Positions 1 through 64,000 of a stretch of 64,000 nt of DNA are shown here, piece after piece (position 1 is the first letter of the stretch; every line of letters starts with the position of its first letter). The stretch is taken from contig NZ_CP078078.1 of NCBI RefSeq assembly GCF_023101205.1, positions 248,001 through 312,000 of the forward strand, read 5' to 3'. The DNA comes from Microbacterium aurugineum. GTDB lineage: Bacteria > Actinomycetota > Actinomycetes > Actinomycetales > Microbacteriaceae. The position numbers and the translations under genes are program-made. Below the pieces are notes generated by a model. It ran no database searches. It was not told the origin of the DNA and was given only the letters and a program-made list of their open reading frames with translations.

Positions 1-461
1 TCCTCGGGGACACGCGCAGCGCCTGGCAGTACCCCTTCGGTGATCTGCTGCGCTCCGGAGCCGTGCTCGCCGCGGGCAGCGACTGGTCGGTGAGCACCCC
101 GAATCCGCTCGCCGCGATGCACGTGGCCGTGAACCGCCGGTCGGCTCCGACCGAGTGGGAGGGGGATTATCCGCCGTTCCTGCCGGAGCAGGCGATCGAC
201 CTCGGGACCGCGCTCGCCGCGTACACCTCGGGATCCGCGTACGTGAACCACCTCGACGACACCGGCACGATCGCGGTGGGGATGCGGGCGGACCTCGCCC
301 TGCTCGACCGCGACCCGTTCGCGCACCCCGTCGAGGAGATCGGGCTCACCGAGGTGCACGGCACCTGGGTCGAAGGCGTGCGGGTGTACGACGCGGCCGA
401 CGGGGTCGCGGGGGACTCCCGCGGTCGGTCAGGCGGGGTCGAGGCGCAGGACCTCGGGTGA
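1..461 (+). CDS. Amidohydrolase family protein, C-terminal part (YtcJ-like)
   Basis: This is the last ~153 codons of a metal-dependent amidohydrolase; the start lies left of the window and the frame is open from base 3. Seen: a GSDWSVS segment, matching the late conserved Asp of the family, then a closing segment GTIAVGMRADLALLDRDPF, the beta-sandwich signature found at the end of YtcJ-type amidohydrolases. Such enzymes hydrolyse amide or related bonds of small molecules in the cytoplasm; the substrate cannot be told from this part. The last 33 bases overlap the 3' end of the convergent gene at 429-1016. Confidence 0.85.
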   Translation, partial: LGDTRSAWQYPFGDLLRSGAVLAAGSDWSVSTPNPLAAMHVAVNRRSAPTEWEGDYPPFLPEQAIDLGTALAAYTSGSAYVNHLDDTGTIAVGMRADLALLDRDPFAHPVEEIGLTEVHGTWVEGVRVYDAADGVAGDSRGRSGGVEAQDLG

Positions 462-1016
462 TTCGCCGCCCGTGAGGTCGTCGGCGATGCGGAGGCTGCG
501 GGCCAGGTCGTCGAGCGCGCCGGTCAGCGTGCCGAACCGCTCCTTGTCGCTGCACACCGCCGTCAGCGTGACCAGATGCGTCCCGGTGTCCCAGGTGTAG
601 GTGGCGAACGGGGGAGACGCGGGAGACGGCGGCATCGGCACGAGGAGCTTCTCGCCCACGCCGAGTCGGCTCGGAAAAGACTCGGTGTCGTCGTAGTCCA
701 TCGGCATCGAGGCGCGGGCGATGCGGACCTCCGGTGTCAGTACCTGCGCCGTCGCCATCGCCACGACCAGCTCCGGCTCCGCCTTCCACGTCCACACCAG
801 CACGCGCCCGTCGGCCCGCTTCATCAGCATCGGTGCCGCCTGGCTCATCGCCCAGGCACCGAACCTCGAGCCGGGGCGCTCGGTCGCACCGACGGCGGCG
901 TTGACCTGGCCGAGCAGCATCCGGATCGCCGCCTTCCGGTGCCGGCGCCCCTTCCATCCGAGCGAGTCCGTCACGGGAATCCACAGCTGGGGATCGGCCT
1001 CGGCAGTCAGTCGCAT
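429..1016 (-). CDS. Hypothetical protein, 195 aa
   Basis: I do not recognise a family with certainty. The protein is soluble, with no signal peptide or membrane segment. It opens MRLTAEADPQLWIPVTDSLG and has a central stretch rich in hydrophobic strands (about residues 75-100) and an acidic C-terminus. The overall look is of an actinobacterial conserved hypothetical with an alpha/beta fold. The ATG at 1016 is supported by a TAACGT box on the minus strand (1023-1028) placed six bases upstream, as expected for a leaderless transcript. Its 3' end overlaps the convergent amidohydrolase by 33 bases. Confidence 0.75.
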   Translation of the reverse strand: MRLTAEADPQLWIPVTDSLGWKGRRHRKAAIRMLLGQVNAAVGATERPGSRFGAWAMSQAAPMLMKRADGRVLVWTWKAEPELVVAMATAQVLTPEVRIARASMPMDYDDTESFPSRLGVGEKLLVPMPPSPASPPFATYTWDTGTHLVTLTAVCSDKERFGTLTGALDDLARSLRIADDLTGGESPEVLRLDPA

Positions 1017-1141
1017 GCTCCCACGTTAACGGCTGAGGCTGAGGGGATGCCGGTACGCCTCGGCCGTGGAATCAGGGCGCTCGGGTAGAGTGGCCAGCGC
1101 CCGACCAGGGCTCCTCCTTGGCCGCCACATCGTAAGGCAGC

Positions 1142-2374
1142 ATGTCTGTGACCTCCTCCGACGATCCGACCGATCCGTCGCGCGGCCCCGCCGCCGAATC
1201 CGCGCCCCGACCGTTGAAGATCGTGATCGGCTGCGACACGTTCGCGCCCGACATCAACGGCGCCGCCCGTTTCGCCGAGCGCCTCGCCGCCGGCCTCGTG
1301 CAGCGCGGCCACGACGTGCACGTCGTGGCGCCCAACCAGGCGTATCGCCGTGCCCAGCCGCACACCGAGGTCATCGAGGGCGAGCCGATGACCCTGCACC
1401 GGTTGCCGTCGGTGCGCTGGGCGCCGCACGACTGGCTGCGGTTCGTGTGGCCGTGGCGATCGAAGCACTATGCCCGCAAGGTCCTGGATCAGGTGCAGCC
1501 GGATGTCGTGCACATCCAGTCGCACATCGTGATCGGGCGCGGACTCGCGTACATCGCGAACGAGCGCGGCATCCCGGTCATCGCGACCAACCACGTCATG
1601 GCCGAGAACATCCTCGACCACACCACCATGCCGAAGTTCATCGACGACCTCGTGCTGAAGTTCGCGTGGGCGGACGCCAAGCGCACGTTCGACAAGACCC
1701 GTGCGATCACCACACCCACCCGCCGTGCCGCCGACTTCCTCGAGAAGACGGTCGAGGTGAAGGGCGTGATCCCGGTCAGCTGCGGTATCGATCGCACCCA
1801 GTACACGCCTGTCCTCGCCCCGCGCGACGAGAACCGGATCATCTTCGTCGGCAGGCTCACCGCCGAGAAGCAGGTCGAGGTCATCCTCAAGGCGATGACG
1901 AAGCTCGACCCCGCACTCGACACCACCTTCGACATCGTCGGCGGCGGCGACCAGCGCAAGCAGCTGGAGCACCTGACCGCCCAGCTCGGACTCGCCGATC
2001 GAGTGACCTTCCACGGGCGCACGAGCGATGAGGAGCTCCGGGCCCTGCTGTCCCGTGCCAGCCTGTTCGTGATCGCCTCGATCGCGGAGCTCCAGTCCAT
2101 CGCGACGATGGAGGCGATGGCCTCGGCCCTGCCGGTCGTCGCCGCGGACGCCGTGGCCCTCCCGCACCTCGTGCACGACGGCGAGAACGGCTACCTGTTC
2201 GAGCCTGGGAACGTCGACGAGCTCGCCGCGCGTCTGACCGACGTGCTCACGGCGGAGCCTGCGGAGTACGAGCGGATGCAGCGGGCCTCGCTCGACGGCG
2301 TCGCGATCCACGACATCAACCGCACCCTCGACACCTTCGAGGCGCTGTACCGCGACGAGCCGCTGCCGGAGTAG
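1142..2374 (+). CDS. Glycosyltransferase family 4 (GT-B fold)
   Basis: 410 aa. It transfers a sugar from an activated donor, in the cytoplasm or at the inner membrane face. The N-terminal Rossmann half starts at about residue 24 (IVIGCDTFAPDINGAARFAE), with the usual GT4 acceptor-side glycine. The donor half begins near residue 235 (IIFVGRLTAEKQ) and carries the E-x7-E donor motif at E316/E324 (ELQSIATME). About 23 disordered residues precede the fold. An AAGG at 1134-1137 lies 4 bases before the ATG. Six bases after its stop starts a second GT4 gene, so the pair is probably co-transcribed and acts on the same glycolipid or polymer. Donor and acceptor are unknown. Confidence 0.9.
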   Translation: MSVTSSDDPTDPSRGPAAESAPRPLKIVIGCDTFAPDINGAARFAERLAAGLVQRGHDVHVVAPNQAYRRAQPHTEVIEGEPMTLHRLPSVRWAPHDWLRFVWPWRSKHYARKVLDQVQPDVVHIQSHIVIGRGLAYIANERGIPVIATNHVMAENILDHTTMPKFIDDLVLKFAWADAKRTFDKTRAITTPTRRAADFLEKTVEVKGVIPVSCGIDRTQYTPVLAPRDENRIIFVGRLTAEKQVEVILKAMTKLDPALDTTFDIVGGGDQRKQLEHLTAQLGLADRVTFHGRTSDEELRALLSRASLFVIASIAELQSIATMEAMASALPVVAADAVALPHLVHDGENGYLFEPGNVDELAARLTDVLTAEPAEYERMQRASLDGVAIHDINRTLDTFEALYRDEPLPE

Positions 2375-2379
2375 CGGCC

Positions 2380-3609
2380 ATGCACATCGTCTTCTTCGGC
2401 GATCAGCACCTCGACTCCCTCGGCGGGGCCCAGGTGTCGATGCGGCTCCAACGCGAGTTCCTCGAACGAGCCGGGCACACCGTCACGGTCGTCGCGCCGA
2501 GGATGCAGGGCTCGCGGGCGTCATCCGGCTCTCACGGCGGCGCCTTCGTCGATCTGCCGTCGATGCCGATCACGGTCGATCGCGAGTACTCGATGAGCTG
2601 GCCGGGCCGGGCGACGGACCGCTTCCTCGACCGGGCGATGACCCGCCGTCCCCCCGTCGACCTGGTGCACGTGCAGGCCGACTTCTGGGGTGCGTTCATC
2701 GGGCATCGCTACGCGCAGCGGCACGGACTCCCCGTCGTGCACACCATGCACAACCGCGTGGACGTCGGGATCGCCGCGGTCACCCCGCTGCACCGGCCCG
2801 TGCTCGCGGTGCTGAACACGTGGCGAGGCATCGCGATGCGCGGCATCGGACGATCCGTGCGCGGGCGGGACGGGTGGGCGTTCCTGCGCGGACTCGCGGC
2901 CGGGGCATCGGCCGTGACCGCGCCGTCGACCCACTTCGCCCGGCGCCTGGAACAGCACGACGTCTTCCCGCAGGTCGACGTGATCTGGAACGGCATCGAC
3001 GACGACCTGCGCGCGCAGACGCTCGCCGCGCGTCCTGCGACTCGGGAACCGGGACGGCCGCGATTCGTGTGGCTCGGACGGATGAGTCCGGAGAAGCGCC
3101 TGCTCCCGTTCCTGGGGGCCTTCGTCGCCTCGGGCGTCGATGCGGACCTGGAGATCATCGGCGGCGGCGCTCAGCGTGCGGCCGCCGAGAAGGTCGTCCG
3201 TGGGATCGACGGCGTGCGATTCGCCGGACGGCTGACCTACGCGCAGACGCTGGAGCGGATCGCCGCCGCCGACGCGCTCGTGCAGACGTCGATCGGCTTC
3301 GAGACCCAGGGGATGACCCCCTTCGAGGCGGCCACGCTCGGCACGCCCTCCGTGATCTGCGACCCCGACATCGGCGCGGAACTCGGCGGCGGACTCTGGG
3401 CGGTACCGGATGTCGACCCTGCGGCGTCGAGCCGGAACATCGAGGTGCAGAGGGTCACCGCACTCGCGGAAACCCTGCGGCGGGCCGCCTCCGACATCGC
3501 GGGCGGCACCGCCCCCGTTCCGGTCCCCGAGGTCGCCGAGGCGTTCCGGCAGTCCTCGCGCACGGCCGCCATGATCGCCGTCTACGAGCGGGTGCTCGCG
3601 AGGCCCTGA
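2380..3609 (+). CDS. Glycosyltransferase family 4 (GT-B fold)
   Basis: 409 aa. The N-terminal half begins at the first residue with MHIVFFGDQHLDSLGGAQVS, the glycine-rich acceptor loop of GT4 enzymes. The donor half has FVWLGRMSPEKRLLPF and an E-x7-E motif at E308/E316 (ETQGMTPFE). No signal peptide or membrane span is seen, so it is cytoplasmic or peripheral. It follows the GT4 gene at 1142-2374 by 5 bases; the two proteins are related in fold but clearly divergent, which suggests successive sugar additions rather than duplication of one function. Which glycan they build cannot be read from the window. Confidence 0.9.
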   Translation: MHIVFFGDQHLDSLGGAQVSMRLQREFLERAGHTVTVVAPRMQGSRASSGSHGGAFVDLPSMPITVDREYSMSWPGRATDRFLDRAMTRRPPVDLVHVQADFWGAFIGHRYAQRHGLPVVHTMHNRVDVGIAAVTPLHRPVLAVLNTWRGIAMRGIGRSVRGRDGWAFLRGLAAGASAVTAPSTHFARRLEQHDVFPQVDVIWNGIDDDLRAQTLAARPATREPGRPRFVWLGRMSPEKRLLPFLGAFVASGVDADLEIIGGGAQRAAAEKVVRGIDGVRFAGRLTYAQTLERIAAADALVQTSIGFETQGMTPFEAATLGTPSVICDPDIGAELGGGLWAVPDVDPAASSRNIEVQRVTALAETLRRAASDIAGGTAPVPVPEVAEAFRQSSRTAAMIAVYERVLARP

Positions 3610-3683
3610 GAGCTCGCGATCCCGAGCACGCGTCGAGGTGACGGGGCGATGCTGTCCGTTCTCGGTGGAGACGCCGTCCGCTC

Positions 3684-4250
3684 TCAGATGAACTGGAGCA
3701 GCGTGATGGCGATGCTGGTGAAGACGAACCCGATGGCGCCGACTCCCGCGATGCCGATCGCCATGCCGGTGAGCAGTCTCGACCCGGCGCGGCGCATCGC
3801 GATCAGACCCAGGATCAGCGCCACGACGTAGACGAAGAAGCTCAGGATGCCGATCCCGTTGTCGAACGCGAGCATGAACTCGTATCCGCCGACGCCGCCA
3901 CCGCTGTAGACGAATGGCCGCACGATGGATCCGAACAGATTGATCGCGAAGGTGGCGACAGCGATGATGAAGGCCGCGCGAGCGAGCGGATTGCTCTCGC
4001 GGACGGGTGCCGGTCGGCCGGAAGGGGCCAGCGGATAGGCCTGGGGAGCCGGGTTCGCCGTCGGATACGCCTGTGGCGGGGCGGCCGCCTGCGGTGCTGT
4101 CGGATACGGAGGAGCACTCGGGTACCCCTGCGCCGTCGCGGGGTACTGAGGCGCGGCGGGCAGAGGCGTGGCGGCTGGCGGCGGTGCCGCCGGAGCGGCC
4201 GGGAGGTCGTGTCCGGAAGGCGGGACGGGAGGCTGCACGGGCTCGCTCAT
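3684..4250 (-). CDS. Membrane protein with Pro/Ala/Tyr-rich N-terminus (DUF4190-like)
   Basis: 188 aa. Residues 1-85 are low-complexity and rich in Pro, Ala and Tyr (repeated PTAP/YPSAPP-type segments). Residues ~90-188 hold three hydrophobic segments (starting around AAFIIAVATFAINLFG, GIGILSFFVYVVALILGLIA and GMAIGIAGVGAIGFVFTSIA). This layout is common among actinobacterial DUF4190-type proteins of unknown role. I place the start at the ATG at 4250 rather than the longer frame: a minus-strand TACGCT box (4258-4263) sits 7 bases upstream, fitting a leaderless start. It is convergent with the glycosyltransferase at 2380-3609; no clear hairpin is seen in 3610-3683. Confidence 0.8.
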   Translation of the reverse strand: MSEPVQPPVPPSGHDLPAAPAAPPPAATPLPAAPQYPATAQGYPSAPPYPTAPQAAAPPQAYPTANPAPQAYPLAPSGRPAPVRESNPLARAAFIIAVATFAINLFGSIVRPFVYSGGGVGGYEFMLAFDNGIGILSFFVYVVALILGLIAMRRAGSRLLTGMAIGIAGVGAIGFVFTSIAITLLQFI

Positions 4251-4308
4251 GACGTCGAGCGTAGCCGTGGATTGCCGGATGTGCACCGCGCCTCGCCTTG
4301 CACCGAGG

Positions 4309-4470
4309 TCACCGGTAGAGGCGTCCGGACTCCGCTTCCTGGTGGAGGTCGCGGCCGGCGAGGCGTCTCCAGTCCGTCGGCACGCGACGGTAGCCGTCGC
4401 GGCGGAGCTCGACGAACGTGGCGATCGTCGCCCAGGCGGCGAGGGCGAGAAGTGCGATGACGAGTATCAT
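4309..4470 (-). CDS. Small membrane protein, 53 aa
   Basis: A 53-residue frame with one N-terminal membrane span (MILVIALLALAAWATIATFV) followed by a basic, soluble tail with RRDGYRRVPTDWRR. The span is too hydrophobic and too well placed to be chance. A minus-strand TAGCGT box (4478-4483) lies 7 bases before the ATG, the arrangement seen for many other genes here. Similar single-span proteins with a basic tail are common in Microbacteriaceae; the function is unknown. It lies between the DUF4190-like gene (58 bases downstream) and the divergent AraC-type regulator. Confidence 0.65.
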   Translation of the reverse strand: MILVIALLALAAWATIATFVELRRDGYRRVPTDWRRLAGRDLHQEAESGRLYR

Positions 4471-4503
4471 GGCAGAAACGCTACGTTCATCGTTGAACCG
4501 CCA

Positions 4504-4546
4504 CGAGTGGCAGAGAAGACTCTGAGCGTATGAAAACTGCCATTCG
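4504..4546. promoter_or_regulatory. Inverted repeat upstream of DJ-1/AraC regulator
   Basis: CGAGTGGCAG (4504-4513) and CTGCCATTCG (4537-4546) form arms of 10 bases with one mismatch around a 23-base spacer. It lies in the 87-base divergent gap between the small membrane protein and the regulator at 4558. An autoregulatory operator is the simplest reading; this is inference. Confidence 0.45.
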
Positions 4547-4557
4547 GGAGCGTGTAC

Positions 4558-5532
4558 ATGAAGACGGTCGCCTGCGTCATCCAGGACGGGTTCGCACCCT
4601 TCGAGTTCGGCGTCGCGTGCGAGGCGTTCGGCCTCGATCGCGCTGACGATGGTGTGCCGAACTTCGACTTCCGCATCGTCGCCCCCCGCGCGGGCGTCGT
4701 GGCGTCGAAGATCGGTTTCTCGGTCAACGTCGAGCACGATCTGACGTTCGCCTACGAGGCGGATCTGGTGGTGTTCTGCCCCCTTCCCCGGGAGCACTGG
4801 GGAGACATCGATCCGCTGCTGCTCGAGCTCGCCAGGCACGCCGTCGCGCGTGGCGCCTGGGTGATGAGCGTCTGCAGCGGATCCTTCATCCTCGCGGCGG
4901 CCGGAGTGCTCGACGGGCGTCGAGCCACCACGCACTGGATGTACGCGCACACCATGGCGGACATGTACCCGCAGATCGACATCGACCCCGACGTGCTGTT
5001 CGTGCAGGACGGGAAGGTCATCACCAGCGCGGGCACGGCAGCGGGGATCGATGCCTGCCTGCACCTGCTCCGTCAGGAGGTCGGCGCCGAGCTCACCAAC
5101 CGCATCGCACGGCGCATGGTCGTTCCGCCGCAGCGTGACGGCGGACAGGCGCAGTTCATCGACCGACCGATCCCGCAGGTCCCCACCGACTCGCTCGCCG
5201 CGGTGGCGGACTGGGCCGTCGAACACCTGCGAGACGATCTGGGTGTCGAGCAGCTCGCCGCCAGGGCGCTGATGTCACCGCGGACCTTCGCCCGGCGGTT
5301 CAAGGCCGAGTACGGCGCGACACCCGCGGCCTGGCTCGCCCGTCAGCGCATCATCCACGCGCAGCGGATGCTGGAGCGCACCGGTCTTCCGCTCGAGCAC
5401 ATCGCGGATGAATGCGGTTTCGGGTCGGCGGCGGTGCTGCGGCAGAACTTCGCCCGCGTCCTCGGCCTCACCCCCACGGCCTACCGCGCGCGATTCTCCT
5501 GCGTCGAGGAGCCGGCGCTTCCCGCCGCCTGA
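4558..5532 (+). CDS. GlxA/FtrA-type transcriptional regulator (DJ-1/PfpI + AraC HTH)
   Basis: 324 aa. Residues ~1-175 are a DJ-1/PfpI (class I glutamine amidotransferase-like) sensor domain with the nucleophile-elbow Cys at C106 in VMSVCSGSF. Residues ~215-315 are an AraC-type double helix-turn-helix (EQLAARALMSPRTFARRFKA, then EHIADECGFGSAAVLRQNFA). Proteins of this layout regulate metabolism of small nitrogenous compounds; the ligand here is unknown. An upstream in-frame GTG at 4552 exists, but GGGAG at 4546-4550 would then be only 1 base from it, against 7 from the ATG at 4558, so I chose the ATG. The nearby inverted repeat suggests self-control. Confidence 0.88.
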   Translation: MKTVACVIQDGFAPFEFGVACEAFGLDRADDGVPNFDFRIVAPRAGVVASKIGFSVNVEHDLTFAYEADLVVFCPLPREHWGDIDPLLLELARHAVARGAWVMSVCSGSFILAAAGVLDGRRATTHWMYAHTMADMYPQIDIDPDVLFVQDGKVITSAGTAAGIDACLHLLRQEVGAELTNRIARRMVVPPQRDGGQAQFIDRPIPQVPTDSLAAVADWAVEHLRDDLGVEQLAARALMSPRTFARRFKAEYGATPAAWLARQRIIHAQRMLERTGLPLEHIADECGFGSAAVLRQNFARVLGLTPTAYRARFSCVEEPALPAA

Positions 5533-5705
5533 CCCCCCTCCCCTCTTCCCCTCGGTGCGTGATCAGGTCGACGCCCCCGCTGAGTGTCGACGCCCCCGCT
5601 GGGCGGCGCGACACAGGAGGGGCGTCGACGACAGGCGGGGGTCTCGGCGGGAGTGGGGGAGTGCGGGAGTGGGGGAGTGCGGGGGTGGGGGCGGGGAGGG
5701 GAGTG
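5533..5705. repeat. Intergenic repeats between convergent genes
   Basis: GTCGACGCCCCCGCTG occurs twice in tandem at 5567-5582 and 5586-5601 (period 19). An inverted GGGGCGTCGAC follows at 5619-5629, so a stem can form. Then GGGAGTGGGGGAGTGC occurs twice (5649-5664, 5665-5680), grading into a G-rich run. A 13-base palindrome GGAGTGTCACTCC (5700-5712) covers the stop codon of the next gene. The first part resembles the palindrome after putA. It probably ends transcription from both sides. Confidence 0.6.
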
Positions 5706-6407
5706 TCACTCCGGAAGGTGCGCGGGGGAGGGGAGTGTCACGTCGCGGACCTCGACGCCCTCGGGGGTCACGGTGGCGATGCAGTACAGCAGCGACTGGG
5801 TGGGATAGCCGTGCGGGCGGTTGTCGCGGATGATGGCCCGGTCGTCTTCGGGCGGCAGCTCGGCGGAGGAGGCGAGGAGCGCGGTCCACTCAGCCGTCCA
5901 GTCGGCGCTGTCAGCGGTCGGGCCCAGGGCGCGGAACTCCGGCAGCCAGGCTTCGATCCGCGGGGTCGTGGCATCGTCGAGGTCATCGTGCGCGATCATG
6001 TGCGTGCCGGGATCGATGCGTGTCTCGCGCAGTTCGACGCCGTCCCACGACAGCACGCGCGCGCCTTCGGGGCCGACCTCGAGCAGGTTGAAGCCGTGCA
6101 TGGAGAGGGGCGCGACGGGGGAGCGCCCCTGCACCGATTCCAGTGCCAGGGCGCCGCGGGAGACGGCCCGCGCGGCGGGGAGGTCGCTCACGTCCGCCCG
6201 GTTCAGCAGCACCGCGAGCCGGCGTTCGGCGGGGTTCGCGGCGAGCCAGGCGCCCCCGGCGCGCCGATCGCGGATCCCGATCACACCGGGATGGTCCTCC
6301 GGCCACCACGGTCCGAGGGAGTCCCACGCCCGCAGCGGATCTTCGTCGCGGACCGCGAGGAGTCGTGCCGAGCCGGCCTTCTCGACATCGATGACAACCG
6401 TGCACAC
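5706..6407 (-). CDS. NRDE/TANGO2-family protein
   Basis: 233 aa. The start is Met-Cys-Thr-Val-Val with a near N-terminal VRDEDP, the family's NRDE-like signature with Asn replaced by Val. The conserved N-terminal Cys2 suggests an Ntn-hydrolase-like arrangement, as in TANGO2/NRDE proteins, once the initiator Met is removed. The bacterial function is poorly known; roles in haem or lipid handling have been proposed for animal TANGO2. I chose the GTG at 6407 because it places Cys at position 2 and because a minus-strand TAGACT box (6415-6420) lies 7 bases upstream. It is divergent from coaBC, 67 bases away. Confidence 0.8.
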   Translation of the reverse strand: MCTVVIDVEKAGSARLLAVRDEDPLRAWDSLGPWWPEDHPGVIGIRDRRAGGAWLAANPAERRLAVLLNRADVSDLPAARAVSRGALALESVQGRSPVAPLSMHGFNLLEVGPEGARVLSWDGVELRETRIDPGTHMIAHDDLDDATTPRIEAWLPEFRALGPTADSADWTAEWTALLASSAELPPEDDRAIIRDNRPHGYPTQSLLYCIATVTPEGVEVRDVTLPSPAHLPE

Positions 6408-6474
6408 GCATCCAAGTCTAGGTCGAGGAAGAGGTGTCGGCCCATGGCGGCGGATGCTGGGGCAGAATCGAGAC

Positions 6475-7674
6475 GTGAACATCGTGGTCGGAGTCACAGG
6501 CGGCATCGCCGCGTACAAGACGGTGCACCTCGTGCGCCTGCTCACGAAGGGTGGGCACGACGTGACCGTGGTGCCCACGGAGGACGCCCTGCGTTTCGTG
6601 GGGCTCCCGACCTGGGAGGCGATCAGTCGTCATGCGGTCACCACGAGCGTGCACGACGACGTCGCGAAGGTGCGGCACGTCGCCCTGGGGCAGAACGCCG
6701 AGCTGGTGATCGTCGCGCCGGCGACGGCGAACTCGATCGCCAAGATGGCCGCCGGGCTCGCCGACGACCTCCTCGGCACGACCCTGCTCGCCACCGAGGC
6801 TCCGGTGCTGATCGCCCCGGCGATGCATGCGGAGATGTGGCGGAACCGCGCGACGCAGGCGAACATCACGACGCTGCGGGAGCGCGGTGTGCACGTCGTC
6901 GGCCCCGCGGACGGAGAGCTCGCCGGCGGTGACAGCGGCCCCGGCCGGATGTCGGAGCCCGAGGAGATCTTCGCCGCCGCCCAGGCGCTGCTGACTCCCG
7001 GTGATCTCGCCGGTGTGCGCGTGGTCGTCTCGGCGGGGGGCACCCGTGAGCCGATCGATCCGGTGCGCTTCCTCGGCAACCGCTCCAGTGGCAGGCAGGG
7101 GGCGGCGCTCGCTGCGGAGGCCGCCGCCCGAGGGGCCGAGGTGACCCTGGTGTCGGCCAACATCTCGGGCGAGGTGCTCGCCGAGGTGCGGCACCCGTCG
7201 ATCCGTGTCGTGTCGGTCGGGACGGCGGCAGAGCTCTCCGAGGCGATGACGCACGAGTCCTCCCTCGCCGATGTGGTCGTGATGGCGGCGGCGGTGGCGG
7301 ACTATCGACCGGCGGCGGTGTCGGAGCGCAAGCTCACCAAGGAGGGGGGTGGGATCCCCGCCATCGAGCTGGTCGAGAACGAGGACATCGTCGCGGCGCT
7401 CGCCTCGCAGCGGCGATCAGGTCAGCTCGTGGTCGGGTTCGCCGCGGAGACTCCGGAGGATGCATCGGAGCTCCTCGCCCGTGCCCGCCGCAAGCAGCAC
7501 CGCAAGCGCGTGGACCTGCTCATCGTGAACGAGGTCGGGTGGGAGCGGGGATTCGAGAGCCCCGAGAACGCCGTGCACATCCTTGGACCGAACGGTGCCG
7601 ACGCGGGCAGTGCATCGGGGTCGAAGCGCGCGGTCGCGGCCGCGATCTGGGATGCGATCGCACGCGCGCGCTGA
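6475..7674 (+). CDS. coaBC: Bifunctional phosphopantothenoylcysteine decarboxylase / phosphopantothenate-cysteine ligase
   Basis: 399 aa, full length. It carries two consecutive steps of coenzyme A synthesis: ligation of cysteine to 4'-phosphopantothenate (CoaB half, ~190-399) and FMN-dependent decarboxylation (CoaC half, 1-185). Seen: GVTGGIAAYK at the N-terminus, PAMHAEMW and GPGRMSEPEEI in CoaC. In CoaB: SAGGTREPIDPVRFLGN with the conserved N-R-S-S-G, and KLTK with the conserved Lys. Asn of the usual PAMN motif is His and the usual CoaC Cys before GRM is missing, as in other actinobacterial CoaBC as I recall. The GTG at 6475 follows a CAGAAT box by 6 bases; no ribosome site is seen. Confidence 0.95.
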   Translation: MNIVVGVTGGIAAYKTVHLVRLLTKGGHDVTVVPTEDALRFVGLPTWEAISRHAVTTSVHDDVAKVRHVALGQNAELVIVAPATANSIAKMAAGLADDLLGTTLLATEAPVLIAPAMHAEMWRNRATQANITTLRERGVHVVGPADGELAGGDSGPGRMSEPEEIFAAAQALLTPGDLAGVRVVVSAGGTREPIDPVRFLGNRSSGRQGAALAAEAAARGAEVTLVSANISGEVLAEVRHPSIRVVSVGTAAELSEAMTHESSLADVVVMAAAVADYRPAAVSERKLTKEGGGIPAIELVENEDIVAALASQRRSGQLVVGFAAETPEDASELLARARRKQHRKRVDLLIVNEVGWERGFESPENAVHILGPNGADAGSASGSKRAVAAAIWDAIARAR

Positions 7675-7686
7675 AGGAATGCTAAA

Positions 7687-7707
7687 CTTGAGTCAACAAC
7701 ACTCAAC
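7687..7707. promoter_or_regulatory. HAIR box (HspR operator) of clpB
   Basis: CTTGAGT (7687-7693), a 7-base spacer, and ACTCAAC (7701-7707). The HspR consensus is CTTGAGT-N7-ACTCAAG, so 13 of 14 arm positions match. It sits 66 bases upstream of the clpB ATG. HspR represses clpB and dnaK in other actinobacteria, so heat-shock control by HspR is very likely. Confidence 0.85.
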
Positions 7708-7772
7708 TTTGATCCCGCCTTCCGACCCGGCAGGCGGGGGACGACCAGAAGGAGCATCTCCAGGAGGAGCGC

Positions 7773-9984
<2,212 letters not shown>

Positions 9985-9989
<5 letters not shown>

Positions 9990-10048
9990 GTTCTATCAGG
10001 ACTGAGTGGTATCAGGGCTGAGTGGTATCAGGACTGAGTTGCATGGGC
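9985..10048. repeat. Four 16-bp tandem repeats at the clpB stop codon
   Basis: Four consecutive units begin ACTGAGTTCTATCAGG (9985-10000), then ACTGAGTGGTATCAGG, GCTGAGTGGTATCAGG and a diverged ACTGAGTTGCATGGGC (to 10048). The clpB stop TGA (9987-9989) lies inside the first unit, so each later unit repeats the same stop context. This looks like tandem duplication of the 3' end. Confidence 0.75.
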
Positions 10049-10075
10049 CGTGGTGTTCGCCCGCCTCACTGTCTG

Positions 10076-10140
10076 AAGGAGAACTCACGCTAAGAAGGAG
10101 GAGATGCGTCAAAGCCTCCTTCAAAGGGTGAGTTCTCCTT
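10076..10140. terminator. Nested perfect hairpin between clpB and convergent glycosyltransferase
   Basis: The outer arms AAGGAGAACTCAC (10076-10088) and GTGAGTTCTCCTT (10128-10140) are perfect over 13 bases. Inside them GAAGGAGG (10094-10101) pairs with CCTCCTTC (10115-10122) around a 13-base loop. No T-run follows. It could act as a two-way transcription end or be a REP-like mobile palindrome. Confidence 0.65.
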
Positions 10141-10200
10141 CGCGGCGTGTGCGCGCGCGGGGGTATGCGGGAAGTGTGTATGTGGGCGGCGCCGCGCCGC

Positions 10201-11688
10201 TCAGCGGCCGAGCATCCAGAGCGCCCGGCGTCGCAGCGCGCCCGCACGACGACGCAGGCGCACGGGCAGGGGTTGATCGCGTGCGGCGGCGAACAGCTTC
10301 GCGTCGTACACGGCCCGCAGCTCCCGCGACCAGCGTCGGGTGACGGCGTCATCGGAGAACTCCGAGGCGCGGGCCACCGCGCGACGACGCATCGCCTCGA
10401 CTGCCGCCGGTGGCATGGCCTGCAGGTCGACGATGCGTCGCGCGAGGGACTGGACGTCGCCGTCCGGGACGAGGAAGCCGTCGACTCCGTCGCTGATCAT
10501 GTCGGCAGGGCCGTAGCGGATGTCGTAGGCGAGCGGGATGCAGCCGGCGGCCATACTCTCCACGAGCACGAGCGGCAGCCCTTCGGAGGTCGACGTGAGC
10601 AGGCTGAATCCCGCGGAACGGAACGCTGAGCGTGCGTCGGGGTCGTATCCGCGCAGGTGCACATGACCGTCGGCGTGCAGGTGCTGGATGTGCTCTTCCA
10701 GGGCTGCTTCGCGGGGGCCCTCTCCGATGATGTCGGCATCGATCGTCGAATCGGCGGCGTGGGCGACAGCGACGGCCTCCACCGCGTGTTCGAGTCGCTT
10801 GCGGCGTGTGAGTGAGGCGACGACGACGCCGCGTGACGCGTCGCGGGTCACGGCAGCGCGCGGGGGCAGGGCGACAGCGTTCGGGATCGTGCGGATCCGG
10901 GCCGTGACGTCGATTGCGGCGAGATCCTCGATGAGATCGGTGCGCTGTCGCGACGTGAGGACGACGATCTCGTCGAACTCCCCGGCGCGACGCAGCACGG
11001 ATTCGCGTGTCGCCCGGAGCGTCCCCGGCCGCCCGCCCACGCGATGCGACGCATGGACGATGTGCACCGTGACGACATTGTCCCGTCGATAGTCGGCGAC
11101 CGAGCGCGCGGCCGTCTTCGAGTCGACCAGCAGGAAGCTGGGCGCCTTGCCGGTCAGGCGGTCGAACCACCAGCGGTACAGGCCCCACGTCGTGCGCCAG
11201 CCCCGCAGCGGTGCGCCGTCCGTCGAGTAGAGCACGACCTTCCGGTCGTCGCCGGGGCGCTCGGTGGCGAGCAGCGAGCCGTCGCGGCGGAACCGATCCA
11301 CCAGCATCCGGCCGGCATCGTCGCGGCGTGCGCGGCTCAGGACGGTGCCGTCGTGGGACGCGACCACGTCGCCCGCCTGCGGCACCAGCAGTTCCGCGGC
11401 GGTCGGCGTGGTCCCGCGTGGCCGGGGCGACTCCCGACGCAGCTCGTCCCAGAGGTTGCGGATGCGCAGCCCGTCGATGAGCTCACCTGCGGCGTGGAGA
11501 CGATCCGCGAACTCGGGATAGTCGGGGCGGTCGTCCAGCGTCAGGATGTCCACGTCGACTCCGCCGAGACGGCGGAACGCCCGCGAGCGCCGCAGCATCG
11601 CGCTCGTCATCCCCCCGTGCTGGTCGGCGATCCCCCAGGTGAGCGCGAAGTGCCGAGCGGGAGGAAGCTGAGGGTGAGGGTGGAGCAC
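10201..11688 (-). CDS. Glycosyltransferase family 4, TagE-like
   Basis: 495 aa. The layout resembles poly(glycerol-phosphate) alpha-glucosyltransferases (TagE) and relatives: a first Rossmann part (HFALTWGIADQHGGMTSAML), an inserted beta-rich region (~residues 80-190), then the donor half with VVASLTRRKRLEHAVEAV, GYDPDARSAFRSAGFSLLTS and SEGLPLVLVESMAAG, whose Glu-x7-Glu is the nucleotide-sugar motif. It probably decorates a teichoic-acid-like wall polymer or glycolipid. I start it at the GTG at 11688 rather than 11745 because a minus-strand TAGGGT box (11696-11701) lies 7 bases before it and the earlier residues look random. The 3' end faces clpB. Confidence 0.85.
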   Translation of the reverse strand: MLHPHPQLPPARHFALTWGIADQHGGMTSAMLRRSRAFRRLGGVDVDILTLDDRPDYPEFADRLHAAGELIDGLRIRNLWDELRRESPRPRGTTPTAAELLVPQAGDVVASHDGTVLSRARRDDAGRMLVDRFRRDGSLLATERPGDDRKVVLYSTDGAPLRGWRTTWGLYRWWFDRLTGKAPSFLLVDSKTAARSVADYRRDNVVTVHIVHASHRVGGRPGTLRATRESVLRRAGEFDEIVVLTSRQRTDLIEDLAAIDVTARIRTIPNAVALPPRAAVTRDASRGVVVASLTRRKRLEHAVEAVAVAHAADSTIDADIIGEGPREAALEEHIQHLHADGHVHLRGYDPDARSAFRSAGFSLLTSTSEGLPLVLVESMAAGCIPLAYDIRYGPADMISDGVDGFLVPDGDVQSLARRIVDLQAMPPAAVEAMRRRAVARASEFSDDAVTRRWSRELRAVYDAKLFAAARDQPLPVRLRRRAGALRRRALWMLGR

Positions 11689-11771
11689 CCGAGCAACCCT
11701 AGGTTCGACGCTTCTGCGCAGCCTGGGGGGTGTCTGTGGCAGCACCCCCAGAACGGGTGCCCGACCGGGTG

Positions 11772-12359
11772 TCAGGCGCTGAGGATGACCGATTCGGTGA
11801 TGGGGCGACGGACGCGCGGTGCGACCTCGCGCTCCTGCAGCACCTCGGGGAGCGCGCTCACATCACCGAACTCGCCGACCGCGAAGACCGTGACCGGGAC
11901 GAAGCGCGGTTCGAGGTCGGCGAACTCGCGGACGACGTCGGGGTCGAAGCCGCTCATCTGGTGCACGAGCAGGCCGTCGTGGTGTGCCTGCACCGAGAAG
12001 TGCGCGACTGCCTGGCCGAGGTCGTAGAGGGCGTGGGTGAGGGGCGTGCCGTCGGCGGTCGCGGTCTCGGCCACGGCGACGACCAGGACGGCGGCGTTGC
12101 CCGCCCAGGCCTGGTTGAAGCCCATCAGCGCGTCGACCACCTGCGCGTGCAGGGCGGTGCCGCGGCGGGCGACGATGAAGCGCCAGGGCTGCGTGTTGTT
12201 GGCGGATGGGCTCCAACGGGCCGCTTCGAGTGCGGTGGCGAGCTTGGCCTCGTCGATCCTGTTCTGCGCGTCGAAAGCGCGAGGGCTCCAGCGGCCGGCG
12301 AGGACGTCGAGGACGGGGTGCTCGGTCGGTGCGGTGCGGTCGATGACGGGAGTGCTCAC
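11772..12359 (-). CDS. Nitroreductase-family oxidoreductase
   Basis: 195 aa. It is an FMN-dependent NAD(P)H oxidoreductase of the nitroreductase fold. Seen: RWSPRAFD near the start (phosphate-binding Arg/Ser), AARWSPSANNTQPWRFIVA at ~45-63 (the family's FMN contact), and NAAVLVVAVAE in the core. Natural substrates of such proteins are usually quinones, flavins or nitro compounds and cannot be predicted here. The GTG at 12359 is preceded by GAAAGG about 8 bases away. It follows a LysR regulator on the same strand with a 109-base gap that contains two palindromes, suggesting its own regulated promoter. Confidence 0.88.
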   Translation of the reverse strand: MSTPVIDRTAPTEHPVLDVLAGRWSPRAFDAQNRIDEAKLATALEAARWSPSANNTQPWRFIVARRGTALHAQVVDALMGFNQAWAGNAAVLVVAVAETATADGTPLTHALYDLGQAVAHFSVQAHHDGLLVHQMSGFDPDVVREFADLEPRFVPVTVFAVGEFGDVSALPEVLQEREVAPRVRRPITESVILSA

Positions 12360-12376
12360 AGAAGTGCCTTTCGGAC

Positions 12377-12436
12377 GGAGTGGATCGGACTCCATCGTCC
12401 GGGTACACGGGACTGAACAGATGCATGTGCATGCAT
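12377..12436. promoter_or_regulatory. Two palindromes upstream of the nitroreductase gene
   Basis: ATGCATG (12421-12427) and CATGCAT (12430-12436) form a perfect inverted repeat with a 2-base centre. GGAGT (12377-12381) and ACTCC (12389-12393) form a second, closer to the gene. Both lie between the LysR gene end and the nitroreductase start. Operators are plausible; the cognate protein is unknown. Confidence 0.4.
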
Positions 12437-12468
12437 ATTCCCGGGTGCGCGGTCCGGTTCCCGGCGCC

Positions 12469-13377
12469 TCAGTCCGGGAGGTTGTGCGTGGCCGCGTCAG
12501 CCAGCGCGCTGCGGACCGCCCGGATCGACGGGGCATCCGCCGACACGCGGCGCGCCGAGGAGAAGATCTCGCGCCGCGGGTCATGAGGGAGCGGGGTGAG
12601 GTCGACGGTCGGGGTGTCACCCGCCCACACCAGGTCGGGCAGCAGCCCGACGGCGAGCCCCGCATGGATCAGTCGCACATGTGCCGTGAGGTCGGCGATC
12701 TCGTAGCGCACGTCCGGTTCGAAGCCGGCCGTGCGGCACAGCTGTTCCGCCCACGCTCGCGAAGCGGTACCGGCGGGCTCGAGCACCCAGGGCTCCCCGC
12801 GGGTCGACCACAGTGCGGCGAAGGCATCCGCAGGGGTCGGGGCTCCGGGGCGTCGGGCGAGCGCGATCGCATCATGCGCGAGTTCCACCCGGTCGAGATC
12901 CGCGTGGATCGGGCGGGTGCGTCCGGGGTACTGCTCGGCCAGGATCAGGTCGAAGTCCCGGCTGGACACCCCGATGAGGCCGGTCTCCGGGTCGCACTCG
13001 GTGACCTCGACGCGCAATGCGGGATGCCGATCCTTCAGGGCCCGGAGGGCGCGGGGGAGGAGGGAGTGCGCCGTCGACTGGAACACCGCGATGCCCACGG
13101 TCCCCGTCACCTCGGTGAGTGATTCGGCCACGGCGACCTCGGCGTGTTCGAGCTGATCGAGGATGCCGATGGCCTCGGCGACGAGCACGTTCCCCTGCGG
13201 GGTGAACTGCACTCCGCGCCCCACCCGGCGCAGCAGCGGCACGCCCACATCGCGCTCCAGTGCGCTCAGCTGCTGTGACACCGAGGCCTTGCTGTAGGAG
13301 AGTGCATCGGCGACGGCCGACAACGTTCCGCGACGCGACAGCTCCACCAGCATCCGCAGCCGATTGACGTCCAGCAC
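12469..13377 (-). CDS. LysR-family transcriptional regulator
   Basis: 302 aa, the usual length. Residues 1-60 are the winged helix-turn-helix (LVELSRRGTLSAVADALSYS, KASVSQQLSALERDVGVPLL), and the rest is a periplasmic-binding-protein-like effector domain. The start is a GTG at 13377. It is divergent from putA (134 bases between the coding regions) and upstream of the nitroreductase on its own strand. LysR proteins commonly control the divergent neighbour, so putA is the most likely target, with the nitroreductase a second candidate. The GTTCA-N7-TGAAC repeat 13 bases upstream is a fitting binding site. Confidence 0.88.
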   Translation of the reverse strand: MLDVNRLRMLVELSRRGTLSAVADALSYSKASVSQQLSALERDVGVPLLRRVGRGVQFTPQGNVLVAEAIGILDQLEHAEVAVAESLTEVTGTVGIAVFQSTAHSLLPRALRALKDRHPALRVEVTECDPETGLIGVSSRDFDLILAEQYPGRTRPIHADLDRVELAHDAIALARRPGAPTPADAFAALWSTRGEPWVLEPAGTASRAWAEQLCRTAGFEPDVRYEIADLTAHVRLIHAGLAVGLLPDLVWAGDTPTVDLTPLPHDPRREIFSSARRVSADAPSIRAVRSALADAATHNLPD

Positions 13378-13390
13378 GCGCGTTCCATCC

Positions 13391-13407
13391 GTTCAGTCAG
13401 AGTGAAC
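13391..13407. promoter_or_regulatory. Inverted repeat in lysR-putA divergent region
   Basis: GTTCA (13391-13395), 7 bases, TGAAC (13403-13407). It contains the T-N11-A pattern typical of LysR-type binding sites and lies immediately upstream of the LysR gene start, so self-repression and putA control are both plausible. Confidence 0.5.
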
Positions 13408-13511
13408 AGAACCCACTCGAATCGGTTGATAGACGGAGCCTACCGAGTGGCAGGACAATGATCCAGCCGCACACGAAACCCCGGTGTGCGCTCTCTTGGA
13501 AGGTCCCACCG

Positions 13512-16500
13512 ATGCCTGTCGCCGCCGACACCACCACTCCCCGCACCGAAGAGGTCGCCGCCCTCGTGCAGCGCTGGCTCGCCGAGAGCGAGACCCACCC
13601 CGTCGAGCCCGCCGCCCAGCGCCTCTCCGAGGTCCTGAAAGACCCGAACGGGCTCGCGTTCACGGTCGGCTTCGTCGACGGCGTGATGCGTCCCGAAGAT
13701 CTGCGCGTCGCCGGGCGCACGCTCGCCGAGCTGAGCGACATCACCCCGGGTCTGCTGCCCGGCTACCTGCGCGCCGCGATCAAGACGGGCGGCTTCTGGG
13801 CGCCTAAGCTGCCCGGTGTCGTCGTGCCGATCTCCCGTCGTGTGCTGCGCGCCATGGTCGGGCACCTGGTGCTCGACGCGACCCCCGCCAAGCTGGGCCC
13901 CGCGATCGCGAAGCTCCGCAAGAGCGGCAACCGCCTCAACCTGAACCTCCTCGGCGAAGCGGTGCTGGGCGAACGTGAAGCAGGACACCGTCTGCGCGGC
14001 ACCCGTGACTTCCTCGCCCGTGACGACGTCGACTACGTCTCGATCAAGGTCTCGAGCGTCGTCAGCCAGCTCTCGATGTGGTCGTTCGACGAGGCCGTCG
14101 CAGACGTCGTCGAGAAGCTCACCCCGCTCTACGAACTGGCGGCTGCGGCCGAGGCCGAGGGCAAGGCGAAGTTCATCAACCTCGACATGGAGGAGTACCG
14201 CGACCTCGACCTGACGATCGCGGCCTTCACGAGCATCCTCGACCAGCCGGGGCTCGAGAACCTCGAAGCCGGCATCGTGCTGCAGGCGTATCTGCCGGAT
14301 GCGCTCGGTGCCATGCAGCACCTGCAGGAGTGGGCCGCGGCCCGCCGCGCCAAGGGCGGAGCGCCGATCAAGGTGCGCGTGGTCAAGGGCGCGAACCTCG
14401 CGATGGAAGAGGTCGACGCGGCGATCCACGGCTGGCCGCTCGCCACCTACGGCACCAAGCAGGACTCCGACACCAACTACAAGCGGGTGCTCGACTGGGC
14501 CATGACGCCGGAGCGCCTGGACGCCGTGCGCATCGGCATCGCGGGTCACAACCTGTTCGACATCGCCTACACATGGTTGCTCGCCCAGGCACGGGGAGTG
14601 GCGGATCCGACGGGTGCGGACCCGCTGGTCGAGTACGAGATGCTGCTCGGCATGGCGACCGGGCAGGCCGAGGCCGTCCGCAAGGACGTCGGTCGTCTGC
14701 TGCTCTACACGCCGGTCGTGAACCCGGCCGAATTCGATGTGGCGATCGCCTACCTGGTGCGTCGTCTCGAGGAGAACGCCAGCTCCGAGAACTTCATGTC
14801 GGCGGTGTTCGAACTGGCCTCGAACCCGACCCTGCTGACCCGGGAGCGGGAGCGCTTCGAGCGCTCGCTCGCCGCGCTCGCGACGGATGAGCCCGGGTTC
14901 GTCCCCGGTCCGCACCGTGTGCAGGACCGCACCGCAGAGGCAGACGCCGCAACGACCGACGGCTTCCGGAACCAGGCCGACACCGATCCCGCGATCGCCG
15001 CCAACCGCGCGTGGGGACGGGCGATCCTCGGTCGATCGGTCGGATCGACCCTGGGGCTGGACACGATCGCGATCGCCAAGGTCGAGACGGAAGCCGAATT
15101 GGACGGCATCTTCACTGCGGCGACCGCCGCGGCCGAGAAGTGGGCCGCCCTCCCCGCTGCCGAGCGCGCCGCCGTGCTGCACCGCGCCGGAGACGAACTC
15201 GCGGCTCGTCGCGGGCAACTCCTGGAGATCATGGCCCACGAGGCGGGCAAGACCATCGCCGAAGGCGACCCGGAGGTGAGCGAGGCCATCGACTTCGCGC
15301 ACTACTACGCCGAGCGTGCGAAGGACCTCGAGACCGTCTCGGGTGCGGAGTTCGTGCCGTCGAAGGTCACCGTGGTCACGCCGCCGTGGAACTTCCCGGT
15401 CGCGATCCCCGCCGGCGGTGTGCTCGCGGCGCTGGCCTCGGGCTCGGCCGCCATCATCAAGCCCGCGAAGCTGACGCAGCGCTGCGGTGCCGTGATGGTC
15501 GAAGCGCTGTGGGCCGCCGGTGTGCCGCGCGATCTGCTCGCGCTCGTCGACCTGGCCTCCCGTGACCTCGGCACCCGCCTGGTCGCCGGACCCGCGGTGG
15601 ATCGGGTGATCCTCACGGGGGCATACGAGACGGCGCAGCTGTTCCGCTCCTTCCGCCCCGACCTTCCGCTCCTCGCCGAGACGAGCGGGAAGAACGCGAT
15701 CATCGTCACGCCGTCCGCCGACCTCGACCTGGCCGCCGCCGACGTCGCTCGCAGCGCGTTCGGGCACGCGGGGCAGAAGTGCTCCGCGGCATCCCTCGCG
15801 ATCCTCGTCGGATCGGTCGCCGACTCGAAGCGGTTCGAGCGACAGCTCGTCGATGCCGTCACGTCGATGCGCGTGGGTCTGCCCGATGACCCCGCCACCC
15901 AGATGGGTCCGATCATCGAGCCCGCCAACGGCAAGCTGCTCAGGGCGCTCACGACGTTGGAGAAGGGTGAGCGCTGGCTCGTGGAGCCGCGAAAGCTCGA
16001 CGCCGAGGGTCGGCAGTGGACGCCGGGTGTGAAGACCGGGGTGCGTGAGGGCTCGTACTTCCACCTGACCGAGTTCTTCGGCCCGGTGCTGGGCATCATG
16101 CACGCCAAGGACCTCGACGAGGCGCTGCGCCTGCAGAACGCGGTCGACTACGGCCTCACGGCCGGCATCCACTCGCTCGACTCCGGTGAGGTCACCACGT
16201 GGCTCGACCGCGTCGAGGCGGGCAATCTCTACGTGAACCGCGGCATCACCGGTGCGATCGTGCAGCGTCAGCCGTTCGGCGGGTGGAAGCGCTCGGCCGT
16301 GGGGGCGGGCGCGAAGGCCGGCGGACCCAACTATCTCCACGGCCTCGGCGAGTGGGTTCCGGCGGAGCTTCCCGCTGTCTCCCCCGGTGCCGCCATCGCT
16401 CCGGCCGTCGCCGCCCTGCTCGACGCCGCGGGGGCGGATGTCGATGCGACCGCGTCGGACTGGCTGCGGCGCGCCGCCGCATCCGATGAGCGCGCCTGGA

Positions 16501-16982
16501 TCGACGAGTTCGGCGCCGTGTCGGACAAGTCCGGCCTCGGGGTGGAGCGCAACCTCTTCCGCTACCGCCCGGTCGCGGTCGACGTGCGCATCTCCGAGGA
16601 CGCGGTGCTCGCCGACGGGGTCCGTGTGCTCGCCGCCGCCCTCCGCAGTGGCAGCCCGTTCACGGTGTCGGCTCCGTCGCTGCCCGCCCGTATCGAGAAG
16701 ATGCTGCGTGCGCAGGGCGTGACCGTGAAGCGCGAGTCGGATGCCGCGTGGACCACGCGCTACGCCAAGGCGGCGAACACGTGGCAGCGGGTCCGTCTGG
16801 TCGGTGGCGACGCCTCGGCGCTGTTCGAGGCGCTCGAGGGCAGCCCGGACGTGGCGGTGTGGTCGCATGCCGTGACCGGCGCCGGCCGCGTCGAGATGCT
16901 CCCGTTCCTGCACGAGCAGGCCGTGTCGATCACGAACCATCGGTTCGGCAACCCCACCACCCTCGGCGACGACGTGATCTGA
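13512..16982 (+). CDS. putA: Bifunctional proline dehydrogenase / L-glutamate gamma-semialdehyde dehydrogenase
   Basis: 1156 aa. It oxidises proline to glutamate in two channelled steps using FAD and then NAD+. The proline dehydrogenase barrel (~110-440) shows VRVVKGANLAMEE and RIGIAGHNLFDIAYTWLL. The aldehyde dehydrogenase domain (~500-960) has TPPWNFPVAIPAGG, the general-base Glu at E723 (LPLLAETSGKN) and the catalytic Cys at C757 (GHAGQKCSAAS). A ~190-residue C-terminal domain follows. No N-terminal ribbon-helix-helix is present, so it does not repress itself. The ATG at 13512 has GGAAGG 8 bases upstream; the longer frame from 13458 lacks this. It is probably regulated by the divergent LysR protein. 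Confidence 0.95.
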   Translation: MPVAADTTTPRTEEVAALVQRWLAESETHPVEPAAQRLSEVLKDPNGLAFTVGFVDGVMRPEDLRVAGRTLAELSDITPGLLPGYLRAAIKTGGFWAPKLPGVVVPISRRVLRAMVGHLVLDATPAKLGPAIAKLRKSGNRLNLNLLGEAVLGEREAGHRLRGTRDFLARDDVDYVSIKVSSVVSQLSMWSFDEAVADVVEKLTPLYELAAAAEAEGKAKFINLDMEEYRDLDLTIAAFTSILDQPGLENLEAGIVLQAYLPDALGAMQHLQEWAAARRAKGGAPIKVRVVKGANLAMEEVDAAIHGWPLATYGTKQDSDTNYKRVLDWAMTPERLDAVRIGIAGHNLFDIAYTWLLAQARGVADPTGADPLVEYEMLLGMATGQAEAVRKDVGRLLLYTPVVNPAEFDVAIAYLVRRLEENASSENFMSAVFELASNPTLLTRERERFERSLAALATDEPGFVPGPHRVQDRTAEADAATTDGFRNQADTDPAIAANRAWGRAILGRSVGSTLGLDTIAIAKVETEAELDGIFTAATAAAEKWAALPAAERAAVLHRAGDELAARRGQLLEIMAHEAGKTIAEGDPEVSEAIDFAHYYAERAKDLETVSGAEFVPSKVTVVTPPWNFPVAIPAGGVLAALASGSAAIIKPAKLTQRCGAVMVEALWAAGVPRDLLALVDLASRDLGTRLVAGPAVDRVILTGAYETAQLFRSFRPDLPLLAETSGKNAIIVTPSADLDLAAADVARSAFGHAGQKCSAASLAILVGSVADSKRFERQLVDAVTSMRVGLPDDPATQMGPIIEPANGKLLRALTTLEKGERWLVEPRKLDAEGRQWTPGVKTGVREGSYFHLTEFFGPVLGIMHAKDLDEALRLQNAVDYGLTAGIHSLDSGEVTTWLDRVEAGNLYVNRGITGAIVQRQPFGGWKRSAVGAGAKAGGPNYLHGLGEWVPAELPAVSPGAAIAPAVAALLDAAGADVDATASDWLRRAAASDERAWIDEFGAVSDKSGLGVERNLFRYRPVAVDVRISEDAVLADGVRVLAAALRSGSPFTVSAPSLPARIEKMLRAQGVTVKRESDAAWTTRYAKAANTWQRVRLVGGDASALFEALEGSPDVAVWSHAVTGAGRVEMLPFLHEQAVSITNHRFGNPTTLGDDVI

Positions 16983-16992
16983 TCGCGCGAGA

Positions 16993-17055
16993 CCCCCGCT
17001 GAGCACCGAAACCCCCTGCTGCCGACGTCGGCAGCAGGGGGTTTCGACACTCAGA
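16993..17055. terminator. Perfect 38-base palindrome ending putA and the facing ABC operon
   Basis: Bases 17008-17045 are fully self-complementary, centred on GACGTC, with arms starting GAAACCCCCTGCTGCCGAC. Outside it CTGAG/CTCAG and CCCCG/CGGGG extend the stem imperfectly. Between convergent genes this should end transcription in both directions. The CCCCCGCTGAG-N-TCGA part is shared with the repeat region at 5567-5629. Confidence 0.8.
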
Positions 17056-17079
17056 CGGGGTGTCGGCGGTGGGTGCGTG

Positions 17080-18168
17080 TCAGCCGCGCAGGGCCTCCGA
17101 GAGCTTGACCCGTGAGCCCATGCGCAGGAGCGAGTTCTCGTAGATCTTCGCGCCGATGACGATCGCCGCCACACAGCTGGCGAGCAGGATCACCAGGCTC
17201 AGCAGCGGCTCCCACCACTGCGCCTCACCGACGAACAGGCGCATCGGCATACCGACCGGAGCGGAGAACGGCACGTACGACATGATCGTCAGCACCAGCG
17301 GGTTGTCGTTGAAGACGATGACGAGGATGTACGGGGCCATGATCAGCATCGTGATCGGTGTGGTCGTGGAGCCGATGTCCTCCTGTCGCGAGACCATCGA
17401 CGCCGCAGCCGCGAACATCGCCGCCAGCAGGATGAACCCGAACAGGAAGAAGACCGCGAACCAGATGATCGGCGACCCGAGCGTGGTGAGCACCTCGCGC
17501 TGACCCGTGACGATCAGACCGATGGTCGCCACCGCCGCCAGGGCGAGGATCTGCCCCATCGCCAGCACGGTGTTGCCGATCACCTTCCCGGCGAGCAGCG
17601 TCCGCGCCGGGATCGCCGAGAGCAGCACCTCGACCACGCGCGTCTGCTTCTCCTCCACGACGCTCTGCGCGATCGTGCCGCCGAACGTCGCCGCCGCCAT
17701 CATGAACACGAGTCCGAAGGCGATCGCGATGAAGTAGCGCAGGAGAGGGTTGGTCGTCGCCGGCTCCAGGATGACGACTTCGGGCGAGATCGACAGCGCC
17801 GAGACGAGCGAGCCGGGAGCGTCCTGCAGCGCGATGATCGTGTAGCCGGAGGGGCCGTCGCCCGGGAGCACCGCGGCATCGACCTCGTCATCGCGGACGA
17901 GCTTCTCGGCGGCGGCCTGGTCGGACACCTCGGTGACTTCGACGTTCGGGATTGCGGACACGGCGGCCGCGGTCTCGGCGGTCGCGGCGACCGGCATCGC
18001 GTCGGTGTTCTTGCTGGCGAAGCCACCGAGGATGATGCCGGCGAGGGCGAGCACCAGCAGGATGCCGGTGGAGATCAGGAAGGCCTTGCTGCGAAGCTTC
18101 GATCCGATCTCGCGTTCGGCGACGAGCCAGATGCCGTTGGGGCTGCGGACGGGGGTCGGAGCGCTCAT
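17080..18168 (-). CDS. ABC-2 type exporter permease (NatB-like)
   Basis: 362 aa. One N-terminal membrane span (~28-50) precedes a ~110-residue extracytoplasmic domain. Five or six spans then fill the C-terminal half (for example LLRYFIAIAFGLVFMMAAAT and FAVFFLFGFILLAAMFAAAA). This is the NatB/YhaP layout of ABC exporters for Na+ or other small compounds. The ATP-binding partner lies directly upstream, overlapping by 4 bases, so the two subunits are translationally coupled. The exported compound is unknown. Confidence 0.88.
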   Translation of the reverse strand: MSAPTPVRSPNGIWLVAEREIGSKLRSKAFLISTGILLVLALAGIILGGFASKNTDAMPVAATAETAAAVSAIPNVEVTEVSDQAAAEKLVRDDEVDAAVLPGDGPSGYTIIALQDAPGSLVSALSISPEVVILEPATTNPLLRYFIAIAFGLVFMMAAATFGGTIAQSVVEEKQTRVVEVLLSAIPARTLLAGKVIGNTVLAMGQILALAAVATIGLIVTGQREVLTTLGSPIIWFAVFFLFGFILLAAMFAAAASMVSRQEDIGSTTTPITMLIMAPYILVIVFNDNPLVLTIMSYVPFSAPVGMPMRLFVGEAQWWEPLLSLVILLASCVAAIVIGAKIYENSLLRMGSRVKLSEALRG

Positions 18169-19061
18169 CGGATGACCTCCTTGAAGATCTGGGCGAGGGA
18201 CGGATGCTTGGGGGCGAAGCTCGCGACGTCTCCGCGCTGCACCGCGGACTGGAGCACCCGCTGAGCGGTCTCGGGACCGTCCGCGTCGAACAGCGCGTAC
18301 CCGCCCTCGAAGTCGACGACCGTCACGCCGGGTTCGGTGCGCAACCAGCCGGCGTCACCTGCCGAGACCAACTCGTAGCGGTCACGGGCGTGCTCGGCGC
18401 GCAGTGCGTCGCGGGAACCGGCCGCGCGGATCGTGCCACCGGCGAGGATGACGAGGTCGTCGCACAGGCGCTCGACCACGTCGAGCTGGTGGGACGAGAA
18501 GAGGATGGACGCACCCTTCGCCGCGCTGGATTGCAGGACGCCCGCGACCACGTCGACCGCGAGGGGGTCGAGGCCGGAGAACGGCTCGTCGAGGATCAGC
18601 ACCTCGGGGTCATGCACGAGTGAGGCGGCGATCTGCGCACGCTGCTGGTTGCCCAGCGACAGGGACTCGATCGTGTCGTTCAGCCGTTCGCCGAGGCCCA
18701 GCTCGGTGAGCAGAGTCGTCGCTCGCTCGGTGGCATCCTGCTTGCCGAAGCCGTGCAGCCGCGCGAGGTACACGATCTGCTCGAGCACCTTCATCTTGGG
18801 GTAGAGACCGCGTTCCTCGGGCATGTAGCCGAAGCGCCGGCGATCCTCCGCGGTGACCGGTGCCCCGTCCAGGGTGACGTCGCCACCGTCCGAAGAGAGC
18901 AGGCCGAGGACGATGCGCATGGTGGTGGTCTTGCCGGCGCCGTTGCCGCCGACGAAGCCCGTCAGTCGCCCGGGGGCGACCGTGAAGGACACGTCATCGA
19001 GCACGCGCCGAGAGCCGTAGCTCTTGGTGATGCCGGAGAGTTCGAGCATTCCTGTGGTCAT
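18165..19061 (-). CDS. ABC transporter ATP-binding protein (NatA-like)
   Basis: 298 aa. Complete nucleotide-binding domain: Walker A GGNGAGKTT near residue 37, Q-loop MPEERGLYPKM, signature SLGNQQRAQIA, Walker B VLILDEPFSGLDP, and H-loop SSHQ. A ~70-residue C-terminal extension follows, as in NatA/YhaQ-type subunits. It energises the permease encoded just downstream. The ATG at 19061 lies 6 bases after a minus-strand TAGCGT box (19068-19073), so the operon probably gives a leaderless mRNA. Confidence 0.92.
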   Translation of the reverse strand: MTTGMLELSGITKSYGSRRVLDDVSFTVAPGRLTGFVGGNGAGKTTTMRIVLGLLSSDGGDVTLDGAPVTAEDRRRFGYMPEERGLYPKMKVLEQIVYLARLHGFGKQDATERATTLLTELGLGERLNDTIESLSLGNQQRAQIAASLVHDPEVLILDEPFSGLDPLAVDVVAGVLQSSAAKGASILFSSHQLDVVERLCDDLVILAGGTIRAAGSRDALRAEHARDRYELVSAGDAGWLRTEPGVTVVDFEGGYALFDADGPETAQRVLQSAVQRGDVASFAPKHPSLAQIFKEVIR

Positions 19062-19146
19062 GGCTTCACGCTACGGACCGTGGGCATTCCAGGGCATCCC
19101 CCCTGTGGCGGAGTCCCTGGGATCACCCGTCCGGGGGAGGCGGGGA

Positions 19147-20319
19147 TCAGGAGCGCCCTGCGTGCAGCACCGTGCGCACCAGGAGCCCGGCGATGAGCGC
19201 CCAGAACGCGGCGCTGACGCCGAGCACCGCGATCCCGGAGGCGGCCACCAGGAAGGTCACCACGGCGGGGATGCGCTCGCCGGGATCGTCGATGGCCTGC
19301 TGCACCGATGATCCGAAGGCGGCGAAGAGCGCCAGACCGGCCACGGCGGGGATCACCGCCGTGGGCGCGAGCACCACGAGCGCGGCGAACGCGGCGGAGA
19401 ACACCGCCAGCACGAGGTACGACGCCCCGGTCGAGACGCCGGCGACCCAGCGACGTTTCGGGTCGGGATCGGCATCCGGTGAGGCGGCGAGGGCGGCGCT
19501 GATCGCGGCGAGGTTGATCGCGTGCCCACCGGCGGTGGCGCCGAGCGCGGTGCCGACACCCGTCACGAGCATCGCCGGACGCCACGGCACTTCGTACCCG
19601 AAGCTGCGCATGATCGCGATCCCCGGGACGTTCTGCGAGGCCATCGTCACGATGAACAGGGGGAGGGCTAGACCGACCAGCGCGCCGACCGTGAACGTCG
19701 GGGCGGTGAACTCGAGGCGCGGCAGGAGCAGCGCGGCGTCGAACGTGCTGCCCGCGCCGATCAGTGACACCGCGACCACCACGGTCGCCGCCACGAAGGC
19801 GAAAGGTACCGCCCAGCGCGGCGCGAGGCGGGCGAACACCAGCCAGGTGAGCACGACCGGCACCACGCCCCAGGGGTTCGCGACGATGCCCGTGATCGGC
19901 GCCAGGCACAGCGGCAGCAGGACACCGGCGAGCATGGCCTGCGCGATCGACGGAGGGATGCGCGCGATCAGGGCGCCGAGCGCGGGCCAGAGAGCCGTGA
20001 GCAGGATCAGGGCGGCGGTGACCAGGAACGCGCCGACCGCCGCCGACCAGCCGCCCTCGACGGTGCCGGTCGCGACGAGGAGTGCCGCACCCGGTGTGGA
20101 CCACGCGACCGTGATCGGCATCCGATACCGCCACGCGAGCACCACGCACGCGAGTCCCATCGTGAGGCTGACCGCGAGGAGTCCGCTCGCCGCCTGCGCC
20201 GCGTCCGCACCGACGGCGTCGAGCCCGGTCAGCACGACGGCGAACGAGCTGGTGAATCCGACGAGTGCCGTCACGACCCCCGCCAGGATCGGACGTGACA
20301 GGGGTACGGCTTCGGGCAT
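19147..20319 (-). CDS. benE: Benzoate/H+ symporter family transporter
   Basis: 390 aa, almost wholly hydrophobic, with about 11-12 membrane spans. Seen: ILAGVVTALVGFTSSFAVVL at the first span, ITVAWSTPGAALLVATG (the BenE substrate-domain signature), and the conserved ATAGGHAINLAAISAAL loop in the middle. BenE proteins import aromatic acids with protons; no aromatic degradation genes lie nearby, so the substrate may differ. The ATG at 20319 lies 7 bases after a minus-strand TAGCCT box (20327-20332), a leaderless arrangement. Flanked by an ABC exporter and a two-component pair with no evident link. Confidence 0.88.
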   Translation of the reverse strand: MPEAVPLSRPILAGVVTALVGFTSSFAVVLTGLDAVGADAAQAASGLLAVSLTMGLACVVLAWRYRMPITVAWSTPGAALLVATGTVEGGWSAAVGAFLVTAALILLTALWPALGALIARIPPSIAQAMLAGVLLPLCLAPITGIVANPWGVVPVVLTWLVFARLAPRWAVPFAFVAATVVVAVSLIGAGSTFDAALLLPRLEFTAPTFTVGALVGLALPLFIVTMASQNVPGIAIMRSFGYEVPWRPAMLVTGVGTALGATAGGHAINLAAISAALAASPDADPDPKRRWVAGVSTGASYLVLAVFSAAFAALVVLAPTAVIPAVAGLALFAAFGSSVQQAIDDPGERIPAVVTFLVAASGIAVLGVSAAFWALIAGLLVRTVLHAGRS

Positions 20320-20355
20320 GGCTCCGAGGCTAGCGCGCGCGGCGGGCCGCGGTGC

Positions 20356-21042
20356 TCACGCCAGACCCATGCGATGCGCGAGGACGACGGCCTGCACCCG
20401 GTCGCGCGCGCCGAGCTTCTGCAGGATGCGCGAGACATGCGTCTTCACCGTGGCTTCACCGATGAACAGCGCCCTGGCGATCTCGGAGTTGCTGCGGGCG
20501 TCGGCGAGCAGCGTCAGCACCTCGGCCTCGCGCTCGGTGAGGGGTTCGGCGAGGGTGAGCTTCGGGATCGCGGCGCTCTCGATCGAGGGGGCCGCGATCG
20601 GCTGTGCGGGGGCGGCGGCGAACCGTGCCAGGACGCGGCGTGTGACCTCGGGGGCGAGCATCCCGTCGCCGGCGGCGAGCGCGCGGACGGCGGCGATCAG
20701 GTCTTCGGCACCGGCGTTCTTGAGCAGGAAGCCACTGGCTCCCGCATCCAGTGCCTGGTACAGGTAGTCGTCGCGATCGAACGTGGTGACGATCGCGATG
20801 GCCGCGGTGATCTCCGGGTCGGCGACGATTCGTCGGGTCGCCTCGATGCCGTCCATGTCGGGCATCTGCACGTCCATCGTGATGACGTCGGGGCGCAGCG
20901 CGGATGCCTGAGCGACGGCCTCCGCGCCCGAGGACGCTTCGCCCACCACGGTGATGTCGGGCTGGGTGTCGAGGATGGTGCGGAAGCCCGCGCGCAGCAG
21001 CGCATGGTCATCGACCAGCAGCACACGGATCGGGCCGTTCAT
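20356..21042 (-). CDS. NarL/LuxR-type response regulator
   Basis: 228 aa. Residues 5-120 are a receiver domain with the phospho-acceptor Asp in VITMDVQMPDMDG (about D54) and the conserved Lys in SGFLLKNAG. Residues ~160-225 are a LuxR helix-turn-helix (LTEREAEVLTLLADARSNSE, TVKTHVSRILQKL). The ATG at 21042 overlaps the stop of the histidine kinase gene upstream by 4 bases, so the pair is coupled. Target genes are unknown; BenE downstream on the same strand is one candidate but nothing in the sequence proves it. Confidence 0.93.
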   Translation of the reverse strand: MNGPIRVLLVDDHALLRAGFRTILDTQPDITVVGEASSGAEAVAQASALRPDVITMDVQMPDMDGIEATRRIVADPEITAAIAIVTTFDRDDYLYQALDAGASGFLLKNAGAEDLIAAVRALAAGDGMLAPEVTRRVLARFAAAPAQPIAAPSIESAAIPKLTLAEPLTEREAEVLTLLADARSNSEIARALFIGEATVKTHVSRILQKLGARDRVQAVVLAHRMGLA

Positions 21043-22304
21043 CGGCGCGCTCCCGCCCGGTCCGGGGTCGGAAGCGGCACCCTGGCCCGCACGCGCACCC
21101 CGCCGAGCGGCCGGGAGGTCACCTCGAGAGTGCCGCCGGATGCCGCGGCGCGTTCTCGCATTCCCAGCTGACCGAGCCCCGGACGCACGTGGGTGACCGC
21201 GCGCCCCGTGTTCACGATCTCGATCTCGACGCCGTCGTCGTCGTAGCGCACACGGACGTCGGCGGTGGCACCGGAGCCCGCATGGCGACGGGCGTTCGTC
21301 AGCGACTCCTGTGCGATCCGGTACAGGTTCACGGCGACGAGGGAGGGAACCGGGACGGGGTCGCCGATCACGGCATAGTCGGTCGGCAGCCCCGCCTCGG
21401 TCGATGCTTCGGCGAGCGCGGCGATGTCGTCGAGGGTGAGCGTGGAGGCGGTGTCGGTGGCCTCGCCGCCGGGCGTGCGCAGAGTCTCCAGCAGTTGGCG
21501 CAGCTCGTGGATCGCGTCGCGCGCCGACCCCTCGATGCCGGAGAGGATGCGTGCGGCCTCGGTGGTGTCGCGATCGAGCACCAGACGCGCCGCCCCCGCC
21601 TGCACGCCCATCACCGAGACGTGGTGGGCGACGACGTCGTGCAGCTCGCGGGCGATCCGCACCCGGTCGAGGGCGACGGCCTGTGCCGCCGTGACCTCGC
21701 GCTCGCGTTCCAGCTCGACCGTGCGATCTTCGAGCACCGACCGCTGCTCCGCGGCCGCCCACGAGCGCTCGCCGAAGTAGTACGCACCGCCGAAGTAGAG
21801 CACGTTCAGCAGGAGCTGGATGAGCATGAACGCGACGTAGGGTGACATGGCCCCGGCGATGACATCGGCGTCGTCCGCCTCCGTGATCGCATCGCGGTAC
21901 ATCGTGATCAGCAGCCACACGAACATGCCGACGATGATCGCCACCCGCACGATCAGTGCACGCCGGCGGTCGTTCATCCAGGCGCCGACCGTGTACAGGG
22001 CGATGAACATCGCCATGTTCCCGACATAGATCTCGGGAACCCGCACGGTGACGGCGGCGAAGTAGGCGACGGAGACGACCACCGCGACGGTGCCGGGCCA
22101 ACGACGACGGAAGGCGAGAGGGATGGCGACGACGACCGCGTACACGAGCGCGGTCCACAGGTCGGCCTGCTCGTCGCCGTACACCTGCGCGATCGAGGAC
22201 AGGGCGGCGCTGAGGATCGCGCCGACGAAGAGCGCGAGCGCCAGGAAGAGGTCGTTGCGCCGTTCGCGTTCGGTCGGCGTGCGGGTGAACGGTTCGGCGG
22301 CCAT
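21039..22304 (-). CDS. Sensor histidine kinase, NarL-partner type
   Basis: 421 aa. The N-terminal ~165 residues hold about five or six membrane spans (first: LFLALALFVGAILSAALSSI). Then follows a HisKA_3 dimerisation domain with the phospho-acceptor His in RIARELHDVVAHHVSVMG (about H214), and a C-terminal HATPase domain ending GLGQLGMRERAAASGG. There is no large sensor domain outside the membrane, which suggests sensing within the membrane, for example of envelope stress. The ATG at 22304 is 6 bases after a minus-strand TACGGT box (22311-22316). It phosphorylates the response regulator encoded downstream. Confidence 0.93.
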   Translation of the reverse strand: MAAEPFTRTPTERERRNDLFLALALFVGAILSAALSSIAQVYGDEQADLWTALVYAVVVAIPLAFRRRWPGTVAVVVSVAYFAAVTVRVPEIYVGNMAMFIALYTVGAWMNDRRRALIVRVAIIVGMFVWLLITMYRDAITEADDADVIAGAMSPYVAFMLIQLLLNVLYFGGAYYFGERSWAAAEQRSVLEDRTVELEREREVTAAQAVALDRVRIARELHDVVAHHVSVMGVQAGAARLVLDRDTTEAARILSGIEGSARDAIHELRQLLETLRTPGGEATDTASTLTLDDIAALAEASTEAGLPTDYAVIGDPVPVPSLVAVNLYRIAQESLTNARRHAGSGATADVRVRYDDDGVEIEIVNTGRAVTHVRPGLGQLGMRERAAASGGTLEVTSRPLGGVRVRARVPLPTPDRAGARR

Positions 22305-22388
22305 CCCTCCACCGTAGGGCGGGGCGTCTGCCGCGGCATCCCCCTGGCGGCGGATCGGTGGGTAGGAACGATTGCTTGCCAGCGGTTA

Positions 22389-22428
22389 CTTGCTATTGAC
22401 AAGCAAAGTTGTTTTTTGCAAGCTTGTC
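22389..22428. promoter_or_regulatory. Promoter and CTTGC/GCAAG half-sites of the VOC-HxlR operon
   Basis: GACAAGC (22398-22404) and GCTTGTC (22422-22428) are perfect arms around 17 bases. Further CTTGC (22389-22393) and GCAAG (22418-22422) half-sites overlap them. TTGACA at 22396-22401 would serve as a -35 box. The operator-like array directly before an operon containing an HxlR gene suggests autoregulation. Confidence 0.55.
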
Positions 22429-22486
22429 GACAGGGGCTCACGATCGATGGGTCCACACCGATATCCACACCGACAAGGGAGTCGAC

Positions 22487-22924
22487 ATGACCAAGGTCTT
22501 CGTGAATCTGCCCACCCGTGACCTCGAACGCGCCAAGGCCTTCTACGTGGCGCTGGGCTGTGAGATCAGCCCTCCGTTCACCGACGAGAACGCCGCGTGC
22601 GTCGTGTGGAGCGAGGACATCTACTTCATGATCCTCCGGCGTGAGTACTTCGAGACGTTCACCGACAAGCCCATCGCCGACCCGAACGACGTCCTGCAGG
22701 TGTCGGTCGCGTTCAGCCAGGATTCGCGCGAGGAGGTCGACGCGATCCTCGCCAAGGGCCTGGCCGCCGGTGGATCCGAGCCTAAGCCCGCGCAGGACTA
22801 CGGCTTCATGTATTCGCGCGACCTCGACGACCCGGACGGCAACTCCCTCGGCTTCCTCTACATGACCCCCGAAGCCGTCGAGAACGGGCCGGACCACGTG
22901 GCCGACACCGCCGCGTCGGCCTGA
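22487..22924 (+). CDS. VOC-family protein (glyoxalase/bleomycin-resistance fold)
   Basis: 145 aa. Typical short VOC protein: VFVNLPTRDLERAKAFYVAL at the N-terminus and SRDLDDPDGNSLGFLYM near the C-terminus, with a metal-binding Glu position replaced by hydrophobic residues. Relatives include PhnB-like and lactoylglutathione-lyase-like proteins; the substrate is unknown. The ATG at 22487 has AAGGGAG 5 bases upstream; the longer frame from 22409 runs through the promoter. It is first in an operon with an HxlR regulator (1-base gap) and a RibD-like reductase. Confidence 0.88.
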   Translation: MTKVFVNLPTRDLERAKAFYVALGCEISPPFTDENAACVVWSEDIYFMILRREYFETFTDKPIADPNDVLQVSVAFSQDSREEVDAILAKGLAAGGSEPKPAQDYGFMYSRDLDDPDGNSLGFLYMTPEAVENGPDHVADTAASA

Positions 22925-22925
22925 C

Positions 22926-23603
22926 ATGGCGGCGCGCAGCTACGGTCAATACTGCGGTGTGACGACGGCGGTCGAGCTGATCGGGGAGCGGTGGGCATTG
23001 CTCATCGTCCGTGATCTGCTCGTCGGACCCCGTCGCTACACCGACCTCAAGCAGGGCCTGCCGCGCATTCCGACCAACATCCTGTCCACCCGGCTGAAGG
23101 ACCTCCAGGAGGGTGGGGTCGTACGGCGGGTGCCGCTGCTCAATTGCGGGCTCGTGTACGAACTCACCCCGTACGGGCGCTCGTTCGAGCCGATCATGCT
23201 CGCCCTCGGACGATGGGGGTTCCAGGCGATGGGGGATCCCGCAGAGGGTGAGGTCGTCACGCCTGACTCGCTCACGATGGCCCTGCGCACGGCGTTCCAG
23301 GCGGAATCCGCCGTGGATGCCGAGTACGAGCTGCATGTCGGCGACGTCGCCCTCCGCGCGTCCGTGCACGACGGCGAGCTCCGGGTCGCGCAGATCGCAC
23401 CTCCGGCGCCGCCGGTCGGCGGACGTCTTCCCGACGGTGCTCCGGACGCGGTGATCGTCGCCGGACCCGGCATCCGTCGCCTCATCGGCGGCGATGTCAC
23501 CCCGGCAGAGGCCCTCGCGCAGGACATCGTCGCGGTCGTCCGGGGTGACGAATCGCTGCTGGACTCGTTCGCCGACACCTTCCGCATCGCACGACTGACC
23601 TAG
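22926..23603 (+). CDS. HxlR-family winged-helix regulator
   Basis: 225 aa. Residues 1-105 are the HxlR domain: the N-terminal Cys in SYGQYCGVTTAVELIGERWA, then LLVGPRRYTDLKQGLPRIPT and STRLKDLQEGGVVRR. The C-terminal ~110 residues form a second domain resembling SCP2-like lipid-binding modules, which could bind a small ligand. HxlR proteins often sense aldehydes or quinones through the N-terminal Cys, which fits a VOC enzyme and a reductase in the same operon. It probably acts on the half-site array upstream of the operon. Confidence 0.88.
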   Translation: MAARSYGQYCGVTTAVELIGERWALLIVRDLLVGPRRYTDLKQGLPRIPTNILSTRLKDLQEGGVVRRVPLLNCGLVYELTPYGRSFEPIMLALGRWGFQAMGDPAEGEVVTPDSLTMALRTAFQAESAVDAEYELHVGDVALRASVHDGELRVAQIAPPAPPVGGRLPDGAPDAVIVAGPGIRRLIGGDVTPAEALAQDIVAVVRGDESLLDSFADTFRIARLT

Positions 23604-23613
23604 GGAGCACGAC

Positions 23614-24267
23614 ATGAACAGCCCGTATCCCGATGAACAACAGGCGTCCGGCCGCATCCTGATCGATCTCTTCACCTCCCTCGACGGCGTCGCTCAGGGG
23701 CCGGGCGGCACCGATGAGGACCCCTCCGGCGGTTTCCGGTTCAGCGGCTGGCAGGCCGGATACCCCTCGTCCGGTGTCGGGCCCGAGATCGAGAAGGGAA
23801 TGCGCGGGCTCGACGCGCTGCTGCTCGGCCGGCGCACGTACGACATCTTCGCCGCATACTGGCCGCATCACACCTCGGGCGAGTCCGGCGACATCGGCAG
23901 GCTCTTCAACCGCGTGCCCAAGTACGTCGCGACCCGGGATGCGAATCTCACGCTCGACTGGGAGGGCAGCACGCGCGTCGGTGCCGACCTCGCCGCGGAG
24001 GTCGCCGCGATGAGGGCGGCCCACCGCGAAGTGCACGTGATCGGCAGCATCGACTTCGTCCACACGCTGCTCACCGAGGGGCTCTTCGACGAGCTGAACC
24101 TCTGGGTGTATCCGCTGCTGCTCGGCGCGGGCAAGAAGGTGTTCGACGACGATGCGCTTCCCTCGGTGCTGCGGTTGTTGGAGCCGCCGATCGTCGACGA
24201 GGCCGGAGTGACGCTGCTCCGCTACGCGCGGACCGATCGGGTGCCGCAGGTCGGGACGTTCGAGTGA
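23614..24267 (+). CDS. Dihydrofolate reductase-family protein (RibD C-terminal fold)
   Basis: 217 aa. NAD(P)H-binding RibD-C/DHFR-like fold: ILIDLFTSLDGVAQGPGG at the start, LDALLLGRRTYDIFAAYWP near 70, EVHVIGSIDFVHTLLTEGLF near 140 and PLLLGAGKKVFDD near 165. These stand-alone proteins differ from true RibD by lacking the deaminase half; they are common in actinobacterial detoxification operons but have no assigned substrate. AGGGAG lies 6 bases before the ATG. Last gene of the VOC-HxlR operon. A second, divergent member is at 60525-61118. Confidence 0.88.
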   Translation: MNSPYPDEQQASGRILIDLFTSLDGVAQGPGGTDEDPSGGFRFSGWQAGYPSSGVGPEIEKGMRGLDALLLGRRTYDIFAAYWPHHTSGESGDIGRLFNRVPKYVATRDANLTLDWEGSTRVGADLAAEVAAMRAAHREVHVIGSIDFVHTLLTEGLFDELNLWVYPLLLGAGKKVFDDDALPSVLRLLEPPIVDEAGVTLLRYARTDRVPQVGTFE

Positions 24268-24270
24268 GTC

Positions 24271-25080
24271 TCAGCCGAGAAGCCGCTCGATCACCCGCGC
24301 CACACCGTCCTGATCGTTGGAGGAGGTCGTTTCGTCGGCCGCATCCTGCACGAGGGGTTCGGCGTCGGCCATCGCGACCCCGCGCCCTGCCCAGCGGAGC
24401 ATCTCGACGTCGTTGAGCGCGTCGCCGAAGGCCACCACGTGGGTGCGGTCGATACCGAGGTGCTCGCAGAGTCGGGCCAAGCCGGTGGCCTTGGTGACGC
24501 CCTCGGCCATGACCTCCACGAACGGAGCGCCCGAGAGCGTCGCCTCGAAGCCGGTCAGCCCGAGGGAACGTACCGTGTCGAACAGCGCGTCGGGCGCGAG
24601 TTCGGGGTGGCGGATCACGAACTTCAGGCTGGGGGCGGCGAGCACCTGCTCCAGCGGCACGCCGCCCATCGTGGCGGGGTCCCGCTTGTGGTCGGTGAGT
24701 GCAGCGATCGCGGCGTAACCGTCTTCGGCCACGAACGTCTCGCCGGCTTCGCGCACGCTCGCGAACAACAGGCCAGGGATGCTTGCGCGCAGAGCCTCGG
24801 CGAGGGCACGGATCGTCTCGGGCGGAAGCTCTTCCGCGAAAAGCATCCGTCCGTCGTCGAGGCGCACGGCGTAGGCGCCGTTGCTGCACAGGGCCCATCC
24901 GTCGAAACCCGCATCCGCGGCGATGGCTCGCAGCCCGATCGGCTGGCGGGCCGTCACGGGGACCACGTGGATGCCGCGCTCCCGTGCCGCGTCGAGCGCC
25001 GCGCGGGTGCGCGTGCTGACCGACGACGTCGAGTCCAGGAGGGTGCCGTCGAGGTCGGTGGCAATCAGCCGCACGCTCAT
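24271..25080 (-). CDS. Cof-type HAD phosphatase
   Basis: 269 aa. It has the HAD nucleophile motif DLDGTLLD at residues ~9-16, the capping C2b domain in the middle, and motif IV GDALNDVEML near 212. Cof-type phosphatases act on sugar phosphates, nucleotides or cofactors in the cytoplasm; the exact substrate is not predictable. It is convergent with the RibD-like gene (3 bases between stops) and follows exonuclease III on the minus strand after 11 bases, so the two may share a transcript. Confidence 0.92.
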   Translation of the reverse strand: MSVRLIATDLDGTLLDSTSSVSTRTRAALDAARERGIHVVPVTARQPIGLRAIAADAGFDGWALCSNGAYAVRLDDGRMLFAEELPPETIRALAEALRASIPGLLFASVREAGETFVAEDGYAAIAALTDHKRDPATMGGVPLEQVLAAPSLKFVIRHPELAPDALFDTVRSLGLTGFEATLSGAPFVEVMAEGVTKATGLARLCEHLGIDRTHVVAFGDALNDVEMLRWAGRGVAMADAEPLVQDAADETTSSNDQDGVARVIERLLG

Positions 25081-25091
25081 CGGATCGGCAT

Positions 25092-25952
25092 TCAGGAGAA
25101 GATCATCGGCAGGTCGTCGTCGTCCTCAGCGCCACCGGTGCCCAACCGGCGCCCATCGAGGTCGACCACCACCGGTACGTGGTCGCTGGGCTGTTCGCCC
25201 TTGCGCTCGTCACGGTGGATGGAGGCTCCGGTGACCGCTTCGGCCAGCGTGCGCGAGCCCAGGACGAAGTCGATCCGGACGCCCTCGTTGCGGGGGAACT
25301 TCAGCCGCTGGTAGTCCCAGTAGGTGAAGCCCTCGGGGATCAACGGGCGCACCACATCGGTGACCCCGGCATCCTGGAACGCGAAGAACGCGTCGCGCTC
25401 CTGCGGGGAGACGTGGGTGGAGCGGCCGATCACGATGTCGGGGTCGCCGTTGTCGTGATCGAACGGGATGATGTTGAAGTCGCCGACCAGGGCGAGCGGG
25501 AGGTCGGGGTTCGCCGAGAGCTCGGCCGCCGTCGACTTCTTGAGCTGCTCCAGCCAGTGCAGCTTGTACAGGTAGTGCGGGTCTTCCAGGGACCGGCCGT
25601 TGGGCACATACAGGCTCCACACCCTGACTCCGTCGACCATGACGCCGAGCGCGCGCGCCTCGAGAGGAGCATCCGGACCCTCATGGCCCTTGGCGAAGCC
25701 CGGCATTCCGTCGAAGGCCGTACGTACGTCGGTGATCGGCAGGCGGCTCGCGATCGCGACCCCGTTCCACTGGTTCAGCCCATGCACCTCGACGTGGTAC
25801 CCGGCCTCCTCGAACGGCGCGTAGGGAAACTGCTCCGGCTTGCACTTGATCTCCTGCATCGCCAGCACGTCGATGTCTTCGCGGACGGCGAATTCGACGG
25901 TGCGGGTGACGCGGGTGCGGATGGAGTTGACGTTCCAGGTGGCCAAGCGCAT
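25092..25952 (-). CDS. xth: Exodeoxyribonuclease III (AP endonuclease family)
   Basis: 286 aa. It cleaves DNA at abasic sites and degrades 3' ends in base-excision repair. Conserved catalytic parts are all present: RLATWNVNSIRTR, the metal-binding Glu in AMQEIKCKPEQFP, WNGVAI, LVGDFNI, RIDFVLGS and SDHVPVVVDL. The ATG at 25952 lies 6 bases after a minus-strand TAGGCT box (25959-25964). It is divergent from pyrE, whose own promoter occupies the remaining 25 bases, so the two leaderless promoters are almost back to back. Confidence 0.95.
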   Translation of the reverse strand: MRLATWNVNSIRTRVTRTVEFAVREDIDVLAMQEIKCKPEQFPYAPFEEAGYHVEVHGLNQWNGVAIASRLPITDVRTAFDGMPGFAKGHEGPDAPLEARALGVMVDGVRVWSLYVPNGRSLEDPHYLYKLHWLEQLKKSTAAELSANPDLPLALVGDFNIIPFDHDNGDPDIVIGRSTHVSPQERDAFFAFQDAGVTDVVRPLIPEGFTYWDYQRLKFPRNEGVRIDFVLGSRTLAEAVTGASIHRDERKGEQPSDHVPVVVDLDGRRLGTGGAEDDDDLPMIFS

Positions 25953-25989
25953 GCCTCAAGCCTAGGGTGTGCCTCCTACACTGGATGCC

Positions 25990-26550
25990 GTGACCGCACT
26001 CGACGCAGACCGCCAGACACTCCTCGACCTCATCAAGGATGAGGCGGTGTTCCACGGCGACTTCACCCTCTCCAGCGGCAAGCAGGCGACGTACTACGTC
26101 GACATGCGCAAGCTCACCCTGGACCACCGTGCCGCTCCCGCGATCGGCCGCATCATGCTCGACCTGATCGGCGACCTCGACGTCGTGGCGGTCGGCGGGC
26201 TGACACTCGGCGCCGACCCCATCGCGAACGCGGTGCTGCACGCGTCGGTCGCCACCGACACCCCGCTCGACGCCTTCGTCGTGCGCAAGGAGCCCAAGGA
26301 CCACGGACGCGGTCGTCAGATCGAGGGCGCAGACGTCAAGGGCAAGCGCGTCGTGGTGCTCGAAGACACCTCGACCACGGGCCAGTCCGCGCTCAAGGCC
26401 GTCGAAGCCCTGCGCAAAGAAGGCGCCGAGATCGTCGCGGTCGCCGTGATCGTCGACCGGAAGACCGGCGCACAGGCCGCGATCGAAGCCGAGGGCCTGG
26501 AATGGCGCGCGGCTTTCGACCTCGACGACCTCGGGCTCGACCCCCAGTGA
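25990..26550 (+). CDS. pyrE: Orotate phosphoribosyltransferase
   Basis: 186 aa. It joins orotate and PRPP to make OMP in pyrimidine synthesis. Seen: GDFTLSSGKQATYYVDMRKL, VGGLTLGADPIANAV and the PRPP loop VVLEDTSTTGQSALKAVEAL, with the actinobacterial EDTSTTGQS form. I prefer the GTG at 25990 to the one at 25969: a TACACT box (25977-25982) lies 7 bases before it, so the mRNA would start at the codon itself, and the longer version would include the promoter. The stop overlaps the start of the ROK kinase gene by 4 bases. Confidence 0.93.
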   Translation: MTALDADRQTLLDLIKDEAVFHGDFTLSSGKQATYYVDMRKLTLDHRAAPAIGRIMLDLIGDLDVVAVGGLTLGADPIANAVLHASVATDTPLDAFVVRKEPKDHGRGRQIEGADVKGKRVVVLEDTSTTGQSALKAVEALRKEGAEIVAVAVIVDRKTGAQAAIEAEGLEWRAAFDLDDLGLDPQ

Positions 26551-27449
26551 CGCGCTACGCGCTCGCCGTCGATGTGGGCGGCACGAAGATGGAGGCCGCG
26601 CTCGTCGCGGAGGACGGCCGACTGCTCCCGGGGAGTCGCAGTCGCCAGCCGACCGGTCGGGACGCCACGTTCGAGTCTCTGGACGCGGCCGTCGTCGCGA
26701 TCGTCGAGCACGCGCTCGCCGCGCTTCCGGCCGACGCGGAGCTCGTCGGTGCGGGTATCGGCAGTGCCGGTCCCGTCGACCGCTCCCTCGGCGCGATCAT
26801 GCCGGTGAACATGCCGCTCGCGCGCGGCTTCGTCCTGGAAGAGGCGGTCCGCGCTGCGGCGTCCACCGTCCTCGGGGGCGACGTGCGCACCGTGCTCGGC
26901 CACGACGGCGGTGCTCTCGCGCTCGCGGAATCGTGGCTCGGCGCCACGCAGGGCGCCGGCGCCTCGCTGTCGATCGTGGTCTCGACCGGTGTCGGCGGCG
27001 GCTTCGTCGCGAACGGCGCCTACATTCCCGGAGCCACCGGCAATGCCGGTCACCTCGGTCAGGTGCGTCGCGAGGGCGGCCTGACGCTCGAGGAGATCGC
27101 CTCGGGTCCCGCGAGCGCCGCGTGGGCCCAGCAACAGGGGTGGACCGGCGCCACCGGCGAAGACCTCGCGCGGGACGCGGCGGCCGGCGATCCCCTCGCG
27201 CGGGCGGCGATCGAGCGTTCGGCCCGCGAGGTGGGGGAGGCGCTGGCGGATGCCGCGACCCTCGTCGACCTCGACGTGGTCGCCATCGGCGGCGGATTCT
27301 CGCGAGTGTCGTCGGACTACATCGACCTCGTGCAGCAGGCACTCACCGCGAGCGCGGCCCACGAGTACTCGCGCCGTACCCGCGTCGTGCGCTCGGGGCT
27401 CGGCGACGAAGGGCCGCTCATCGGCGCCGCTGCTCTCGTGCTCCGGTAG
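26547..27449 (+). CDS. ROK-family sugar kinase-like protein
   Basis: 300 aa. ASKHA fold: phosphate-1 motif AVDVGGTKMEAALV at the N-terminus, GAGIGSAGPVDR, the catalytic-loop region GHDGGALALAESWLG, and STGVGGGFVANGAYIPG with NAGHLGQ. The zinc motif CxCGxxGCLE of classical ROK proteins is missing; the segment reads LTLEEIASGPAS instead. There is no N-terminal helix-turn-helix, so it is a kinase rather than a repressor. Glucose, N-acetylglucosamine or N-acetylmannosamine are the usual substrates. The GTG start overlaps the pyrE stop (GTGA), so it is translationally coupled to pyrE. Confidence 0.88.
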   Translation: MTRYALAVDVGGTKMEAALVAEDGRLLPGSRSRQPTGRDATFESLDAAVVAIVEHALAALPADAELVGAGIGSAGPVDRSLGAIMPVNMPLARGFVLEEAVRAAASTVLGGDVRTVLGHDGGALALAESWLGATQGAGASLSIVVSTGVGGGFVANGAYIPGATGNAGHLGQVRREGGLTLEEIASGPASAAWAQQQGWTGATGEDLARDAAAGDPLARAAIERSAREVGEALADAATLVDLDVVAIGGGFSRVSSDYIDLVQQALTASAAHEYSRRTRVVRSGLGDEGPLIGAAALVLR

Positions 27450-27460
27450 GCACCGCACGC

Positions 27461-27487
27461 CCTGCTCACCGGCGCACAGTGAGCAGG
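27461..27487. terminator. Hairpin between ROK kinase and convergent coiled-coil gene
   Basis: CCTGCTCAC (27461-27469) and GTGAGCAGG (27479-27487) are perfect 9-base arms around a 9-base loop, placed at the 3' ends of both genes and covering the last codons of the minus-strand gene. It probably ends transcription both ways. Confidence 0.65.
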
Positions 27488-27867
27488 TGCCGGGGTGGTC
27501 CTTCGAGCCGGGCGACGGCGACTTTCAGGTCGGTGACATCGGCCGCGACCGCATCGATCCGGGTGGTCAGAGTCTCGGAAACGGCATCGATGCGATCGGT
27601 CAGAGTTCCGGAGACGGCGTCGATGCGGGCGGTCAGAGTTTCGGAGACGGCGTCGATGCGGGTGCTGAGCTTCTCGTCGACGGCGTCGATGCGGGTGCTG
27701 AGCTTTTCGTCGACGGCATCGATGCGGGTGCTGAGTTTCTCGTCGACGGCATCGATGCGGTCATCGATGCGGCGGACCATCCAGGCGCCAGCAGCGAAGA
27801 GGCTCGCGGTGATCGTGAGCACGACGCCGATCGCGCTGATGATGATCGCCAGGACCTCGGTGGACAA
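27466..27867 (-). CDS. Membrane-anchored hendecad coiled-coil protein, 133 aa
   Basis: One N-terminal span (VLAIIISAIGVVLTITASLF) is followed by a long right-handed coiled coil built from 11-residue repeats: RIDAVDEKLST three times, then RIDAVSETLTA, RIDAVSGTLTD and RIDAVSETLTT. The DNA shows the same as 33-bp units at 27562-27759. The 11-residue period (hendecad) gives an untwisted rod. The start is a TTG at 27867 with GAGGAG 8 bases upstream. The function is unknown. A protein of the same design but different repeat sequence is encoded at 45003-45356. Confidence 0.8.
   Translation of the reverse strand: MSTEVLAIIISAIGVVLTITASLFAAGAWMVRRIDDRIDAVDEKLSTRIDAVDEKLSTRIDAVDEKLSTRIDAVSETLTARIDAVSGTLTDRIDAVSETLTTRIDAVAADVTDLKVAVARLEGPPRHLLTVRR
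27562..27759. repeat. 33-bp tandem repeats encoding hendecads
   Basis: Six units of 33 bases: three nearly identical at 27661-27693, 27694-27726 and 27727-27759 (each starts GGTGCTGAG), and three of a second type at 27562-27594, 27595-27627 and 27628-27660. Each encodes one 11-residue coiled-coil turn. No spacers, so not CRISPR. Confidence 0.85.
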
Positions 27868-27988
27868 CGCGTGCTCTCCTCGCTGCGGATGGGTGTGTCG
27901 TCGACGTTACGCCGGACTCGCGGGTGGGTGCTCCGGTATTCCGGCATCCGTGAAGGGATCGACGATATCGGCGGGTGTGCAGGAGATG

Positions 27989-29134
27989 TCAGCGTACGGA
28001 AGCCCGACGAGGGGAACGTGCGGCGACCAGCATCAGCACCGGGATGAGCGCGCACAGCCCGGCGGACACGAGGAACGTCGCACTCGATGCCGGATCCCGA
28101 CCGATCAGGAGGATCACCGTCGGCACGAACGTCCCCCCGACGGCCCCGCAGGCGACGAGCGCGCCGGTCACCGCAGCGCTGCGCGCGGGGTCGAGACGAT
28201 CGAGGGCGAGTCCCAGGATGAGGCCGTAGCTGGGTGCGAGGAGGACGACCACGGCGGCCAGCCCGCCGAGCGCCACTTCCGGCGCGGACTCCACCAGTAT
28301 CCCCGCGGTCGCCATCAGGACCGCCGCGGCACCCGTCGCGGACACGAGGATCACGATCGGTGGGACGGAGAGGCGGCGCAGTCCCGCCGCGCTGAACCGT
28401 CCGACGGCCATGAGCGTCCAGAACGCCGAGGTCCCCAGCGCGGCGAGGCCCGGATCGACCGCGAGGATCCGCTCCGGGATCACCGCCGACCACCCGGAGA
28501 GCACGGTCTCGACGCCGACGTACAGGGGGAGTGCGACGGCGAAGGGAAGGAGCGCGAGCAGCCCGCGAACGTCCCGATGCGCGGGAGTCTCGGCGGGGGA
28601 GGTCGGGGCCGCCGGTCCCGCGAGCATCGCCAGAGCCAGGAGCGGCACGATCGCCAGGATGCCGAGCAGCGGGCGCGTTCCGGACCCCACGGCGACGAGC
28701 AGGGGCGTGACCGCGGCGCACACCGCGACCGTGCCGAGCAGAGCGCTGAGCAGCCCCGTCGCGCTGCCGGCGGCCACGGACTTCGCCGCCACGGATCCCG
28801 AGGCCTCCACCAGCCCGAACCCGAATCCGGCGACGGCGGCCGCGGCGATGAACATGGCGGGGGCGTCTGCCACGGCCACGGCGATGATCGCCACGGCTTG
28901 GAGGGCACTGCCGAGCATCAGCGTGGTGCGCGGTGGACGGCGCATCAACAGCGGGCCCGAGCTCAGGACTCCGACCAAGAGCCCGCCGAAGAGGGCGGGG
29001 ACCGCGGCGCTGAGGTCGGTCGCCATCGCGCGTTCGGTGGAGGGCAGGACCGCGGGGACGAAGGCGGCCGTGACCCCGAGGCCCGCGAAGGCGGTGAACA
29101 GCCCCGCTCGCGCTCGCCGGGTGCGGGCGGTCAC
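27989..29134 (-). CDS. MFS transporter, 12 TM
   Basis: 381 aa with about 12 membrane spans and short loops. There is no long N- or C-terminal tail. The acidic-basic pattern between spans 2 and 3 (LLMRRPPRTTLML) fits the MFS loop motif A in reduced form. It lies downstream of an RpiR-type regulator gene and overlaps it by 4 bases, and the pair is divergent from the muropeptide ABC operon. Transport of a recycled wall sugar or amino sugar is therefore a reasonable guess, but the protein itself does not show it. The 121 bases downstream (27868-27988) hold nothing I can identify. Confidence 0.85.
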   Translation of the reverse strand: MTARTRRARAGLFTAFAGLGVTAAFVPAVLPSTERAMATDLSAAVPALFGGLLVGVLSSGPLLMRRPPRTTLMLGSALQAVAIIAVAVADAPAMFIAAAAVAGFGFGLVEASGSVAAKSVAAGSATGLLSALLGTVAVCAAVTPLLVAVGSGTRPLLGILAIVPLLALAMLAGPAAPTSPAETPAHRDVRGLLALLPFAVALPLYVGVETVLSGWSAVIPERILAVDPGLAALGTSAFWTLMAVGRFSAAGLRRLSVPPIVILVSATGAAAVLMATAGILVESAPEVALGGLAAVVVLLAPSYGLILGLALDRLDPARSAAVTGALVACGAVGGTFVPTVILLIGRDPASSATFLVSAGLCALIPVLMLVAARSPRRASVR

Positions 29135-30033
29135 GCCCCCGTCTTCCGCACGCGGTGGACGGCGGCGAAGGTGTCGCGCAGAGCCTCCATCGAGCGGTCG
29201 TAGTTCGACTGTGCGACGCCGATGAAGATGCAGTCGACCACCATCAGCTGGGCGATCCGGCTGCCGAGGGCACCCGACCGGAAGCCGGTCTCGCGCGCGG
29301 CGGTCGTCAGGACGATGTCCGCCTGGTCGGCCAGTGGAGCGCCGGCATGGTTCGTGATCGCGATCGTCGTCGCCCCGGTCTGGCGGGCGAGCAGCAGGAA
29401 CTCGATCGTGTCGGTCGTGGTGCCGGTGTGCGACACCGCGATCGCGACGTTGCCGGGGCCGAGCGTCGCCGCCGAGGTCCAGGCGGCATGCGGGTCGGAC
29501 CAGTCCAGTGCCGTGCGCCCGATCCGGGTGAGCTTGCGCTGCAGGTCGAGGCCGACGATGGAGCTCGCACCCACACCGAAGATGTCGACCCTGGTCGAGG
29601 ACGTGATGGCGTCGACGGAAGCGCGCAGTGACTCCGTGTCGAGCACCTTGGCGGTGTCCGCGAGCGAGAGGGTCTCGGCCAGCGACACCTTCGCGACGAT
29701 GTCGGACAGCGTGTCGTTGCGGTCGATGTCGCCGGAGACGGCGGGGAGCGCGGCCGTGTCGAACGTCTCGCGTTCGACGTCGCGCAGCACGTGGTTGCGC
29801 AGCTCGCGCACGTGCTCGTAGCCGAGTCGCTTGCAGAACCTCACCACCGAGGTGGTCGAGGTGTCGCAGCGCTGGGCGAGTTCGGCTATGGAGAGTCCGG
29901 CGGTCCCCGCCGGATCGGAGAGGAAGAGGTCGGCGATGCGCTGCTCGCTCGGACGCAGCTCGGGACGGATCGCACGCATGCGGACGAGCACGGGGTGTGC
30001 GCCGGCATCATCGCGGGCGGCTTCGTGGGGCAT
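29131..30033 (-). CDS. RpiR-family regulator with SIS domain (MurR-like)
   Basis: 300 aa. Residues ~10-85 are the RpiR helix-turn-helix (LRPSEQRIADLFLSDP, SIAELAQRCDTSTTSVVRFC). Residues ~130-265 are a sugar-isomerase (SIS) domain that binds phosphosugars (VDIFGVGASSIVGLDLQRKL, VSHTGTTTDTIEFLLLA). E. coli MurR has the same layout and senses MurNAc-6-phosphate. Here the gene is divergent from an operon carrying murQ and anmK, whose intermediate is MurNAc-6-phosphate, so the same role is likely. GGAG lies 5 bases before the ATG. An inverted repeat 22 bases upstream is the obvious operator candidate. Confidence 0.9.
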   Translation of the reverse strand: MPHEAARDDAGAHPVLVRMRAIRPELRPSEQRIADLFLSDPAGTAGLSIAELAQRCDTSTTSVVRFCKRLGYEHVRELRNHVLRDVERETFDTAALPAVSGDIDRNDTLSDIVAKVSLAETLSLADTAKVLDTESLRASVDAITSSTRVDIFGVGASSIVGLDLQRKLTRIGRTALDWSDPHAAWTSAATLGPGNVAIAVSHTGTTTDTIEFLLLARQTGATTIAITNHAGAPLADQADIVLTTAARETGFRSGALGSRIAQLMVVDCIFIGVAQSNYDRSMEALRDTFAAVHRVRKTGA

Positions 30034-30054
30034 AGGGTCTCCGATCGCTGTTCA

Positions 30055-30109
30055 TAACAGTAGAGGAACTTCTGTTACATCAGTAGTGTCTGTCGTGTAC
30101 TTTTAGTAC
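30055..30109. promoter_or_regulatory. Operator candidates in the RpiR / ABC operon divergent region
   Basis: TAACAG (30055-30060) and CTGTTA (30072-30077) form a perfect inverted repeat with 11 bases between arms. GTAC-TTTTA-GTAC follows at 30097-30109. The 164-base gap separates the RpiR gene from the substrate-binding protein gene and is markedly more AT-rich than its surroundings. RpiR binding is inferred from position only. Confidence 0.5.
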
Positions 30110-30197
30110 CAACCCAGACCGACGATGTTCGCGGGCGGCAGGCGACAGAGCCTGACCCGACGCCACGGCGACGCGTCCCAGCCAGGAGGAATCAGCA

Positions 30198-31742
30198 ATG
30201 AGCACAGCACGGCGGGCGTCATTCGGCGCTCTCACAGCCACGGGTGTCGCTTTGGCGCTCGTGATCACCGGTTGTTCCGCACCCGCGTCCGACACCCCGT
30301 CGACGGGTGAGGCCGGCGGTGACCTCGTCATCGGCGTCACGAGCGATCCCGACACGCTCTTCCCCTGGAAGGCGACGCAGTTCCAGGCCGTCAACGTCCT
30401 GCAGAACCTGTACGGCACGCTGACCGAGTTCGATGAGGACCTCAACGTGGTCCCCGGCCTCGCCGAGTCGTGGGACGTCTCGGAAGACGGTCTCACCGTG
30501 ACCTTCCACCTGCGCGAGGGCGTCACCTACGCGGACGGCAGCACCTTCGGCTCCGAAGACGTCAAGTACTCTCTCGACGCCATCGCCGCCGAGGAGACGG
30601 CGGCCGTCGCAGCGAGCTCTCTCGCCTCCGTCACCGCGGTCGAGGCCACCGACGAGAACACCGTCACCCTCACCCTGAGCGCGCCCGACGCCGCGCTTCC
30701 CGCGAACCTCGCCGTGATCAACATGGCGATGCTCTCCTCGGACGACACCGAAGAGGGGCTGAACACCACGCCCAACGGCACCGGTCCCTTCATCCTCGAC
30801 GACCGCAAGGCGAGCCAGTCGATCACGCTGGCGAAGAACGAGGACTACTGGGGCGACGCGGCGCTGCTCGACACGGTCGAGTTCCGGGTGATCCCCGACG
30901 AGTCGTCGATCGTGTCGGCGATGCAGTCCGGCAACGTGCAGCTGGCCGTCTTCGACGACCCGCTGGTCGCACAGACCGCCGAGGGCGCGAACGTCGAGGT
31001 CGCCACGACCCCGCAGCTGAGCTACCACGCGCTGCAGCTGAACGCCACGCGCGGTGACCTGACCGACGTCAACGTGCGACTCGCGATGCAGTGCGCGATC
31101 GACCGCCAGGAGGTGCTCGACACGGCAGCTCTCGGCGAGGGCGAAGTCACCGGTCCCATCACCTCTCCCGCGTACAAGTCCGACCCCGAGGCGCGTCCGT
31201 GCCCCGAGCGTGATCTCGACAAGGCCGCCGAGTACCTGAAGAAGGCGGGCAAGGAGGACGGCGTCACCGTCAAGACGATCGTCTCCCAGGGTGAGTACGC
31301 GACGTCGGTGAACGAGGCCCAGAACCTCAAGGCGCAGCTGGCCGACGCGAACATCACGCTCGACCTCGAGGTGCTCGAGTCCGGCGCGTTCGTCGATCGC
31401 TGGATCGCAGCCGACTTCGACGCCGCCGTCGCCCTCAACGGCGGTCGTCCCGACCCCGACGGCATGTACGGCCGCTACTTCACCAGCACCGGAAACCTGA
31501 ACAAGGTCGCCGGATACTCCTCGCCCGAGCTCGACGCGCTCTTCGCCGAGGGTCGCCAGACGGCCGACCCGGAGAAGCGCAAGGACATCTACGCGCAGGT
31601 CTCCGAGAACCTCGAGGACAACGCCGCGTGGATCTGGCTGTTCACGAGCTACACCTACACCGCGACCTCCTCGACCGTCGACGGCTTCGTCCCGATGGCG
31701 AACGGCTCGCTGCAGTACCTGCGGACTACCTCCATCAAGTAG
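30198..31742 (+). CDS. ABC transporter substrate-binding lipoprotein (peptide family 5)
   Basis: 514 aa. The signal peptide ends in a lipobox, LVITGC, with the lipidated Cys at residue 26, so the protein is anchored on the outer face of the membrane. The rest is a family-5 (oligopeptide/dipeptide) binding protein: TSDPDTLFPW-type opening after the linker, VTFHLREGVTYADGSTFGSE, and YHALQLNATRGDLTDVNVRL. Relatives such as MppA and OppA bind peptides including wall peptides. As the first gene of an operon with MurQ, AnmK and a dipeptide epimerase, muropeptides or free murein peptides are the likely cargo. AGGAGG precedes the ATG by 9 bases. Confidence 0.92.
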   Translation: MSTARRASFGALTATGVALALVITGCSAPASDTPSTGEAGGDLVIGVTSDPDTLFPWKATQFQAVNVLQNLYGTLTEFDEDLNVVPGLAESWDVSEDGLTVTFHLREGVTYADGSTFGSEDVKYSLDAIAAEETAAVAASSLASVTAVEATDENTVTLTLSAPDAALPANLAVINMAMLSSDDTEEGLNTTPNGTGPFILDDRKASQSITLAKNEDYWGDAALLDTVEFRVIPDESSIVSAMQSGNVQLAVFDDPLVAQTAEGANVEVATTPQLSYHALQLNATRGDLTDVNVRLAMQCAIDRQEVLDTAALGEGEVTGPITSPAYKSDPEARPCPERDLDKAAEYLKKAGKEDGVTVKTIVSQGEYATSVNEAQNLKAQLADANITLDLEVLESGAFVDRWIAADFDAAVALNGGRPDPDGMYGRYFTSTGNLNKVAGYSSPELDALFAEGRQTADPEKRKDIYAQVSENLEDNAAWIWLFTSYTYTATSSTVDGFVPMANGSLQYLRTTSIK

Positions 31743-31748
31743 CGGATC

Positions 31749-31779
31749 GGAGGGGGCGCGGCCACCCCGCGCCCCCTCC
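31749..31779 (+). terminator. GC-rich hairpin between binding-protein and permease genes
   Basis: GGAGGGGGCGCGG (31749-31761) and CCGCGCCCCCTCC (31767-31779) are perfect 13-base arms with a 5-base loop, 7 bases after the stop. No T-run follows. In ABC operons such structures protect the upstream message or stop part of the polymerases, giving excess binding protein over permeases. Confidence 0.75.
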
Positions 31780-31809
31780 CTCCCCGACGACAGGCACCCC
31801 CACACGCGC

Positions 31810-32781
31810 ATGTTCAGACAGCTCCTCCGCAACAGCGTGCTGCGACGCATCGTCGCCGCACTCGGCACGCTCCTCGGCGTCGCCATCTTCGTCTTCCTGA
31901 TGCTGCGGGCCATCCCCGGCGATCAGATCAGCTCCGGCCTCGGCACGGAGGCGGCCGCCCTCACGCCGTCGCAACGCGCAGCCCTCGAGGCCTACTACGG
32001 GCTCGACCAGCCGCTCTTCGTGCAGTTCTTCTCCTGGTTGGGCAACATCTTCACCGGAAACCTCGGGTTCTCCTCTCGGGCACAGACGAGCGTCCTCGAT
32101 CTCACCGCCGCCGCTCTTCCCGTCACCTTCGAGCTCGCGATCTTCTCGATCGTGATCGCCCTGGCCATCGGCATCCCCCTCGGAATGCTCTCCGCCTCGA
32201 AGCCCGACTCGTTCCGCGACGGCGTCGGACAGGTCGTCGGCCTCGCCGGTCTCTCGATCCCCGCGTTCCTGCTCGGGACGGCGCTCCTGGCGATCCTCGC
32301 CTCCTCGTTCGGCTTCAACCCGAACGGTCAGGCCTACGCCACGCTGTTCGAGGACCCGCTGCTGAACCTCCAGCAGATGCTGCTGCCCTCGATCGTGCTC
32401 GGCTTCGGCATCGCCGCGCCGATCATGCGCACGACCCGCACCGCGGTGCTCGAGATCCGCGCCAACGACTTCATCCGCACGGCCAGGGCGAAGGGCGTCC
32501 CGCCGCGGCGGCTGCAGGTGCGTCACGTGCTCGGCAACGCCCTGGTTCCCATCGTCACGATGACCGGCCTGCAGTTCGGCTACCTCCTCGGCGGCGCCGT
32601 GGTGGTGGAGCAGATCTTCTCGCTCCCCGGCATCGGGCGACAGGTGCTCCTCGGCATCCAGCAGAAGGAATACGCACTCGTGCAGAGCACCGTCCTCGTG
32701 ATCGCGCTCGCCTTCGTCATCGTCAACCTGCTCACCGACCTGCTCTACCGGGTCATCGATCCTCGGGTGCGTGCCGCATGA
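31810..32781 (+). CDS. Peptide ABC transporter permease (DppB type)
   Basis: 323 aa, six membrane spans. Seen: the N-terminal VAIFVFLMLRAIPGD segment typical of DppB/OppB, a long first extracytoplasmic loop, and the cytoplasmic EAA loop (VLEIRANDFIRTARAKGVPP) that contacts the ATPase, followed by ALVPIVTMTGLQFGYLLGGA. It forms the membrane channel with the DppC-type subunit encoded next, overlapping by 4 bases. No good ribosome site is seen before the ATG, and the preceding hairpin lies 30 bases upstream, so lower translation than for the binding protein is likely. Confidence 0.93.
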   Translation: MFRQLLRNSVLRRIVAALGTLLGVAIFVFLMLRAIPGDQISSGLGTEAAALTPSQRAALEAYYGLDQPLFVQFFSWLGNIFTGNLGFSSRAQTSVLDLTAAALPVTFELAIFSIVIALAIGIPLGMLSASKPDSFRDGVGQVVGLAGLSIPAFLLGTALLAILASSFGFNPNGQAYATLFEDPLLNLQQMLLPSIVLGFGIAAPIMRTTRTAVLEIRANDFIRTARAKGVPPRRLQVRHVLGNALVPIVTMTGLQFGYLLGGAVVVEQIFSLPGIGRQVLLGIQQKEYALVQSTVLVIALAFVIVNLLTDLLYRVIDPRVRAA

Positions 32782-33665
32782 CCGACATCTCTCAGACTCC
32801 GACCCTCGCCCCCGGCGGCGGGCGCAGCATGGAGCGCGTGCGTCTCCTGCTGCGCAGTCGCAGTGGACTCACGGGCCTCATCATCGTCGTCCTGCTCGCG
32901 GTGCTGAGCCTCGTCTCGGCGTTCGGGCTGCTGCCGTTCGACCCGCTTGCGCAGGATCCGCCGTCCCGCCTGCAGCCGCCGTCCGCCGTGCACTGGTTCG
33001 GCACCGATCAGTTCGGTCGCGACGTGTTCTCCCGCGTGGCCGCCGGTGTCGCCAACTCGGCGCTGATCTCGGTGGTCGCGGTGGCCTTCGCCACCGTCGT
33101 CGGAACCGTGTGCGGACTCATCGCCGGCTTCTACCGCGGCATCTCCGACGGCGCGATCACGGCGGTCACCAACGTGCTGTTCGCGTTCCCTCCGCTGCTG
33201 CTGGCCCTGTCGCTCGCGTCGGTGTTCGACCGCAACTGGTTCACCATCGCCGTGGCCATCGCGATCGTGTACGTGCCGATCTTCATCCGCGTCACCCGCG
33301 GACCCGTGCTGTCGCTGCGCGAGGTCGAGTACGTCAAGGCGGCCAAGAGCACGGGTCAGAGTCGCATGGCGACCATGTTCCGGCACGTGCTGCCGAACAT
33401 CACGTCGATCATCATCGTGCAGGTCACGCTCTCCCTGTCGTGGGCCGTGCTCACCGAGGCCTCGCTGAGCTTCCTCGGTCTCGGCACGCCGCCGCCCGCC
33501 CCATCGCTCGGCTCGATGATCTTCGAGGCGCGCACGCTCGTGACGATCGCGCCGTGGACGATGATCGCGCCCGGTGTGATCGTGGTGCTCCTCGTCGTCG
33601 GCCTGAACCTGCTCGGTGACGGGCTGCGCGACAGTCTCGACCCCCGGAACAGAGGAAAGCGATGA
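32778..33665 (+). CDS. Peptide ABC transporter permease (DppC type)
   Basis: 295 aa, six membrane spans. Typical DppC features are present: HWFGTDQFGRDVFSRVAAG after the first span, and the EAA loop VEYVKAAKSTGQSRMATMF. It ends in the charged tail LDPRNRGKR. It pairs with the DppB-type subunit; start and stop overlap both neighbours by 4 bases (ATGA), so it is translated together with the permease before it and MurQ after it. Confidence 0.93.
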   Translation: MTDISQTPTLAPGGGRSMERVRLLLRSRSGLTGLIIVVLLAVLSLVSAFGLLPFDPLAQDPPSRLQPPSAVHWFGTDQFGRDVFSRVAAGVANSALISVVAVAFATVVGTVCGLIAGFYRGISDGAITAVTNVLFAFPPLLLALSLASVFDRNWFTIAVAIAIVYVPIFIRVTRGPVLSLREVEYVKAAKSTGQSRMATMFRHVLPNITSIIIVQVTLSLSWAVLTEASLSFLGLGTPPPAPSLGSMIFEARTLVTIAPWTMIAPGVIVVLLVVGLNLLGDGLRDSLDPRNRGKR

Positions 33666-34567
33666 CCCGGGAGGATCTCGGCGGGCTGGCCACGGAAGCC
33701 AGCGATCCGCGCTATGCGGAACTCGACCTGATGAGCGTGGCGGAACTCGCGCAGACCATGAACGAGGCGGACGCCACCGTGCCCGCCGCGGTGCAGCGCG
33801 CCCTGCCGCAGATCGTGCCCGCCATCGAGGAGACGGCCGCTCGCATGGCGCAGGGTGGCCGCCTGGTCTACGTCGGCGCGGGAACCCCCGGACGCATCGG
33901 TGTGCTCGACGCCTCGGAGTGCCCGCCCACGTTCAGCACGCCGCCGGAGCTCGTCTTCGCGATCATGGCCGGGGGCCCCGGCGCGATCGTGAACCCCGTC
34001 GAGGGTGCGGAGGATGACGCGGACGCGGGTGCTGCAGCGATCGACGCGGCCGGCATCGGTCCGCTCGACACCGTGATCGGCATCGCCTCCAGCGGACGCA
34101 CGCCCTATGTGATCGCGGCCGTCCGCCGTGCGCGCGAGCTCGGAGCGCTCAGCATCGGTCTCTCGTGCAATGTCGGCACCGCGCTCAGTGCCGCGGCGGA
34201 GCACGGGATCGAGGTCGAGGTCGGCCCCGAGGTGCTCTCCGGCTCGACGCGGCTCAAGTCGGGCACGGCCCAGAAGCTCGTGCTGAACATGTTCTCGACC
34301 ATCTCGATGGTGCGAAACGGCAAGGCGTACGGCAACCTGATGGTGGATGTGAAGGCCACCAACCACAAGCTGCGTGAGCGGGCCATCCGGATGGTGCAGA
34401 CCATCGCGGCGGTCGACCGGGACGCGGCGCTGGCCGCTCTGGAATCGGCCGCCTACGACGTGAAGCTCGCGTCGATCATGATCCGCCGCGGGGAGGATCT
34501 CCCGGCGGCGACCGCACGACTGCATGCCGCCGACGGCCGGCTGCGCACCGCACTGGAGGAGAACTGA
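33662..34567 (+). CDS. murQ: N-acetylmuramic acid 6-phosphate etherase
   Basis: 301 aa. It splits the D-lactyl ether of MurNAc-6-phosphate to give GlcNAc-6-phosphate and D-lactate, the central step of cytoplasmic wall recycling. SIS fold with both catalytic glutamates in place: E86 in DASECPPTFS and E114 in NPVEGAEDD. Other family blocks: SGRTPYVIAAVRRARE, GPEVLSGSTRLKSGTAQKL and NLMVDVKATNHKLRERA. Length is as usual for MurQ. In Microbacterium the muramic acid is often N-glycolylated, so this enzyme may have to accept the glycolyl form; that is inference. It overlaps the permease gene by 4 bases and anmK by 1. Confidence 0.96.
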   Translation: MTREDLGGLATEASDPRYAELDLMSVAELAQTMNEADATVPAAVQRALPQIVPAIEETAARMAQGGRLVYVGAGTPGRIGVLDASECPPTFSTPPELVFAIMAGGPGAIVNPVEGAEDDADAGAAAIDAAGIGPLDTVIGIASSGRTPYVIAAVRRARELGALSIGLSCNVGTALSAAAEHGIEVEVGPEVLSGSTRLKSGTAQKLVLNMFSTISMVRNGKAYGNLMVDVKATNHKLRERAIRMVQTIAAVDRDAALAALESAAYDVKLASIMIRRGEDLPAATARLHAADGRLRTALEEN

Positions 34568-35757
34568 TGCGCGTCCTCGGACTGATCTCCGGCACCTCGC
34601 ACGACGGGATCGATGCCGCCGTCGTCGACTTCACGACCAGTGGCGGCTTCACCGCGCACGGCGTGGACCTGCGCGGCACGGTGCTCGCGGCGATGAGTGT
34701 GCCGTATACCCCCGAACTGCGGTCGCGGCTGATCGCGGCGCTGCCGCCGGCGCAGACGACGCTCGCCGAAGTCGCGGAGCTCGACACGCTCATCGGTCAG
34801 GCATTCGCCGACGTCGCGGCCGACATCGCCGCAGAAGTGGGGGGCATCGACGCGGTCTGCTCGCACGGACAGACCGTGTACCACTGGGTCGACGGCGCGC
34901 ACGCGCGGGGCACCCTGCAGATCGGGCAGCCCGCCTGGATCGCGGAGAAGGTGGGTGCCCCCGTGGTCTCCGACATCCGCATCCGCGACATCACCGTCGG
35001 TGGCCACGGTGCGCCGCTGGTGTCGTTCCTCGATGAGCTGCTGCTGCGCTCACGCGCCGGGGTGTCCGCCGCCCTGAACCTGGGCGGCATCTCGAACATG
35101 ACGGTGGTGCGGCAGGACGGCCTGGTCGCCTACGACATCGGCCCCGCGAACGCACTCGTCGACGCGGTCATCGTGGAGCACGACCTCAACCCGCTCGGCT
35201 ACGACGACGACGCCGCGATCGCCCGCACCGGGCAGGTCGACGAGACGCTGCTGGCCGCTCTGCTCGAAGACCCCTACTACGCGCTCACCCCGCCCAAGAG
35301 CACGGGCAAGGAACACTTCCACCTCGGCTACGTGCACGAGCACCTCGCCGCGCAGGGGCGCGAGATCGCGGTGGCGGATGTCGTGCGGACACTGACCGAG
35401 CTCACCGTCCGCACGGTCGCACGCGACGTGGAGGCCGCGGGCATCGGGTTCCTCGCCGTGTCGGGCGGCGGCTGCCGCAACCCGCTGATCCTCGATGGAC
35501 TGCGCGCCGCCCTGCCCGCGACCGAGGTCGTGCTGGCCGACGAACTGGGGGCTGCGGCCGACAGCAAGGAGGCGATCCTCCTCGCCCTGATCGGCTGGTC
35601 CACGATGCACGGCGTCCCCGCGATCGTCCCGGGCGGCACCGGTGCTCGCGAGCCGCGCATCCTGGGCACGATCACCCCGGGCGTCGGTCCGCTGCAGATG
35701 CCGGAACCCGTCGCCGCCATCGACTCCCTCGTGCTCACGGAGGCCGCGACATCGTGA
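34567..35757 (+). CDS. anmK: Anhydro-N-acetylmuramic acid kinase
   Basis: 396 aa. It opens the 1,6-anhydro ring of anhMurNAc and phosphorylates it with ATP to MurNAc-6-phosphate, which feeds MurQ. Seen: GLISGTSHDGIDAAVVDF (ATP phosphate loop, here SGTSHDG in place of SGTSLDG), LNLGGISNMTVV, DIGPANALVDAVI and VSGGGCRNPLIL. The substrate arises from lytic transglycosylase or Rpf-like activity on murein, so the operon can use anhydro-muropeptides. The ATG shares one base with the murQ stop. Adjacent murQ and anmK make the pathway assignment strong. Confidence 0.95.
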   Translation: MRVLGLISGTSHDGIDAAVVDFTTSGGFTAHGVDLRGTVLAAMSVPYTPELRSRLIAALPPAQTTLAEVAELDTLIGQAFADVAADIAAEVGGIDAVCSHGQTVYHWVDGAHARGTLQIGQPAWIAEKVGAPVVSDIRIRDITVGGHGAPLVSFLDELLLRSRAGVSAALNLGGISNMTVVRQDGLVAYDIGPANALVDAVIVEHDLNPLGYDDDAAIARTGQVDETLLAALLEDPYYALTPPKSTGKEHFHLGYVHEHLAAQGREIAVADVVRTLTELTVRTVARDVEAAGIGFLAVSGGGCRNPLILDGLRAALPATEVVLADELGAAADSKEAILLALIGWSTMHGVPAIVPGGTGAREPRILGTITPGVGPLQMPEPVAAIDSLVLTEAATS

Positions 35758-36257
35758 CCCTCCAGGTGCGCCCCGCCACCCCGGACGACCTGTCCGGGGT
35801 GCTCGAGGTGTTCCTCGCCTGCTGGCGGGAGAGCTACCGTGGCGTCCTCCCCGATGCGGCGATCGACGCCATGACCGACGCGCGCGCGGAGACGCTGTGG
35901 CGGCGGGTGCTCTCCGACCCGGTGGGCATCGTGCTCGTGGCCGAGCGGGACGGCGGGATCGTCGGGATCACCCGGTACGCGGCGACGTCGAACACCGACG
36001 GGCGGATCGACGGGGCCGTGCACTCCCTGTATGTGTCGCCGCGTGCTCACGGCGGCGGCATCGGCGGAGCGTTGCTGACGTGGGCGACGGCAGAGCTGCG
36101 GGAGGCCGGGGCCGAAGCCGCGACACTGTGGGTGTTCGCAGCGAATGCGCCGTCGATCGGTTTCTACGAGGCGAAGGGCTGGCATCCGGATGGGGCCACC
36201 CGCACGCAGCCGGAGTTCGGCGAGCCCGAGCAGCGCATGCGCAAGGAGTGGACATGA
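35754..36257 (+). CDS. GNAT-family N-acetyltransferase
   Basis: 167 aa. Acetyl-CoA-dependent transferase fold: LQVRPATPDDLSGVLEVFLA at the N-terminus, SLYVSPRAHGGGIGGALLTW as the acetyl-CoA phosphate loop (R-x-x-G-x-G/A variant), and FYEAKGWHPDG near the end. The substrate is unknown. Its place inside the muropeptide operon, coupled by a 4-base overlap (GTGA) to anmK and to the epimerase, suggests it acetylates an amino group of a wall-derived sugar, amino acid or peptide, for instance lysine, ornithine or a free glucosamine. That is inference from context. Confidence 0.88.
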   Translation: MTLQVRPATPDDLSGVLEVFLACWRESYRGVLPDAAIDAMTDARAETLWRRVLSDPVGIVLVAERDGGIVGITRYAATSNTDGRIDGAVHSLYVSPRAHGGGIGGALLTWATAELREAGAEAATLWVFAANAPSIGFYEAKGWHPDGATRTQPEFGEPEQRMRKEWT

Positions 36258-37429
36258 GCGCCGTGGTGCGTCTGCGCCTGCTCCGGGTGTCGTCCCCGCT
36301 GGTGCGCCCGTTCATCACGGCCGTGCGGCAGACGGACCGTCTCGACGTCGTGCTGGTCGAGGCGACCGATGCGGAGGGGCGCCGAGGATACGGGGAAGCC
36401 GCCACGAGCTGGCGTGTCACGGGGGAGAGTCCGCAGAGCGTCGCCGCCGCGGTCGCAGGTCCGCTCGCCGACGCCGTGCTCGGTCGCGATGCCGGCGACG
36501 CCGGGCTCCCGGGGGACATCGCGCGGTCGATCTGGGGCAATGCGGCCGCCCGCAGCGCTGTCGAGTGCGCGGTCGCCGATCTCGCCGCCCAGCAGCGGGA
36601 GGTCTCGCTCGTGGCCGACCTGTCTCGCGCGCACGCGGTGCACAACTCCTCACGAACGTCGCACGTCCGCACCGACATGACCCTGTCCGTGGGAGAGCCG
36701 CAGGCGGTGGCGACGCTTTCTGAGGAGTACGTCACCGCAGGCTTCGGCTGCCTCAAGCTCAAGGCCTCGGCCGCGCACGACATCGTGGCCGCGCTACGGG
36801 CCGTCCGTGCGGCTGTCGGGCCCCACATCACCCTGCGCATCGACGCGAACCAGGCCTGGGACGCCGAGACCGCGATCCGCGTGATCCGTACCGCCGAGGA
36901 CGCGGATCTCGGGCTCGAACTCGTCGAGCAGCCGGTCGCCGCCCACGACCTCGACGCGCTCGCCGCGGTGACGGCGGCCGTCGACACCCCGATCATGGCG
37001 GACGAGTCGGTGCGGACGGCCGAGGACGTGCGCGTGATCGCCGATCGGGGAGCCGCCGCCCTCGTGAACATCAAGCTCGCCAAGACGGGCGGTCCGGCCG
37101 AGGCGATCGCTGCCGCGGAGGCCGCACGAGAGGCGGGGCTGGGGGTCGTGATCGGCTGCATGATGGAGTCCCACGTCGGAGTGAGTGCCGCAGCCCACCT
37201 CGCAGCGGCCGTCGCCCCCGATGTCGTGCACGACCTGGACGCGGCGTCCTGGCTGCGTCGCTCGCCCGTGGTGGGTGGGGTCGCCCCGTCCGGTGAGGTG
37301 CTGACGCTCGGGGCGGGCACGGGGCTGGGCATCCTGGGGCTCGCATCCGACGCACAGACCGACATCCTCCTCGACCTCGACCGCGACCTCGATCGCGACC
37401 TCGGCCGCGGTGCGGAGGTGCGCGTATGA
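36254..37429 (+). CDS. Dipeptide epimerase (L-Ala-D/L-Glu type, enolase superfamily)
   Basis: 391 aa. It probably converts L-Ala-D-Glu from murein to L-Ala-L-Glu so that ordinary peptidases can use it. Enolase-superfamily active site is complete: K168-L-K170 (CLKLKA), metal ligands in RIDANQAWD, LELVEQPV and MADES, the opposite Lys in NIKLAKTGG, and the dipeptide-specificity segment HDLDAASWL near the end, as in YcjG-type epimerases. The C-terminus carries a short DLDRD repeat. The ATG at 36254 overlaps the GNAT stop by 4 bases; the longer frame starting further upstream is an artefact. Confidence 0.92.
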   Translation: MSAVVRLRLLRVSSPLVRPFITAVRQTDRLDVVLVEATDAEGRRGYGEAATSWRVTGESPQSVAAAVAGPLADAVLGRDAGDAGLPGDIARSIWGNAAARSAVECAVADLAAQQREVSLVADLSRAHAVHNSSRTSHVRTDMTLSVGEPQAVATLSEEYVTAGFGCLKLKASAAHDIVAALRAVRAAVGPHITLRIDANQAWDAETAIRVIRTAEDADLGLELVEQPVAAHDLDALAAVTAAVDTPIMADESVRTAEDVRVIADRGAAALVNIKLAKTGGPAEAIAAAEAAREAGLGVVIGCMMESHVGVSAAAHLAAAVAPDVVHDLDAASWLRRSPVVGGVAPSGEVLTLGAGTGLGILGLASDAQTDILLDLDRDLDRDLGRGAEVRV

Positions 37430-38511
37430 CCGCCGCCGCCGCCGTCGCCGCCGTCCTCGGGATGGAGTCCGCCCCGCGCGGAGTCGTCGCGGGCGTCGTG
37501 ACCGAGGCGGGACGTGAGGTCGCGGCCAGCGGCCTGGCCGACCTCGCCGGAACCCCGATGACCACCGAGACCGCGTTCGACATCGCCTCGGTCTCGAAGG
37601 TCGCGGCGACGACGACAGCGATCCTCAGACTGGTCAGCCGGGGCGACCTGCGCTTCGATGATCCGGTCGACCGCTTCGTCTCCGGGACCGCGTGCGCTCC
37701 GGGAACGACCGTGCGCCACCTCCTGCAGCACCGCGCCGGCCTGTGGGAGTGGCAGCCTCTCTACCTCGACCGTGAGCACGCCGGCGACCCCGACGCCGCG
37801 GCGGACGCGATCCCGCTGCGATACGCCCTCGACGACGCCCGCCACTACTCCGACCTCGGCTTCATGCTCCTGGGCCGCATCGTCGCGGCGGTCACCGGGT
37901 TGCCTCTGGACGCCGCCGTCCGCGAGCTCGTCACCGCGCCCCTCGGCCTGGATCGCACGGCATACGGACCCGCCGGTCGGCCCGTCGCCTCGTCCGCGAT
38001 CGGTGACGTCGCCGAACGCCGCATGGTCGCCACGGGGGAGCCCTACCCGATCCTCACCGCGGCGCGGGACTTCACCTGGCGCGAGGAGGAGATCACCGGC
38101 GTCGTGAACGACGGCAACTGCTTCCATGCTCTCGGTGGCGTCTCCGGCCACGCGGGGCTGTTCAGCACCGCGACCGACCTGCTGACCTTGGGGGCGGCGC
38201 TCGCCGCGCCCGAGCGCCATCCCGCGCTGTGGGGCCCGGACGACGTCGCCGAGCTCTTCCGCGACGGACCGGATGCCGGACAGGCGCTGGGGTGGCGCAG
38301 CGACACGGTCGCCGTCGCCGGCCGGCCGACCCGCGTGCTCTGGCACCCCGGCTTCACGGGCTGTGCCCTCGGGATCGTCCCGAACACCGGCACCGCCGCG
38401 GTGCTGCTGAGCACCCGCCTCTTCGCCCCCGAACCCGCACCGACCGAGGCGCTCTGGCGCACGGTGCTCCCCGCCCTCCTGGACGACAACGAAGGAACGA
38501 GAACATCATGA
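37426..38511 (+). CDS. Serine hydrolase of beta-lactamase class C fold (YbbE/AmlB-like)
   Basis: 361 aa. SxxK nucleophile motif SVSK in TAFDIASVSKVAAT (about S58), YSD in place of the usual Y-x-N (HYSDLGFMLLG), and GVSGHAGLFSTATDLL as the third element. The GHAGLFST form is characteristic of YbbE-like proteins found with NagZ/NamZ muropeptide recycling genes in Bacillus and Bacteroidetes. No signal peptide is seen, so it should act in the cytoplasm, possibly as an amidase or esterase on muropeptides. It overlaps both neighbours by 4 bases. Confidence 0.88.
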   Translation: MTAAAAVAAVLGMESAPRGVVAGVVTEAGREVAASGLADLAGTPMTTETAFDIASVSKVAATTTAILRLVSRGDLRFDDPVDRFVSGTACAPGTTVRHLLQHRAGLWEWQPLYLDREHAGDPDAAADAIPLRYALDDARHYSDLGFMLLGRIVAAVTGLPLDAAVRELVTAPLGLDRTAYGPAGRPVASSAIGDVAERRMVATGEPYPILTAARDFTWREEEITGVVNDGNCFHALGGVSGHAGLFSTATDLLTLGAALAAPERHPALWGPDDVAELFRDGPDAGQALGWRSDTVAVAGRPTRVLWHPGFTGCALGIVPNTGTAAVLLSTRLFAPEPAPTEALWRTVLPALLDDNEGTRTS

Positions 38512-40136
38512 GCATCACCGAGCCCGTGCTGAGCATCAGCGGTCTCGCCGTCGCCTTCCGGACCGGTTCCGAGCTGGTCACCGCGATCAGCGACGTCAAC
38601 ATCGACATCGCCGCCGGTGAGACCGTCGCGGTCGTGGGCGAGTCGGGATCGGGCAAGTCGACCACCGCCGCGGCCGTCAACCGCCTGCTGCCGGAGAACG
38701 GCTCGATCACGGCCGGGAGCATCCGCTTCGACGGGCGCGAGTTGACCGATCTGCCCGAGAACGCGATGATCTCGCTGCGCGGCGCGGGGATCGGTCTCGT
38801 GCCGCAGGATCCGATGTCGAACCTCAACCCGCTCATGCGTGTGGGCGAGCAGATCGGCGAGGCCCTCGAGGTGCACGGTCACACCCACGGAGAGGCCACG
38901 AAGGCCCGGGTCGTCGAGCTTCTGGAGATGGTGGGGATCGCGGACGCCGCCCAGCGCGCTCACCAGTACCCGCACGAGTTCTCCGGAGGTATGCGGCAGC
39001 GCGTGCTGATCGCGATGGGCCTCGCCTGCAAGCCGCGCCTGCTCATCGCCGACGAGCCCACCTCCGCTCTCGACGTGACGGTCCAGCGGCGCATCCTCGA
39101 CCAGCTCGACACGCTCACGGATGAGCTCGGCACCGCGGTCTTCCTGATCACCCACGACCTGGCCCTCGCCGCCGAGCGCGCCGACCGCATCGTCGTCATG
39201 TTCCGTGGCCGGGTGGTGGAGGAGGGGACGTCCGCCCAGGTCCTCGGCGCCCCGCAGCACGAGTACACCAAGCAACTGCTCGCCGCGGCGCCCAGCCTCG
39301 CGTCCCGCCGGGATGCCCTGCCGCAGCGCGAGGCCGCCACGGGCACTCCGTTCGTGGAGATCCGTGGCCTCCGCAAGGAGTTCGCACTCCGCGCTCCCAA
39401 AGCGGGGGAACCGCAGACGTTCACCGCGGTCGACGGGGTGAGCTTCGAGATCCGGCGGGGCACCACGGTGTCGATCGTGGGGGAGTCGGGGTCCGGCAAG
39501 TCGACCACCGCGAACATGGTGCTCGGGCTCGAAGACGCCACGTCGGGATCGATCCTGTTCGACGGGCTCGACCTGACCACTCTCCGTCGCAAGGAGCTGT
39601 TCGCCCTGCGCCGTCGGGTGCAGCCCGTCTTCCAGAACCCCTACGCCTCACTCGACCCCCGCTACACCGTCGAGCAGTCGATCGCCGAGCCGCTGCGTGT
39701 CCACCGCATCGGCACGACGGCGTCCCGCAAGGCACGGGTGCTCGAGCTGCTGGAACAGGTCGCCCTCCCCGCGGCGATGGCCGAGCGTCTGCCCCACGAG
39801 CTGTCGGGCGGACAGCGTCAGCGCGTCGCGATCGCCCGCGCCCTGGCGCTCGAGCCCGAACTCGTGGTGCTCGACGAAGCGGTGTCGGCGCTCGACGTGC
39901 TGGTGCAGGCGCAGATCCTCGATCTGCTCGCCGACCTGCAGAAGCGCCTGGGCCTGAGCTACCTGTTCATCAGCCACGATCTCGCCGTCGTGCGGATGAT
40001 CTCCGACGAGGTGCACGTCATGCAGCGCGGTGTCGTGGTGGAGAGCGGCACGCCGGAGCGCATCTTCGACGACCCGCAGCATCCGTACACGCGGGAACTG
40101 CTCGCCGCGATCCCCGGGGCGTCGCTGGCGTCCTGA
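38508..40136 (+). CDS. Peptide ABC transporter ATPase, two fused domains (DppD-DppF)
   Basis: 542 aa holding two complete ATPase domains. Domain 1 (~1-265): Walker A VGESGSGKST near residue 44, signature FSGGMRQRVLIAM, Walker B LLIADEPTSALD. Domain 2 (~285-542): VGESGSGKSTTANMVLG near 325, LSGGQRQRVAIARAL, LVVLDEAVSALD. Both carry the Opp/Dpp-specific loops, such as VFQNPYASLDPRYTVEQS. It drives the DppB/DppC-type channel of this operon. The ATG overlaps the serine hydrolase stop by 4 bases. It ends the operon; a complex palindrome follows at 40140-40248. Confidence 0.95.
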   Translation: MSITEPVLSISGLAVAFRTGSELVTAISDVNIDIAAGETVAVVGESGSGKSTTAAAVNRLLPENGSITAGSIRFDGRELTDLPENAMISLRGAGIGLVPQDPMSNLNPLMRVGEQIGEALEVHGHTHGEATKARVVELLEMVGIADAAQRAHQYPHEFSGGMRQRVLIAMGLACKPRLLIADEPTSALDVTVQRRILDQLDTLTDELGTAVFLITHDLALAAERADRIVVMFRGRVVEEGTSAQVLGAPQHEYTKQLLAAAPSLASRRDALPQREAATGTPFVEIRGLRKEFALRAPKAGEPQTFTAVDGVSFEIRRGTTVSIVGESGSGKSTTANMVLGLEDATSGSILFDGLDLTTLRRKELFALRRRVQPVFQNPYASLDPRYTVEQSIAEPLRVHRIGTTASRKARVLELLEQVALPAAMAERLPHELSGGQRQRVAIARALALEPELVVLDEAVSALDVLVQAQILDLLADLQKRLGLSYLFISHDLAVVRMISDEVHVMQRGVVVESGTPERIFDDPQHPYTRELLAAIPGASLAS

Positions 40137-40139
40137 GCG

Positions 40140-40248
40140 GGAGCAGATGTCACGCCTGTCGTCGGTTCACATGTCGGGAGGATGGGCGGATGTCGGGCGA
40201 ATGCCCTTCATCCGCTCGACATCCGTGAAATCTCCCGACATCTGCTCC
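40140..40248. repeat. Complex palindrome rich in ATGTC motifs
   Basis: The outer arms GGAGCAGATGTC (40140-40151) and GACATCTGCTCC (40237-40248) are perfect. Inner ATGTCGGGAG (40171-40180) pairs with CTCCCGACAT (40232-40241), and GGATGTCG (40188-40195) with CGACATCC (40218-40225). The arms compete, so several folds are possible. It lies between convergent genes and probably ends both transcripts, or it is a REP-like element. Confidence 0.65.
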
Positions 40249-40299
40249 GGACGGCACACGGGCGGGGCGGCAGACGGGCGGGCCTCGACGACCGCGGGC

Positions 40300-40467
40300 T
40301 CAGCGCTTGCGGTCGTCGTCGTCCCAGGGGCCTTCCCACCAGCCCGCACGGCCGTCGTCCGAGCCGCCGCGACCACGGCGGGAGCGCACGAACTGCACGA
40401 TGAACACGGTCAGCGAGCTGAGCAGGATCAGGAAGACCACGAGGAACAGCAGGTCGTTCTGGTTCAT
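40300..40467 (-). CDS. Small membrane protein, 55 aa
   Basis: One N-terminal membrane span (LLFLVVFLILLSSLTVFIVQ) followed by a basic, then Trp- and Asp-rich tail (GWWEGPWDDDDRKR). The ATG at 40467 overlaps the stop of the YdeI-like gene by 4 bases (ATGA), which fixes the start and links it to that operon. The function is unknown. The acidic tail after a basic stretch is unusual for a 55-residue protein and suggests an interaction surface at the membrane. Confidence 0.7.
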   Translation of the reverse strand: MNQNDLLFLVVFLILLSSLTVFIVQFVRSRRGRGGSDDGRAGWWEGPWDDDDRKR

Positions 40468-41042
40468 GGTCGCTTCCCCTCCGCGGCATCCGCCACGATC
40501 TTGGCGATGCGGGCCGACCGGGTCTCCGGGCGCTTGGCCATCGCGATGTGCGTGAGACCGAACTTCTTCACCGACTTCGGGAACGCGTCCCAGTTCTCGC
40601 GCGCAACGGGGACGGCATCGAGGGCGGCGGCGAACTCGTCCGGCTCGATCCCGGCCTCGGGGCCGTCGAGCACGGTCCAGGAGCCGTTCGCCTTCGCCGT
40701 CTCCAGCGCACGGATCCCGGCCGGGGCGAGCAGCCCCTCCGCCTCGAGTTCCGCGATCCGAGCCTTGTTCGTCGCCGCCCATCCGCTGCCGGGACGGCGA
40801 GGCGAGAACCACTGTCCGACGGCGCGCTCGTCCGTTCCCTCGCCGAACACGCGCACCGGGCCGTCGATCCATCCGAAGCAGAGCGCATGCCGCACGGCGT
40901 CCTCGTACTCGACACCGTCGGCGGCACCCCGCACGCTCAACAGCCAGACGCCCGTGGTCCGCTCGTGGTTCTCCTGGAGCCAGGTGCGCCAGGCGACCGC
41001 ATCGGCCGCCCGAATCCGCTCGCCGTCTTCCAGTGCGCCCAT
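40464..41042 (-). CDS. YdeI/OmpD-associated family protein
   Basis: 192 aa. Family features: RTWLQENHERTTGVWLLSVR near the start, VRHALCFGWIDGP and SPRRPGSGWAATNKARI in the middle, and an alpha-helical C-terminal half with WDAFPKSVKKFGLTHI and AKRPETRSARIAKIV. YdeI-like proteins are widespread and soluble; some are linked to stress or peptide resistance, but the activity is unknown. The ATG is 3 bases after the stop of the upstream HAD phosphatase gene, so it belongs to a three-gene operon with that gene and the small membrane protein. Confidence 0.88.
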   Translation of the reverse strand: MGALEDGERIRAADAVAWRTWLQENHERTTGVWLLSVRGAADGVEYEDAVRHALCFGWIDGPVRVFGEGTDERAVGQWFSPRRPGSGWAATNKARIAELEAEGLLAPAGIRALETAKANGSWTVLDGPEAGIEPDEFAAALDAVPVARENWDAFPKSVKKFGLTHIAMAKRPETRSARIAKIVADAAEGKRP

Positions 41043-41045
41043 GGG

Positions 41046-41858
41046 CTACTTCTTCGTCTTCACCGTCGGGATCGTCTCGGTGATCCGCGGCAGCAGGTCG
41101 GCCACGGACTGCACGATCTCATCGGGGCGGAACGGGTACTTCTCGACCTCGGCCTGGTCGCTGATCCCGGTGAGGACCAGGACGGTGTGCAGGCCCGCCT
41201 CGATGCCGGCCACGACGTCGGTGTCCATCCGGTCGCCGATCATGCCGGTGCGCTTCGAGTGCGCGCCGATCTTGTTCAGCGCCGACCGGAACATCATCGG
41301 GTTCGGCTTGCCGACCACGTAGGGCTCCTTGCCGGTGGCCTTGGTGATGAGGGCCGCGATCGCACCGGTGGCCGGGAGCGGCCCGTCGGTGCTCGGACCC
41401 GTGGCATCCGGGTTCGTGACGATGAACCGCGCGCCGCCGATGATGAGGCGGATCGCCTTCGTGATCGCCTCGAACGAGTAGTTGCGCGTCTCGCCGACGA
41501 CCACGAAGTCGGGGTTCGTCTCGGTCATGATGAAGCCGGCGTCGTGCAGGGCGGTGAGGATGCCGGCCTCGCCGATCACGAACGCCGAGCCACCGGGCAG
41601 CTGCTGCTTCAGGAAGTCGGCGGTGGCGAGGGCCGAGGTCCAGATGCGCTCCTCGGGTACGTGCAGTCCGCTGATGCGGAGGCGTGCCGACAGGTCGCGC
41701 GCGGTGAAGATCGAGTTGTTGGTGAGCACCAGGTACGGGATGCCTGCGCTCTCCCACCCGGCGAGCAGTTCGGACGCCCCGGGAATGGCGTCGTTCTCAT
41801 GGACGAGCACACCGTCCATGTCGGTGAGCCAGCATTCGATGTCGTCACGTTGTGCCAT
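41046..41858 (-). CDS. HAD-IIA family sugar/nucleotide phosphatase (NagD-like)
   Basis: 270 aa. HAD motifs: DMDGVLVHE near residue 8, LVLTNNSIFTARDLS (motif II), the conserved Lys in VVGKPNPMMF (motif III) and GDRMDTDVVAGIEAG (motif IV), with a C2a cap between. NagD-type enzymes dephosphorylate nucleotides or sugar phosphates. The frame allows a GTG at 41864, but a minus-strand TAGGCT box (41865-41870) lies exactly 6 bases before the ATG at 41858, so I use the ATG and a leaderless start. First gene of an operon with the YdeI-like protein. Confidence 0.9.
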   Translation of the reverse strand: MAQRDDIECWLTDMDGVLVHENDAIPGASELLAGWESAGIPYLVLTNNSIFTARDLSARLRISGLHVPEERIWTSALATADFLKQQLPGGSAFVIGEAGILTALHDAGFIMTETNPDFVVVGETRNYSFEAITKAIRLIIGGARFIVTNPDATGPSTDGPLPATGAIAALITKATGKEPYVVGKPNPMMFRSALNKIGAHSKRTGMIGDRMDTDVVAGIEAGLHTVLVLTGISDQAEVEKYPFRPDEIVQSVADLLPRITETIPTVKTKK

Positions 41859-41928
41859 GTGCACAGCCTAGAGGGCGAGGGTTGCCGGCACATGTCCGTG
41901 TGGCAGAGGGGTGCCGCAACAGATCGGT

Positions 41929-42558
41929 TCAGGCGGTGAGCCAGATCACGTCCGCGGCGTGCGCGACCTCGGCGTCGGTGCCGTCGACAGACACACCGGC
42001 GGCGGTCACCGTGACCTCGACGCCGACCGCGATGCCCGCGGCCTCCACGGCGCGGAGCACTTCCGGATCCTGGTCGCTCACCCGCAGCACGCGTCCCGTG
42101 TGTCCGACCGCGGCATCGGCCAGAAGCACGAACGGCACCCGCTCCACGTGCCCGTCGACATCGGGGATCGCATCGCCGTGCGGGTCGAAGCGGGGGCGTC
42201 CGAGGCGGGCGTCGATGCCTTCCAGCAGTCGGTCGCTGATGGTGTGTTCGAGCACCTCGGCCTCGTCGTGCACCTCGTCCCAGCCGTAGTCGAACTCCTG
42301 CACCAGCCAGGTCTCGACCAGCCGGTGTCGGCGCACCATCGCGAGGGCGCGGGCTGTGCCGGCCTCCGTCAGCCGCACCGCGCCGTAGGGCACGTGCGAG
42401 ACGAGCCCCGCGGCAGCGAGCTTCTTGACCATCTCGGTGACCGACGAGGGGGCGATGCCGAGCTTCGCGGCGAGCACCGACGGGGTGATCGGCGCATCCT
42501 GCCACTCGGTGTGCGCGTAGACGGTCTTCAGATAGTCGTCAGCTGCGGGGGAGGCCAC
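41929..42558 (-). CDS. mntR: DtxR/MntR-family metal-dependent repressor
   Basis: 209 aa. N-terminal winged helix-turn-helix (LAAKLGIAPSSVTEMVKKLA), a dimerisation domain with metal ligands HDEAEVLEH, and a C-terminal SH3/FeoA-like domain (~140-209). At the position where iron sensors (DtxR, IdeR) have Cys before x-x-Glu-His, this protein has Glu (EVLEH), the MntR pattern, so it probably senses manganese. The GTG at 42558 is 6 bases after a minus-strand TAGGCT box (42565-42570). Its likely target is the Nramp gene 365 bases away, which carries two matching palindromes. Confidence 0.88.
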   Translation of the reverse strand: MASPAADDYLKTVYAHTEWQDAPITPSVLAAKLGIAPSSVTEMVKKLAAAGLVSHVPYGAVRLTEAGTARALAMVRRHRLVETWLVQEFDYGWDEVHDEAEVLEHTISDRLLEGIDARLGRPRFDPHGDAIPDVDGHVERVPFVLLADAAVGHTGRVLRVSDQDPEVLRAVEAAGIAVGVEVTVTAAGVSVDGTDAEVAHAADVIWLTA

Positions 42559-42605
42559 CCGACCAGCCTACGCGGTGCTCTCCCGCGCCCAGGCAGCGAC
42601 GGAGG

Positions 42606-42902
42606 TCAGCCCAGGGTGCTCAGGAAGATGAACGCCGCCTGCCCCGCGAAGAACAGGACGAGGAATCCGAGGAGGGCGGCGGCCAGCGAGAGCCGGCCGT
42701 CGAACCCCTCGACCTCGTCGATGCCGACCTTGCGGGCACGGAACGCCAGCACGAGGGTGGCCACGCCGAGGGCCAGCTGCACCCAGGGGCTGGCGGGCCC
42801 GATGACCTTCGGGAAGGCGATCAGCAGCCCACCGATGATGCCGGTCGCGAAGCCGGTCCAGGTGAGGATGCGGACGGTGCGGCGAGCGCTCTCGGCAGAC
42901 AT
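42606..42902 (-). CDS. Small polytopic membrane protein, 98 aa
   Basis: Three hydrophobic segments: ILTWTGFATGIIGGLLIAFP, VQLALGVATLVLAFRARKVG and LAAALLGFLVLFFAGQAAFI. No known family recognised. It lies between the Nramp transporter and the MntR-like gene on the same strand. A minus-strand TAGGCT box (42910-42915) 7 bases before the ATG at 42902 shows its own leaderless promoter, so it need not be co-expressed with the transporter. Confidence 0.75.
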   Translation of the reverse strand: MSAESARRTVRILTWTGFATGIIGGLLIAFPKVIGPASPWVQLALGVATLVLAFRARKVGIDEVEGFDGRLSLAAALLGFLVLFFAGQAAFIFLSTLG

Positions 42903-42922
42903 GCCTCCGAGCCTATCCGGGC

Positions 42923-44215
42923 TCAGGCTCCCGTCAGCACCAGCCAGAGCAGGGCGCCGTTCAGTGCGATCAGCAGCACCGAGGCCACGATGCCGGCCGC
43001 TGTCGTCCACCGTCGATTGACCCAGGCGCCGAGGGTCCGTCGCTGTGCCGTGAGCACGACCAGGGGAATCAGGGCGAACGGGATCCCGAAGGACAGCACC
43101 ACCTGACTGAGCACGAGGGCGAGCGTCGGATCGAAACCGATCCCGAGGATCACGAGAGCGGGGATCAGCGTCACCAGTCGCCGTGCGAGCAGGGGGACGC
43201 GCACGTGCAGCAGGCCGTGCATGATCTCGGCTCCCGCGTAGGCGCCGACCGACGTCGAGGCGAGACCGGAAGCGAGCAGGCCGACCGCGAAGAACGTGGC
43301 GACGACCGGTCCGAGGCCGGCGGCGAGGGCGGCGTGCGCCCCCTCGAGTGAGTCGGTGCCTTCGACCCCCGCCAGGTTCGCGGCGGCGAGCAGAAGGATG
43401 CAGAGGTTGACCGAACCTGCGATCACCATCGCGACCGAGACGTCCCAGCGGGTGGCGGTGAGGAGCCGACGGATGCGCGAGCTCTCGGTGCGCACGGCTT
43501 CGTCGCCGGCGTGCGCGGTCGTCGCCCCGAAACGGTCGCGGGCGAGGGAGGAGTGCGCGTAGATCGCGTGCGGCATGATCGTCGCCCCGAGGATCGAGGC
43601 TGCCAGCAGCACGGATCCGGTGTCCTCGAAGCGCGGCACCATGCCGCCCAGGATCCCTGCCGGATCCGGCGGAGCCACGAACACACCGGCGACGAAGCCG
43701 ATCGTGATGATGGCCATCAGTCCGATGATCACGAACTCGAACGGACGTGCGCCACGACGGTTCTGCACCGTGAGGAGGATCATCGAGACGGCGCCCGTGA
43801 TCAGGCCGCCGAGCAGCAGGGGTACGTCGAAGAGCAGGTTCAGGGCGACCGCCCCGCCGATGATCTCCGCGAGATCGGTGGCCATCGCGACGAGTTCGGC
43901 CTGCACCCAGTACGCCCGGCGTGCCCACGGGCGGCGCAGGCGTGTGCCCAGCACCTCGGGAAGGCTCTGCCCCGTGACGACCCCCAGTTTCGCGGAGAGG
44001 TACTGGATGAGCCAGGCCATGACGTTGCCGGCGACGACGACCCAGACCAACAGGTAGCCATACTGGGCGCCCGCGGTCATGTTGCTCGCGACGTTTCCCG
44101 GGTCGAGGTAGGCGACCCCGGCGACGAGGGCGGGTCCGAGCAGCCACAGCCCGCGGGGCGCGGTCGCCGGGGTCAGATCCTTCGTGGTTCCCGGAAGCAC
44201 AGAATTTTTAGGCAC
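42923..44215 (-). CDS. mntH: Nramp-family Mn2+/Fe2+ transporter
   Basis: 430 aa, about 11 membrane spans. Proton-coupled divalent metal importer. Metal-site signatures: AYLDPGNVASNMTAG in span 1 (D-P-G-N) and GATIMPHAIYAHSSL in span 6 (M-P-H). The frame runs back to 44245, but I place the start at the GTG at 44215: a minus-strand TACGGT box (44222-44227) lies 6 bases upstream. Two palindromes overlap the -35 region and the start site, predicting repression by the MntR-like protein when manganese is plentiful. Confidence 0.93.
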   Translation of the reverse strand: MPKNSVLPGTTKDLTPATAPRGLWLLGPALVAGVAYLDPGNVASNMTAGAQYGYLLVWVVVAGNVMAWLIQYLSAKLGVVTGQSLPEVLGTRLRRPWARRAYWVQAELVAMATDLAEIIGGAVALNLLFDVPLLLGGLITGAVSMILLTVQNRRGARPFEFVIIGLMAIITIGFVAGVFVAPPDPAGILGGMVPRFEDTGSVLLAASILGATIMPHAIYAHSSLARDRFGATTAHAGDEAVRTESSRIRRLLTATRWDVSVAMVIAGSVNLCILLLAAANLAGVEGTDSLEGAHAALAAGLGPVVATFFAVGLLASGLASTSVGAYAGAEIMHGLLHVRVPLLARRLVTLIPALVILGIGFDPTLALVLSQVVLSFGIPFALIPLVVLTAQRRTLGAWVNRRWTTAAGIVASVLLIALNGALLWLVLTGA

Positions 44216-44251
44216 ACCGAAACCGTAGCGTATTTTTCGGTCCACCTAAAA
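44207..44251 (-). promoter_or_regulatory. Twin MntR-like operators around the Nramp promoter
   Basis: Site 1, TTTAGGC-AC-ACCGAAA (44207-44222), covers the start codon. Site 2, TTTTCGGT-CC-ACCTAAAA (44234-44251), covers the -35 region. Both fit TTTnGGY-N2-ACCnAAA. Their centres are 28 bases apart, and the TACGGT -10 box (44222-44227) lies between them, an ideal layout for repression. Confidence 0.7.
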
Positions 44252-44294
44252 GTCCTCGGTGCCGGCTCCGCGGAGGCGGCGATAGCCTGGCGGG

Positions 44295-44972
44295 ATGGAT
44301 GATGCCTCGGCGGACCGCACGACACCGGACCTTTCGGCGGCCGCGGCGACGGGCTCCATCGGCCAACCCGGCTACGGCGTCGGACCCTGGCCGGGCGGTG
44401 CGGAGGCCTGGCCCGAGGGGGAGCAGTACGACCCTCTCCTCTTGGCCGAGGGCGACACCCGCAACGTGATCGACCGCTACCGCTACTGGCGGATGGAGGC
44501 GATCGTGGCCGACCTCGACACCCAGCGGCATCCGTTCCACGTCGCCATCGAGAACTGGCAGCACGACATGAACATCGGGTCGATCGTGCGCAGCGCCAAC
44601 GCCTTCCTCGCCGACACTGTGCACATCATCGGTCGCCGACGGTGGAACAAGCGCGGGGCGATGGTGACCGATCGCTACCAGCACGTCGTGCACCACGAAG
44701 ACGTCGAGACCTTCGCGGCGTGGGCTGCGGCCGAAGGGCTTCCGATCATCGCGGTCGACAACGTCGACGGTGCCGTCCCCGTCGACAAGGCAGATCTCCC
44801 GCTCCGCTGCGTCCTGCTCTTCGGTCAGGAGGGGCCGGGATTGTCCAGCGAAGCGCTCGCCGCGGCCTCCGCGCACATCGAGATCACCCAGTACGGCTCG
44901 ACGCGTTCGATCAACGCCAGCGCTGCGGCGGCCGTGATCATGTACGAGTGGTGCCGCCGTTACGCCGGCTGA
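44295..44972 (+). CDS. SpoU/TrmH-family RNA 2'-O-methyltransferase
   Basis: 225 aa. SAM-dependent methylation of a ribose in tRNA or rRNA. The three SPOUT motifs are present: NIGSIVRSANAF (motif 1), VLLFGQEGPGLS (motif 2) and STRSINASAAAAVIMYEW (motif 3, forming the deep trefoil knot). The N-terminal ~65 residues are an actinobacterial extension with an acidic character. The ATG is 6 bases after a TAGCCT box (44283-44288), a leaderless start. The target nucleotide is unknown. Confidence 0.92.
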   Translation: MDDASADRTTPDLSAAAATGSIGQPGYGVGPWPGGAEAWPEGEQYDPLLLAEGDTRNVIDRYRYWRMEAIVADLDTQRHPFHVAIENWQHDMNIGSIVRSANAFLADTVHIIGRRRWNKRGAMVTDRYQHVVHHEDVETFAAWAAAEGLPIIAVDNVDGAVPVDKADLPLRCVLLFGQEGPGLSSEALAAASAHIEITQYGSTRSINASAAAAVIMYEWCRRYAG

Positions 44973-44989
44973 GCCGTCGCGACGACGGC
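44973..44989. terminator. Hairpin after the SpoU methyltransferase gene
   Basis: GCCGTCG (44973-44979), loop CGA, CGACGGC (44983-44989): perfect 7-base arms starting at the base after the stop codon, between convergent genes. No T-run. Confidence 0.55.
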
Positions 44990-45002
44990 CGTCGAGCAGT
45001 CG

Positions 45003-45356
45003 TCAGCCGCGGTCGATGCCGAAGATGTGGCGATAGATCGCGCTGACGTCCCGGTCGAGGTGATCGATGCGCTCGTGGATGGCCCGGATCTCGGTGCGCA
45101 CGCCGCTGAACTCGCTGCCCGACTCGGTCCGGACGCTGGCGAACTCGTTCCTGAATTCGGTCCGGACGCTGGCGAACTCGTTCCTGAACTCGGTCCGGAC
45201 GCTGGCGAACTCGTTCTTCAGCTCGGTGCGCACGCCGTCGAAGCCGTTCTGCATCGTTCGCAGGAACATCGTCGACATCAGCGTGAGCGTTCCGAACATG
45301 GCTGCGGCGAAGACACCGATCAGTGTCCAGACCTGTGGTTCCGTCATCCCCAGCAT
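45003..45356 (-). CDS. Membrane-anchored hendecad coiled-coil protein, 117 aa
   Basis: One N-terminal span (WTLIGVFAAAMFGTLTLMST) and then a coiled coil of 11-residue repeats: FDGVRTELKNE, FASVRTEFRNE twice, FASVRTESGSE, FSGVRTEIRAI, ending in a heptad-like ERIDHLDRDVSAIYRHIFG. The matching DNA is three 33-bp units at 45126-45224. The architecture equals that of the protein at 27466-27867, but the repeat sequence is unrelated, so the two are probably independent expansions of one gene type. An in-frame ATG at 45347 is an alternative start. No function is known. Confidence 0.8.
   Translation of the reverse strand: MLGMTEPQVWTLIGVFAAAMFGTLTLMSTMFLRTMQNGFDGVRTELKNEFASVRTEFRNEFASVRTEFRNEFASVRTESGSEFSGVRTEIRAIHERIDHLDRDVSAIYRHIFGIDRG
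45126..45224. repeat. 33-bp tandem repeats encoding hendecads (second locus)
   Basis: Three units, 45126-45158, 45159-45191 and 45192-45224, each starting GGTCCGGACGCTGGCGAACT and nearly identical. Each encodes one 11-residue turn on the minus strand. Confidence 0.85.
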
Positions 45357-45492
45357 CCCCTCATTGTTCCTCGATGATCGTCGAGGCGCCAGGGAACGGA
45401 GGCCTAGTATTCCGGGGAACTCAGCGATTGTGGAGAAGTCGTTCTCGCGGAAGTCTGTGCAGTCAGCTCAGCCGCGGAACCGGCACCCGGGA

Positions 45493-46815
45493 TCACGCCG
45501 ACGCGGTGAGCCAGCGCCCTGAGCGCACGCGCCAGCCGAGGGTGCCGAGCCGGGCGAGCAGATAGACGCCGAAGAAAGCCACGGCCAGCCAGACGAGGCC
45601 TGCGGATCCGTCGACGCCGACCGCGGAGATGATCCACAGTGCCGGCAGGAAAGGCACGAGGTTCACGCCGCCGGCGATCGCGAGGTACCGCGCATCGTTC
45701 GCGCCCATGAGCACCCCGTCGAGCACGAAGACGACACCGGCGATGGGCTGGGCGACGGCGAGCACGAGCAGCGCCGGCTGCACGAGAGCGGCGACCTCGG
45801 CGTCGCCGGTGAACACGATGCCGAGCACCCCGGAGAGGGCGGCGATCAGCCCGCCGACGATCACGCCGAACCACGCACCCCACGCCACCGTCCGTGCCAG
45901 CACCCGGTGCACCTGTCGCTCGTCGCCGGCACCGAGTTCCTTGCCGATCAACGCCTGCGCGGCGATCGCGAGTGCGTCGAGAGCGAAGGCCGCAGCCGAG
46001 AAGATCGTGAACACGATCTGCCACCCGGCCAGTTCATCGGTCCCGATCCCGGTCGCGATCCCCACCGTCGCGAGCAGCGCGACACGCAGGCTCACGGTGC
46101 GCAGGAACAACCAGCCGCCCGACGTGGCCGTGCTGCGGATGCCGGCGCGCTGCGCGCGGAGCGAGGCGCTGTGGCGCGTGGCCAGGTGGCGGACCACCAG
46201 GGCATAGGCGGCCACCATCCCCCACTGCGCGGTCACGGTTCCGGCGGCCGAGCCCGCGATGCCCCAGCCGAGTCCGTAGATGAACAGCCAGTTCAGCAGG
46301 GCGTTCGCGCCGAAGCCGAGCCCTGCGATCCAGAGCGGCGTCATGGTGTCCTGCATGCCCCGGAGCAACCCGGTCGCCGCGAACACGATCAGCATCGCGG
46401 GGAGACCCCACATCGAGATCACGAGGTATTCGTTGGCCTGTGCGGCGACGGCCTCGCTCGCGCCGAAGAGCGACACGAGCCAGGGCGAGGAGACGGCGCC
46501 GATCACCGCGAGGACGGCTCCCAGTCCGAGGGCGAGCCACATCCCGTTGATGCCGACCGACACGGCCTCACCCGGCTGACCTGCGCCGAAGCGACGCGCC
46601 ACCGCCGGCGTGGTCGAGTAGGCCAGGAAGACCATGAGTCCGACGATGGTCTGCAGCACGGCCGCGGCGATGCCGAGCCCGGCGAGCGGAGTCGTGCCGA
46701 GATGTCCGACCAGCGCGGCATCGACGATCAGGAAGGCCGGCTCCGCGACCAGCGCGCCGAGAGCAGGAACGGCCAGGCGCAGGATCTCTCGGTTGAGGGA
46801 GGTGCGCGCGGTCAT
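45493..46815 (-). CDS. MATE-family exporter (DinF-type)
   Basis: 440 aa with 12 predicted spans in two related halves. N-terminal LNREILRLAVPALGALVAEP and VDAALVGHLGTTPLAGLGIA are typical of the DinF branch, which exports drugs or lipid-like compounds with Na+ or H+. The C-terminal half repeats the pattern (WQIVFTIFSAAAFALDALAI, GKELGAGDERQ). The ATG at 46815 is 6 bases after a minus-strand TAGGCT box (46822-46827). The 136 bases downstream (45357-45492) contain no gene or hairpin that I can support. Confidence 0.92.
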   Translation of the reverse strand: MTARTSLNREILRLAVPALGALVAEPAFLIVDAALVGHLGTTPLAGLGIAAAVLQTIVGLMVFLAYSTTPAVARRFGAGQPGEAVSVGINGMWLALGLGAVLAVIGAVSSPWLVSLFGASEAVAAQANEYLVISMWGLPAMLIVFAATGLLRGMQDTMTPLWIAGLGFGANALLNWLFIYGLGWGIAGSAAGTVTAQWGMVAAYALVVRHLATRHSASLRAQRAGIRSTATSGGWLFLRTVSLRVALLATVGIATGIGTDELAGWQIVFTIFSAAAFALDALAIAAQALIGKELGAGDERQVHRVLARTVAWGAWFGVIVGGLIAALSGVLGIVFTGDAEVAALVQPALLVLAVAQPIAGVVFVLDGVLMGANDARYLAIAGGVNLVPFLPALWIISAVGVDGSAGLVWLAVAFFGVYLLARLGTLGWRVRSGRWLTASA

Positions 46816-46856
46816 CCTCCGAGCCTATGACCTGGCACGGACCTCGTCCGCCCGAC

Positions 46857-47993
46857 TCAGGCGCCCACGGGCAAGCGGATGTCGAACCGCGACCCGCCGT
46901 CGGCGTTGTGCGCGCTGATCACCCCGTTGTGCGCCTCGACGATGCCGCGCGCGATCGCGAGCCCGAGACCGGCACCGCTCGTGCCGTGGACGCTCGTGCC
47001 GGGCGTTCGCGCGTCGGTGCCCCGCCACCCCGGTTCGAAGACGCTTGTCAGGTTCTCGTGGGCGATGCCCGAGCCGGTGTCCTGGACCGAGAGCACCATC
47101 GCGTCGTCTTCGCGGCTGGTCCTGATGCGGATCGTCCCTCCGGCCGGTGTGTGCTCGATCGCGTTGGCGAGCAGGTTGGTCATCACGCGGGCGAGCTCGC
47201 GCGCGTCACCGACGACGGTGTGATCCGGGCTGGTCAGCTCGACGAGCGCGACCTCCTTCGCCCGGGCGACCGGCGCGAGCTCGGCGACCGCGTCGCTGAC
47301 CAGATCGTGCAGGGACATCGGTTCGAGACGGAGCGTCAGTGTGCCGGACGAGATCTTCGAGACCTCGAACAGGTTGTCGACGAGGTCGCTCATGTGGTCG
47401 ACCTGGCGGCGCATCTGACGATGGAAGCGGGCAGGGTCCTCGGCCAGGCCGTCATCCAGTGCTTCCGTCATCGCCCGCAGCCCGGCGAGAGGACTGCGCA
47501 GGTCGTGCGAGATCCACGCGATCAATTCGCGCCGCGAACGATCGAGGAGCTGCACCTCCTCGCGTGCCGCCGCGAGCCGTTCACTGGTCGAGACGAGTTC
47601 GGCGGCCACGCGGGCGAACTCCGTGTTCACGGGGAGGGCGCCCGTGTCCTCGAGCAGTTCGCCCTCACCGATCGAATGTGTGAGCCTCTGCAGCGAGCGG
47701 GCGTCGCGGACGAGCCGGGCCGCGAGCAGCACGGCGACGGCGACCGCGACGACGGCGGAGATGGCGGTCACCACGACCACGACGAGAAGGTCGTGGGGAG
47801 AGATGTACATCGCCTCGGCGACCGCGAGCACCCCGGCGGCGAAGGACAGCACCACGGCGAGGATCACGATGCACAGCTGCAGCATCAGTGAGCGCCGGCG
47901 CAGCAGCCACAGCGCGAGCAGGCCGGCCCCTCCGACGAGGAGAGCCCATCCGAGAGCGATGGCTGCGATCGTGACGACATCGGCGAACGGCAT
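46857..47993 (-). CDS. Sensor histidine kinase (EnvZ/OmpR class)
   Basis: 378 aa. Three or more N-terminal membrane spans (first: VVTIAAIALGWALLVGGAGL) without a large outer domain, a HAMP-like linker, HisKA with the phospho-acceptor His in ELIAWISHDLRSPLAG (about H160), then HATPase with NLLANAIEHTPAGG, VQDTGSGIAHE and GAGLGLAIARGIVE. It shares one base with the response regulator stop (TGATG), so the pair is coupled. The pair is divergent from the glycosyltransferase/DUF2064/methyltransferase cluster and may control it. Confidence 0.94.
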   Translation of the reverse strand: MPFADVVTIAAIALGWALLVGGAGLLALWLLRRRSLMLQLCIVILAVVLSFAAGVLAVAEAMYISPHDLLVVVVVTAISAVVAVAVAVLLAARLVRDARSLQRLTHSIGEGELLEDTGALPVNTEFARVAAELVSTSERLAAAREEVQLLDRSRRELIAWISHDLRSPLAGLRAMTEALDDGLAEDPARFHRQMRRQVDHMSDLVDNLFEVSKISSGTLTLRLEPMSLHDLVSDAVAELAPVARAKEVALVELTSPDHTVVGDARELARVMTNLLANAIEHTPAGGTIRIRTSREDDAMVLSVQDTGSGIAHENLTSVFEPGWRGTDARTPGTSVHGTSGAGLGLAIARGIVEAHNGVISAHNADGGSRFDIRLPVGA

Positions 47994-48721
47994 CAGCGGT
48001 CCTCCCATTCGAGGCGGTACCCCACGCCCCACACCGTCACGAGAACCGTGGGGGATCCGGGGTCGTCTTCGATCTTCTCCCGAAGTCGCCGGGTGGTGAC
48101 CGTGACCGTCGAGAGGTCTCCGATCTCCCATCCCCAGACCCGACGCAGCAGCGTGGGCCGATCGAACGTCTGCCGCGGGTGCTTGAGGAAGAACGCGAAC
48201 AGTTCGAACTCGCGCACCGACAGCTCGAGCGGCACGCCGTCCCGAGTGACGATCCTGGCCGAGGGGTCGAGGTGGAAGGGGCCGAGGTCGAACGGAGCCT
48301 CCCGCGCGAATTCGGGAAGGCTCCGGCGCAGCACCGAGTTCACGCGGAGGACCAGTTCCCGGGGAGAGAAGGGCTTGACCACGTAGTCATCGGCACCGGC
48401 TTCCAGGCCGTCGATGCGGTCCTCCTCCGAGCCGAGGGCCGTGAGCATGATGATCGGGACGTCCGAGGCGGCCCGAATCCGCCGGCACACCTCGGCGCCG
48501 TCGATTCCGGGGAGCATCCGGTCGAGCACGATCAGGTCGGGAGCGCTCGCCGCGGCCGATGCCAGACCGGTGAAGCTGTCCGTGGCGTGATCGACGAGGT
48601 ACCCCGCGGCGCGCAGATACGCCTGGACGACCTCGCTCACCGTCGCATCGTCCTCGATCACGAGCACCCGGCGGTCGGCGAGTTCCGCGAGGTGCGGAGG
48701 CGGAACGGACGGCGCGGACAT
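47993..48721 (-). CDS. OmpR-type response regulator
   Basis: 242 aa. Receiver domain with the phospho-acceptor Asp in LIVLDRMLPGIDG (about D63), the conserved Lys in DDYVVKPFSPRELV, and a C-terminal winged helix (~145-240) with LSVREFELFAFFLKHPRQTF and VTVTTRRLREKIEDD. About 15 residues precede the receiver. The ATG at 48721 is 6 bases after a minus-strand TACGAT box (48728-48733). The promoter region of 113 bases is shared with the GT2 gene, so direct control of the neighbouring cluster is plausible. Confidence 0.94.
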   Translation of the reverse strand: MSAPSVPPPHLAELADRRVLVIEDDATVSEVVQAYLRAAGYLVDHATDSFTGLASAAASAPDLIVLDRMLPGIDGAEVCRRIRAASDVPIIMLTALGSEEDRIDGLEAGADDYVVKPFSPRELVLRVNSVLRRSLPEFAREAPFDLGPFHLDPSARIVTRDGVPLELSVREFELFAFFLKHPRQTFDRPTLLRRVWGWEIGDLSTVTVTTRRLREKIEDDPGSPTVLVTVWGVGYRLEWEDR

Positions 48722-48834
48722 GCTCTCATCGTAGGTTCGGAGGTCCTCCCCGTCACCCGCTCGGAGGGCAACCTTCCTCGGTTCGTAAGAGTTGACGGAT
48801 GTCGCCGGGGGGACATCTTCTCTAGCGTCGCGAT

Positions 48835-49497
48835 ATGGCCTTTCCCACCGACGTCGTCTTCCCCTGTCTGAATGAAGCGGAGGCGCTGCCCGGGGTGCTG
48901 GCTGCCCTTCCCTCCGGTGCGCGGGCGATCGTCGTCGACAACGGCTCCACCGACGGGTCGGCGGAGATCGCGCGTCGTCTCGGAGCGCTGGTGATCCAGG
49001 AGCCGCGGCGCGGGTACGGCTCTGCCGTGCATGCCGGACTGCGTGCGGCCACGGCACCCGTCGTCGCCTTCTGCGACGCCGACGGATCGTTCGACCTGAC
49101 CGAGCTCGATCGGCTCGCGGACCCCGTGCATCGAGGTGAGAGCGACCTCATGTTCGGGCGTCGCCGGGTCGGTGGGCGAGGGGCGTGGCCGATCCATGCG
49201 CGATTCGCGAACACGGTGCTGCTGTCGATGGTGCGTCGGCGCACCGGGCTCTCGATGCACGATCTTGGTCCGTTCCGGGCCGGGCGTCGCGAGATGCTCC
49301 TCGACCTCGGGATGGAGGATCGACGCAGCGGCTATCCCCTCGAACTCCTGCTGCGTGCCTGGCGGAAGGGGCTGCGCATCGGCGAGACCGATGTCTCCTA
49401 CCGCCCGCGGACCGGCCGGTCGAAGGTCACCGGAACCGTCCGGGGCACCCTGATCGCGGTGTCGGATATGCACCGGACGTTGAGGAGGCTCGCATGA
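48835..49497 (+). CDS. Family 2 glycosyltransferase
   Basis: 220 aa. GT-A fold: DVVFPCLNEAEALPGVLAAL at the start, VVDNGSTDGSAEIARRLGA, and the divalent-metal DAD motif in VVAFCDADGSFDLTEL. The C-terminal part has RRSGYPLELLLRAWRKG and SYRPRTGRSKVTGTVRG, as in dolichyl/polyprenyl-phosphate sugar synthases, but no membrane anchor follows. The ATG is 6 bases after a TAGCGT box (48823-48828). It is the first gene of a coupled set with the DUF2064 protein and a methyltransferase. The product of this cluster is unknown. Confidence 0.9.
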   Translation: MAFPTDVVFPCLNEAEALPGVLAALPSGARAIVVDNGSTDGSAEIARRLGALVIQEPRRGYGSAVHAGLRAATAPVVAFCDADGSFDLTELDRLADPVHRGESDLMFGRRRVGGRGAWPIHARFANTVLLSMVRRRTGLSMHDLGPFRAGRREMLLDLGMEDRRSGYPLELLLRAWRKGLRIGETDVSYRPRTGRSKVTGTVRGTLIAVSDMHRTLRRLA

Positions 49498-50195
49498 ACG
49501 CCGAGACGACGATCATCGTGATGGCGAAGGAGTGTCTGCCGGGAAAGGTCAAGACCCGGCTGCATCCGCCCTTCACGCTGGAGGAGGCGGCGGACATCGC
49601 ACAGGCGAGCCTCGCCGACACGCTCGACGCAGTGGGGGCGACCGGGCTCCCGGTCGTCGTCTGCGCGCAGGGAGACGTATCCGCTCCCGCGGGCTTCCGG
49701 GTCATCCCCCAGGTCTCGGGCGGGCTGGACGAGCGGATCGGCGCAGCGCTGGACTCCGTTCCCGGGATGGTGCTCCTGGTCGGCATGGACACCCCTCAGC
49801 TGGATCCGATGCTGCTGCGCGCACTCGCCGATGACTGGCCGGAAGACGTCGACGCCTGGATCGGACCGGCGACCGACGGAGGCTTCTGGCTCCTCGGGAT
49901 CGACGATCTTCGCCCCGGACGGTTGGGATCGTGCTCGCGAGGGGACCTCGTCCGCGGTGTGCCGATGTCGGTGTCCAACACCGGGGCGCATCAGCGCCGA
50001 CGTCTGGTGCGGATGTGGCTCCGCGTGCGCGACGTTCCTCCTCTCACGGACATCGACGATCTCGCCTCGCTGCGGGAGGTCGCGGCCGTTCTGTCTCCGC
50101 AGGGGCATCTCGCCGGCCTGCTTCCCCGCTTCTCGGATGTCTTCGAGGCCACGGCTGCCGTCGGCCGCGCGGGCGAAGGGAACGGGCGAGGATGA
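49494..50195 (+). CDS. DUF2064 (TIGR04282-type) nucleotidyl/glycosyltransferase-like protein
   Basis: 233 aa. GT-A/cytidylyltransferase-like fold: IIVMAKECLPGKVKTRLHPP (phosphate loop with Lys and Arg), LLVGMDTPQLDP (metal-binding Asp) and DAWIGPATDGGFWLLG, the characteristic DGGxxxLG motif. This family was named after arsenosugar gene sets in other bacteria, but most members, including this one, lack those partners. The ATG overlaps the GT2 stop by 4 bases. Likely role: activating or transferring a sugar for the same product as GT2. Confidence 0.88.
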   Translation: MNAETTIIVMAKECLPGKVKTRLHPPFTLEEAADIAQASLADTLDAVGATGLPVVVCAQGDVSAPAGFRVIPQVSGGLDERIGAALDSVPGMVLLVGMDTPQLDPMLLRALADDWPEDVDAWIGPATDGGFWLLGIDDLRPGRLGSCSRGDLVRGVPMSVSNTGAHQRRRLVRMWLRVRDVPPLTDIDDLASLREVAAVLSPQGHLAGLLPRFSDVFEATAAVGRAGEGNGRG

Positions 50196-50875
50196 GCAAC
50201 GCGACCGCCGCGCACTTCGGCGCCGGAGGCGATGCGCCCTACGACTTCGCCCTGCGCAACGGGGGAGGGATGCTGCGCCTGATCGAACTCGGGGAGGGAA
50301 CCGAGCATCGGGTCGAGGTCGGTCGTTTCCTCGCCGCCGCGGACGCTGCCGACGACTCGGTGATCGCCCGGATCCGAGGGCCCGTGCTCGATGTCGGATG
50401 CGGGCCGGGGCGGATACTCCACGCCGCGATCGTGGCCGGACACCTCGGGCTGGGGGTCGACGTCGCGATGTCCGCCGTCGAGCACGCCAGGCAGCAGGGC
50501 CTGCCCGCGCTGCAGCGTTCCGTGTTCGATCCGCTGCCGCAGGAGGGCTCCTGGGGCACGCTGCTGCTCCTGGACGGGAACATCGGCATCGGGGGCGAGC
50601 CGGACGCACTGCTCGCCCGGTGCGGGCAGATCGTCGGTCCGGGGGGACGTGTGATCGTCGAAGTCGATCCGCACCCGACGCGGGACCGGGGGTATCAGGC
50701 GACCGTCGTCGACATCGACGGCCGATCGAGCTCGCCCTTCCCGTGGTACGAGATCGGAGCGACGGCACTCCGCGATCGGGTGCACGGGACGGGGTTGCAG
50801 ATCATCGAGACGTGGACACTGTCGGGGAGGGCGTTCGTGAGCCTCACCCGTCTGCCGGATCCGTGTCACGAGTGA
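50192..50875 (+). CDS. Class I SAM-dependent methyltransferase
   Basis: 227 aa. Rossmann fold with motif I VLDVGCGPGRILHAAI near residue 67 and the acidic GLGVDVAMSAVEHAR after it. A motif IV region reads TLLLLDGNIGIGG. The ATG overlaps the DUF2064 stop by 4 bases. Its last 55 bases are part of a 57-bp sequence that occurs again at 52010-52066, beyond the toxin-antitoxin genes. The copy there ends in the same frame with DPSRE instead of DPCHE, so the original gene may have continued straight into the locus now at 52033. Confidence 0.9.
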   Translation: MSNATAAHFGAGGDAPYDFALRNGGGMLRLIELGEGTEHRVEVGRFLAAADAADDSVIARIRGPVLDVGCGPGRILHAAIVAGHLGLGVDVAMSAVEHARQQGLPALQRSVFDPLPQEGSWGTLLLLDGNIGIGGEPDALLARCGQIVGPGGRVIVEVDPHPTRDRGYQATVVDIDGRSSSPFPWYEIGATALRDRVHGTGLQIIETWTLSGRAFVSLTRLPDPCHE

Positions 50876-50877
50876 CG
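50821..50877. repeat. Direct repeat, left copy (57 bp)
   Basis: Matches 52010-52066 at 54 of 57 positions (differences at 50828, 50865 and 50868). It covers the 3' end and stop of the methyltransferase gene. Together the copies frame the Xre-RES module like attachment sites or a target duplication. Confidence 0.85.
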
Positions 50878-50932
50878 GCCGGTCCGCCGCTTTATCCAGC
50901 TTTCTTGGTTGGGATCTAAGCTGAGATCACGT

Positions 50933-50951
50933 ATGCCATCTTTGATGGCAT
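50933..50951. promoter_or_regulatory. Palindrome in the antitoxin promoter
   Basis: ATGCCATC (50933-50940), TTT, GATGGCAT (50944-50951): perfect 8-base arms. It lies just upstream of a TATCCT -10 box (50958-50963), which is itself 6 bases before the antitoxin ATG. Binding of the antitoxin here, giving autorepression, is the usual arrangement for such modules. Confidence 0.65.
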
Positions 50952-50969
50952 CGCTGGTATCCTAAGGTC

Positions 50970-51356
50970 ATGTCCGCAACCATCGAGGCCACCAAGCTCG
51001 CTGCTTTCAATGACTCGATCCGCCAAGGGGTGCCGCAGATCGTGTCAGATCTGCGTGAGCGACTCGGCGCGAAGCTCGTCGCCTACATTGCCAACGTCAC
51101 CGAGACACGTGCGGTGCGCTCGTGGGCTGATGGTGACCGCATGCCTACGGCGAACACGGAACGTCGACTGCGGCTGGCATTCCAGGTCGCGACTCTTATC
51201 GACCGGAGTGAGGGTGACGGTGTCGCCGCGACCTGGTTCCAGGGGATGAACCCGCAGCTGGGCGATCTCTCACCGGCTCGGGTGCTCCACGAGGATCGCA
51301 CCGACGAGGGAATGGCACGAGTGCTCAACGCGGCCAAGAGCTTCGTCGGTGCCTGA
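50970..51356 (+). CDS. Xre/MbcA/ParS-type antitoxin
   Basis: 128 aa. An N-terminal Xre-like DNA-binding region (ERLGAKLVAYIANVTETRAV, RSWADGDRMPTANTERRLRL) is followed by the toxin-binding MbcA/ParS/Xre C-terminal domain (AATWFQGMNPQLGDLSPARV, LHEDRTDEGMARVLNAAKSF). It should bind and neutralise the RES-domain toxin encoded next; its stop shares one base with the toxin start (TGATG). The gene and its surroundings are visibly poorer in GC than the neighbours. A palindrome covers its promoter. Confidence 0.88.
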   Translation: MSATIEATKLAAFNDSIRQGVPQIVSDLRERLGAKLVAYIANVTETRAVRSWADGDRMPTANTERRLRLAFQVATLIDRSEGDGVAATWFQGMNPQLGDLSPARVLHEDRTDEGMARVLNAAKSFVGA

Positions 51357-51981
51357 TGGCCGCACCCGAGCTGCAGCTGGTCGAAGCGGGCGGCGCGACA
51401 ATCTGGCGCGTGGGCCGAGCGCCAGACCCGTGGGCATGGATCGACCCGCGGTACGCCGGCAACGCGCGCTGGGACGACCCTGACGTTGCCTTCCGCACGA
51501 CCTATGCAGCTGACTCTGCATTCGGGTGCTTCGTCGAGTTGCTCGCCTACTCGCGGCCCGATGTGAACGAGGATGGCTCCGTCATGCTCAAAGGCATCGT
51601 CGAAGACCCCCAAGACGTGGCCGAATTCCCGACGCCACGATCGCCGCGCTTCGTCCGCAGTATGTGCGGCTTGCGCTGTCGCTCGGCTTCGATGACTTCG
51701 ACGCCGCAGCTCTGAAACGTGCGTACCCGCGAGAGCTCACACACCGCCTGACCGTCGATTTCTACGCCCTCACACGTGAAGATGGAGTGCCGATTGCGGA
51801 GGGTGTCCGATTCGGCTCTCGCCACGGTGACGACCTGGCGCTGTGGGCGATCTTCGAGCGCCCCGGCGATGACCCCGCGAGTCGGCATCTCCATCAGATC
51901 AGTTCTCGGATCGTCGACACCGACGATGTGAACCTGATTCAAGCGATGGAACTCCACGGCCTCACCTGGCGTGACTCATGA
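51356..51981 (+). pseudogene. RES-domain toxin (MbcT-like), frameshifted
   Basis: RES proteins degrade NAD+ and stop growth. The first frame gives MAAPELQLVEAGGATIWRVG to EDPQDVAEF and then runs into an unrelated sequence with a stop at 51715. The missing second half continues in another frame from PDATIAALRPQYVRLALSLG to LIQAMELHGLTWRDS (stop 51981). The two parts join at CCC 51628-51630: one extra C would restore a ~208-residue protein with the RES Arg (WRVGRAP) and Glu (FVELLAYSRP). Either a real inactivating deletion or a base error in a C-run. With the antitoxin intact, loss of toxin is easily tolerated. Confidence 0.85.
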
Positions 51982-52009
51982 TGCGGGAGCGCGCCTTGAT
52001 CAGCGCAAC

Positions 52010-52066
52010 GTCGGGGCGGGCGTTCGTGAGCCTCACCCGTCTGCCGGATCCGTCTCGCGAGTGACG
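52010..52066. repeat. Direct repeat, right copy (57 bp)
   Basis: Second copy of the methyltransferase 3' end (see 50821-50877). Its methyltransferase-frame reading ends SGRAFVSLTRLPDPSRE and stop. It also overlaps antisense the last 11 codons of the minus-strand gene at 52033-52284, so the sequence is coding on the other strand here. Confidence 0.85.
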
Positions 52067-52284
52067 ACGTGCCCGCGGGGTGCCGTTGTCGCGGTCCGGG
52101 GCCGCAGGCGATGGCGCACGGCGCTGACGACGGTCAGAAGGCCGTCATGCACGACGACGACGGCGAGCAGCCAGACCGCGACGCTGAACAGCTGAGCGAA
52201 GTCCTGTGCGGAGAGCATCAGCCAGGCTCCCCACAGCAGCAGGGCGACCCCGACGGCTGCGAGCGCGATTCTGCCGGCCCTCAT
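52033..52284 (-). CDS. Small membrane protein, 83 aa
   Basis: Two hydrophobic segments: IALAAVGVALLLWGAWLMLS and FSVAVWLLAVVVVHDGLLTVV, followed by a basic tail (RHRLRPRTATTAPRGHV). No family recognised; possibly a membrane partner of the oxidoreductase upstream. The ATG shares one base with the stop of the molybdopterin oxidoreductase gene. Its last codons lie in the right direct repeat, showing that its 3' end originally overlapped, tail to tail, the methyltransferase gene. Confidence 0.75.
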   Translation of the reverse strand: MRAGRIALAAVGVALLLWGAWLMLSAQDFAQLFSVAVWLLAVVVVHDGLLTVVSAVRHRLRPRTATTAPRGHVVTRETDPADG

Positions 52285-52886
52285 CACACCACCTCGATCG
52301 AGGACAGCCACTTGGTCTGCAGCACGCCGGGCCGCCCGGGGGCGATGACGCGCGCCGGATAGCCGTGGTCGAGGTCGAGGCGCTCCCCGTTGAGCTGGAG
52401 GGCGACCAGCGTGAGAGGGTCGCCGACATACTGAGGCGGCATCGTGGTGGCTCGGAAGGCGCCGCGCTGCTGCAGGCTGCGGAAGCGGATCGTGGCGTCG
52501 TCGGGCGCGTCGACGGTGGCGAGGAGATCCCGCAGGCGGACACCCGTCCAGGACGCGTCGACCGTCCACCCCTCGACGCAGGCGATCGGGAGCCGGACCG
52601 TGCGTTGCGGCAGGGCTTCGAGTCCGGCCGCTGTGAAGGCGCGGGTCATCCCGACGCCGGCGACCGTCAGCGTCCACTCCGGGTCGAGGGCGAGCGCCGT
52701 CACAGCGGCCTGCCGCGCGGAACGGTTGACGGGCAGATCCTGGGGGCTGTCGGCGCGGGCGCGGGGCTCCCGCAGGCTGAACGGGCCGATGGGCGTGACC
52801 GCGTGGGCGAGCGCCGCGGCGCCGAACAGTGCGGAGGCGCCGCCGACCCCGGCCAGGAAGCGGCGGCGGGAGAGGGGCGCGGTCAT
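52284..52886 (-). CDS. Tat-exported molybdopterin-dependent oxidoreductase (sulfite oxidase/YedY fold)
   Basis: 200 aa. N-terminal twin-arginine signal SRRRFLAGVGG with a hydrophobic stretch to about residue 33, so it is exported folded. The molybdenum-ligating Cys is in LPIACVEGWTVDASWTGVRL, and VIAPGRPGVLQTKWLSSIEV is the end of the oxidoreductase domain. It is shorter than YedY (MsrP) and lacks a dimerisation domain. The ATG overlaps the cytochrome b-type gene by 4 bases, so the two form a membrane redox pair. Substrate unknown. Confidence 0.88.
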   Translation of the reverse strand: MTAPLSRRRFLAGVGGASALFGAAALAHAVTPIGPFSLREPRARADSPQDLPVNRSARQAAVTALALDPEWTLTVAGVGMTRAFTAAGLEALPQRTVRLPIACVEGWTVDASWTGVRLRDLLATVDAPDDATIRFRSLQQRGAFRATTMPPQYVGDPLTLVALQLNGERLDLDHGYPARVIAPGRPGVLQTKWLSSIEVV

Positions 52887-53539
52887 CGCGTCGCCGTCCC
52901 TTCGGAATCGGACGGGGCATCGGAATTGGAGCGGGCATCGGAATCGGAGGGGGCATCGGCATCGTCATCGTCCGGGTCTGCGCGCCAGGCGGTGACGATC
53001 GCGGGGAGGTGCACCGCGATGTGCACGGCCATCGCCCCGATGAGGACCCAGGCCAGCGCGAAGTGCGTGCGGCGGAAGGAGAAGTCCCACGGATACCACT
53101 GCAGGGTGTTGAGCACCCCGGTGATCGGTTCCATCAGCGCGGCGGCCACCAGCACCGCCAGGCTCAGGCGCTCCAGCAGATGCGGGAAGCTGCGTACCGG
53201 AGGCCAGGCGAAGAGCTTCGGGAACACGATCCACAGCTTCGCCAGGAGCAGCGGGATGAGCATCGACCCCGCGACGACGTGGATCCCCTGATTCCAGGCA
53301 TAGAGGTGGATCGGGCGCGTCGGCAGCGTCAGCCAGGGCAGCGGATCCTGCTGCAGGTGGCTGTACAGGCCGGTGACGAAGCACACGAGGAAGGCGAGAC
53401 CGAGCAGTCTGCCGATGACGACGGCCATCCGGGTCGTGCGCAGGGGGGAGCCCAGGGCTCGCTGCGCACGTTCCGACCGATCCTGGAGCGCGACGGAGAG
53501 CCGTTCGGTCACCGAACCGGTCGAGTGGTCGTCGCGCAT
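52883..53539 (-). CDS. Cytochrome b561-type membrane subunit
   Basis: 218 aa. Four or five membrane spans with likely haem-ligating His residues in FVTGLYSHLQ, QGIHVVAGSMLIPLL, RRTHFALAWVLIGAMAVHIA and VHLPAI. The C-terminus is an Asp/Ser tail encoded by 18-bp repeats. It probably passes electrons between the quinone pool and the exported molybdopterin enzyme, as YedZ does for YedY. I start it at the ATG at 53539; the longer frame to 53641 would enter the divergent promoter of the nucleoside phosphorylase gene. A CATACT sequence lies 6 bases upstream. Confidence 0.85.
   Translation of the reverse strand: MRDDHSTGSVTERLSVALQDRSERAQRALGSPLRTTRMAVVIGRLLGLAFLVCFVTGLYSHLQQDPLPWLTLPTRPIHLYAWNQGIHVVAGSMLIPLLLAKLWIVFPKLFAWPPVRSFPHLLERLSLAVLVAAALMEPITGVLNTLQWYPWDFSFRRTHFALAWVLIGAMAVHIAVHLPAIVTAWRADPDDDDADAPSDSDARSNSDAPSDSEGTATR
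52902..52955. repeat. 18-bp tandem repeats in the cytochrome b gene tail
   Basis: Three units of 18 bases (52902-52919, 52920-52937, 52938-52955), each starting TCGGAAT, encode the acidic Ser/Asp tail of the minus-strand protein. Copy number is likely variable between strains. Confidence 0.75.
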
Positions 53540-53650
53540 GTCCTCAGTATGCGGACCGGGCGTGCCCGGACGCGGGTGGATCGGGAACCTGTCATCGGGG
53601 TGTAAGGAAATGGGGTGCCGGTATGCCGACTCCGCGGGCACGCTGGGAGC

Positions 53651-54496
53651 ATGACTGACGCGCAGCCGGGCCGGATCGAGTTCGCCGTGATCGGAGGATC
53701 GGGTTTCGAAGCGCTCGACCTCGGGGACAGACGAGTCCTTCCCGCGTCGGACTCACCGTGGGGAGTCGTTCCCGAGATCGTCGTCGGACGGCTGCACGGA
53801 CGCGCGGTGGCGTTCGCGCCGCGGCACGGGGCGGGCCATCGGGTGCCGCCGCACCGGGTCAACGCCAGGGCGCTGCTGTGGGGGCTTCGGCGGCTCGGGG
53901 CGCGGGTGCTGCTGTCGACCAACGCGGTGGGTGGGCTGGCGTCATCGCTCGCGCCCGGTGACTTCGTGCTGACCGATCAGCTCATCGACCGCACGCACGG
54001 CAGGGCCGACACCTACTTCGACGGGGACATCGAGATCGCCGGTGTGCAGCATCTGCCGTTCGCGGAGCCCTACGACCGGCATCTGCGCGAGATCGCGTTC
54101 CGGGTGCTCCGTGACCAGGGGGAGCGCGTGCACCCCGCGGGGACCAGCGTCGTGGTGCAGGGACCGCGGTTCGCGACCGCCGCCGAGGCCGACTGGCACC
54201 GCGCGATGGGAGCCGCCCTGGTCAACATGACCCAGCTGCCCGAGGCGGCGCTCGCCGCAGAGCTCGGGTTCGCGCACGTGAACCTCGCGATCGTGACCGA
54301 CACCGACACCGAGCACGGCGAGACGGAGGATGACACCTCGGCCACCGCGGAACGCGTGTTCGCCGTGATGGCACAGGCGCAGCCGCGGTTGAGCGCGGCT
54401 GTCGCAGCGATCATCGCCGCCATCCCTCCGGGGTACGAGCCGCCCGAGCGCCTGGCGCCTCAGGTCGTCGCGGCACTGATCGGGGCACGAGCATGA
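53651..54496 (+). CDS. MTAP/PNP-family nucleoside phosphorylase
   Basis: 281 aa. Phosphorolysis of purine nucleosides, as in 5'-methylthioadenosine phosphorylase. Seen: FAVIGGSGFEAL at the N-terminus (phosphate loop), FAPRHGAGHRVPPHRVN, LSTNAVGGLASSLAPGDFVL, VVQGPRFATAAE, VNMTQLPEAALAAELG (purine and ribose contacts) and IVTDTDTE. The ATG at 53651 follows a weak CACGCT box by 6 bases. It heads a set coupled to an NAD-dependent epimerase (4-base overlap) and a membrane protein, so it may release a modified ribose that is processed further. Confidence 0.9.
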   Translation: MTDAQPGRIEFAVIGGSGFEALDLGDRRVLPASDSPWGVVPEIVVGRLHGRAVAFAPRHGAGHRVPPHRVNARALLWGLRRLGARVLLSTNAVGGLASSLAPGDFVLTDQLIDRTHGRADTYFDGDIEIAGVQHLPFAEPYDRHLREIAFRVLRDQGERVHPAGTSVVVQGPRFATAAEADWHRAMGAALVNMTQLPEAALAAELGFAHVNLAIVTDTDTEHGETEDDTSATAERVFAVMAQAQPRLSAAVAAIIAAIPPGYEPPERLAPQVVAALIGARA

Positions 54497-55563
54497 GTCG
54501 ACTTCTGCTCGTGACGGGCGGAGCCGGCTTCATCGGCTCCGCGATCGTCGACGAGGCGATCGCCGCGGGCTGGCGTGTTCGGATCCTCGATTCCCTTCGC
54601 CCCGACGTGCACGGCAGCTCCGCCCCCGAGCCGGAAGGGGGAAGCCAGGTCGAGTTCGTCGCTGCCGATGTGCGCGACCGTGACGCCGTGCGCCAGGCGT
54701 TGAGCGGGGTCGACGCGGTCTGTCATCAGGCGGCGAAGGTCGGACTCGGCGTCAGCATCCACGATGCCCCCGACTACGTGGGCTCGAACTCGCTCGGCAC
54801 GGCGGTGGTGCTCTCGGCGATGGCGGAGGCCGGGATCGAACGCCTCGTCCTCGCGTCGTCGATGGTCGTCTACGGCGAGGGGCTGTACCGGGAGGGGGAT
54901 CGTCTCGTGCAGCCCGCACCGCGGAGCCGGGCCGATCTGGAGTCGGGTCGCTTCGAGCCGCGGTCGCCGCACACCGGGGAGCCCCTCCGACCGATGTCGA
55001 TCCCCGAGGAGCAGCCCTGCGATCCGCGCAACGCCTACGCGGCGACCAAGCTCGAGCAGGAACTGCTGGCCCGCACGTGGGCCTATGACGGAGGGCGGGC
55101 GGCGCTGCTGCGCTATCACAACGTCTACGGACCGGGGATGCCCCGGGACACGCCGTACGCAGGAGTGGCATCGATCTTCCGTTCGGCCCTCGAGCGGGGC
55201 GAGGCCCCACGCGTGTTCGAGGACGGGCAGCAGCGACGCGACTTCATCCATGTCCGGGATGTGGCACGCGCCAACCTCGCCGCCCTCGAGTGGACGGATC
55301 GTGTGGAGCGCGGGACCACGCGGGCGTTCAACGTGGCCACGGGCGTCCCGCACACCATCGGAGAGTTCGCCGACGTGCTCGCCGCGGCGTTCGGAGGGCC
55401 GCCGCCGGTGCGGACGGGGGAGTTCCGGTCGGGCGACGTGCGCCACATCACGGCCTCGGCGGATCGCATCGCTCGAGAGCTGGGGTGGCGGCCGCAGGTC
55501 GGTTTCGACGAGGGGGTGCGTGAGTTCGCGCATGCCTCGCTTCGCACGGGGGCGGACGTCTGA
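54493..55563 (+). CDS. NAD-dependent sugar epimerase/dehydratase
   Basis: 356 aa. Extended short-chain dehydrogenase: VTGGAGFIGSAIVDEAIAAG (NAD-binding GxxGxxG), ASSMVVYGEG with the active-site Ser, and AYAATKLEQELLAR with the Y-x3-K pair. The C-terminal part includes RRDFIHVRDVARANLAAL and the segment VATGVPHTIGEFADVL. Acts on nucleotide-activated or free sugars. It overlaps the phosphorylase gene by 4 bases and the membrane protein by 1. Confidence 0.9.
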   Translation: MSRLLLVTGGAGFIGSAIVDEAIAAGWRVRILDSLRPDVHGSSAPEPEGGSQVEFVAADVRDRDAVRQALSGVDAVCHQAAKVGLGVSIHDAPDYVGSNSLGTAVVLSAMAEAGIERLVLASSMVVYGEGLYREGDRLVQPAPRSRADLESGRFEPRSPHTGEPLRPMSIPEEQPCDPRNAYAATKLEQELLARTWAYDGGRAALLRYHNVYGPGMPRDTPYAGVASIFRSALERGEAPRVFEDGQQRRDFIHVRDVARANLAALEWTDRVERGTTRAFNVATGVPHTIGEFADVLAAAFGGPPPVRTGEFRSGDVRHITASADRIARELGWRPQVGFDEGVREFAHASLRTGADV

Positions 55564-56942
55564 TGGCGGGTGCCGCGACGCGTCCGGGGCAGCGTCTCGC
55601 CGTCTGGGGGACGGTCGCGGCCGTCGTGCTCATCGCGGCCGCGGTCCTGATCCCGGCGCTCACGGGATGGAACGTGCGCGTCAAGTCGTTCCCGCCGCTG
55701 CACGCGGAGTGGATGCCGAGAGTCGGACCGGGGACACCCCTGGCGGTGCTGCTCGGTGTGGCCGGCGTGATCTGGGGTCCGCGGCTCGCCTCCTCGGTCC
55801 GGTGGGGGCGGCTGCTGCTGCTCGCGTTCGCGGCGTCCGCGTTGTGGCTGTTCGCGCTCGCCACGGTGGACGGGCTCGACGGCATCGGCACCATCCTCGA
55901 CCACCGGTACGAGTACCTCGGGACCGCACGGGAGGTCGACGACTTCGGGGCCACGCTCCGCGAGTACATCGAGCGGATCCCGTACGCGCATGAGGACAAC
56001 TGGCCCGTGCACATCGCCGGTCATCCCCCGGGAGCCCTGCTCTTCTTCGTCGTCCTGGTGCGGATGGGGCTCGGGAGCGCGCTCGCCGCCGGATTCGTGG
56101 TCCTGCTCCTGGGTGCCACGACCGTGGTGGCGGTGCTGATCACGCTGCGCGCCCTCGGTGCGGCCGACCTCGCCCGTCGCGCGGCTCCGTTCCTGGTGTT
56201 CACCCCCGCGGCGATCTGGGTGGCGGTCTCGGGCGACGGCATGTTCATGGCCGTCGCCGCGTGGGGCATCTGTCTGTTGGCGCTCGCGACGCGTGCGGGT
56301 GGTGTCGCGCGGATCGCGTGGTCGGTCGGGGCCGGCCTCCTGCTCGGATACTGCGTGATGCTCTCGTACGGCCTCCCCCTGCTGGGGGTGCTCGCGGTCG
56401 CCGTGCTGGTGGCGGGGAGGTCGTGGATCCCGCTGCCGATCGCCGCGGTCTCGGCGATCGCCGTCGTGGGGGCCTTCGCGGTCTTCGGCTTCGCCTGGTG
56501 GGAGGCGTTCCCGGTGCTGCAGCAGCGCTACTGGGATGGGGTGGCATCGCGCCGACCGCCCGGGTACTGGCTGTGGGGGAACATCGCCGCGTTCGCGGTC
56601 AGCGCCGGGCCGGCGATCGGTGCGGCCTTCGCCGCAGTCGGGGCGTGGGCGATCCGCGGACCACGAGAGCGGCGTCAGGTTCCGGAACTCCGAACCGAGT
56701 CAGGGCGCGGATGGGAGCCGCGCACCATCGTGCTGCTGCTCTGCGCCGCCGGGGTGCTCATGGTGCTCCTGGCCGATCTGTCGAACATGAGCCGGGCGGA
56801 GGTGGAGCGCATCTGGTTGCCGTTCGTGCCCTGGATCACGATCGGTCTGGCGCTCTTCGACGAACGGGCGCGCCGCTGGCTGCTGGCGGTGCAGGTCGTC
56901 GCCGCGATCATCGTCCAGTCCCTGTTGCAGACCGGATGGTGA
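55563..56942 (+). CDS. Polytopic membrane protein, probable GT-C-type glycosyltransferase
   Basis: 459 aa with roughly ten membrane spans (first: AVWGTVAAVVLIAAAVLIPA). The outer loop after span 3 holds HRYEYLGTAREVDDFGATLR and ERIPYAHEDNWPVHIAGHPP, an acidic and His-rich stretch like the catalytic loop of lipid-linked sugar transferases (GT-C). No clear DxD is seen and I cannot name a family, so this is a fold-level guess. As last gene after the phosphorylase and epimerase, it may attach or export the finished sugar. Confidence 0.75.
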   Translation: MAGAATRPGQRLAVWGTVAAVVLIAAAVLIPALTGWNVRVKSFPPLHAEWMPRVGPGTPLAVLLGVAGVIWGPRLASSVRWGRLLLLAFAASALWLFALATVDGLDGIGTILDHRYEYLGTAREVDDFGATLREYIERIPYAHEDNWPVHIAGHPPGALLFFVVLVRMGLGSALAAGFVVLLLGATTVVAVLITLRALGAADLARRAAPFLVFTPAAIWVAVSGDGMFMAVAAWGICLLALATRAGGVARIAWSVGAGLLLGYCVMLSYGLPLLGVLAVAVLVAGRSWIPLPIAAVSAIAVVGAFAVFGFAWWEAFPVLQQRYWDGVASRRPPGYWLWGNIAAFAVSAGPAIGAAFAAVGAWAIRGPRERRQVPELRTESGRGWEPRTIVLLLCAAGVLMVLLADLSNMSRAEVERIWLPFVPWITIGLALFDERARRWLLAVQVVAAIIVQSLLQTGW

Positions 56943-56997
56943 CGGCGGACGGGCCCGCCTCGACGCGGTGGGGGAGGGGCGTCATAGGCTGGGGCGC

Positions 56998-58962
56998 ATG
57001 ACTGACGTTCTTCCCGTGGGCCTCGCCCTTGATGAGTTCAGCTCCGACATCCGCCCGCAGGACGACCTCTACCGCCACGTGAACGGCGCCTGGCTCGCCC
57101 GCACCGAGATCCCGGGCGACAAGGCGCGCTGGGGCTCCTTCCACCTCCTCGCCGAGCAGGCGGAGAAAGACGTGCGTGCGATCGTCGAGGAGTCGCAGGA
57201 CGCGGCGGAGGGCACTCTCGCCCGCAAGATCGGCGACCTGTTCGCGAGCTTCATGGACACCGAGCGGATCGATGCCGCCGGTGTCACCCCGCTCGCCGGG
57301 ACGCTGGCCGAGATCGACGCGATCGACGGCATCCCGGCGTTCCTGCGCACCGTCGGCGCGTACGACCGCGACGGTCGTGCATCCGTGATCGGACTCTACG
57401 TCGACGGCGACCCCGGCAACCCCGAGCGCTACCTCCCGGTGCTCCTGCAGGCAGGTCTGTCGCTCCCCGACGAGAGCTACTTCCGCCTCGACACGTTCGC
57501 CGACACCCGCGCCGCGTACCGTGCCCACCTCGAGCGACTGCTGGAGCTCGCGGGCGTCCCGCAGGCGGCGGAGAACACCGACCGGGCGATCGCGCTCGAG
57601 ACCGAGCTGGCGGGTCATCACTGGGACAACGTGCGCAGCCGCGATGCGGTCGCGACCTACAACCTCAAGACCTGGGACGAGCTCCAGGAGCTCGCCGGTG
57701 TCGACCTCACGCCGTGGCGGGAAGCGGTCTCGCCGTCGAACCCCGCCGCGTTCGACGAGGTCGTCGTGTCGCAGCCGAGTTTCTTCGAGGGCCTCGGCTC
57801 GCTGCTGACCCCGGAGCGTCTCGACGACTGGAAGGCGTGGTTGCGGGCGAAGGTCGTGCACGCCGCGGCGCCGTACCTGACCGACGATCTCGTGCAGGAG
57901 AACTTCTCGTTCTACGGCACCGAGCTCACCGGTGTCCCCACGATGCGCGAGCGCTGGAAGCGCGGCGTCTCGCTCGCCGAAGGGGCCCTCGGCGAGGCGA
58001 TCGGCAAGGTGTACGTCGAGCGGCACTACCCGCCGACGGCGAAGGCCGCGATGGACGAGCTGGTCGCGAACCTCATCGAGGCCTACCGCCGGAGCATCAC
58101 CGACCTCGAGTGGATGACCGCGGAGACCCGTGAGCGCGCGCTCGCCAAGCTCGACTCGTTCACGCCGAAGATCGGGCATCCCGAGGTGTGGCGCGACTAT
58201 TCGAGCCTCGAGATCGACCGGGACGACCTGTTCGGCAACGTGCGCCGCGCATCGATCTTCGAGCACGATCGCAACGTCGACAAGGTCGGCACGCCCATCG
58301 ACCGCACCGAGTGGCACATGCCGCCGCAGATGGTCAACGCGTACTACAACCCGTCCATGAACGAGATCGTGTTCCCCGCGGCGATCCTGCAGTACCCGTT
58401 CTTCGACGCCGGTCGTGATGCGGCCGCGAACTACGGCGGCATCGGCGCGGTCATCGGTCACGAGATCGGCCACGGCTTCGACGACCAGGGCAGCCGCTAC
58501 GACGGCGACGGCCGACTGCAGGACTGGTGGACGGATGCGGATCGCTCGGCGTTCGAAGAGCGCACCAAGGCTCTCATCGCCCAGTACGACGCGCTCGTTC
58601 CAGAGGGCCTCGACGCCGAGCATCACGTCAACGGCGCCCTCACGATCGGGGAGAACATCGGCGACCTCGGCGGTCTCGGCATCGCGCTCCGGGCGTACGA
58701 GCTGTCGCTGGACGGTGCGGAGGCACCGGTGATCGACGGGTACACCGGCGTGCAGCGACTTCTGCTCTCCTGGGCGCAGGTGTGGCAGCAGAAGAGCCGT
58801 GACGCCGAAACCCTGCGGCTGCTGACGATCGACCCGCACTCGCCGAACGAGTTCCGCTGCAACCAGATCGTGCGCAACATCGATGCCTTCTACGAGGCGT
58901 TCGGGGTGGCCGAGACCGACGCGCTCTGGCTGCCCGCGACATCGCGGGTGACCATCTGGTGA
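56998..58962 (+). CDS. M13-family zinc metallopeptidase (neprilysin-like)
   Basis: 654 aa. It cleaves oligopeptides. The zinc site is complete: H488-E-I-G-H492 in VIGHEIGHGFDDQG and the third ligand E552 in GENIGDLGGL. Also present: VNAYYNPSMNEIVFPAAILQ and the C-terminal LPATSRVTIW ending with Trp, as in the family. There is no signal peptide, so unlike animal neprilysin it is probably cytoplasmic or released by another route. The ATG at 56998 is 7 bases after a TAGGCT box (56985-56990). Confidence 0.95.
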   Translation: MTDVLPVGLALDEFSSDIRPQDDLYRHVNGAWLARTEIPGDKARWGSFHLLAEQAEKDVRAIVEESQDAAEGTLARKIGDLFASFMDTERIDAAGVTPLAGTLAEIDAIDGIPAFLRTVGAYDRDGRASVIGLYVDGDPGNPERYLPVLLQAGLSLPDESYFRLDTFADTRAAYRAHLERLLELAGVPQAAENTDRAIALETELAGHHWDNVRSRDAVATYNLKTWDELQELAGVDLTPWREAVSPSNPAAFDEVVVSQPSFFEGLGSLLTPERLDDWKAWLRAKVVHAAAPYLTDDLVQENFSFYGTELTGVPTMRERWKRGVSLAEGALGEAIGKVYVERHYPPTAKAAMDELVANLIEAYRRSITDLEWMTAETRERALAKLDSFTPKIGHPEVWRDYSSLEIDRDDLFGNVRRASIFEHDRNVDKVGTPIDRTEWHMPPQMVNAYYNPSMNEIVFPAAILQYPFFDAGRDAAANYGGIGAVIGHEIGHGFDDQGSRYDGDGRLQDWWTDADRSAFEERTKALIAQYDALVPEGLDAEHHVNGALTIGENIGDLGGLGIALRAYELSLDGAEAPVIDGYTGVQRLLLSWAQVWQQKSRDAETLRLLTIDPHSPNEFRCNQIVRNIDAFYEAFGVAETDALWLPATSRVTIW

Positions 58963-59073
58963 CCAAACGTCACACTCTGTGAAGCATCCCCCGGCGGTGG
59001 GGTTACGATAGCCCTGCCGCTGGGGAGCGTCTTCCCTCGGTATCCCGCAAATCCACCCCCCTTAAGGATCAGC

Positions 59074-60036
59074 GTGGGCGCTCTCGAGCCTGGTGATGGG
59101 TTCCGCAACTCTTCGGTCCCCGAGTCTCTCAGGGGTGCCCCGGAGTCGTCCGGCGGTCGCCGTTCGCAGCGCACCAGCCGTCGGCTCCCTCGGCGCGCAG
59201 CCGCCGGGCGACGGTCGTTCACCGCCACGCTCCGGTCGTTGGAGGGGCTCGCGGACTCCGGCGCGCAGGTCTCGGTACACGTCGTCGACCTCGACAATCA
59301 TGTGCACGTCCTGGCCGGTGACGACCATGTGACCATGCCCGTCGCGGGGCTCGGCGTGGTCCCGCTGCTCATCGAGGTGGCCGCGGGCTTCCAGAGCGGT
59401 GCGCTGGACCCGTTCGAGATCGTCGAGCGCGAGAACGTCGATGCCGTGGAGACCTCGGGGCTCTGGCGACACCTGCATGCCCCGGCGCTTCCGCTGGAAG
59501 ACCTCGCCGTGCTGGCGGCGACCGCGGGCGACCCGATCGCGGTCAACGCACTGCTGCAGAAGGTCGGGCACGAACGGGTGCGCGAGCGCATCGAGTCCCT
59601 CGGGCTCCGTCGCACGGCGCTGCTCGACCGTTTCCGCGACCGTCGTGGCCCCGACGACGCTCCGCAGGTCGCCGTCGGTTCGGCGCGCGAACTCGCCGGG
59701 CTGTTCTCGGCGCTGGTGAACTCGCAGGTCGTCGACGCCGCCGTCAGCGCGCAGGTGTCGGAGTGGCTGAGCCTGAACCAGGACCTGAGCCTGGTCGCGG
59801 CCTCCACGGGCCTCGATCCGTTCGCGCACGATCACGATGCGCACGGCCTGCTGTTCGTGAACAAGACCGGTCGCGACCGGGGGGTGCGTGCGGAGGCGGG
59901 TGTGCTCGCCGGCCCTCGCGCCGGGGTCGCCTATTCCCTCATCGTCTGCTTCGACGACCTCTCGATCACGCACCGGCTTCGTGCGCACGACGCCTTCCGC
60001 GTGCTCGGTGTCGAACTCATGGAGTACACGCACTGA
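59074..60036 (+). CDS. Beta-lactamase class A-fold protein without catalytic Ser/Lys
   Basis: 320 aa. The fold is recognisable: PVAGLGVVPLLIEVAAGF lies where active enzymes have P-x-A-S-x-x-K-x-P, with Ser replaced by Gly and Lys by Val. The SDN-type loop reads AGDPIAVNALL. The third motif is kept as NKTGRDRG. There is no signal peptide; the first 50 residues are basic and disordered. It therefore cannot act as a normal serine beta-lactamase or DD-peptidase and may bind rather than cut a ligand. The start is a GTG with AAGGA 6 bases upstream; a TACGAT element lies at 59003-59008. Confidence 0.8.
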   Translation: MGALEPGDGFRNSSVPESLRGAPESSGGRRSQRTSRRLPRRAAAGRRSFTATLRSLEGLADSGAQVSVHVVDLDNHVHVLAGDDHVTMPVAGLGVVPLLIEVAAGFQSGALDPFEIVERENVDAVETSGLWRHLHAPALPLEDLAVLAATAGDPIAVNALLQKVGHERVRERIESLGLRRTALLDRFRDRRGPDDAPQVAVGSARELAGLFSALVNSQVVDAAVSAQVSEWLSLNQDLSLVAASTGLDPFAHDHDAHGLLFVNKTGRDRGVRAEAGVLAGPRAGVAYSLIVCFDDLSITHRLRAHDAFRVLGVELMEYTH

Positions 60037-60065
60037 CGCGCACGGCACGTCGCTAGCATCGAGGG

Positions 60066-60467
60066 ATGCCACGATCTGACTGGACCCCGCACCGCCGCGA
60101 CGACGGCGAGCTGCTCGGATGGATCCACCCTGCCGGAGACGAGTGGGTGGCTGTCGACGTGCTCGGCCGCCGTGTCGGTGCTCCCGCCGATTGGCTCGAT
60201 GCCGAGGCTGCGTTGGAGGAGCACGGGATCGCGTGGCTCGCGGATCCGTGGATGCTGGACGGTGAGGACGACCGTCCGTTGCGCGTGCGCCTCCTCGAGG
60301 TGACTCCCGACGAGGACGGTGTGCCGGGGCGGATCGTGGTGAAGATCGACGACTTCGGCGACATGACCCGTCCGGCGACCGCGCAGTTCGTGCTGGCCTG
60401 GCCGATCCCGGATCGGCTGCGCCCTCCGCGGCACGACGACCCGGACCCGCGCACGATCTCCCGTTGA
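60066..60467 (+). CDS. Hypothetical protein, 133 aa
   Basis: No family recognised. It is a soluble, acidic protein with a likely beta-rich fold: ELLGWIHPAGDEWVAVDVLG, then RVGAPADWLDAEAALEEHGI, then VRLLEVTPDEDGVPGRIVVK. The pattern (a framed Trp-rich N-terminus, all-beta middle) is that of small conserved actinobacterial proteins. The ATG at 60066 is 6 bases after a TAGCAT box (60054-60059), supporting expression as its own leaderless unit. Confidence 0.75.
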   Translation: MPRSDWTPHRRDDGELLGWIHPAGDEWVAVDVLGRRVGAPADWLDAEAALEEHGIAWLADPWMLDGEDDRPLRVRLLEVTPDEDGVPGRIVVKIDDFGDMTRPATAQFVLAWPIPDRLRPPRHDDPDPRTISR

Positions 60468-60524
60468 CGGACGGCCTCGGTTCGCGTAGACCGGAGGGCG
60501 TCCGCATCCGAGGAGGAGTCACGC

Positions 60525-61118
60525 ATGGGCATCATCTTCAGCGACCTCGCCGTCTCTGCCGACGGCTACGCCACCGGTCTGAACCAGACGGAGGAGCGAC
60601 CGTTCGGCGATGTCGACGACTCCTGGCTGCACAACTGGATGTTCGACGCCTACGAGGAGAACAAGGCCGAGGTCGACGCGATCGTCACCTCGGGGGCGAC
60701 CATCATGGGCCGCAACATGTTCGGCCCGGTGCGGGGGGAATGGGATCGCGACTGGCGTGGCTGGTGGGGTCCGAACCCGCCGTACCACAACCCCGTCTTC
60801 GTGCTCACGCATCATCCGCACGAGTCGATCGAGATGGAGGGCGGCACGACCTTCCACTTCATCACCGACGGCATCGAAAGGGCACTGGAGCTCGCCCGGG
60901 ATGCCGCGGGGGAGCAGGACATATCGATCGCCGGCGGGCCGCGCACCGTGAACCAGTTCCTCACGGCGGGTCTCCTCGACGAGCTGCGCCTGCACATCAC
61001 GCCGTGCATCATCGGGGCGGGGGAGCGCGTCTTCGAGGGGGTGCCTCCGCAGCGGCTCGAACGGGTGTCGGTGCGCGCAACCTCCTTGGTCACCCACATC
61101 ACCTACCGGAGGATCTGA
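60525..61118 (+). CDS. Dihydrofolate reductase-family protein (RibD C-terminal fold)
   Basis: 197 aa. GIIFSDLAVSADGYATGLNQ at the start, TSGATIMGRNMFGPVRGEWD (nucleotide-binding region), NPVFVLTHHPHESIEMEGGT and IAGGPRTVNQFLTAGLLDEL followed by ITPCIIGAGERVFEG. These stand-alone RibD-C proteins use NADPH but have no known substrate. GAGGAGGAG lies about 8 bases before the ATG. A distant relative is at 23614-24267. Confidence 0.88.
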   Translation: MGIIFSDLAVSADGYATGLNQTEERPFGDVDDSWLHNWMFDAYEENKAEVDAIVTSGATIMGRNMFGPVRGEWDRDWRGWWGPNPPYHNPVFVLTHHPHESIEMEGGTTFHFITDGIERALELARDAAGEQDISIAGGPRTVNQFLTAGLLDELRLHITPCIIGAGERVFEGVPPQRLERVSVRATSLVTHITYRRI

Positions 61119-61156
61119 GCCGGTCCGCGTCGCGGATGTGCGGCGTCGCGCCGCGC

Positions 61157-62599
61157 TCAGCCGGGCAGGGACGGATGCTGCTCGGAGCTGCGCTGCTTCG
61201 GGATGAAGAGCGAGAGCACGACGGCGATCACGCCGGCCGCGATCGCGAGCCAGAAGCACACCTCGAAGGCGGCTCGCGTGGGCACGGCGACCCCGTCGAC
61301 ATCGATGCTCATCGCCGCGAGCACACCGCCCATCACGGCGGAGGCGCTCGAGGTTCCGACCGAGCGGAACAGGGCGTTCAGCCCGTTCGACGCCCCGGTC
61401 TCGTTCGCCGGCACCGAGCGCATGATGATCATCGGCATCGCGGCGAAGGTGAACCCGATCCCGATGCCGATGAAGATGTTGGCCACGAAGATGTGCCACA
61501 CCTCGGAGGACCAGAGCAGGACGAAGACGTAGGCGAGCACGATCGCCGCGGCGCCGACCGTGAACAGCGGGCGGGGACCGACGGTGCGTTCGAGCCAGCC
61601 CGAGAGCGGTGAGATGACCATCATCACGAGCCCCGCCGGCATGATCACGAGCGACGCCGCCAGCATGTCGAGCCCGAAGCCCGCGCCGCCGACGGTCGGC
61701 ATCTCGAGCAGTTGAGGGAACGTCACGTTCGAGGCGAAGAGCGCGAACCCCATGCCGATCGCGGCGATGTTCGTGAACAGGACGGCCGGGCGTGCGGCGA
61801 CCCGGAGATCGAGCAGGGGGTCCTTCGTGCGCAGCTGGTACCAGCCCCAGACCAGGAGGACGGCGACTCCCCCGAGGATGCAGGTGAGCGTGAGCGCGGA
61901 GGTCCATCCCCATTGCGCTCCTCGCGAGACGAAGAGCAGGATCCCGGTGAGGCCGACCGCGAGACCGACGGCACCGACCACGTCGAGTCGACCGGGGAAG
62001 CGGAGCACGTCCTCCGGGATGACCACCAGAACGAGAGCGAGGCCGACGACGCCGAGCGCTGCCGCGAGCCAGAAGAGCATGTGCCAGTCGGCGTTCTGGG
62101 CGAGGAGCGCGGCGACGGGCATCCCGATGGCGCCACCGACTCCCATGGTCGCGCTCATGAGGGCCACGGCCGTGCCGAGCCGCTCGGGCGGCAGCACGTC
62201 GCGCATGATGGCGATGCCGAGGGGGACGACGCCCGTCACGGCCCCCTGCAGCGCGCGACCGATGATCACGCCGACGATCGAGCCGGACACCGCGGCGATC
62301 ACGGAGCCGAGGATGAGGAGCGCGAGCAGGGCGATGACGACCCGGCGCTTGCCGTACATGTCACCCAGGCGGCCGGAGATGGGGGTGGCGACCGCGGCGA
62401 CGAGCAGCGTGATCGTGACGACCCAGGTGGTGTCCTCGCGGGAGGCGTTCAGCAGTTGCGGCAGCTCGGCCTGCAACGGGACGACGAGCGTGAACATGAA
62501 CGACGAGCACAGACCGGCGAACGCGAGGACCGCGACGATCGCCCACTTCGGCGGGGTGCGGGAGAGACGCTTCCTGGCTCTGTCGTCGCTCGCACCCAC
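61157..62599 (-). CDS. MFS multidrug exporter, DHA2 type (14 TM)
   Basis: 480 aa with about 14 membrane spans. Motif A between spans 2 and 3 reads GRLGDMYGKRRVV, and motif C in span 5 appears around MSATMGVGGAIGMPVAALLA, both marks of proton-driven drug exporters (EmrB/QacA group). The GTG at 62599 is 6 bases after a minus-strand TAGCCT box (62606-62611). It is convergent with the RibD-like gene (38 bases between) and divergent from the lactate enzyme. No regulator gene lies next to it. Confidence 0.93.
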   Translation of the reverse strand: MGASDDRARKRLSRTPPKWAIVAVLAFAGLCSSFMFTLVVPLQAELPQLLNASREDTTWVVTITLLVAAVATPISGRLGDMYGKRRVVIALLALLILGSVIAAVSGSIVGVIIGRALQGAVTGVVPLGIAIMRDVLPPERLGTAVALMSATMGVGGAIGMPVAALLAQNADWHMLFWLAAALGVVGLALVLVVIPEDVLRFPGRLDVVGAVGLAVGLTGILLFVSRGAQWGWTSALTLTCILGGVAVLLVWGWYQLRTKDPLLDLRVAARPAVLFTNIAAIGMGFALFASNVTFPQLLEMPTVGGAGFGLDMLAASLVIMPAGLVMMVISPLSGWLERTVGPRPLFTVGAAAIVLAYVFVLLWSSEVWHIFVANIFIGIGIGFTFAAMPMIIMRSVPANETGASNGLNALFRSVGTSSASAVMGGVLAAMSIDVDGVAVPTRAAFEVCFWLAIAAGVIAVVLSLFIPKQRSSEQHPSLPG

Positions 62600-62660
62600 C
62601 GGCTCAGGCTATCGGCGATCGGACGATGCGGGGCCGTCCGGCGCTGGTTAGCATGTGGGC

Positions 62661-63986
62661 ATGGTCACGAGCAGCGTCGCTCCGGACGATCCCGCCGCCC
62701 ACCGCGGCATCTCCCGGCGTACCCAGTCCGACATCTACCGCGCGGGCATCAGCGGGACGAAGCCCGCGGTGCCGATCGACCCCGTGGCCCTCAAGGCTGC
62801 GGCCCGCAAGGCGCTGAGCGCCGAAGCGTTCGCGTACATCGCCGGTGGCGCGGGTTCCGAGCGCACCATGACGGCGAACCGTCGGGCGTTCGACCGCTGG
62901 CAGGTCTGGCCGAGGCCGCTCCGTGACGTCTCGACCCGCGACCTCGGCGTGGAGTTCCTGGGGCGGATGCGCCCGACGCCCCTTCTGCTCGCCCCGCTCG
63001 GGGTGATGGAGATGGCCCACGCGGAGGCCGACCTCGCGGTCGGGCGTGCCGCGGCATCCCTCGGCGTCCCGTACACGCTCTCGAACCAGGCCTCCTTCCC
63101 GATGGAGGAGGTGGCGGATGCCGCACCGCACGGCTCCCGGCTGTTCCAGCTCTACTGGTCGGCGTCGGACGACCTCAACCGCTCGCTGCTCGCCCGCGCC
63201 GAGGAGTCCGGGTGCGAAGCGATCGTCATCACCCTCGACACGCACCTGCTCGGTTGGCGCACCCGCGACCTCGATCTCGCGTACCTGCCGTTCACCCGCG
63301 GGATGGGGATCGCGCAGTACACGAGTGATCCGGCGTTCCAGCAGCTGGTGCGCGAGCGCGCCGCCGCGCCGAAGGGCGATGCGCCCGGCGTCCGCGTCAC
63401 ACCTCGGGCGGTGGCCGCGGCCCTGATGATCGCCCGCAAGGGCGCGCCGCTCACCGGCGGAGCTTCGTTGCGCGACAACCTCCGCTCGCCCTTGCCGCGG
63501 GCTGCGGTCGAGACGTTCCTCGACGTGTTCTCCACTCCTGCCCTCACGGGGGAAGAGCTGGCGAAAGCACGCGAGTGGACGAGTCTGCCGATCATCCTCA
63601 AGGGGATCGTGCACCCCGACGATGCCCAGGCGGCGCTCGATGCGGGGATGGACGGGATCTGGATCTCGAACCACGGCGGCCGTCAGATCGACCGCTCGGT
63701 GCCGACGCTCGACGTGCTGCCCGAGATCGCGGAGCGTGTCGCGGGCCGGGTGCCGATCGTCTTCGACTCGGGGGTGCGGGGCGGCGCCGATGCCGTGATC
63801 GCCCTCGCCCTCGGCGCGACGGTCGTGGCTCTCGGCCGTCCCTACGCCTACGGCCTCGGCATCGCGGGGGAGGTGGGTGTGCGCGAGGTCATGCGGAACG
63901 TGCTCGCCGAGATCGACATCACCCTCGGGCTGGCGGGGCTCACCTCCGCCTCTCAACTCGATCGGGACGCGCTGAGGAAGGTGTGA
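62661..63986 (+). CDS. FMN-dependent alpha-hydroxyacid oxidase (lactate 2-monooxygenase-like)
   Basis: 441 aa. TIM-barrel flavoenzyme: FMN and substrate residues in LLLAPLGVMEMAHAEADLAV, the catalytic His in WISNHGGRQID, LPIILKGIVHPDDA with the Lys near FMN, and FDSGVRGGADAVIALALGAT. The long loop near residues 210-230 (FTRGMGIAQYTSDPAFQQLV) is as in lactate 2-monooxygenase, which turns L-lactate and O2 to acetate, CO2 and water. An in-frame GTG at 62655 exists, but a TAGCAT box (62649-62654) sits 6 bases before the ATG at 62661. The 14 bases after the stop end the window. Confidence 0.92.
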   Translation: MVTSSVAPDDPAAHRGISRRTQSDIYRAGISGTKPAVPIDPVALKAAARKALSAEAFAYIAGGAGSERTMTANRRAFDRWQVWPRPLRDVSTRDLGVEFLGRMRPTPLLLAPLGVMEMAHAEADLAVGRAAASLGVPYTLSNQASFPMEEVADAAPHGSRLFQLYWSASDDLNRSLLARAEESGCEAIVITLDTHLLGWRTRDLDLAYLPFTRGMGIAQYTSDPAFQQLVRERAAAPKGDAPGVRVTPRAVAAALMIARKGAPLTGGASLRDNLRSPLPRAAVETFLDVFSTPALTGEELAKAREWTSLPIILKGIVHPDDAQAALDAGMDGIWISNHGGRQIDRSVPTLDVLPEIAERVAGRVPIVFDSGVRGGADAVIALALGATVVALGRPYAYGLGIAGEVGVREVMRNVLAEIDITLGLAGLTSASQLDRDALRKV

Positions 63987-64000
63987 GCGCGCTCCGCCGT

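Follow-up and report, generated by a model that had tools for sequence, protein, structure and literature searches.

A conserved operon of Microbacterium aurugineum and other actinobacteria that probably salvages 1,6-anhydromuropeptides through ABC import

Import of anhydromuropeptides by an ABC transporter has been described for YejBEF-YepA of Agrobacterium tumefaciens; YepA is encoded apart from the transporter and is called unique to Alphaproteobacteria, and MurNAc is routed via MupP, AmgK, and MurU (PMC9790009). In Bacillus subtilis, which has the cluster murQ-murR-murP-amiE-nagZ-ybbC, NagZ and AmiE are reported to act outside the cell and MurNAc to enter via the MurP phosphotransferase system (PTS) (PMC5061867). 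Two papers describe MurQ-dependent recycling in Streptomyces coelicolor (SCO4305-4308) and Mycobacterium smegmatis and report MurP orthologs missing from both (PMC5061867, PMC13041923); the M. smegmatis paper refers to an "unknown transporter" (PMC13041923).

The locus described here lies in a window of 64,000 nucleotides of M. aurugineum (contig NZ_CP078078.1, positions 248,001 to 312,000) and is made of parts of known kinds, whose combination in a single actinobacterial operon may be new. As in YejBEF-YepA, a peptide-type substrate-binding protein (SBP) and an ABC importer with a single ATPase gene would feed AnmK (PMC9790009). In contrast to Agrobacterium, the transporter, an amidase candidate, AnmK, and MurQ form one operon in Microbacterium. 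The B. subtilis cluster shares MurQ, a MurR-type regulator, and a PF00144 hydrolase of the AmiE family (PMC5061867), whereas in Microbacterium AnmK and an ABC transporter stand in for MurP, and the hydrolase appears to be intracellular. The murR-murQ-murP-yfeW stretch of Escherichia coli resembles the locus in its divergent MurR-type gene (31% identity), MurQ (47%), and PF00144 protein (30% to PBP4B/YfeW), but it has the MurP PTS instead of an ABC transporter and contains no anmK. The MppA/Opp and ycjG-mpaA systems of E. coli also offer parallels, with ABC import of a wall fragment and a dipeptide epimerase, but MppA carries a free tripeptide and has an Asp that is missing from the SBPs of the operon. 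With S. coelicolor and M. smegmatis the likeness is actinobacterial recycling dependent on MurQ (PMC5061867, PMC13041923). In the literature searched, mostly titles and the starts of abstracts with few subscription journals, we found no description of an actinobacterial ABC-AnmK-MurQ operon. The proposal that ABC entry is a distinct design gives way to the Agrobacterium precedent, and what may be new is limited to the dedicated form, with a single operon in actinobacteria. The features of the locus are as follows.

27989..29134, minus strand: MFS transporter, 381 amino acids, overlapping rpiR by 4 bases (PF07690, 34.8 bits; cut-off, 33.4)
29131..30033, minus strand: RpiR/MurR-type regulator with profile matches to HTH_6 and SIS
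30068..30109, plus strand: candidate operator, ACTTCTGTTAC (30068-30078) and ACTTTTAGTAC (30099-30109)
30198..31742, plus strand: substrate-binding lipoprotein of the SBP_bac_5 family (PF00496, 290 bits; lipobox)
31810..32781, plus strand: ABC permease B (PF00528 and PF19300)
32778..33665, plus strand: ABC permease C (PF00528)
33662..34567, plus strand: MurQ, MurNAc-6-phosphate etherase (TIGR00274, 351 bits)
34567..35757, plus strand: AnmK, 1,6-anhydroMurNAc kinase (PF03702, 346 bits; PRK09585.2-6, 512 bits)
35754..36257, plus strand: GNAT acetyltransferase, accessory (PF00583, 57 bits)
36254..37429, plus strand: dipeptide epimerase-like enolase-superfamily protein, accessory (best solved relative, 1jpm)
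37426..38511, plus strand: PF00144 serine hydrolase, candidate cytoplasmic N-acetylmuramoyl-L-alanine amidase, AmiE/YbbE-like (166 bits)
38508..40136, plus strand: fused double ABC ATPase (two ABC_tran stretches, 225 bits)

The nine plus-strand genes run head to tail from 30198 to 40136 and are tightly packed, with a gap of 67 bp between the SBP and permease B genes followed by junctions of -4, -4, -1, -4, -4, -4, and -4 bp. Our recomputed coordinates agree with the preliminary description, which had reported overlaps of 1 or 4 bases at seven junctions and a divergent rpiR, and profile searches agreed with the families that it gave to all ten genes. The MFS gene was missing from its gene list. 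MurQ and AnmK both exceeded the cut-offs of their curated equivalog models (351.2 versus 302 bits for TIGR00274 and 512 versus 440 bits for PRK09585.2-6), and AnmK was the sole match in its own genome. The GTSxDG loop residues G9, T10, S11, D13, and G14 of AnmK and the Asp of its DxGP motif (D190) were invariant in all 12 aligned proteins. The earlier reading of the locus as a peptidoglycan-salvage operon with MurQ, AnmK, and a peptide-type ABC importer was supported, and the set is conserved as a unit. Gene content, order, families, recurrence, and, for the families searched, the genome-wide complement are established.

The regulator had been called MurR-like, which its position and its identity to E. 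coli MurR bear out, but the MurR equivalog model was not reached (PRK15482.1, 134.7 versus 408 bits). It probably senses MurNAc-6-P. The candidate operator is a direct repeat found by eye, with its two copies 31 bp apart; GTACTTTT occurred in 38 of 54 rpiR-SBP intergenic regions and was absent as such from those of Nonomuraea, while GTACTTTTNGTAC had a single perfect match in the genome, at the candidate operator. An inverted-repeat search over the 54 intergenic regions gave no shared palindrome, and the direct repeat pointed to no wider regulon (one perfect match and one with a mismatch, versus 4 control matches).

We hold with moderate confidence that the operon salvages 1,6-anhydromuropeptides as a self-contained unit, working through ABC import, an internal amidase, AnmK, and MurQ; every biochemical step in this Microbacterium is one that we infer. 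Lytic transglycosylases would free wall fragments, and a secreted NagZ-like GH3 enzyme may trim GlcNAc outside the cell. The lipoprotein would then bind the remaining anhydroMurNAc-peptide, and the Opp-type transporter would bring it in with the peptide still attached. Inside, the AmiE-like hydrolase would cleave the lactyl-peptide amide, AnmK would yield MurNAc-6-P, and MurQ would convert this to GlcNAc-6-P and D-lactate, with the next step taken by NagA encoded elsewhere. The epimerase, where present, may process the freed Xaa-D-Glu dipeptide.

Conservation of the gene order, which had been proposed as a check, was found across families: among 80 named anmK loci, the best of 546 found, 43 carried transporter and anmK together, in several actinobacterial families. 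These 43 loci contained rpiR (43), the ATPase (42), the hydrolase (41; it was not found in the other two), murQ (38), GNAT (31), and the epimerase (19), and the last two are thus optional accessories of the unit. Absence of murQ from syntenic operons had been named as an observation that would speak against the proposal; it was indeed absent from 5 of the 43, but each of these five genomes has an over-cut-off MurQ elsewhere. In its own taxonomic family the unit was present in this genome and at 11 of 31 AnmK loci, and 1 of 15 phylum-level loci (L102, in a genome of another class) had the same gene set, reordered. Flanking genes were shared less widely by the 55 operon loci, four of which are second copies of genomes already counted (pyrE, 19; HAD, 19; ROK, 20). 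Recurrence of the unit across families, while its flanking genes do not travel along, suggests that the gene order is more than chance. The MFS gene is operon-associated: a homolog was found in 33 of the 55 loci (30 of 51 without the four duplicate genomes), behind rpiR on the same strand in 27 of the 33 and elsewhere on the opposite strand in 6, and in none of 38 loci without the transporter, although at two of these 38, L113 and L175, the operon is truncated where its contig stops. It had no PDB relative at E<=1. In many Microbacterium genomes anmK is retained at the same chromosomal site without the rest of the unit, which may behave as a cassette that sometimes lacks its transporter part while anmK remains.

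The preliminary description had called the operon complete, which proved too strong: GNAT and the epimerase are optional, and the hexosaminidase and NagA candidates are encoded elsewhere. A search of the rest of the genome for NagZ, NamZ, amidase, and NagA, as it had recommended, was partly successful. NamZ (the product of ybbC in B. subtilis) is encoded elsewhere, and a NagA candidate just missed its equivalog model (222.5 versus 225.65 bits). One of the GH3 proteins (there are five others) is NagZ-like, with a signal-peptide-like start; it scored 126 bits against PRK05337 (cut-off, 207) and carries KHFPGHGxxxxDSH, the hallmark motif of NagZ. The profile search for amidases covered the AmpD-type Amidase_2 family and gave no match, and an Rpf-type enzyme was not found in this genome. 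Of two BadF-type kinases of the genome considered as MurNAc kinases, one (L207) has no adjacent murQ and the other (L208) adjoins a second murQ. L040, another anmK locus, has a BadF kinase together with permeases that look sugar-type by eye. The unit could serve mainly for feeding on the walls of other bacteria instead of recycling its own, which we regard as somewhat unlikely and which is compatible with the other readings. Microbacterium strains in one study had N-glycolylated murein and D-Orn (PMC10757982), which would fit such a diet, as would the patchy epimerase and the variable presence of the transporter part at one chromosomal site. Sequence does not separate self from foreign substrate, however, and the genome encodes its own YceG/MltG protein, of a family able to make anhydro ends.

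Profile searches identified the importer parts of the YejBEF-YepA type (a family 5 SBP, two Opp-type permeases, and a double ATPase), and the peptide-type ABC importer first proposed is part of the conserved unit. A lipobox pattern was present in all 55 operon SBPs. OppA, DppA, MppA, and DdpA carry an Asp at the position corresponding to D445 of OppA and D436 of DppA, and no operon SBP, including that of M. aurugineum, had one at or beside it (Arg in 49 of 55 in a first alignment; Gly in 53 and Leu in 2 in a wider one; Asp in neither). Its absence is expected if the N terminus of the ligand is blocked by lactate. However, GsiB, NikA, and YejA of E. coli likewise lack the Asp, as do five of six nonoperon actinobacterial SBPs, the sixth being gapped there (nine controls were listed, of which three are operon orthologs, and two of the remaining six are murQ-linked Nonomuraea SBPs). 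These controls weaken the argument, as the missing Asp does not single out muropeptides, and anhydroMurNAc-peptides are the substrate we predict. A transporter restricted to free wall peptides, as with MppA and Opp in E. coli, with anhydroMurNAc reaching AnmK through another permease such as the linked MFS protein, seems improbable to us. The peptide family of the SBP and the epimerase-like gene are in line with it, the product of the latter having 1jpm, the B. subtilis L-Ala-D/L-Glu epimerase, as its best solved relative (209 bits) and 35% identity to E. coli YcjG, although it fell below both epimerase equivalog cut-offs (141 versus 500 and 138 versus 343 bits). However, 24 of 43 operons keep AnmK and have no epimerase, the SBPs are without the Asp common to OppA, DppA, and MppA, and a cytoplasmic amidase would be left without a substrate.

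The preliminary description had placed no amidase in the window. The PF00144 hydrolase, which belongs to the same Pfam family as B. subtilis AmiE (YbbE), described as a MurNAc-L-Ala amidase, is a candidate for this enzyme inside the operon. Its SxxK, YSD, and HxG motifs were invariant in 14 of 14 aligned proteins, and regular expressions over 52 hydrolases matched SxxK in 51, YSD in 52, and the narrower HxGFxG in 37. The score against the PBP4B model was far below the cut-off (103 versus 385 bits), and database names are mostly just "serine hydrolase" or similar. A cytoplasmic location is suggested by the short N terminus, with the catalytic Ser at residue 55 (40 to 86 over 14 proteins; 102 in YfeW); by hydropathy, exported proteins could not be told from the others. 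If the peptide were instead removed outside, the transporter would carry peptide-free anhydroMurNAc or its disaccharide and the hydrolase would have another role, as an esterase or D-aminopeptidase. PF00144 is indeed broad, with PDB relatives of the hydrolase that are mostly esterases, peptidases, and beta-lactamases, and, as nickel- and glutathione-binding relatives show, family 5 extends beyond ordinary peptides. Still, we find this account doubtful, slightly more so than transport of free peptides: the hydrolase is retained in nearly all of the 43 operons and adjoins anmK and murQ even in L094 and L098, loci without this transporter, and there is no sugar-type binding protein here, unlike at L040 with its sugar-type permeases.

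That AnmK phosphorylates another, levoglucosan-like 1,6-anhydro sugar in an operon unrelated to peptidoglycan is very improbable. Levoglucosan kinase does score highest among its solved relatives (197 bits, versus 172 for AnmK), but that identity was rejected on a score 72 bits above the AnmK cut-off and on gene context, murQ being linked in 38 of the 43 loci.

Salvage of anhydroMurNAc-peptides through this unit would have consequences beyond M. aurugineum. We give about even weight to the broader proposal that several actinobacterial families have a dedicated importer for intact anhydroMurNAc-peptides, whose amide is cut inside by a cytoplasmic, beta-lactamase-like member of the AmiE family. 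If true, this would invert the Bacillus scheme, in which digestion takes place outside and bare MurNAc enters by the PTS, and would extend muropeptide ABC import beyond Alphaproteobacteria. It would also place in wall salvage a protein that databases mostly leave with a generic name, and supply a candidate wall-sugar transporter, so far unidentified, for Gram-positive bacteria without MurP. The operon, joining ABC importer, AnmK, MurQ, and amidase candidate, is a concrete and testable gene set.

The genome is a single contig of 3.63 Mb, with the window at G000:C1:248001-312000, and profile and sequence matches recovered all ten genes named in the preliminary description, in the families stated there. 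The junctions also were as described: one gap of 67 bp is followed by seven overlaps, of which six span 4 bases and one a single base. The AnmK shares 99% identity with the protein from Microbacterium sp. CBA3102 and 95 to 96% with those in three of the four records titled M. oxydans (the fourth holds a 75% relative), and the hydrolase is 98% identical to a protein named for Microbacterium oxydans; these identities point to Microbacterium as the genus.

The operon holds up as a genuine, coherent unit that recurs. Conservation of the gene order had been put forward as a check; the substrate-binding protein (SBP), permB, permC, and anmK occur together in 43 of the best 80 named-genome loci, out of at least 546 AnmK relatives. 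Beside them, rpiR was found in 43/43, the ATPase in 42/43, the hydrolase in 41/43, and murQ in 38/43, with GNAT (31/43) and the epimerase (19/43) as accessory genes. These loci cover Microbacterium, Agromyces, Mycetocola, Cryobacterium, Lumbricidophila, Propionibacteriaceae, Nonomuraea, Sphaerisporangium, [Actinomadura] parvosata, Phytoactinopolyspora, and unclassified metagenome-assembled genomes. MurQ scored over the cut-off in all eight genomes checked, five of which have murQ-less operons. In L177 (Microbacterium sp. Se63.02b), the matches to anmK and to the hydrolase are both split in two, which may reflect broken genes, misassembly, or sequencing errors. The transporter was not seen in 28 of the other 37 named loci, each holding at least 15 kb; the remaining 9 are short, and among them L113 and L175 are operons cut by a contig end.

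AnmK is sparse in the taxonomic family (32/299 genomes; one match, with an E value of 5.6e-4 over 90 residues, was left out as not AnmK), and it was found in 18/396 phylum genomes, including one match in two pieces and a weak one (9e-5) that is not among the phylum loci retrieved. The SBP, both permeases, murQ, anmK, and rpiR occur together in 11 of 31 family anmK loci; 10 of these 11 have the hydrolase, the exception being L060, where a contig ends inside the locus, and in L058 the ATPase gene sits on the other side. Among the other 20 family loci, anmK accompanies murQ and rpiR in 16, murQ without rpiR in L038, and rpiR without murQ in L045, and it stands alone in L051; L049 shows none of these genes, and the L064 cluster includes an MFS gene. 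In one family member (L040:9166-13060), a BadF-type kinase, murQ, and rpiR accompany anmK, and frames upstream look by eye like sugar-type permeases; L069 resembles this arrangement. In the phylum, murQ lies close to anmK in 10 of 15 loci. L102 carries the same set reordered (rpiR, murQ, SBP, both permeases, two ATPase genes, anmK, and a divergent hydrolase), and L094 and L098 carry murQ, anmK, and the hydrolase without this transporter.

The transporter part varies from locus to locus, whereas anmK persists: Microbacterium loci lacking the operon still have anmK in the same place, flanked by the exoA/pyrE/ROK genes and a HAD gene, and L117 retains rpiR, murQ, and anmK only. Among 38 transporter-less anmK loci, HAD flanks 34 and pyrE flanks 30. 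Several Microbacterium loci (L118, L127, L133, L144, L154, and others) have anmK without the transporter, mostly at the same chromosomal site, and the ROK-family kinase near the operon (window 26502-27449) occurs at the Microbacterium site whether or not the operon is there. An additional gene adjoins the regulator, and its homologs were searched for over the operon loci:

27989-29134, MFS gene sharing 4 bases with rpiR

A homolog was present in 33 of 55 operon loci (the 43 of the named set plus 12 others), or 30/51 once four duplicate genomes were removed; it lies directly behind rpiR in 27 and elsewhere, on the opposite strand, in 6. None was found in the 38 anmK loci without the transporter.

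In OppA and DppA, an Asp binds the alpha-amino group of the ligand. This Asp is seen in OppA, DppA, MppA, and DdpA and is missing from the window SBP, and 0 of 55 operon SBPs have an Asp at or beside that column. Judged by sequence, its absence would count against no more than an OppA-like mode of peptide binding, because GsiB, NikA, YejA, and other actinobacterial SBPs (five of six, the sixth having a gap) lack it too. According to PMC9790009, Agrobacterium imports anhydromuropeptides by YejBEF with YepA, which makes a muropeptide role of the operon transporter plausible; given that system, the distinct design suggested earlier represents no new principle. Anhydromuropeptides can be inferred with good reason to be the transport substrate. 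In this organism the natural substrate may carry N-glycolyl groups, because the Microbacterium strains in PMC10757982 have D-Orn and N-glycolylated murein. Recycling through MurQ has been shown in S. coelicolor (PMC5061867) and M. smegmatis (PMC13041923).

The amidase had been described as not in the window. Amidase_2 had no match in the genome (the same search matched 6/14 control genomes), and the PF00144 hydrolase in the window is a candidate. The B. subtilis gene ybbE corresponds to amiE, which encodes a MurNAc-L-alanine amidase (PMC5061867), and AmiE is tabled under PF00144 (PMC10653849). The window hydrolase belongs to PF00144, and SxxK, YSD, and HxG are kept in 14/14 aligned relatives. 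Its best curated model is PBP4B, far under the cut-off (103 versus 385 bits); in E. coli the PBP4B/YfeW gene adjoins murQP, and the window hydrolase is 30% identical to YfeW. We propose this hydrolase as the amidase of the operon. The N terminus is short (Ser at 55 versus 102 in YfeW), which suggests a cytoplasmic enzyme; a hydropathy scan did not separate exported from other proteins.

Other pathway members lie elsewhere in the genome. NamZ, noted earlier as outside the window, was found at C1:3502891; it has no obvious signal peptide, and its locus (L072:9823-16709) includes GNAT genes, a family-1 sugar SBP, permease-like frames (by eye), and a PIG-L protein, possibly a second wall-sugar import route. 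A NagA-like protein beside a GH20 scored 222.5 bits, just below the cut-off, and among six GH3 matches the one closely examined (C1:1411576) has a NagZ-type motif but falls below the NagZ cut-off. This GH3 is small, with a signal-peptide-like start; another (L004) lies beside an RpiR gene. A YceG/MltG protein is encoded in the genome, and Rpf was not found there. At L208:8170-10980, a second murQ (51% identical and over the cut-off) accompanies a BadF-type kinase, which may resemble Clostridium MurK, and a divergent RpiR gene; this locus would serve for MurNAc and the operon for its anhydro counterpart. Nonomuraea (L199 to L202) has a second, different Dpp-type ABC transporter, whose neighbors are murQ, a divergent NamZ, and a PF00144 hydrolase.

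Overall, we regard the whole model, in which anhydroMurNAc-peptides would be imported by the ABC transporter and processed by an internal amidase, AnmK, and MurQ, as somewhat probable, with the amidase evidence behind this confidence covering the PF00144 and Amidase_2 families. The case for a place of the operon in wall salvage is strong.
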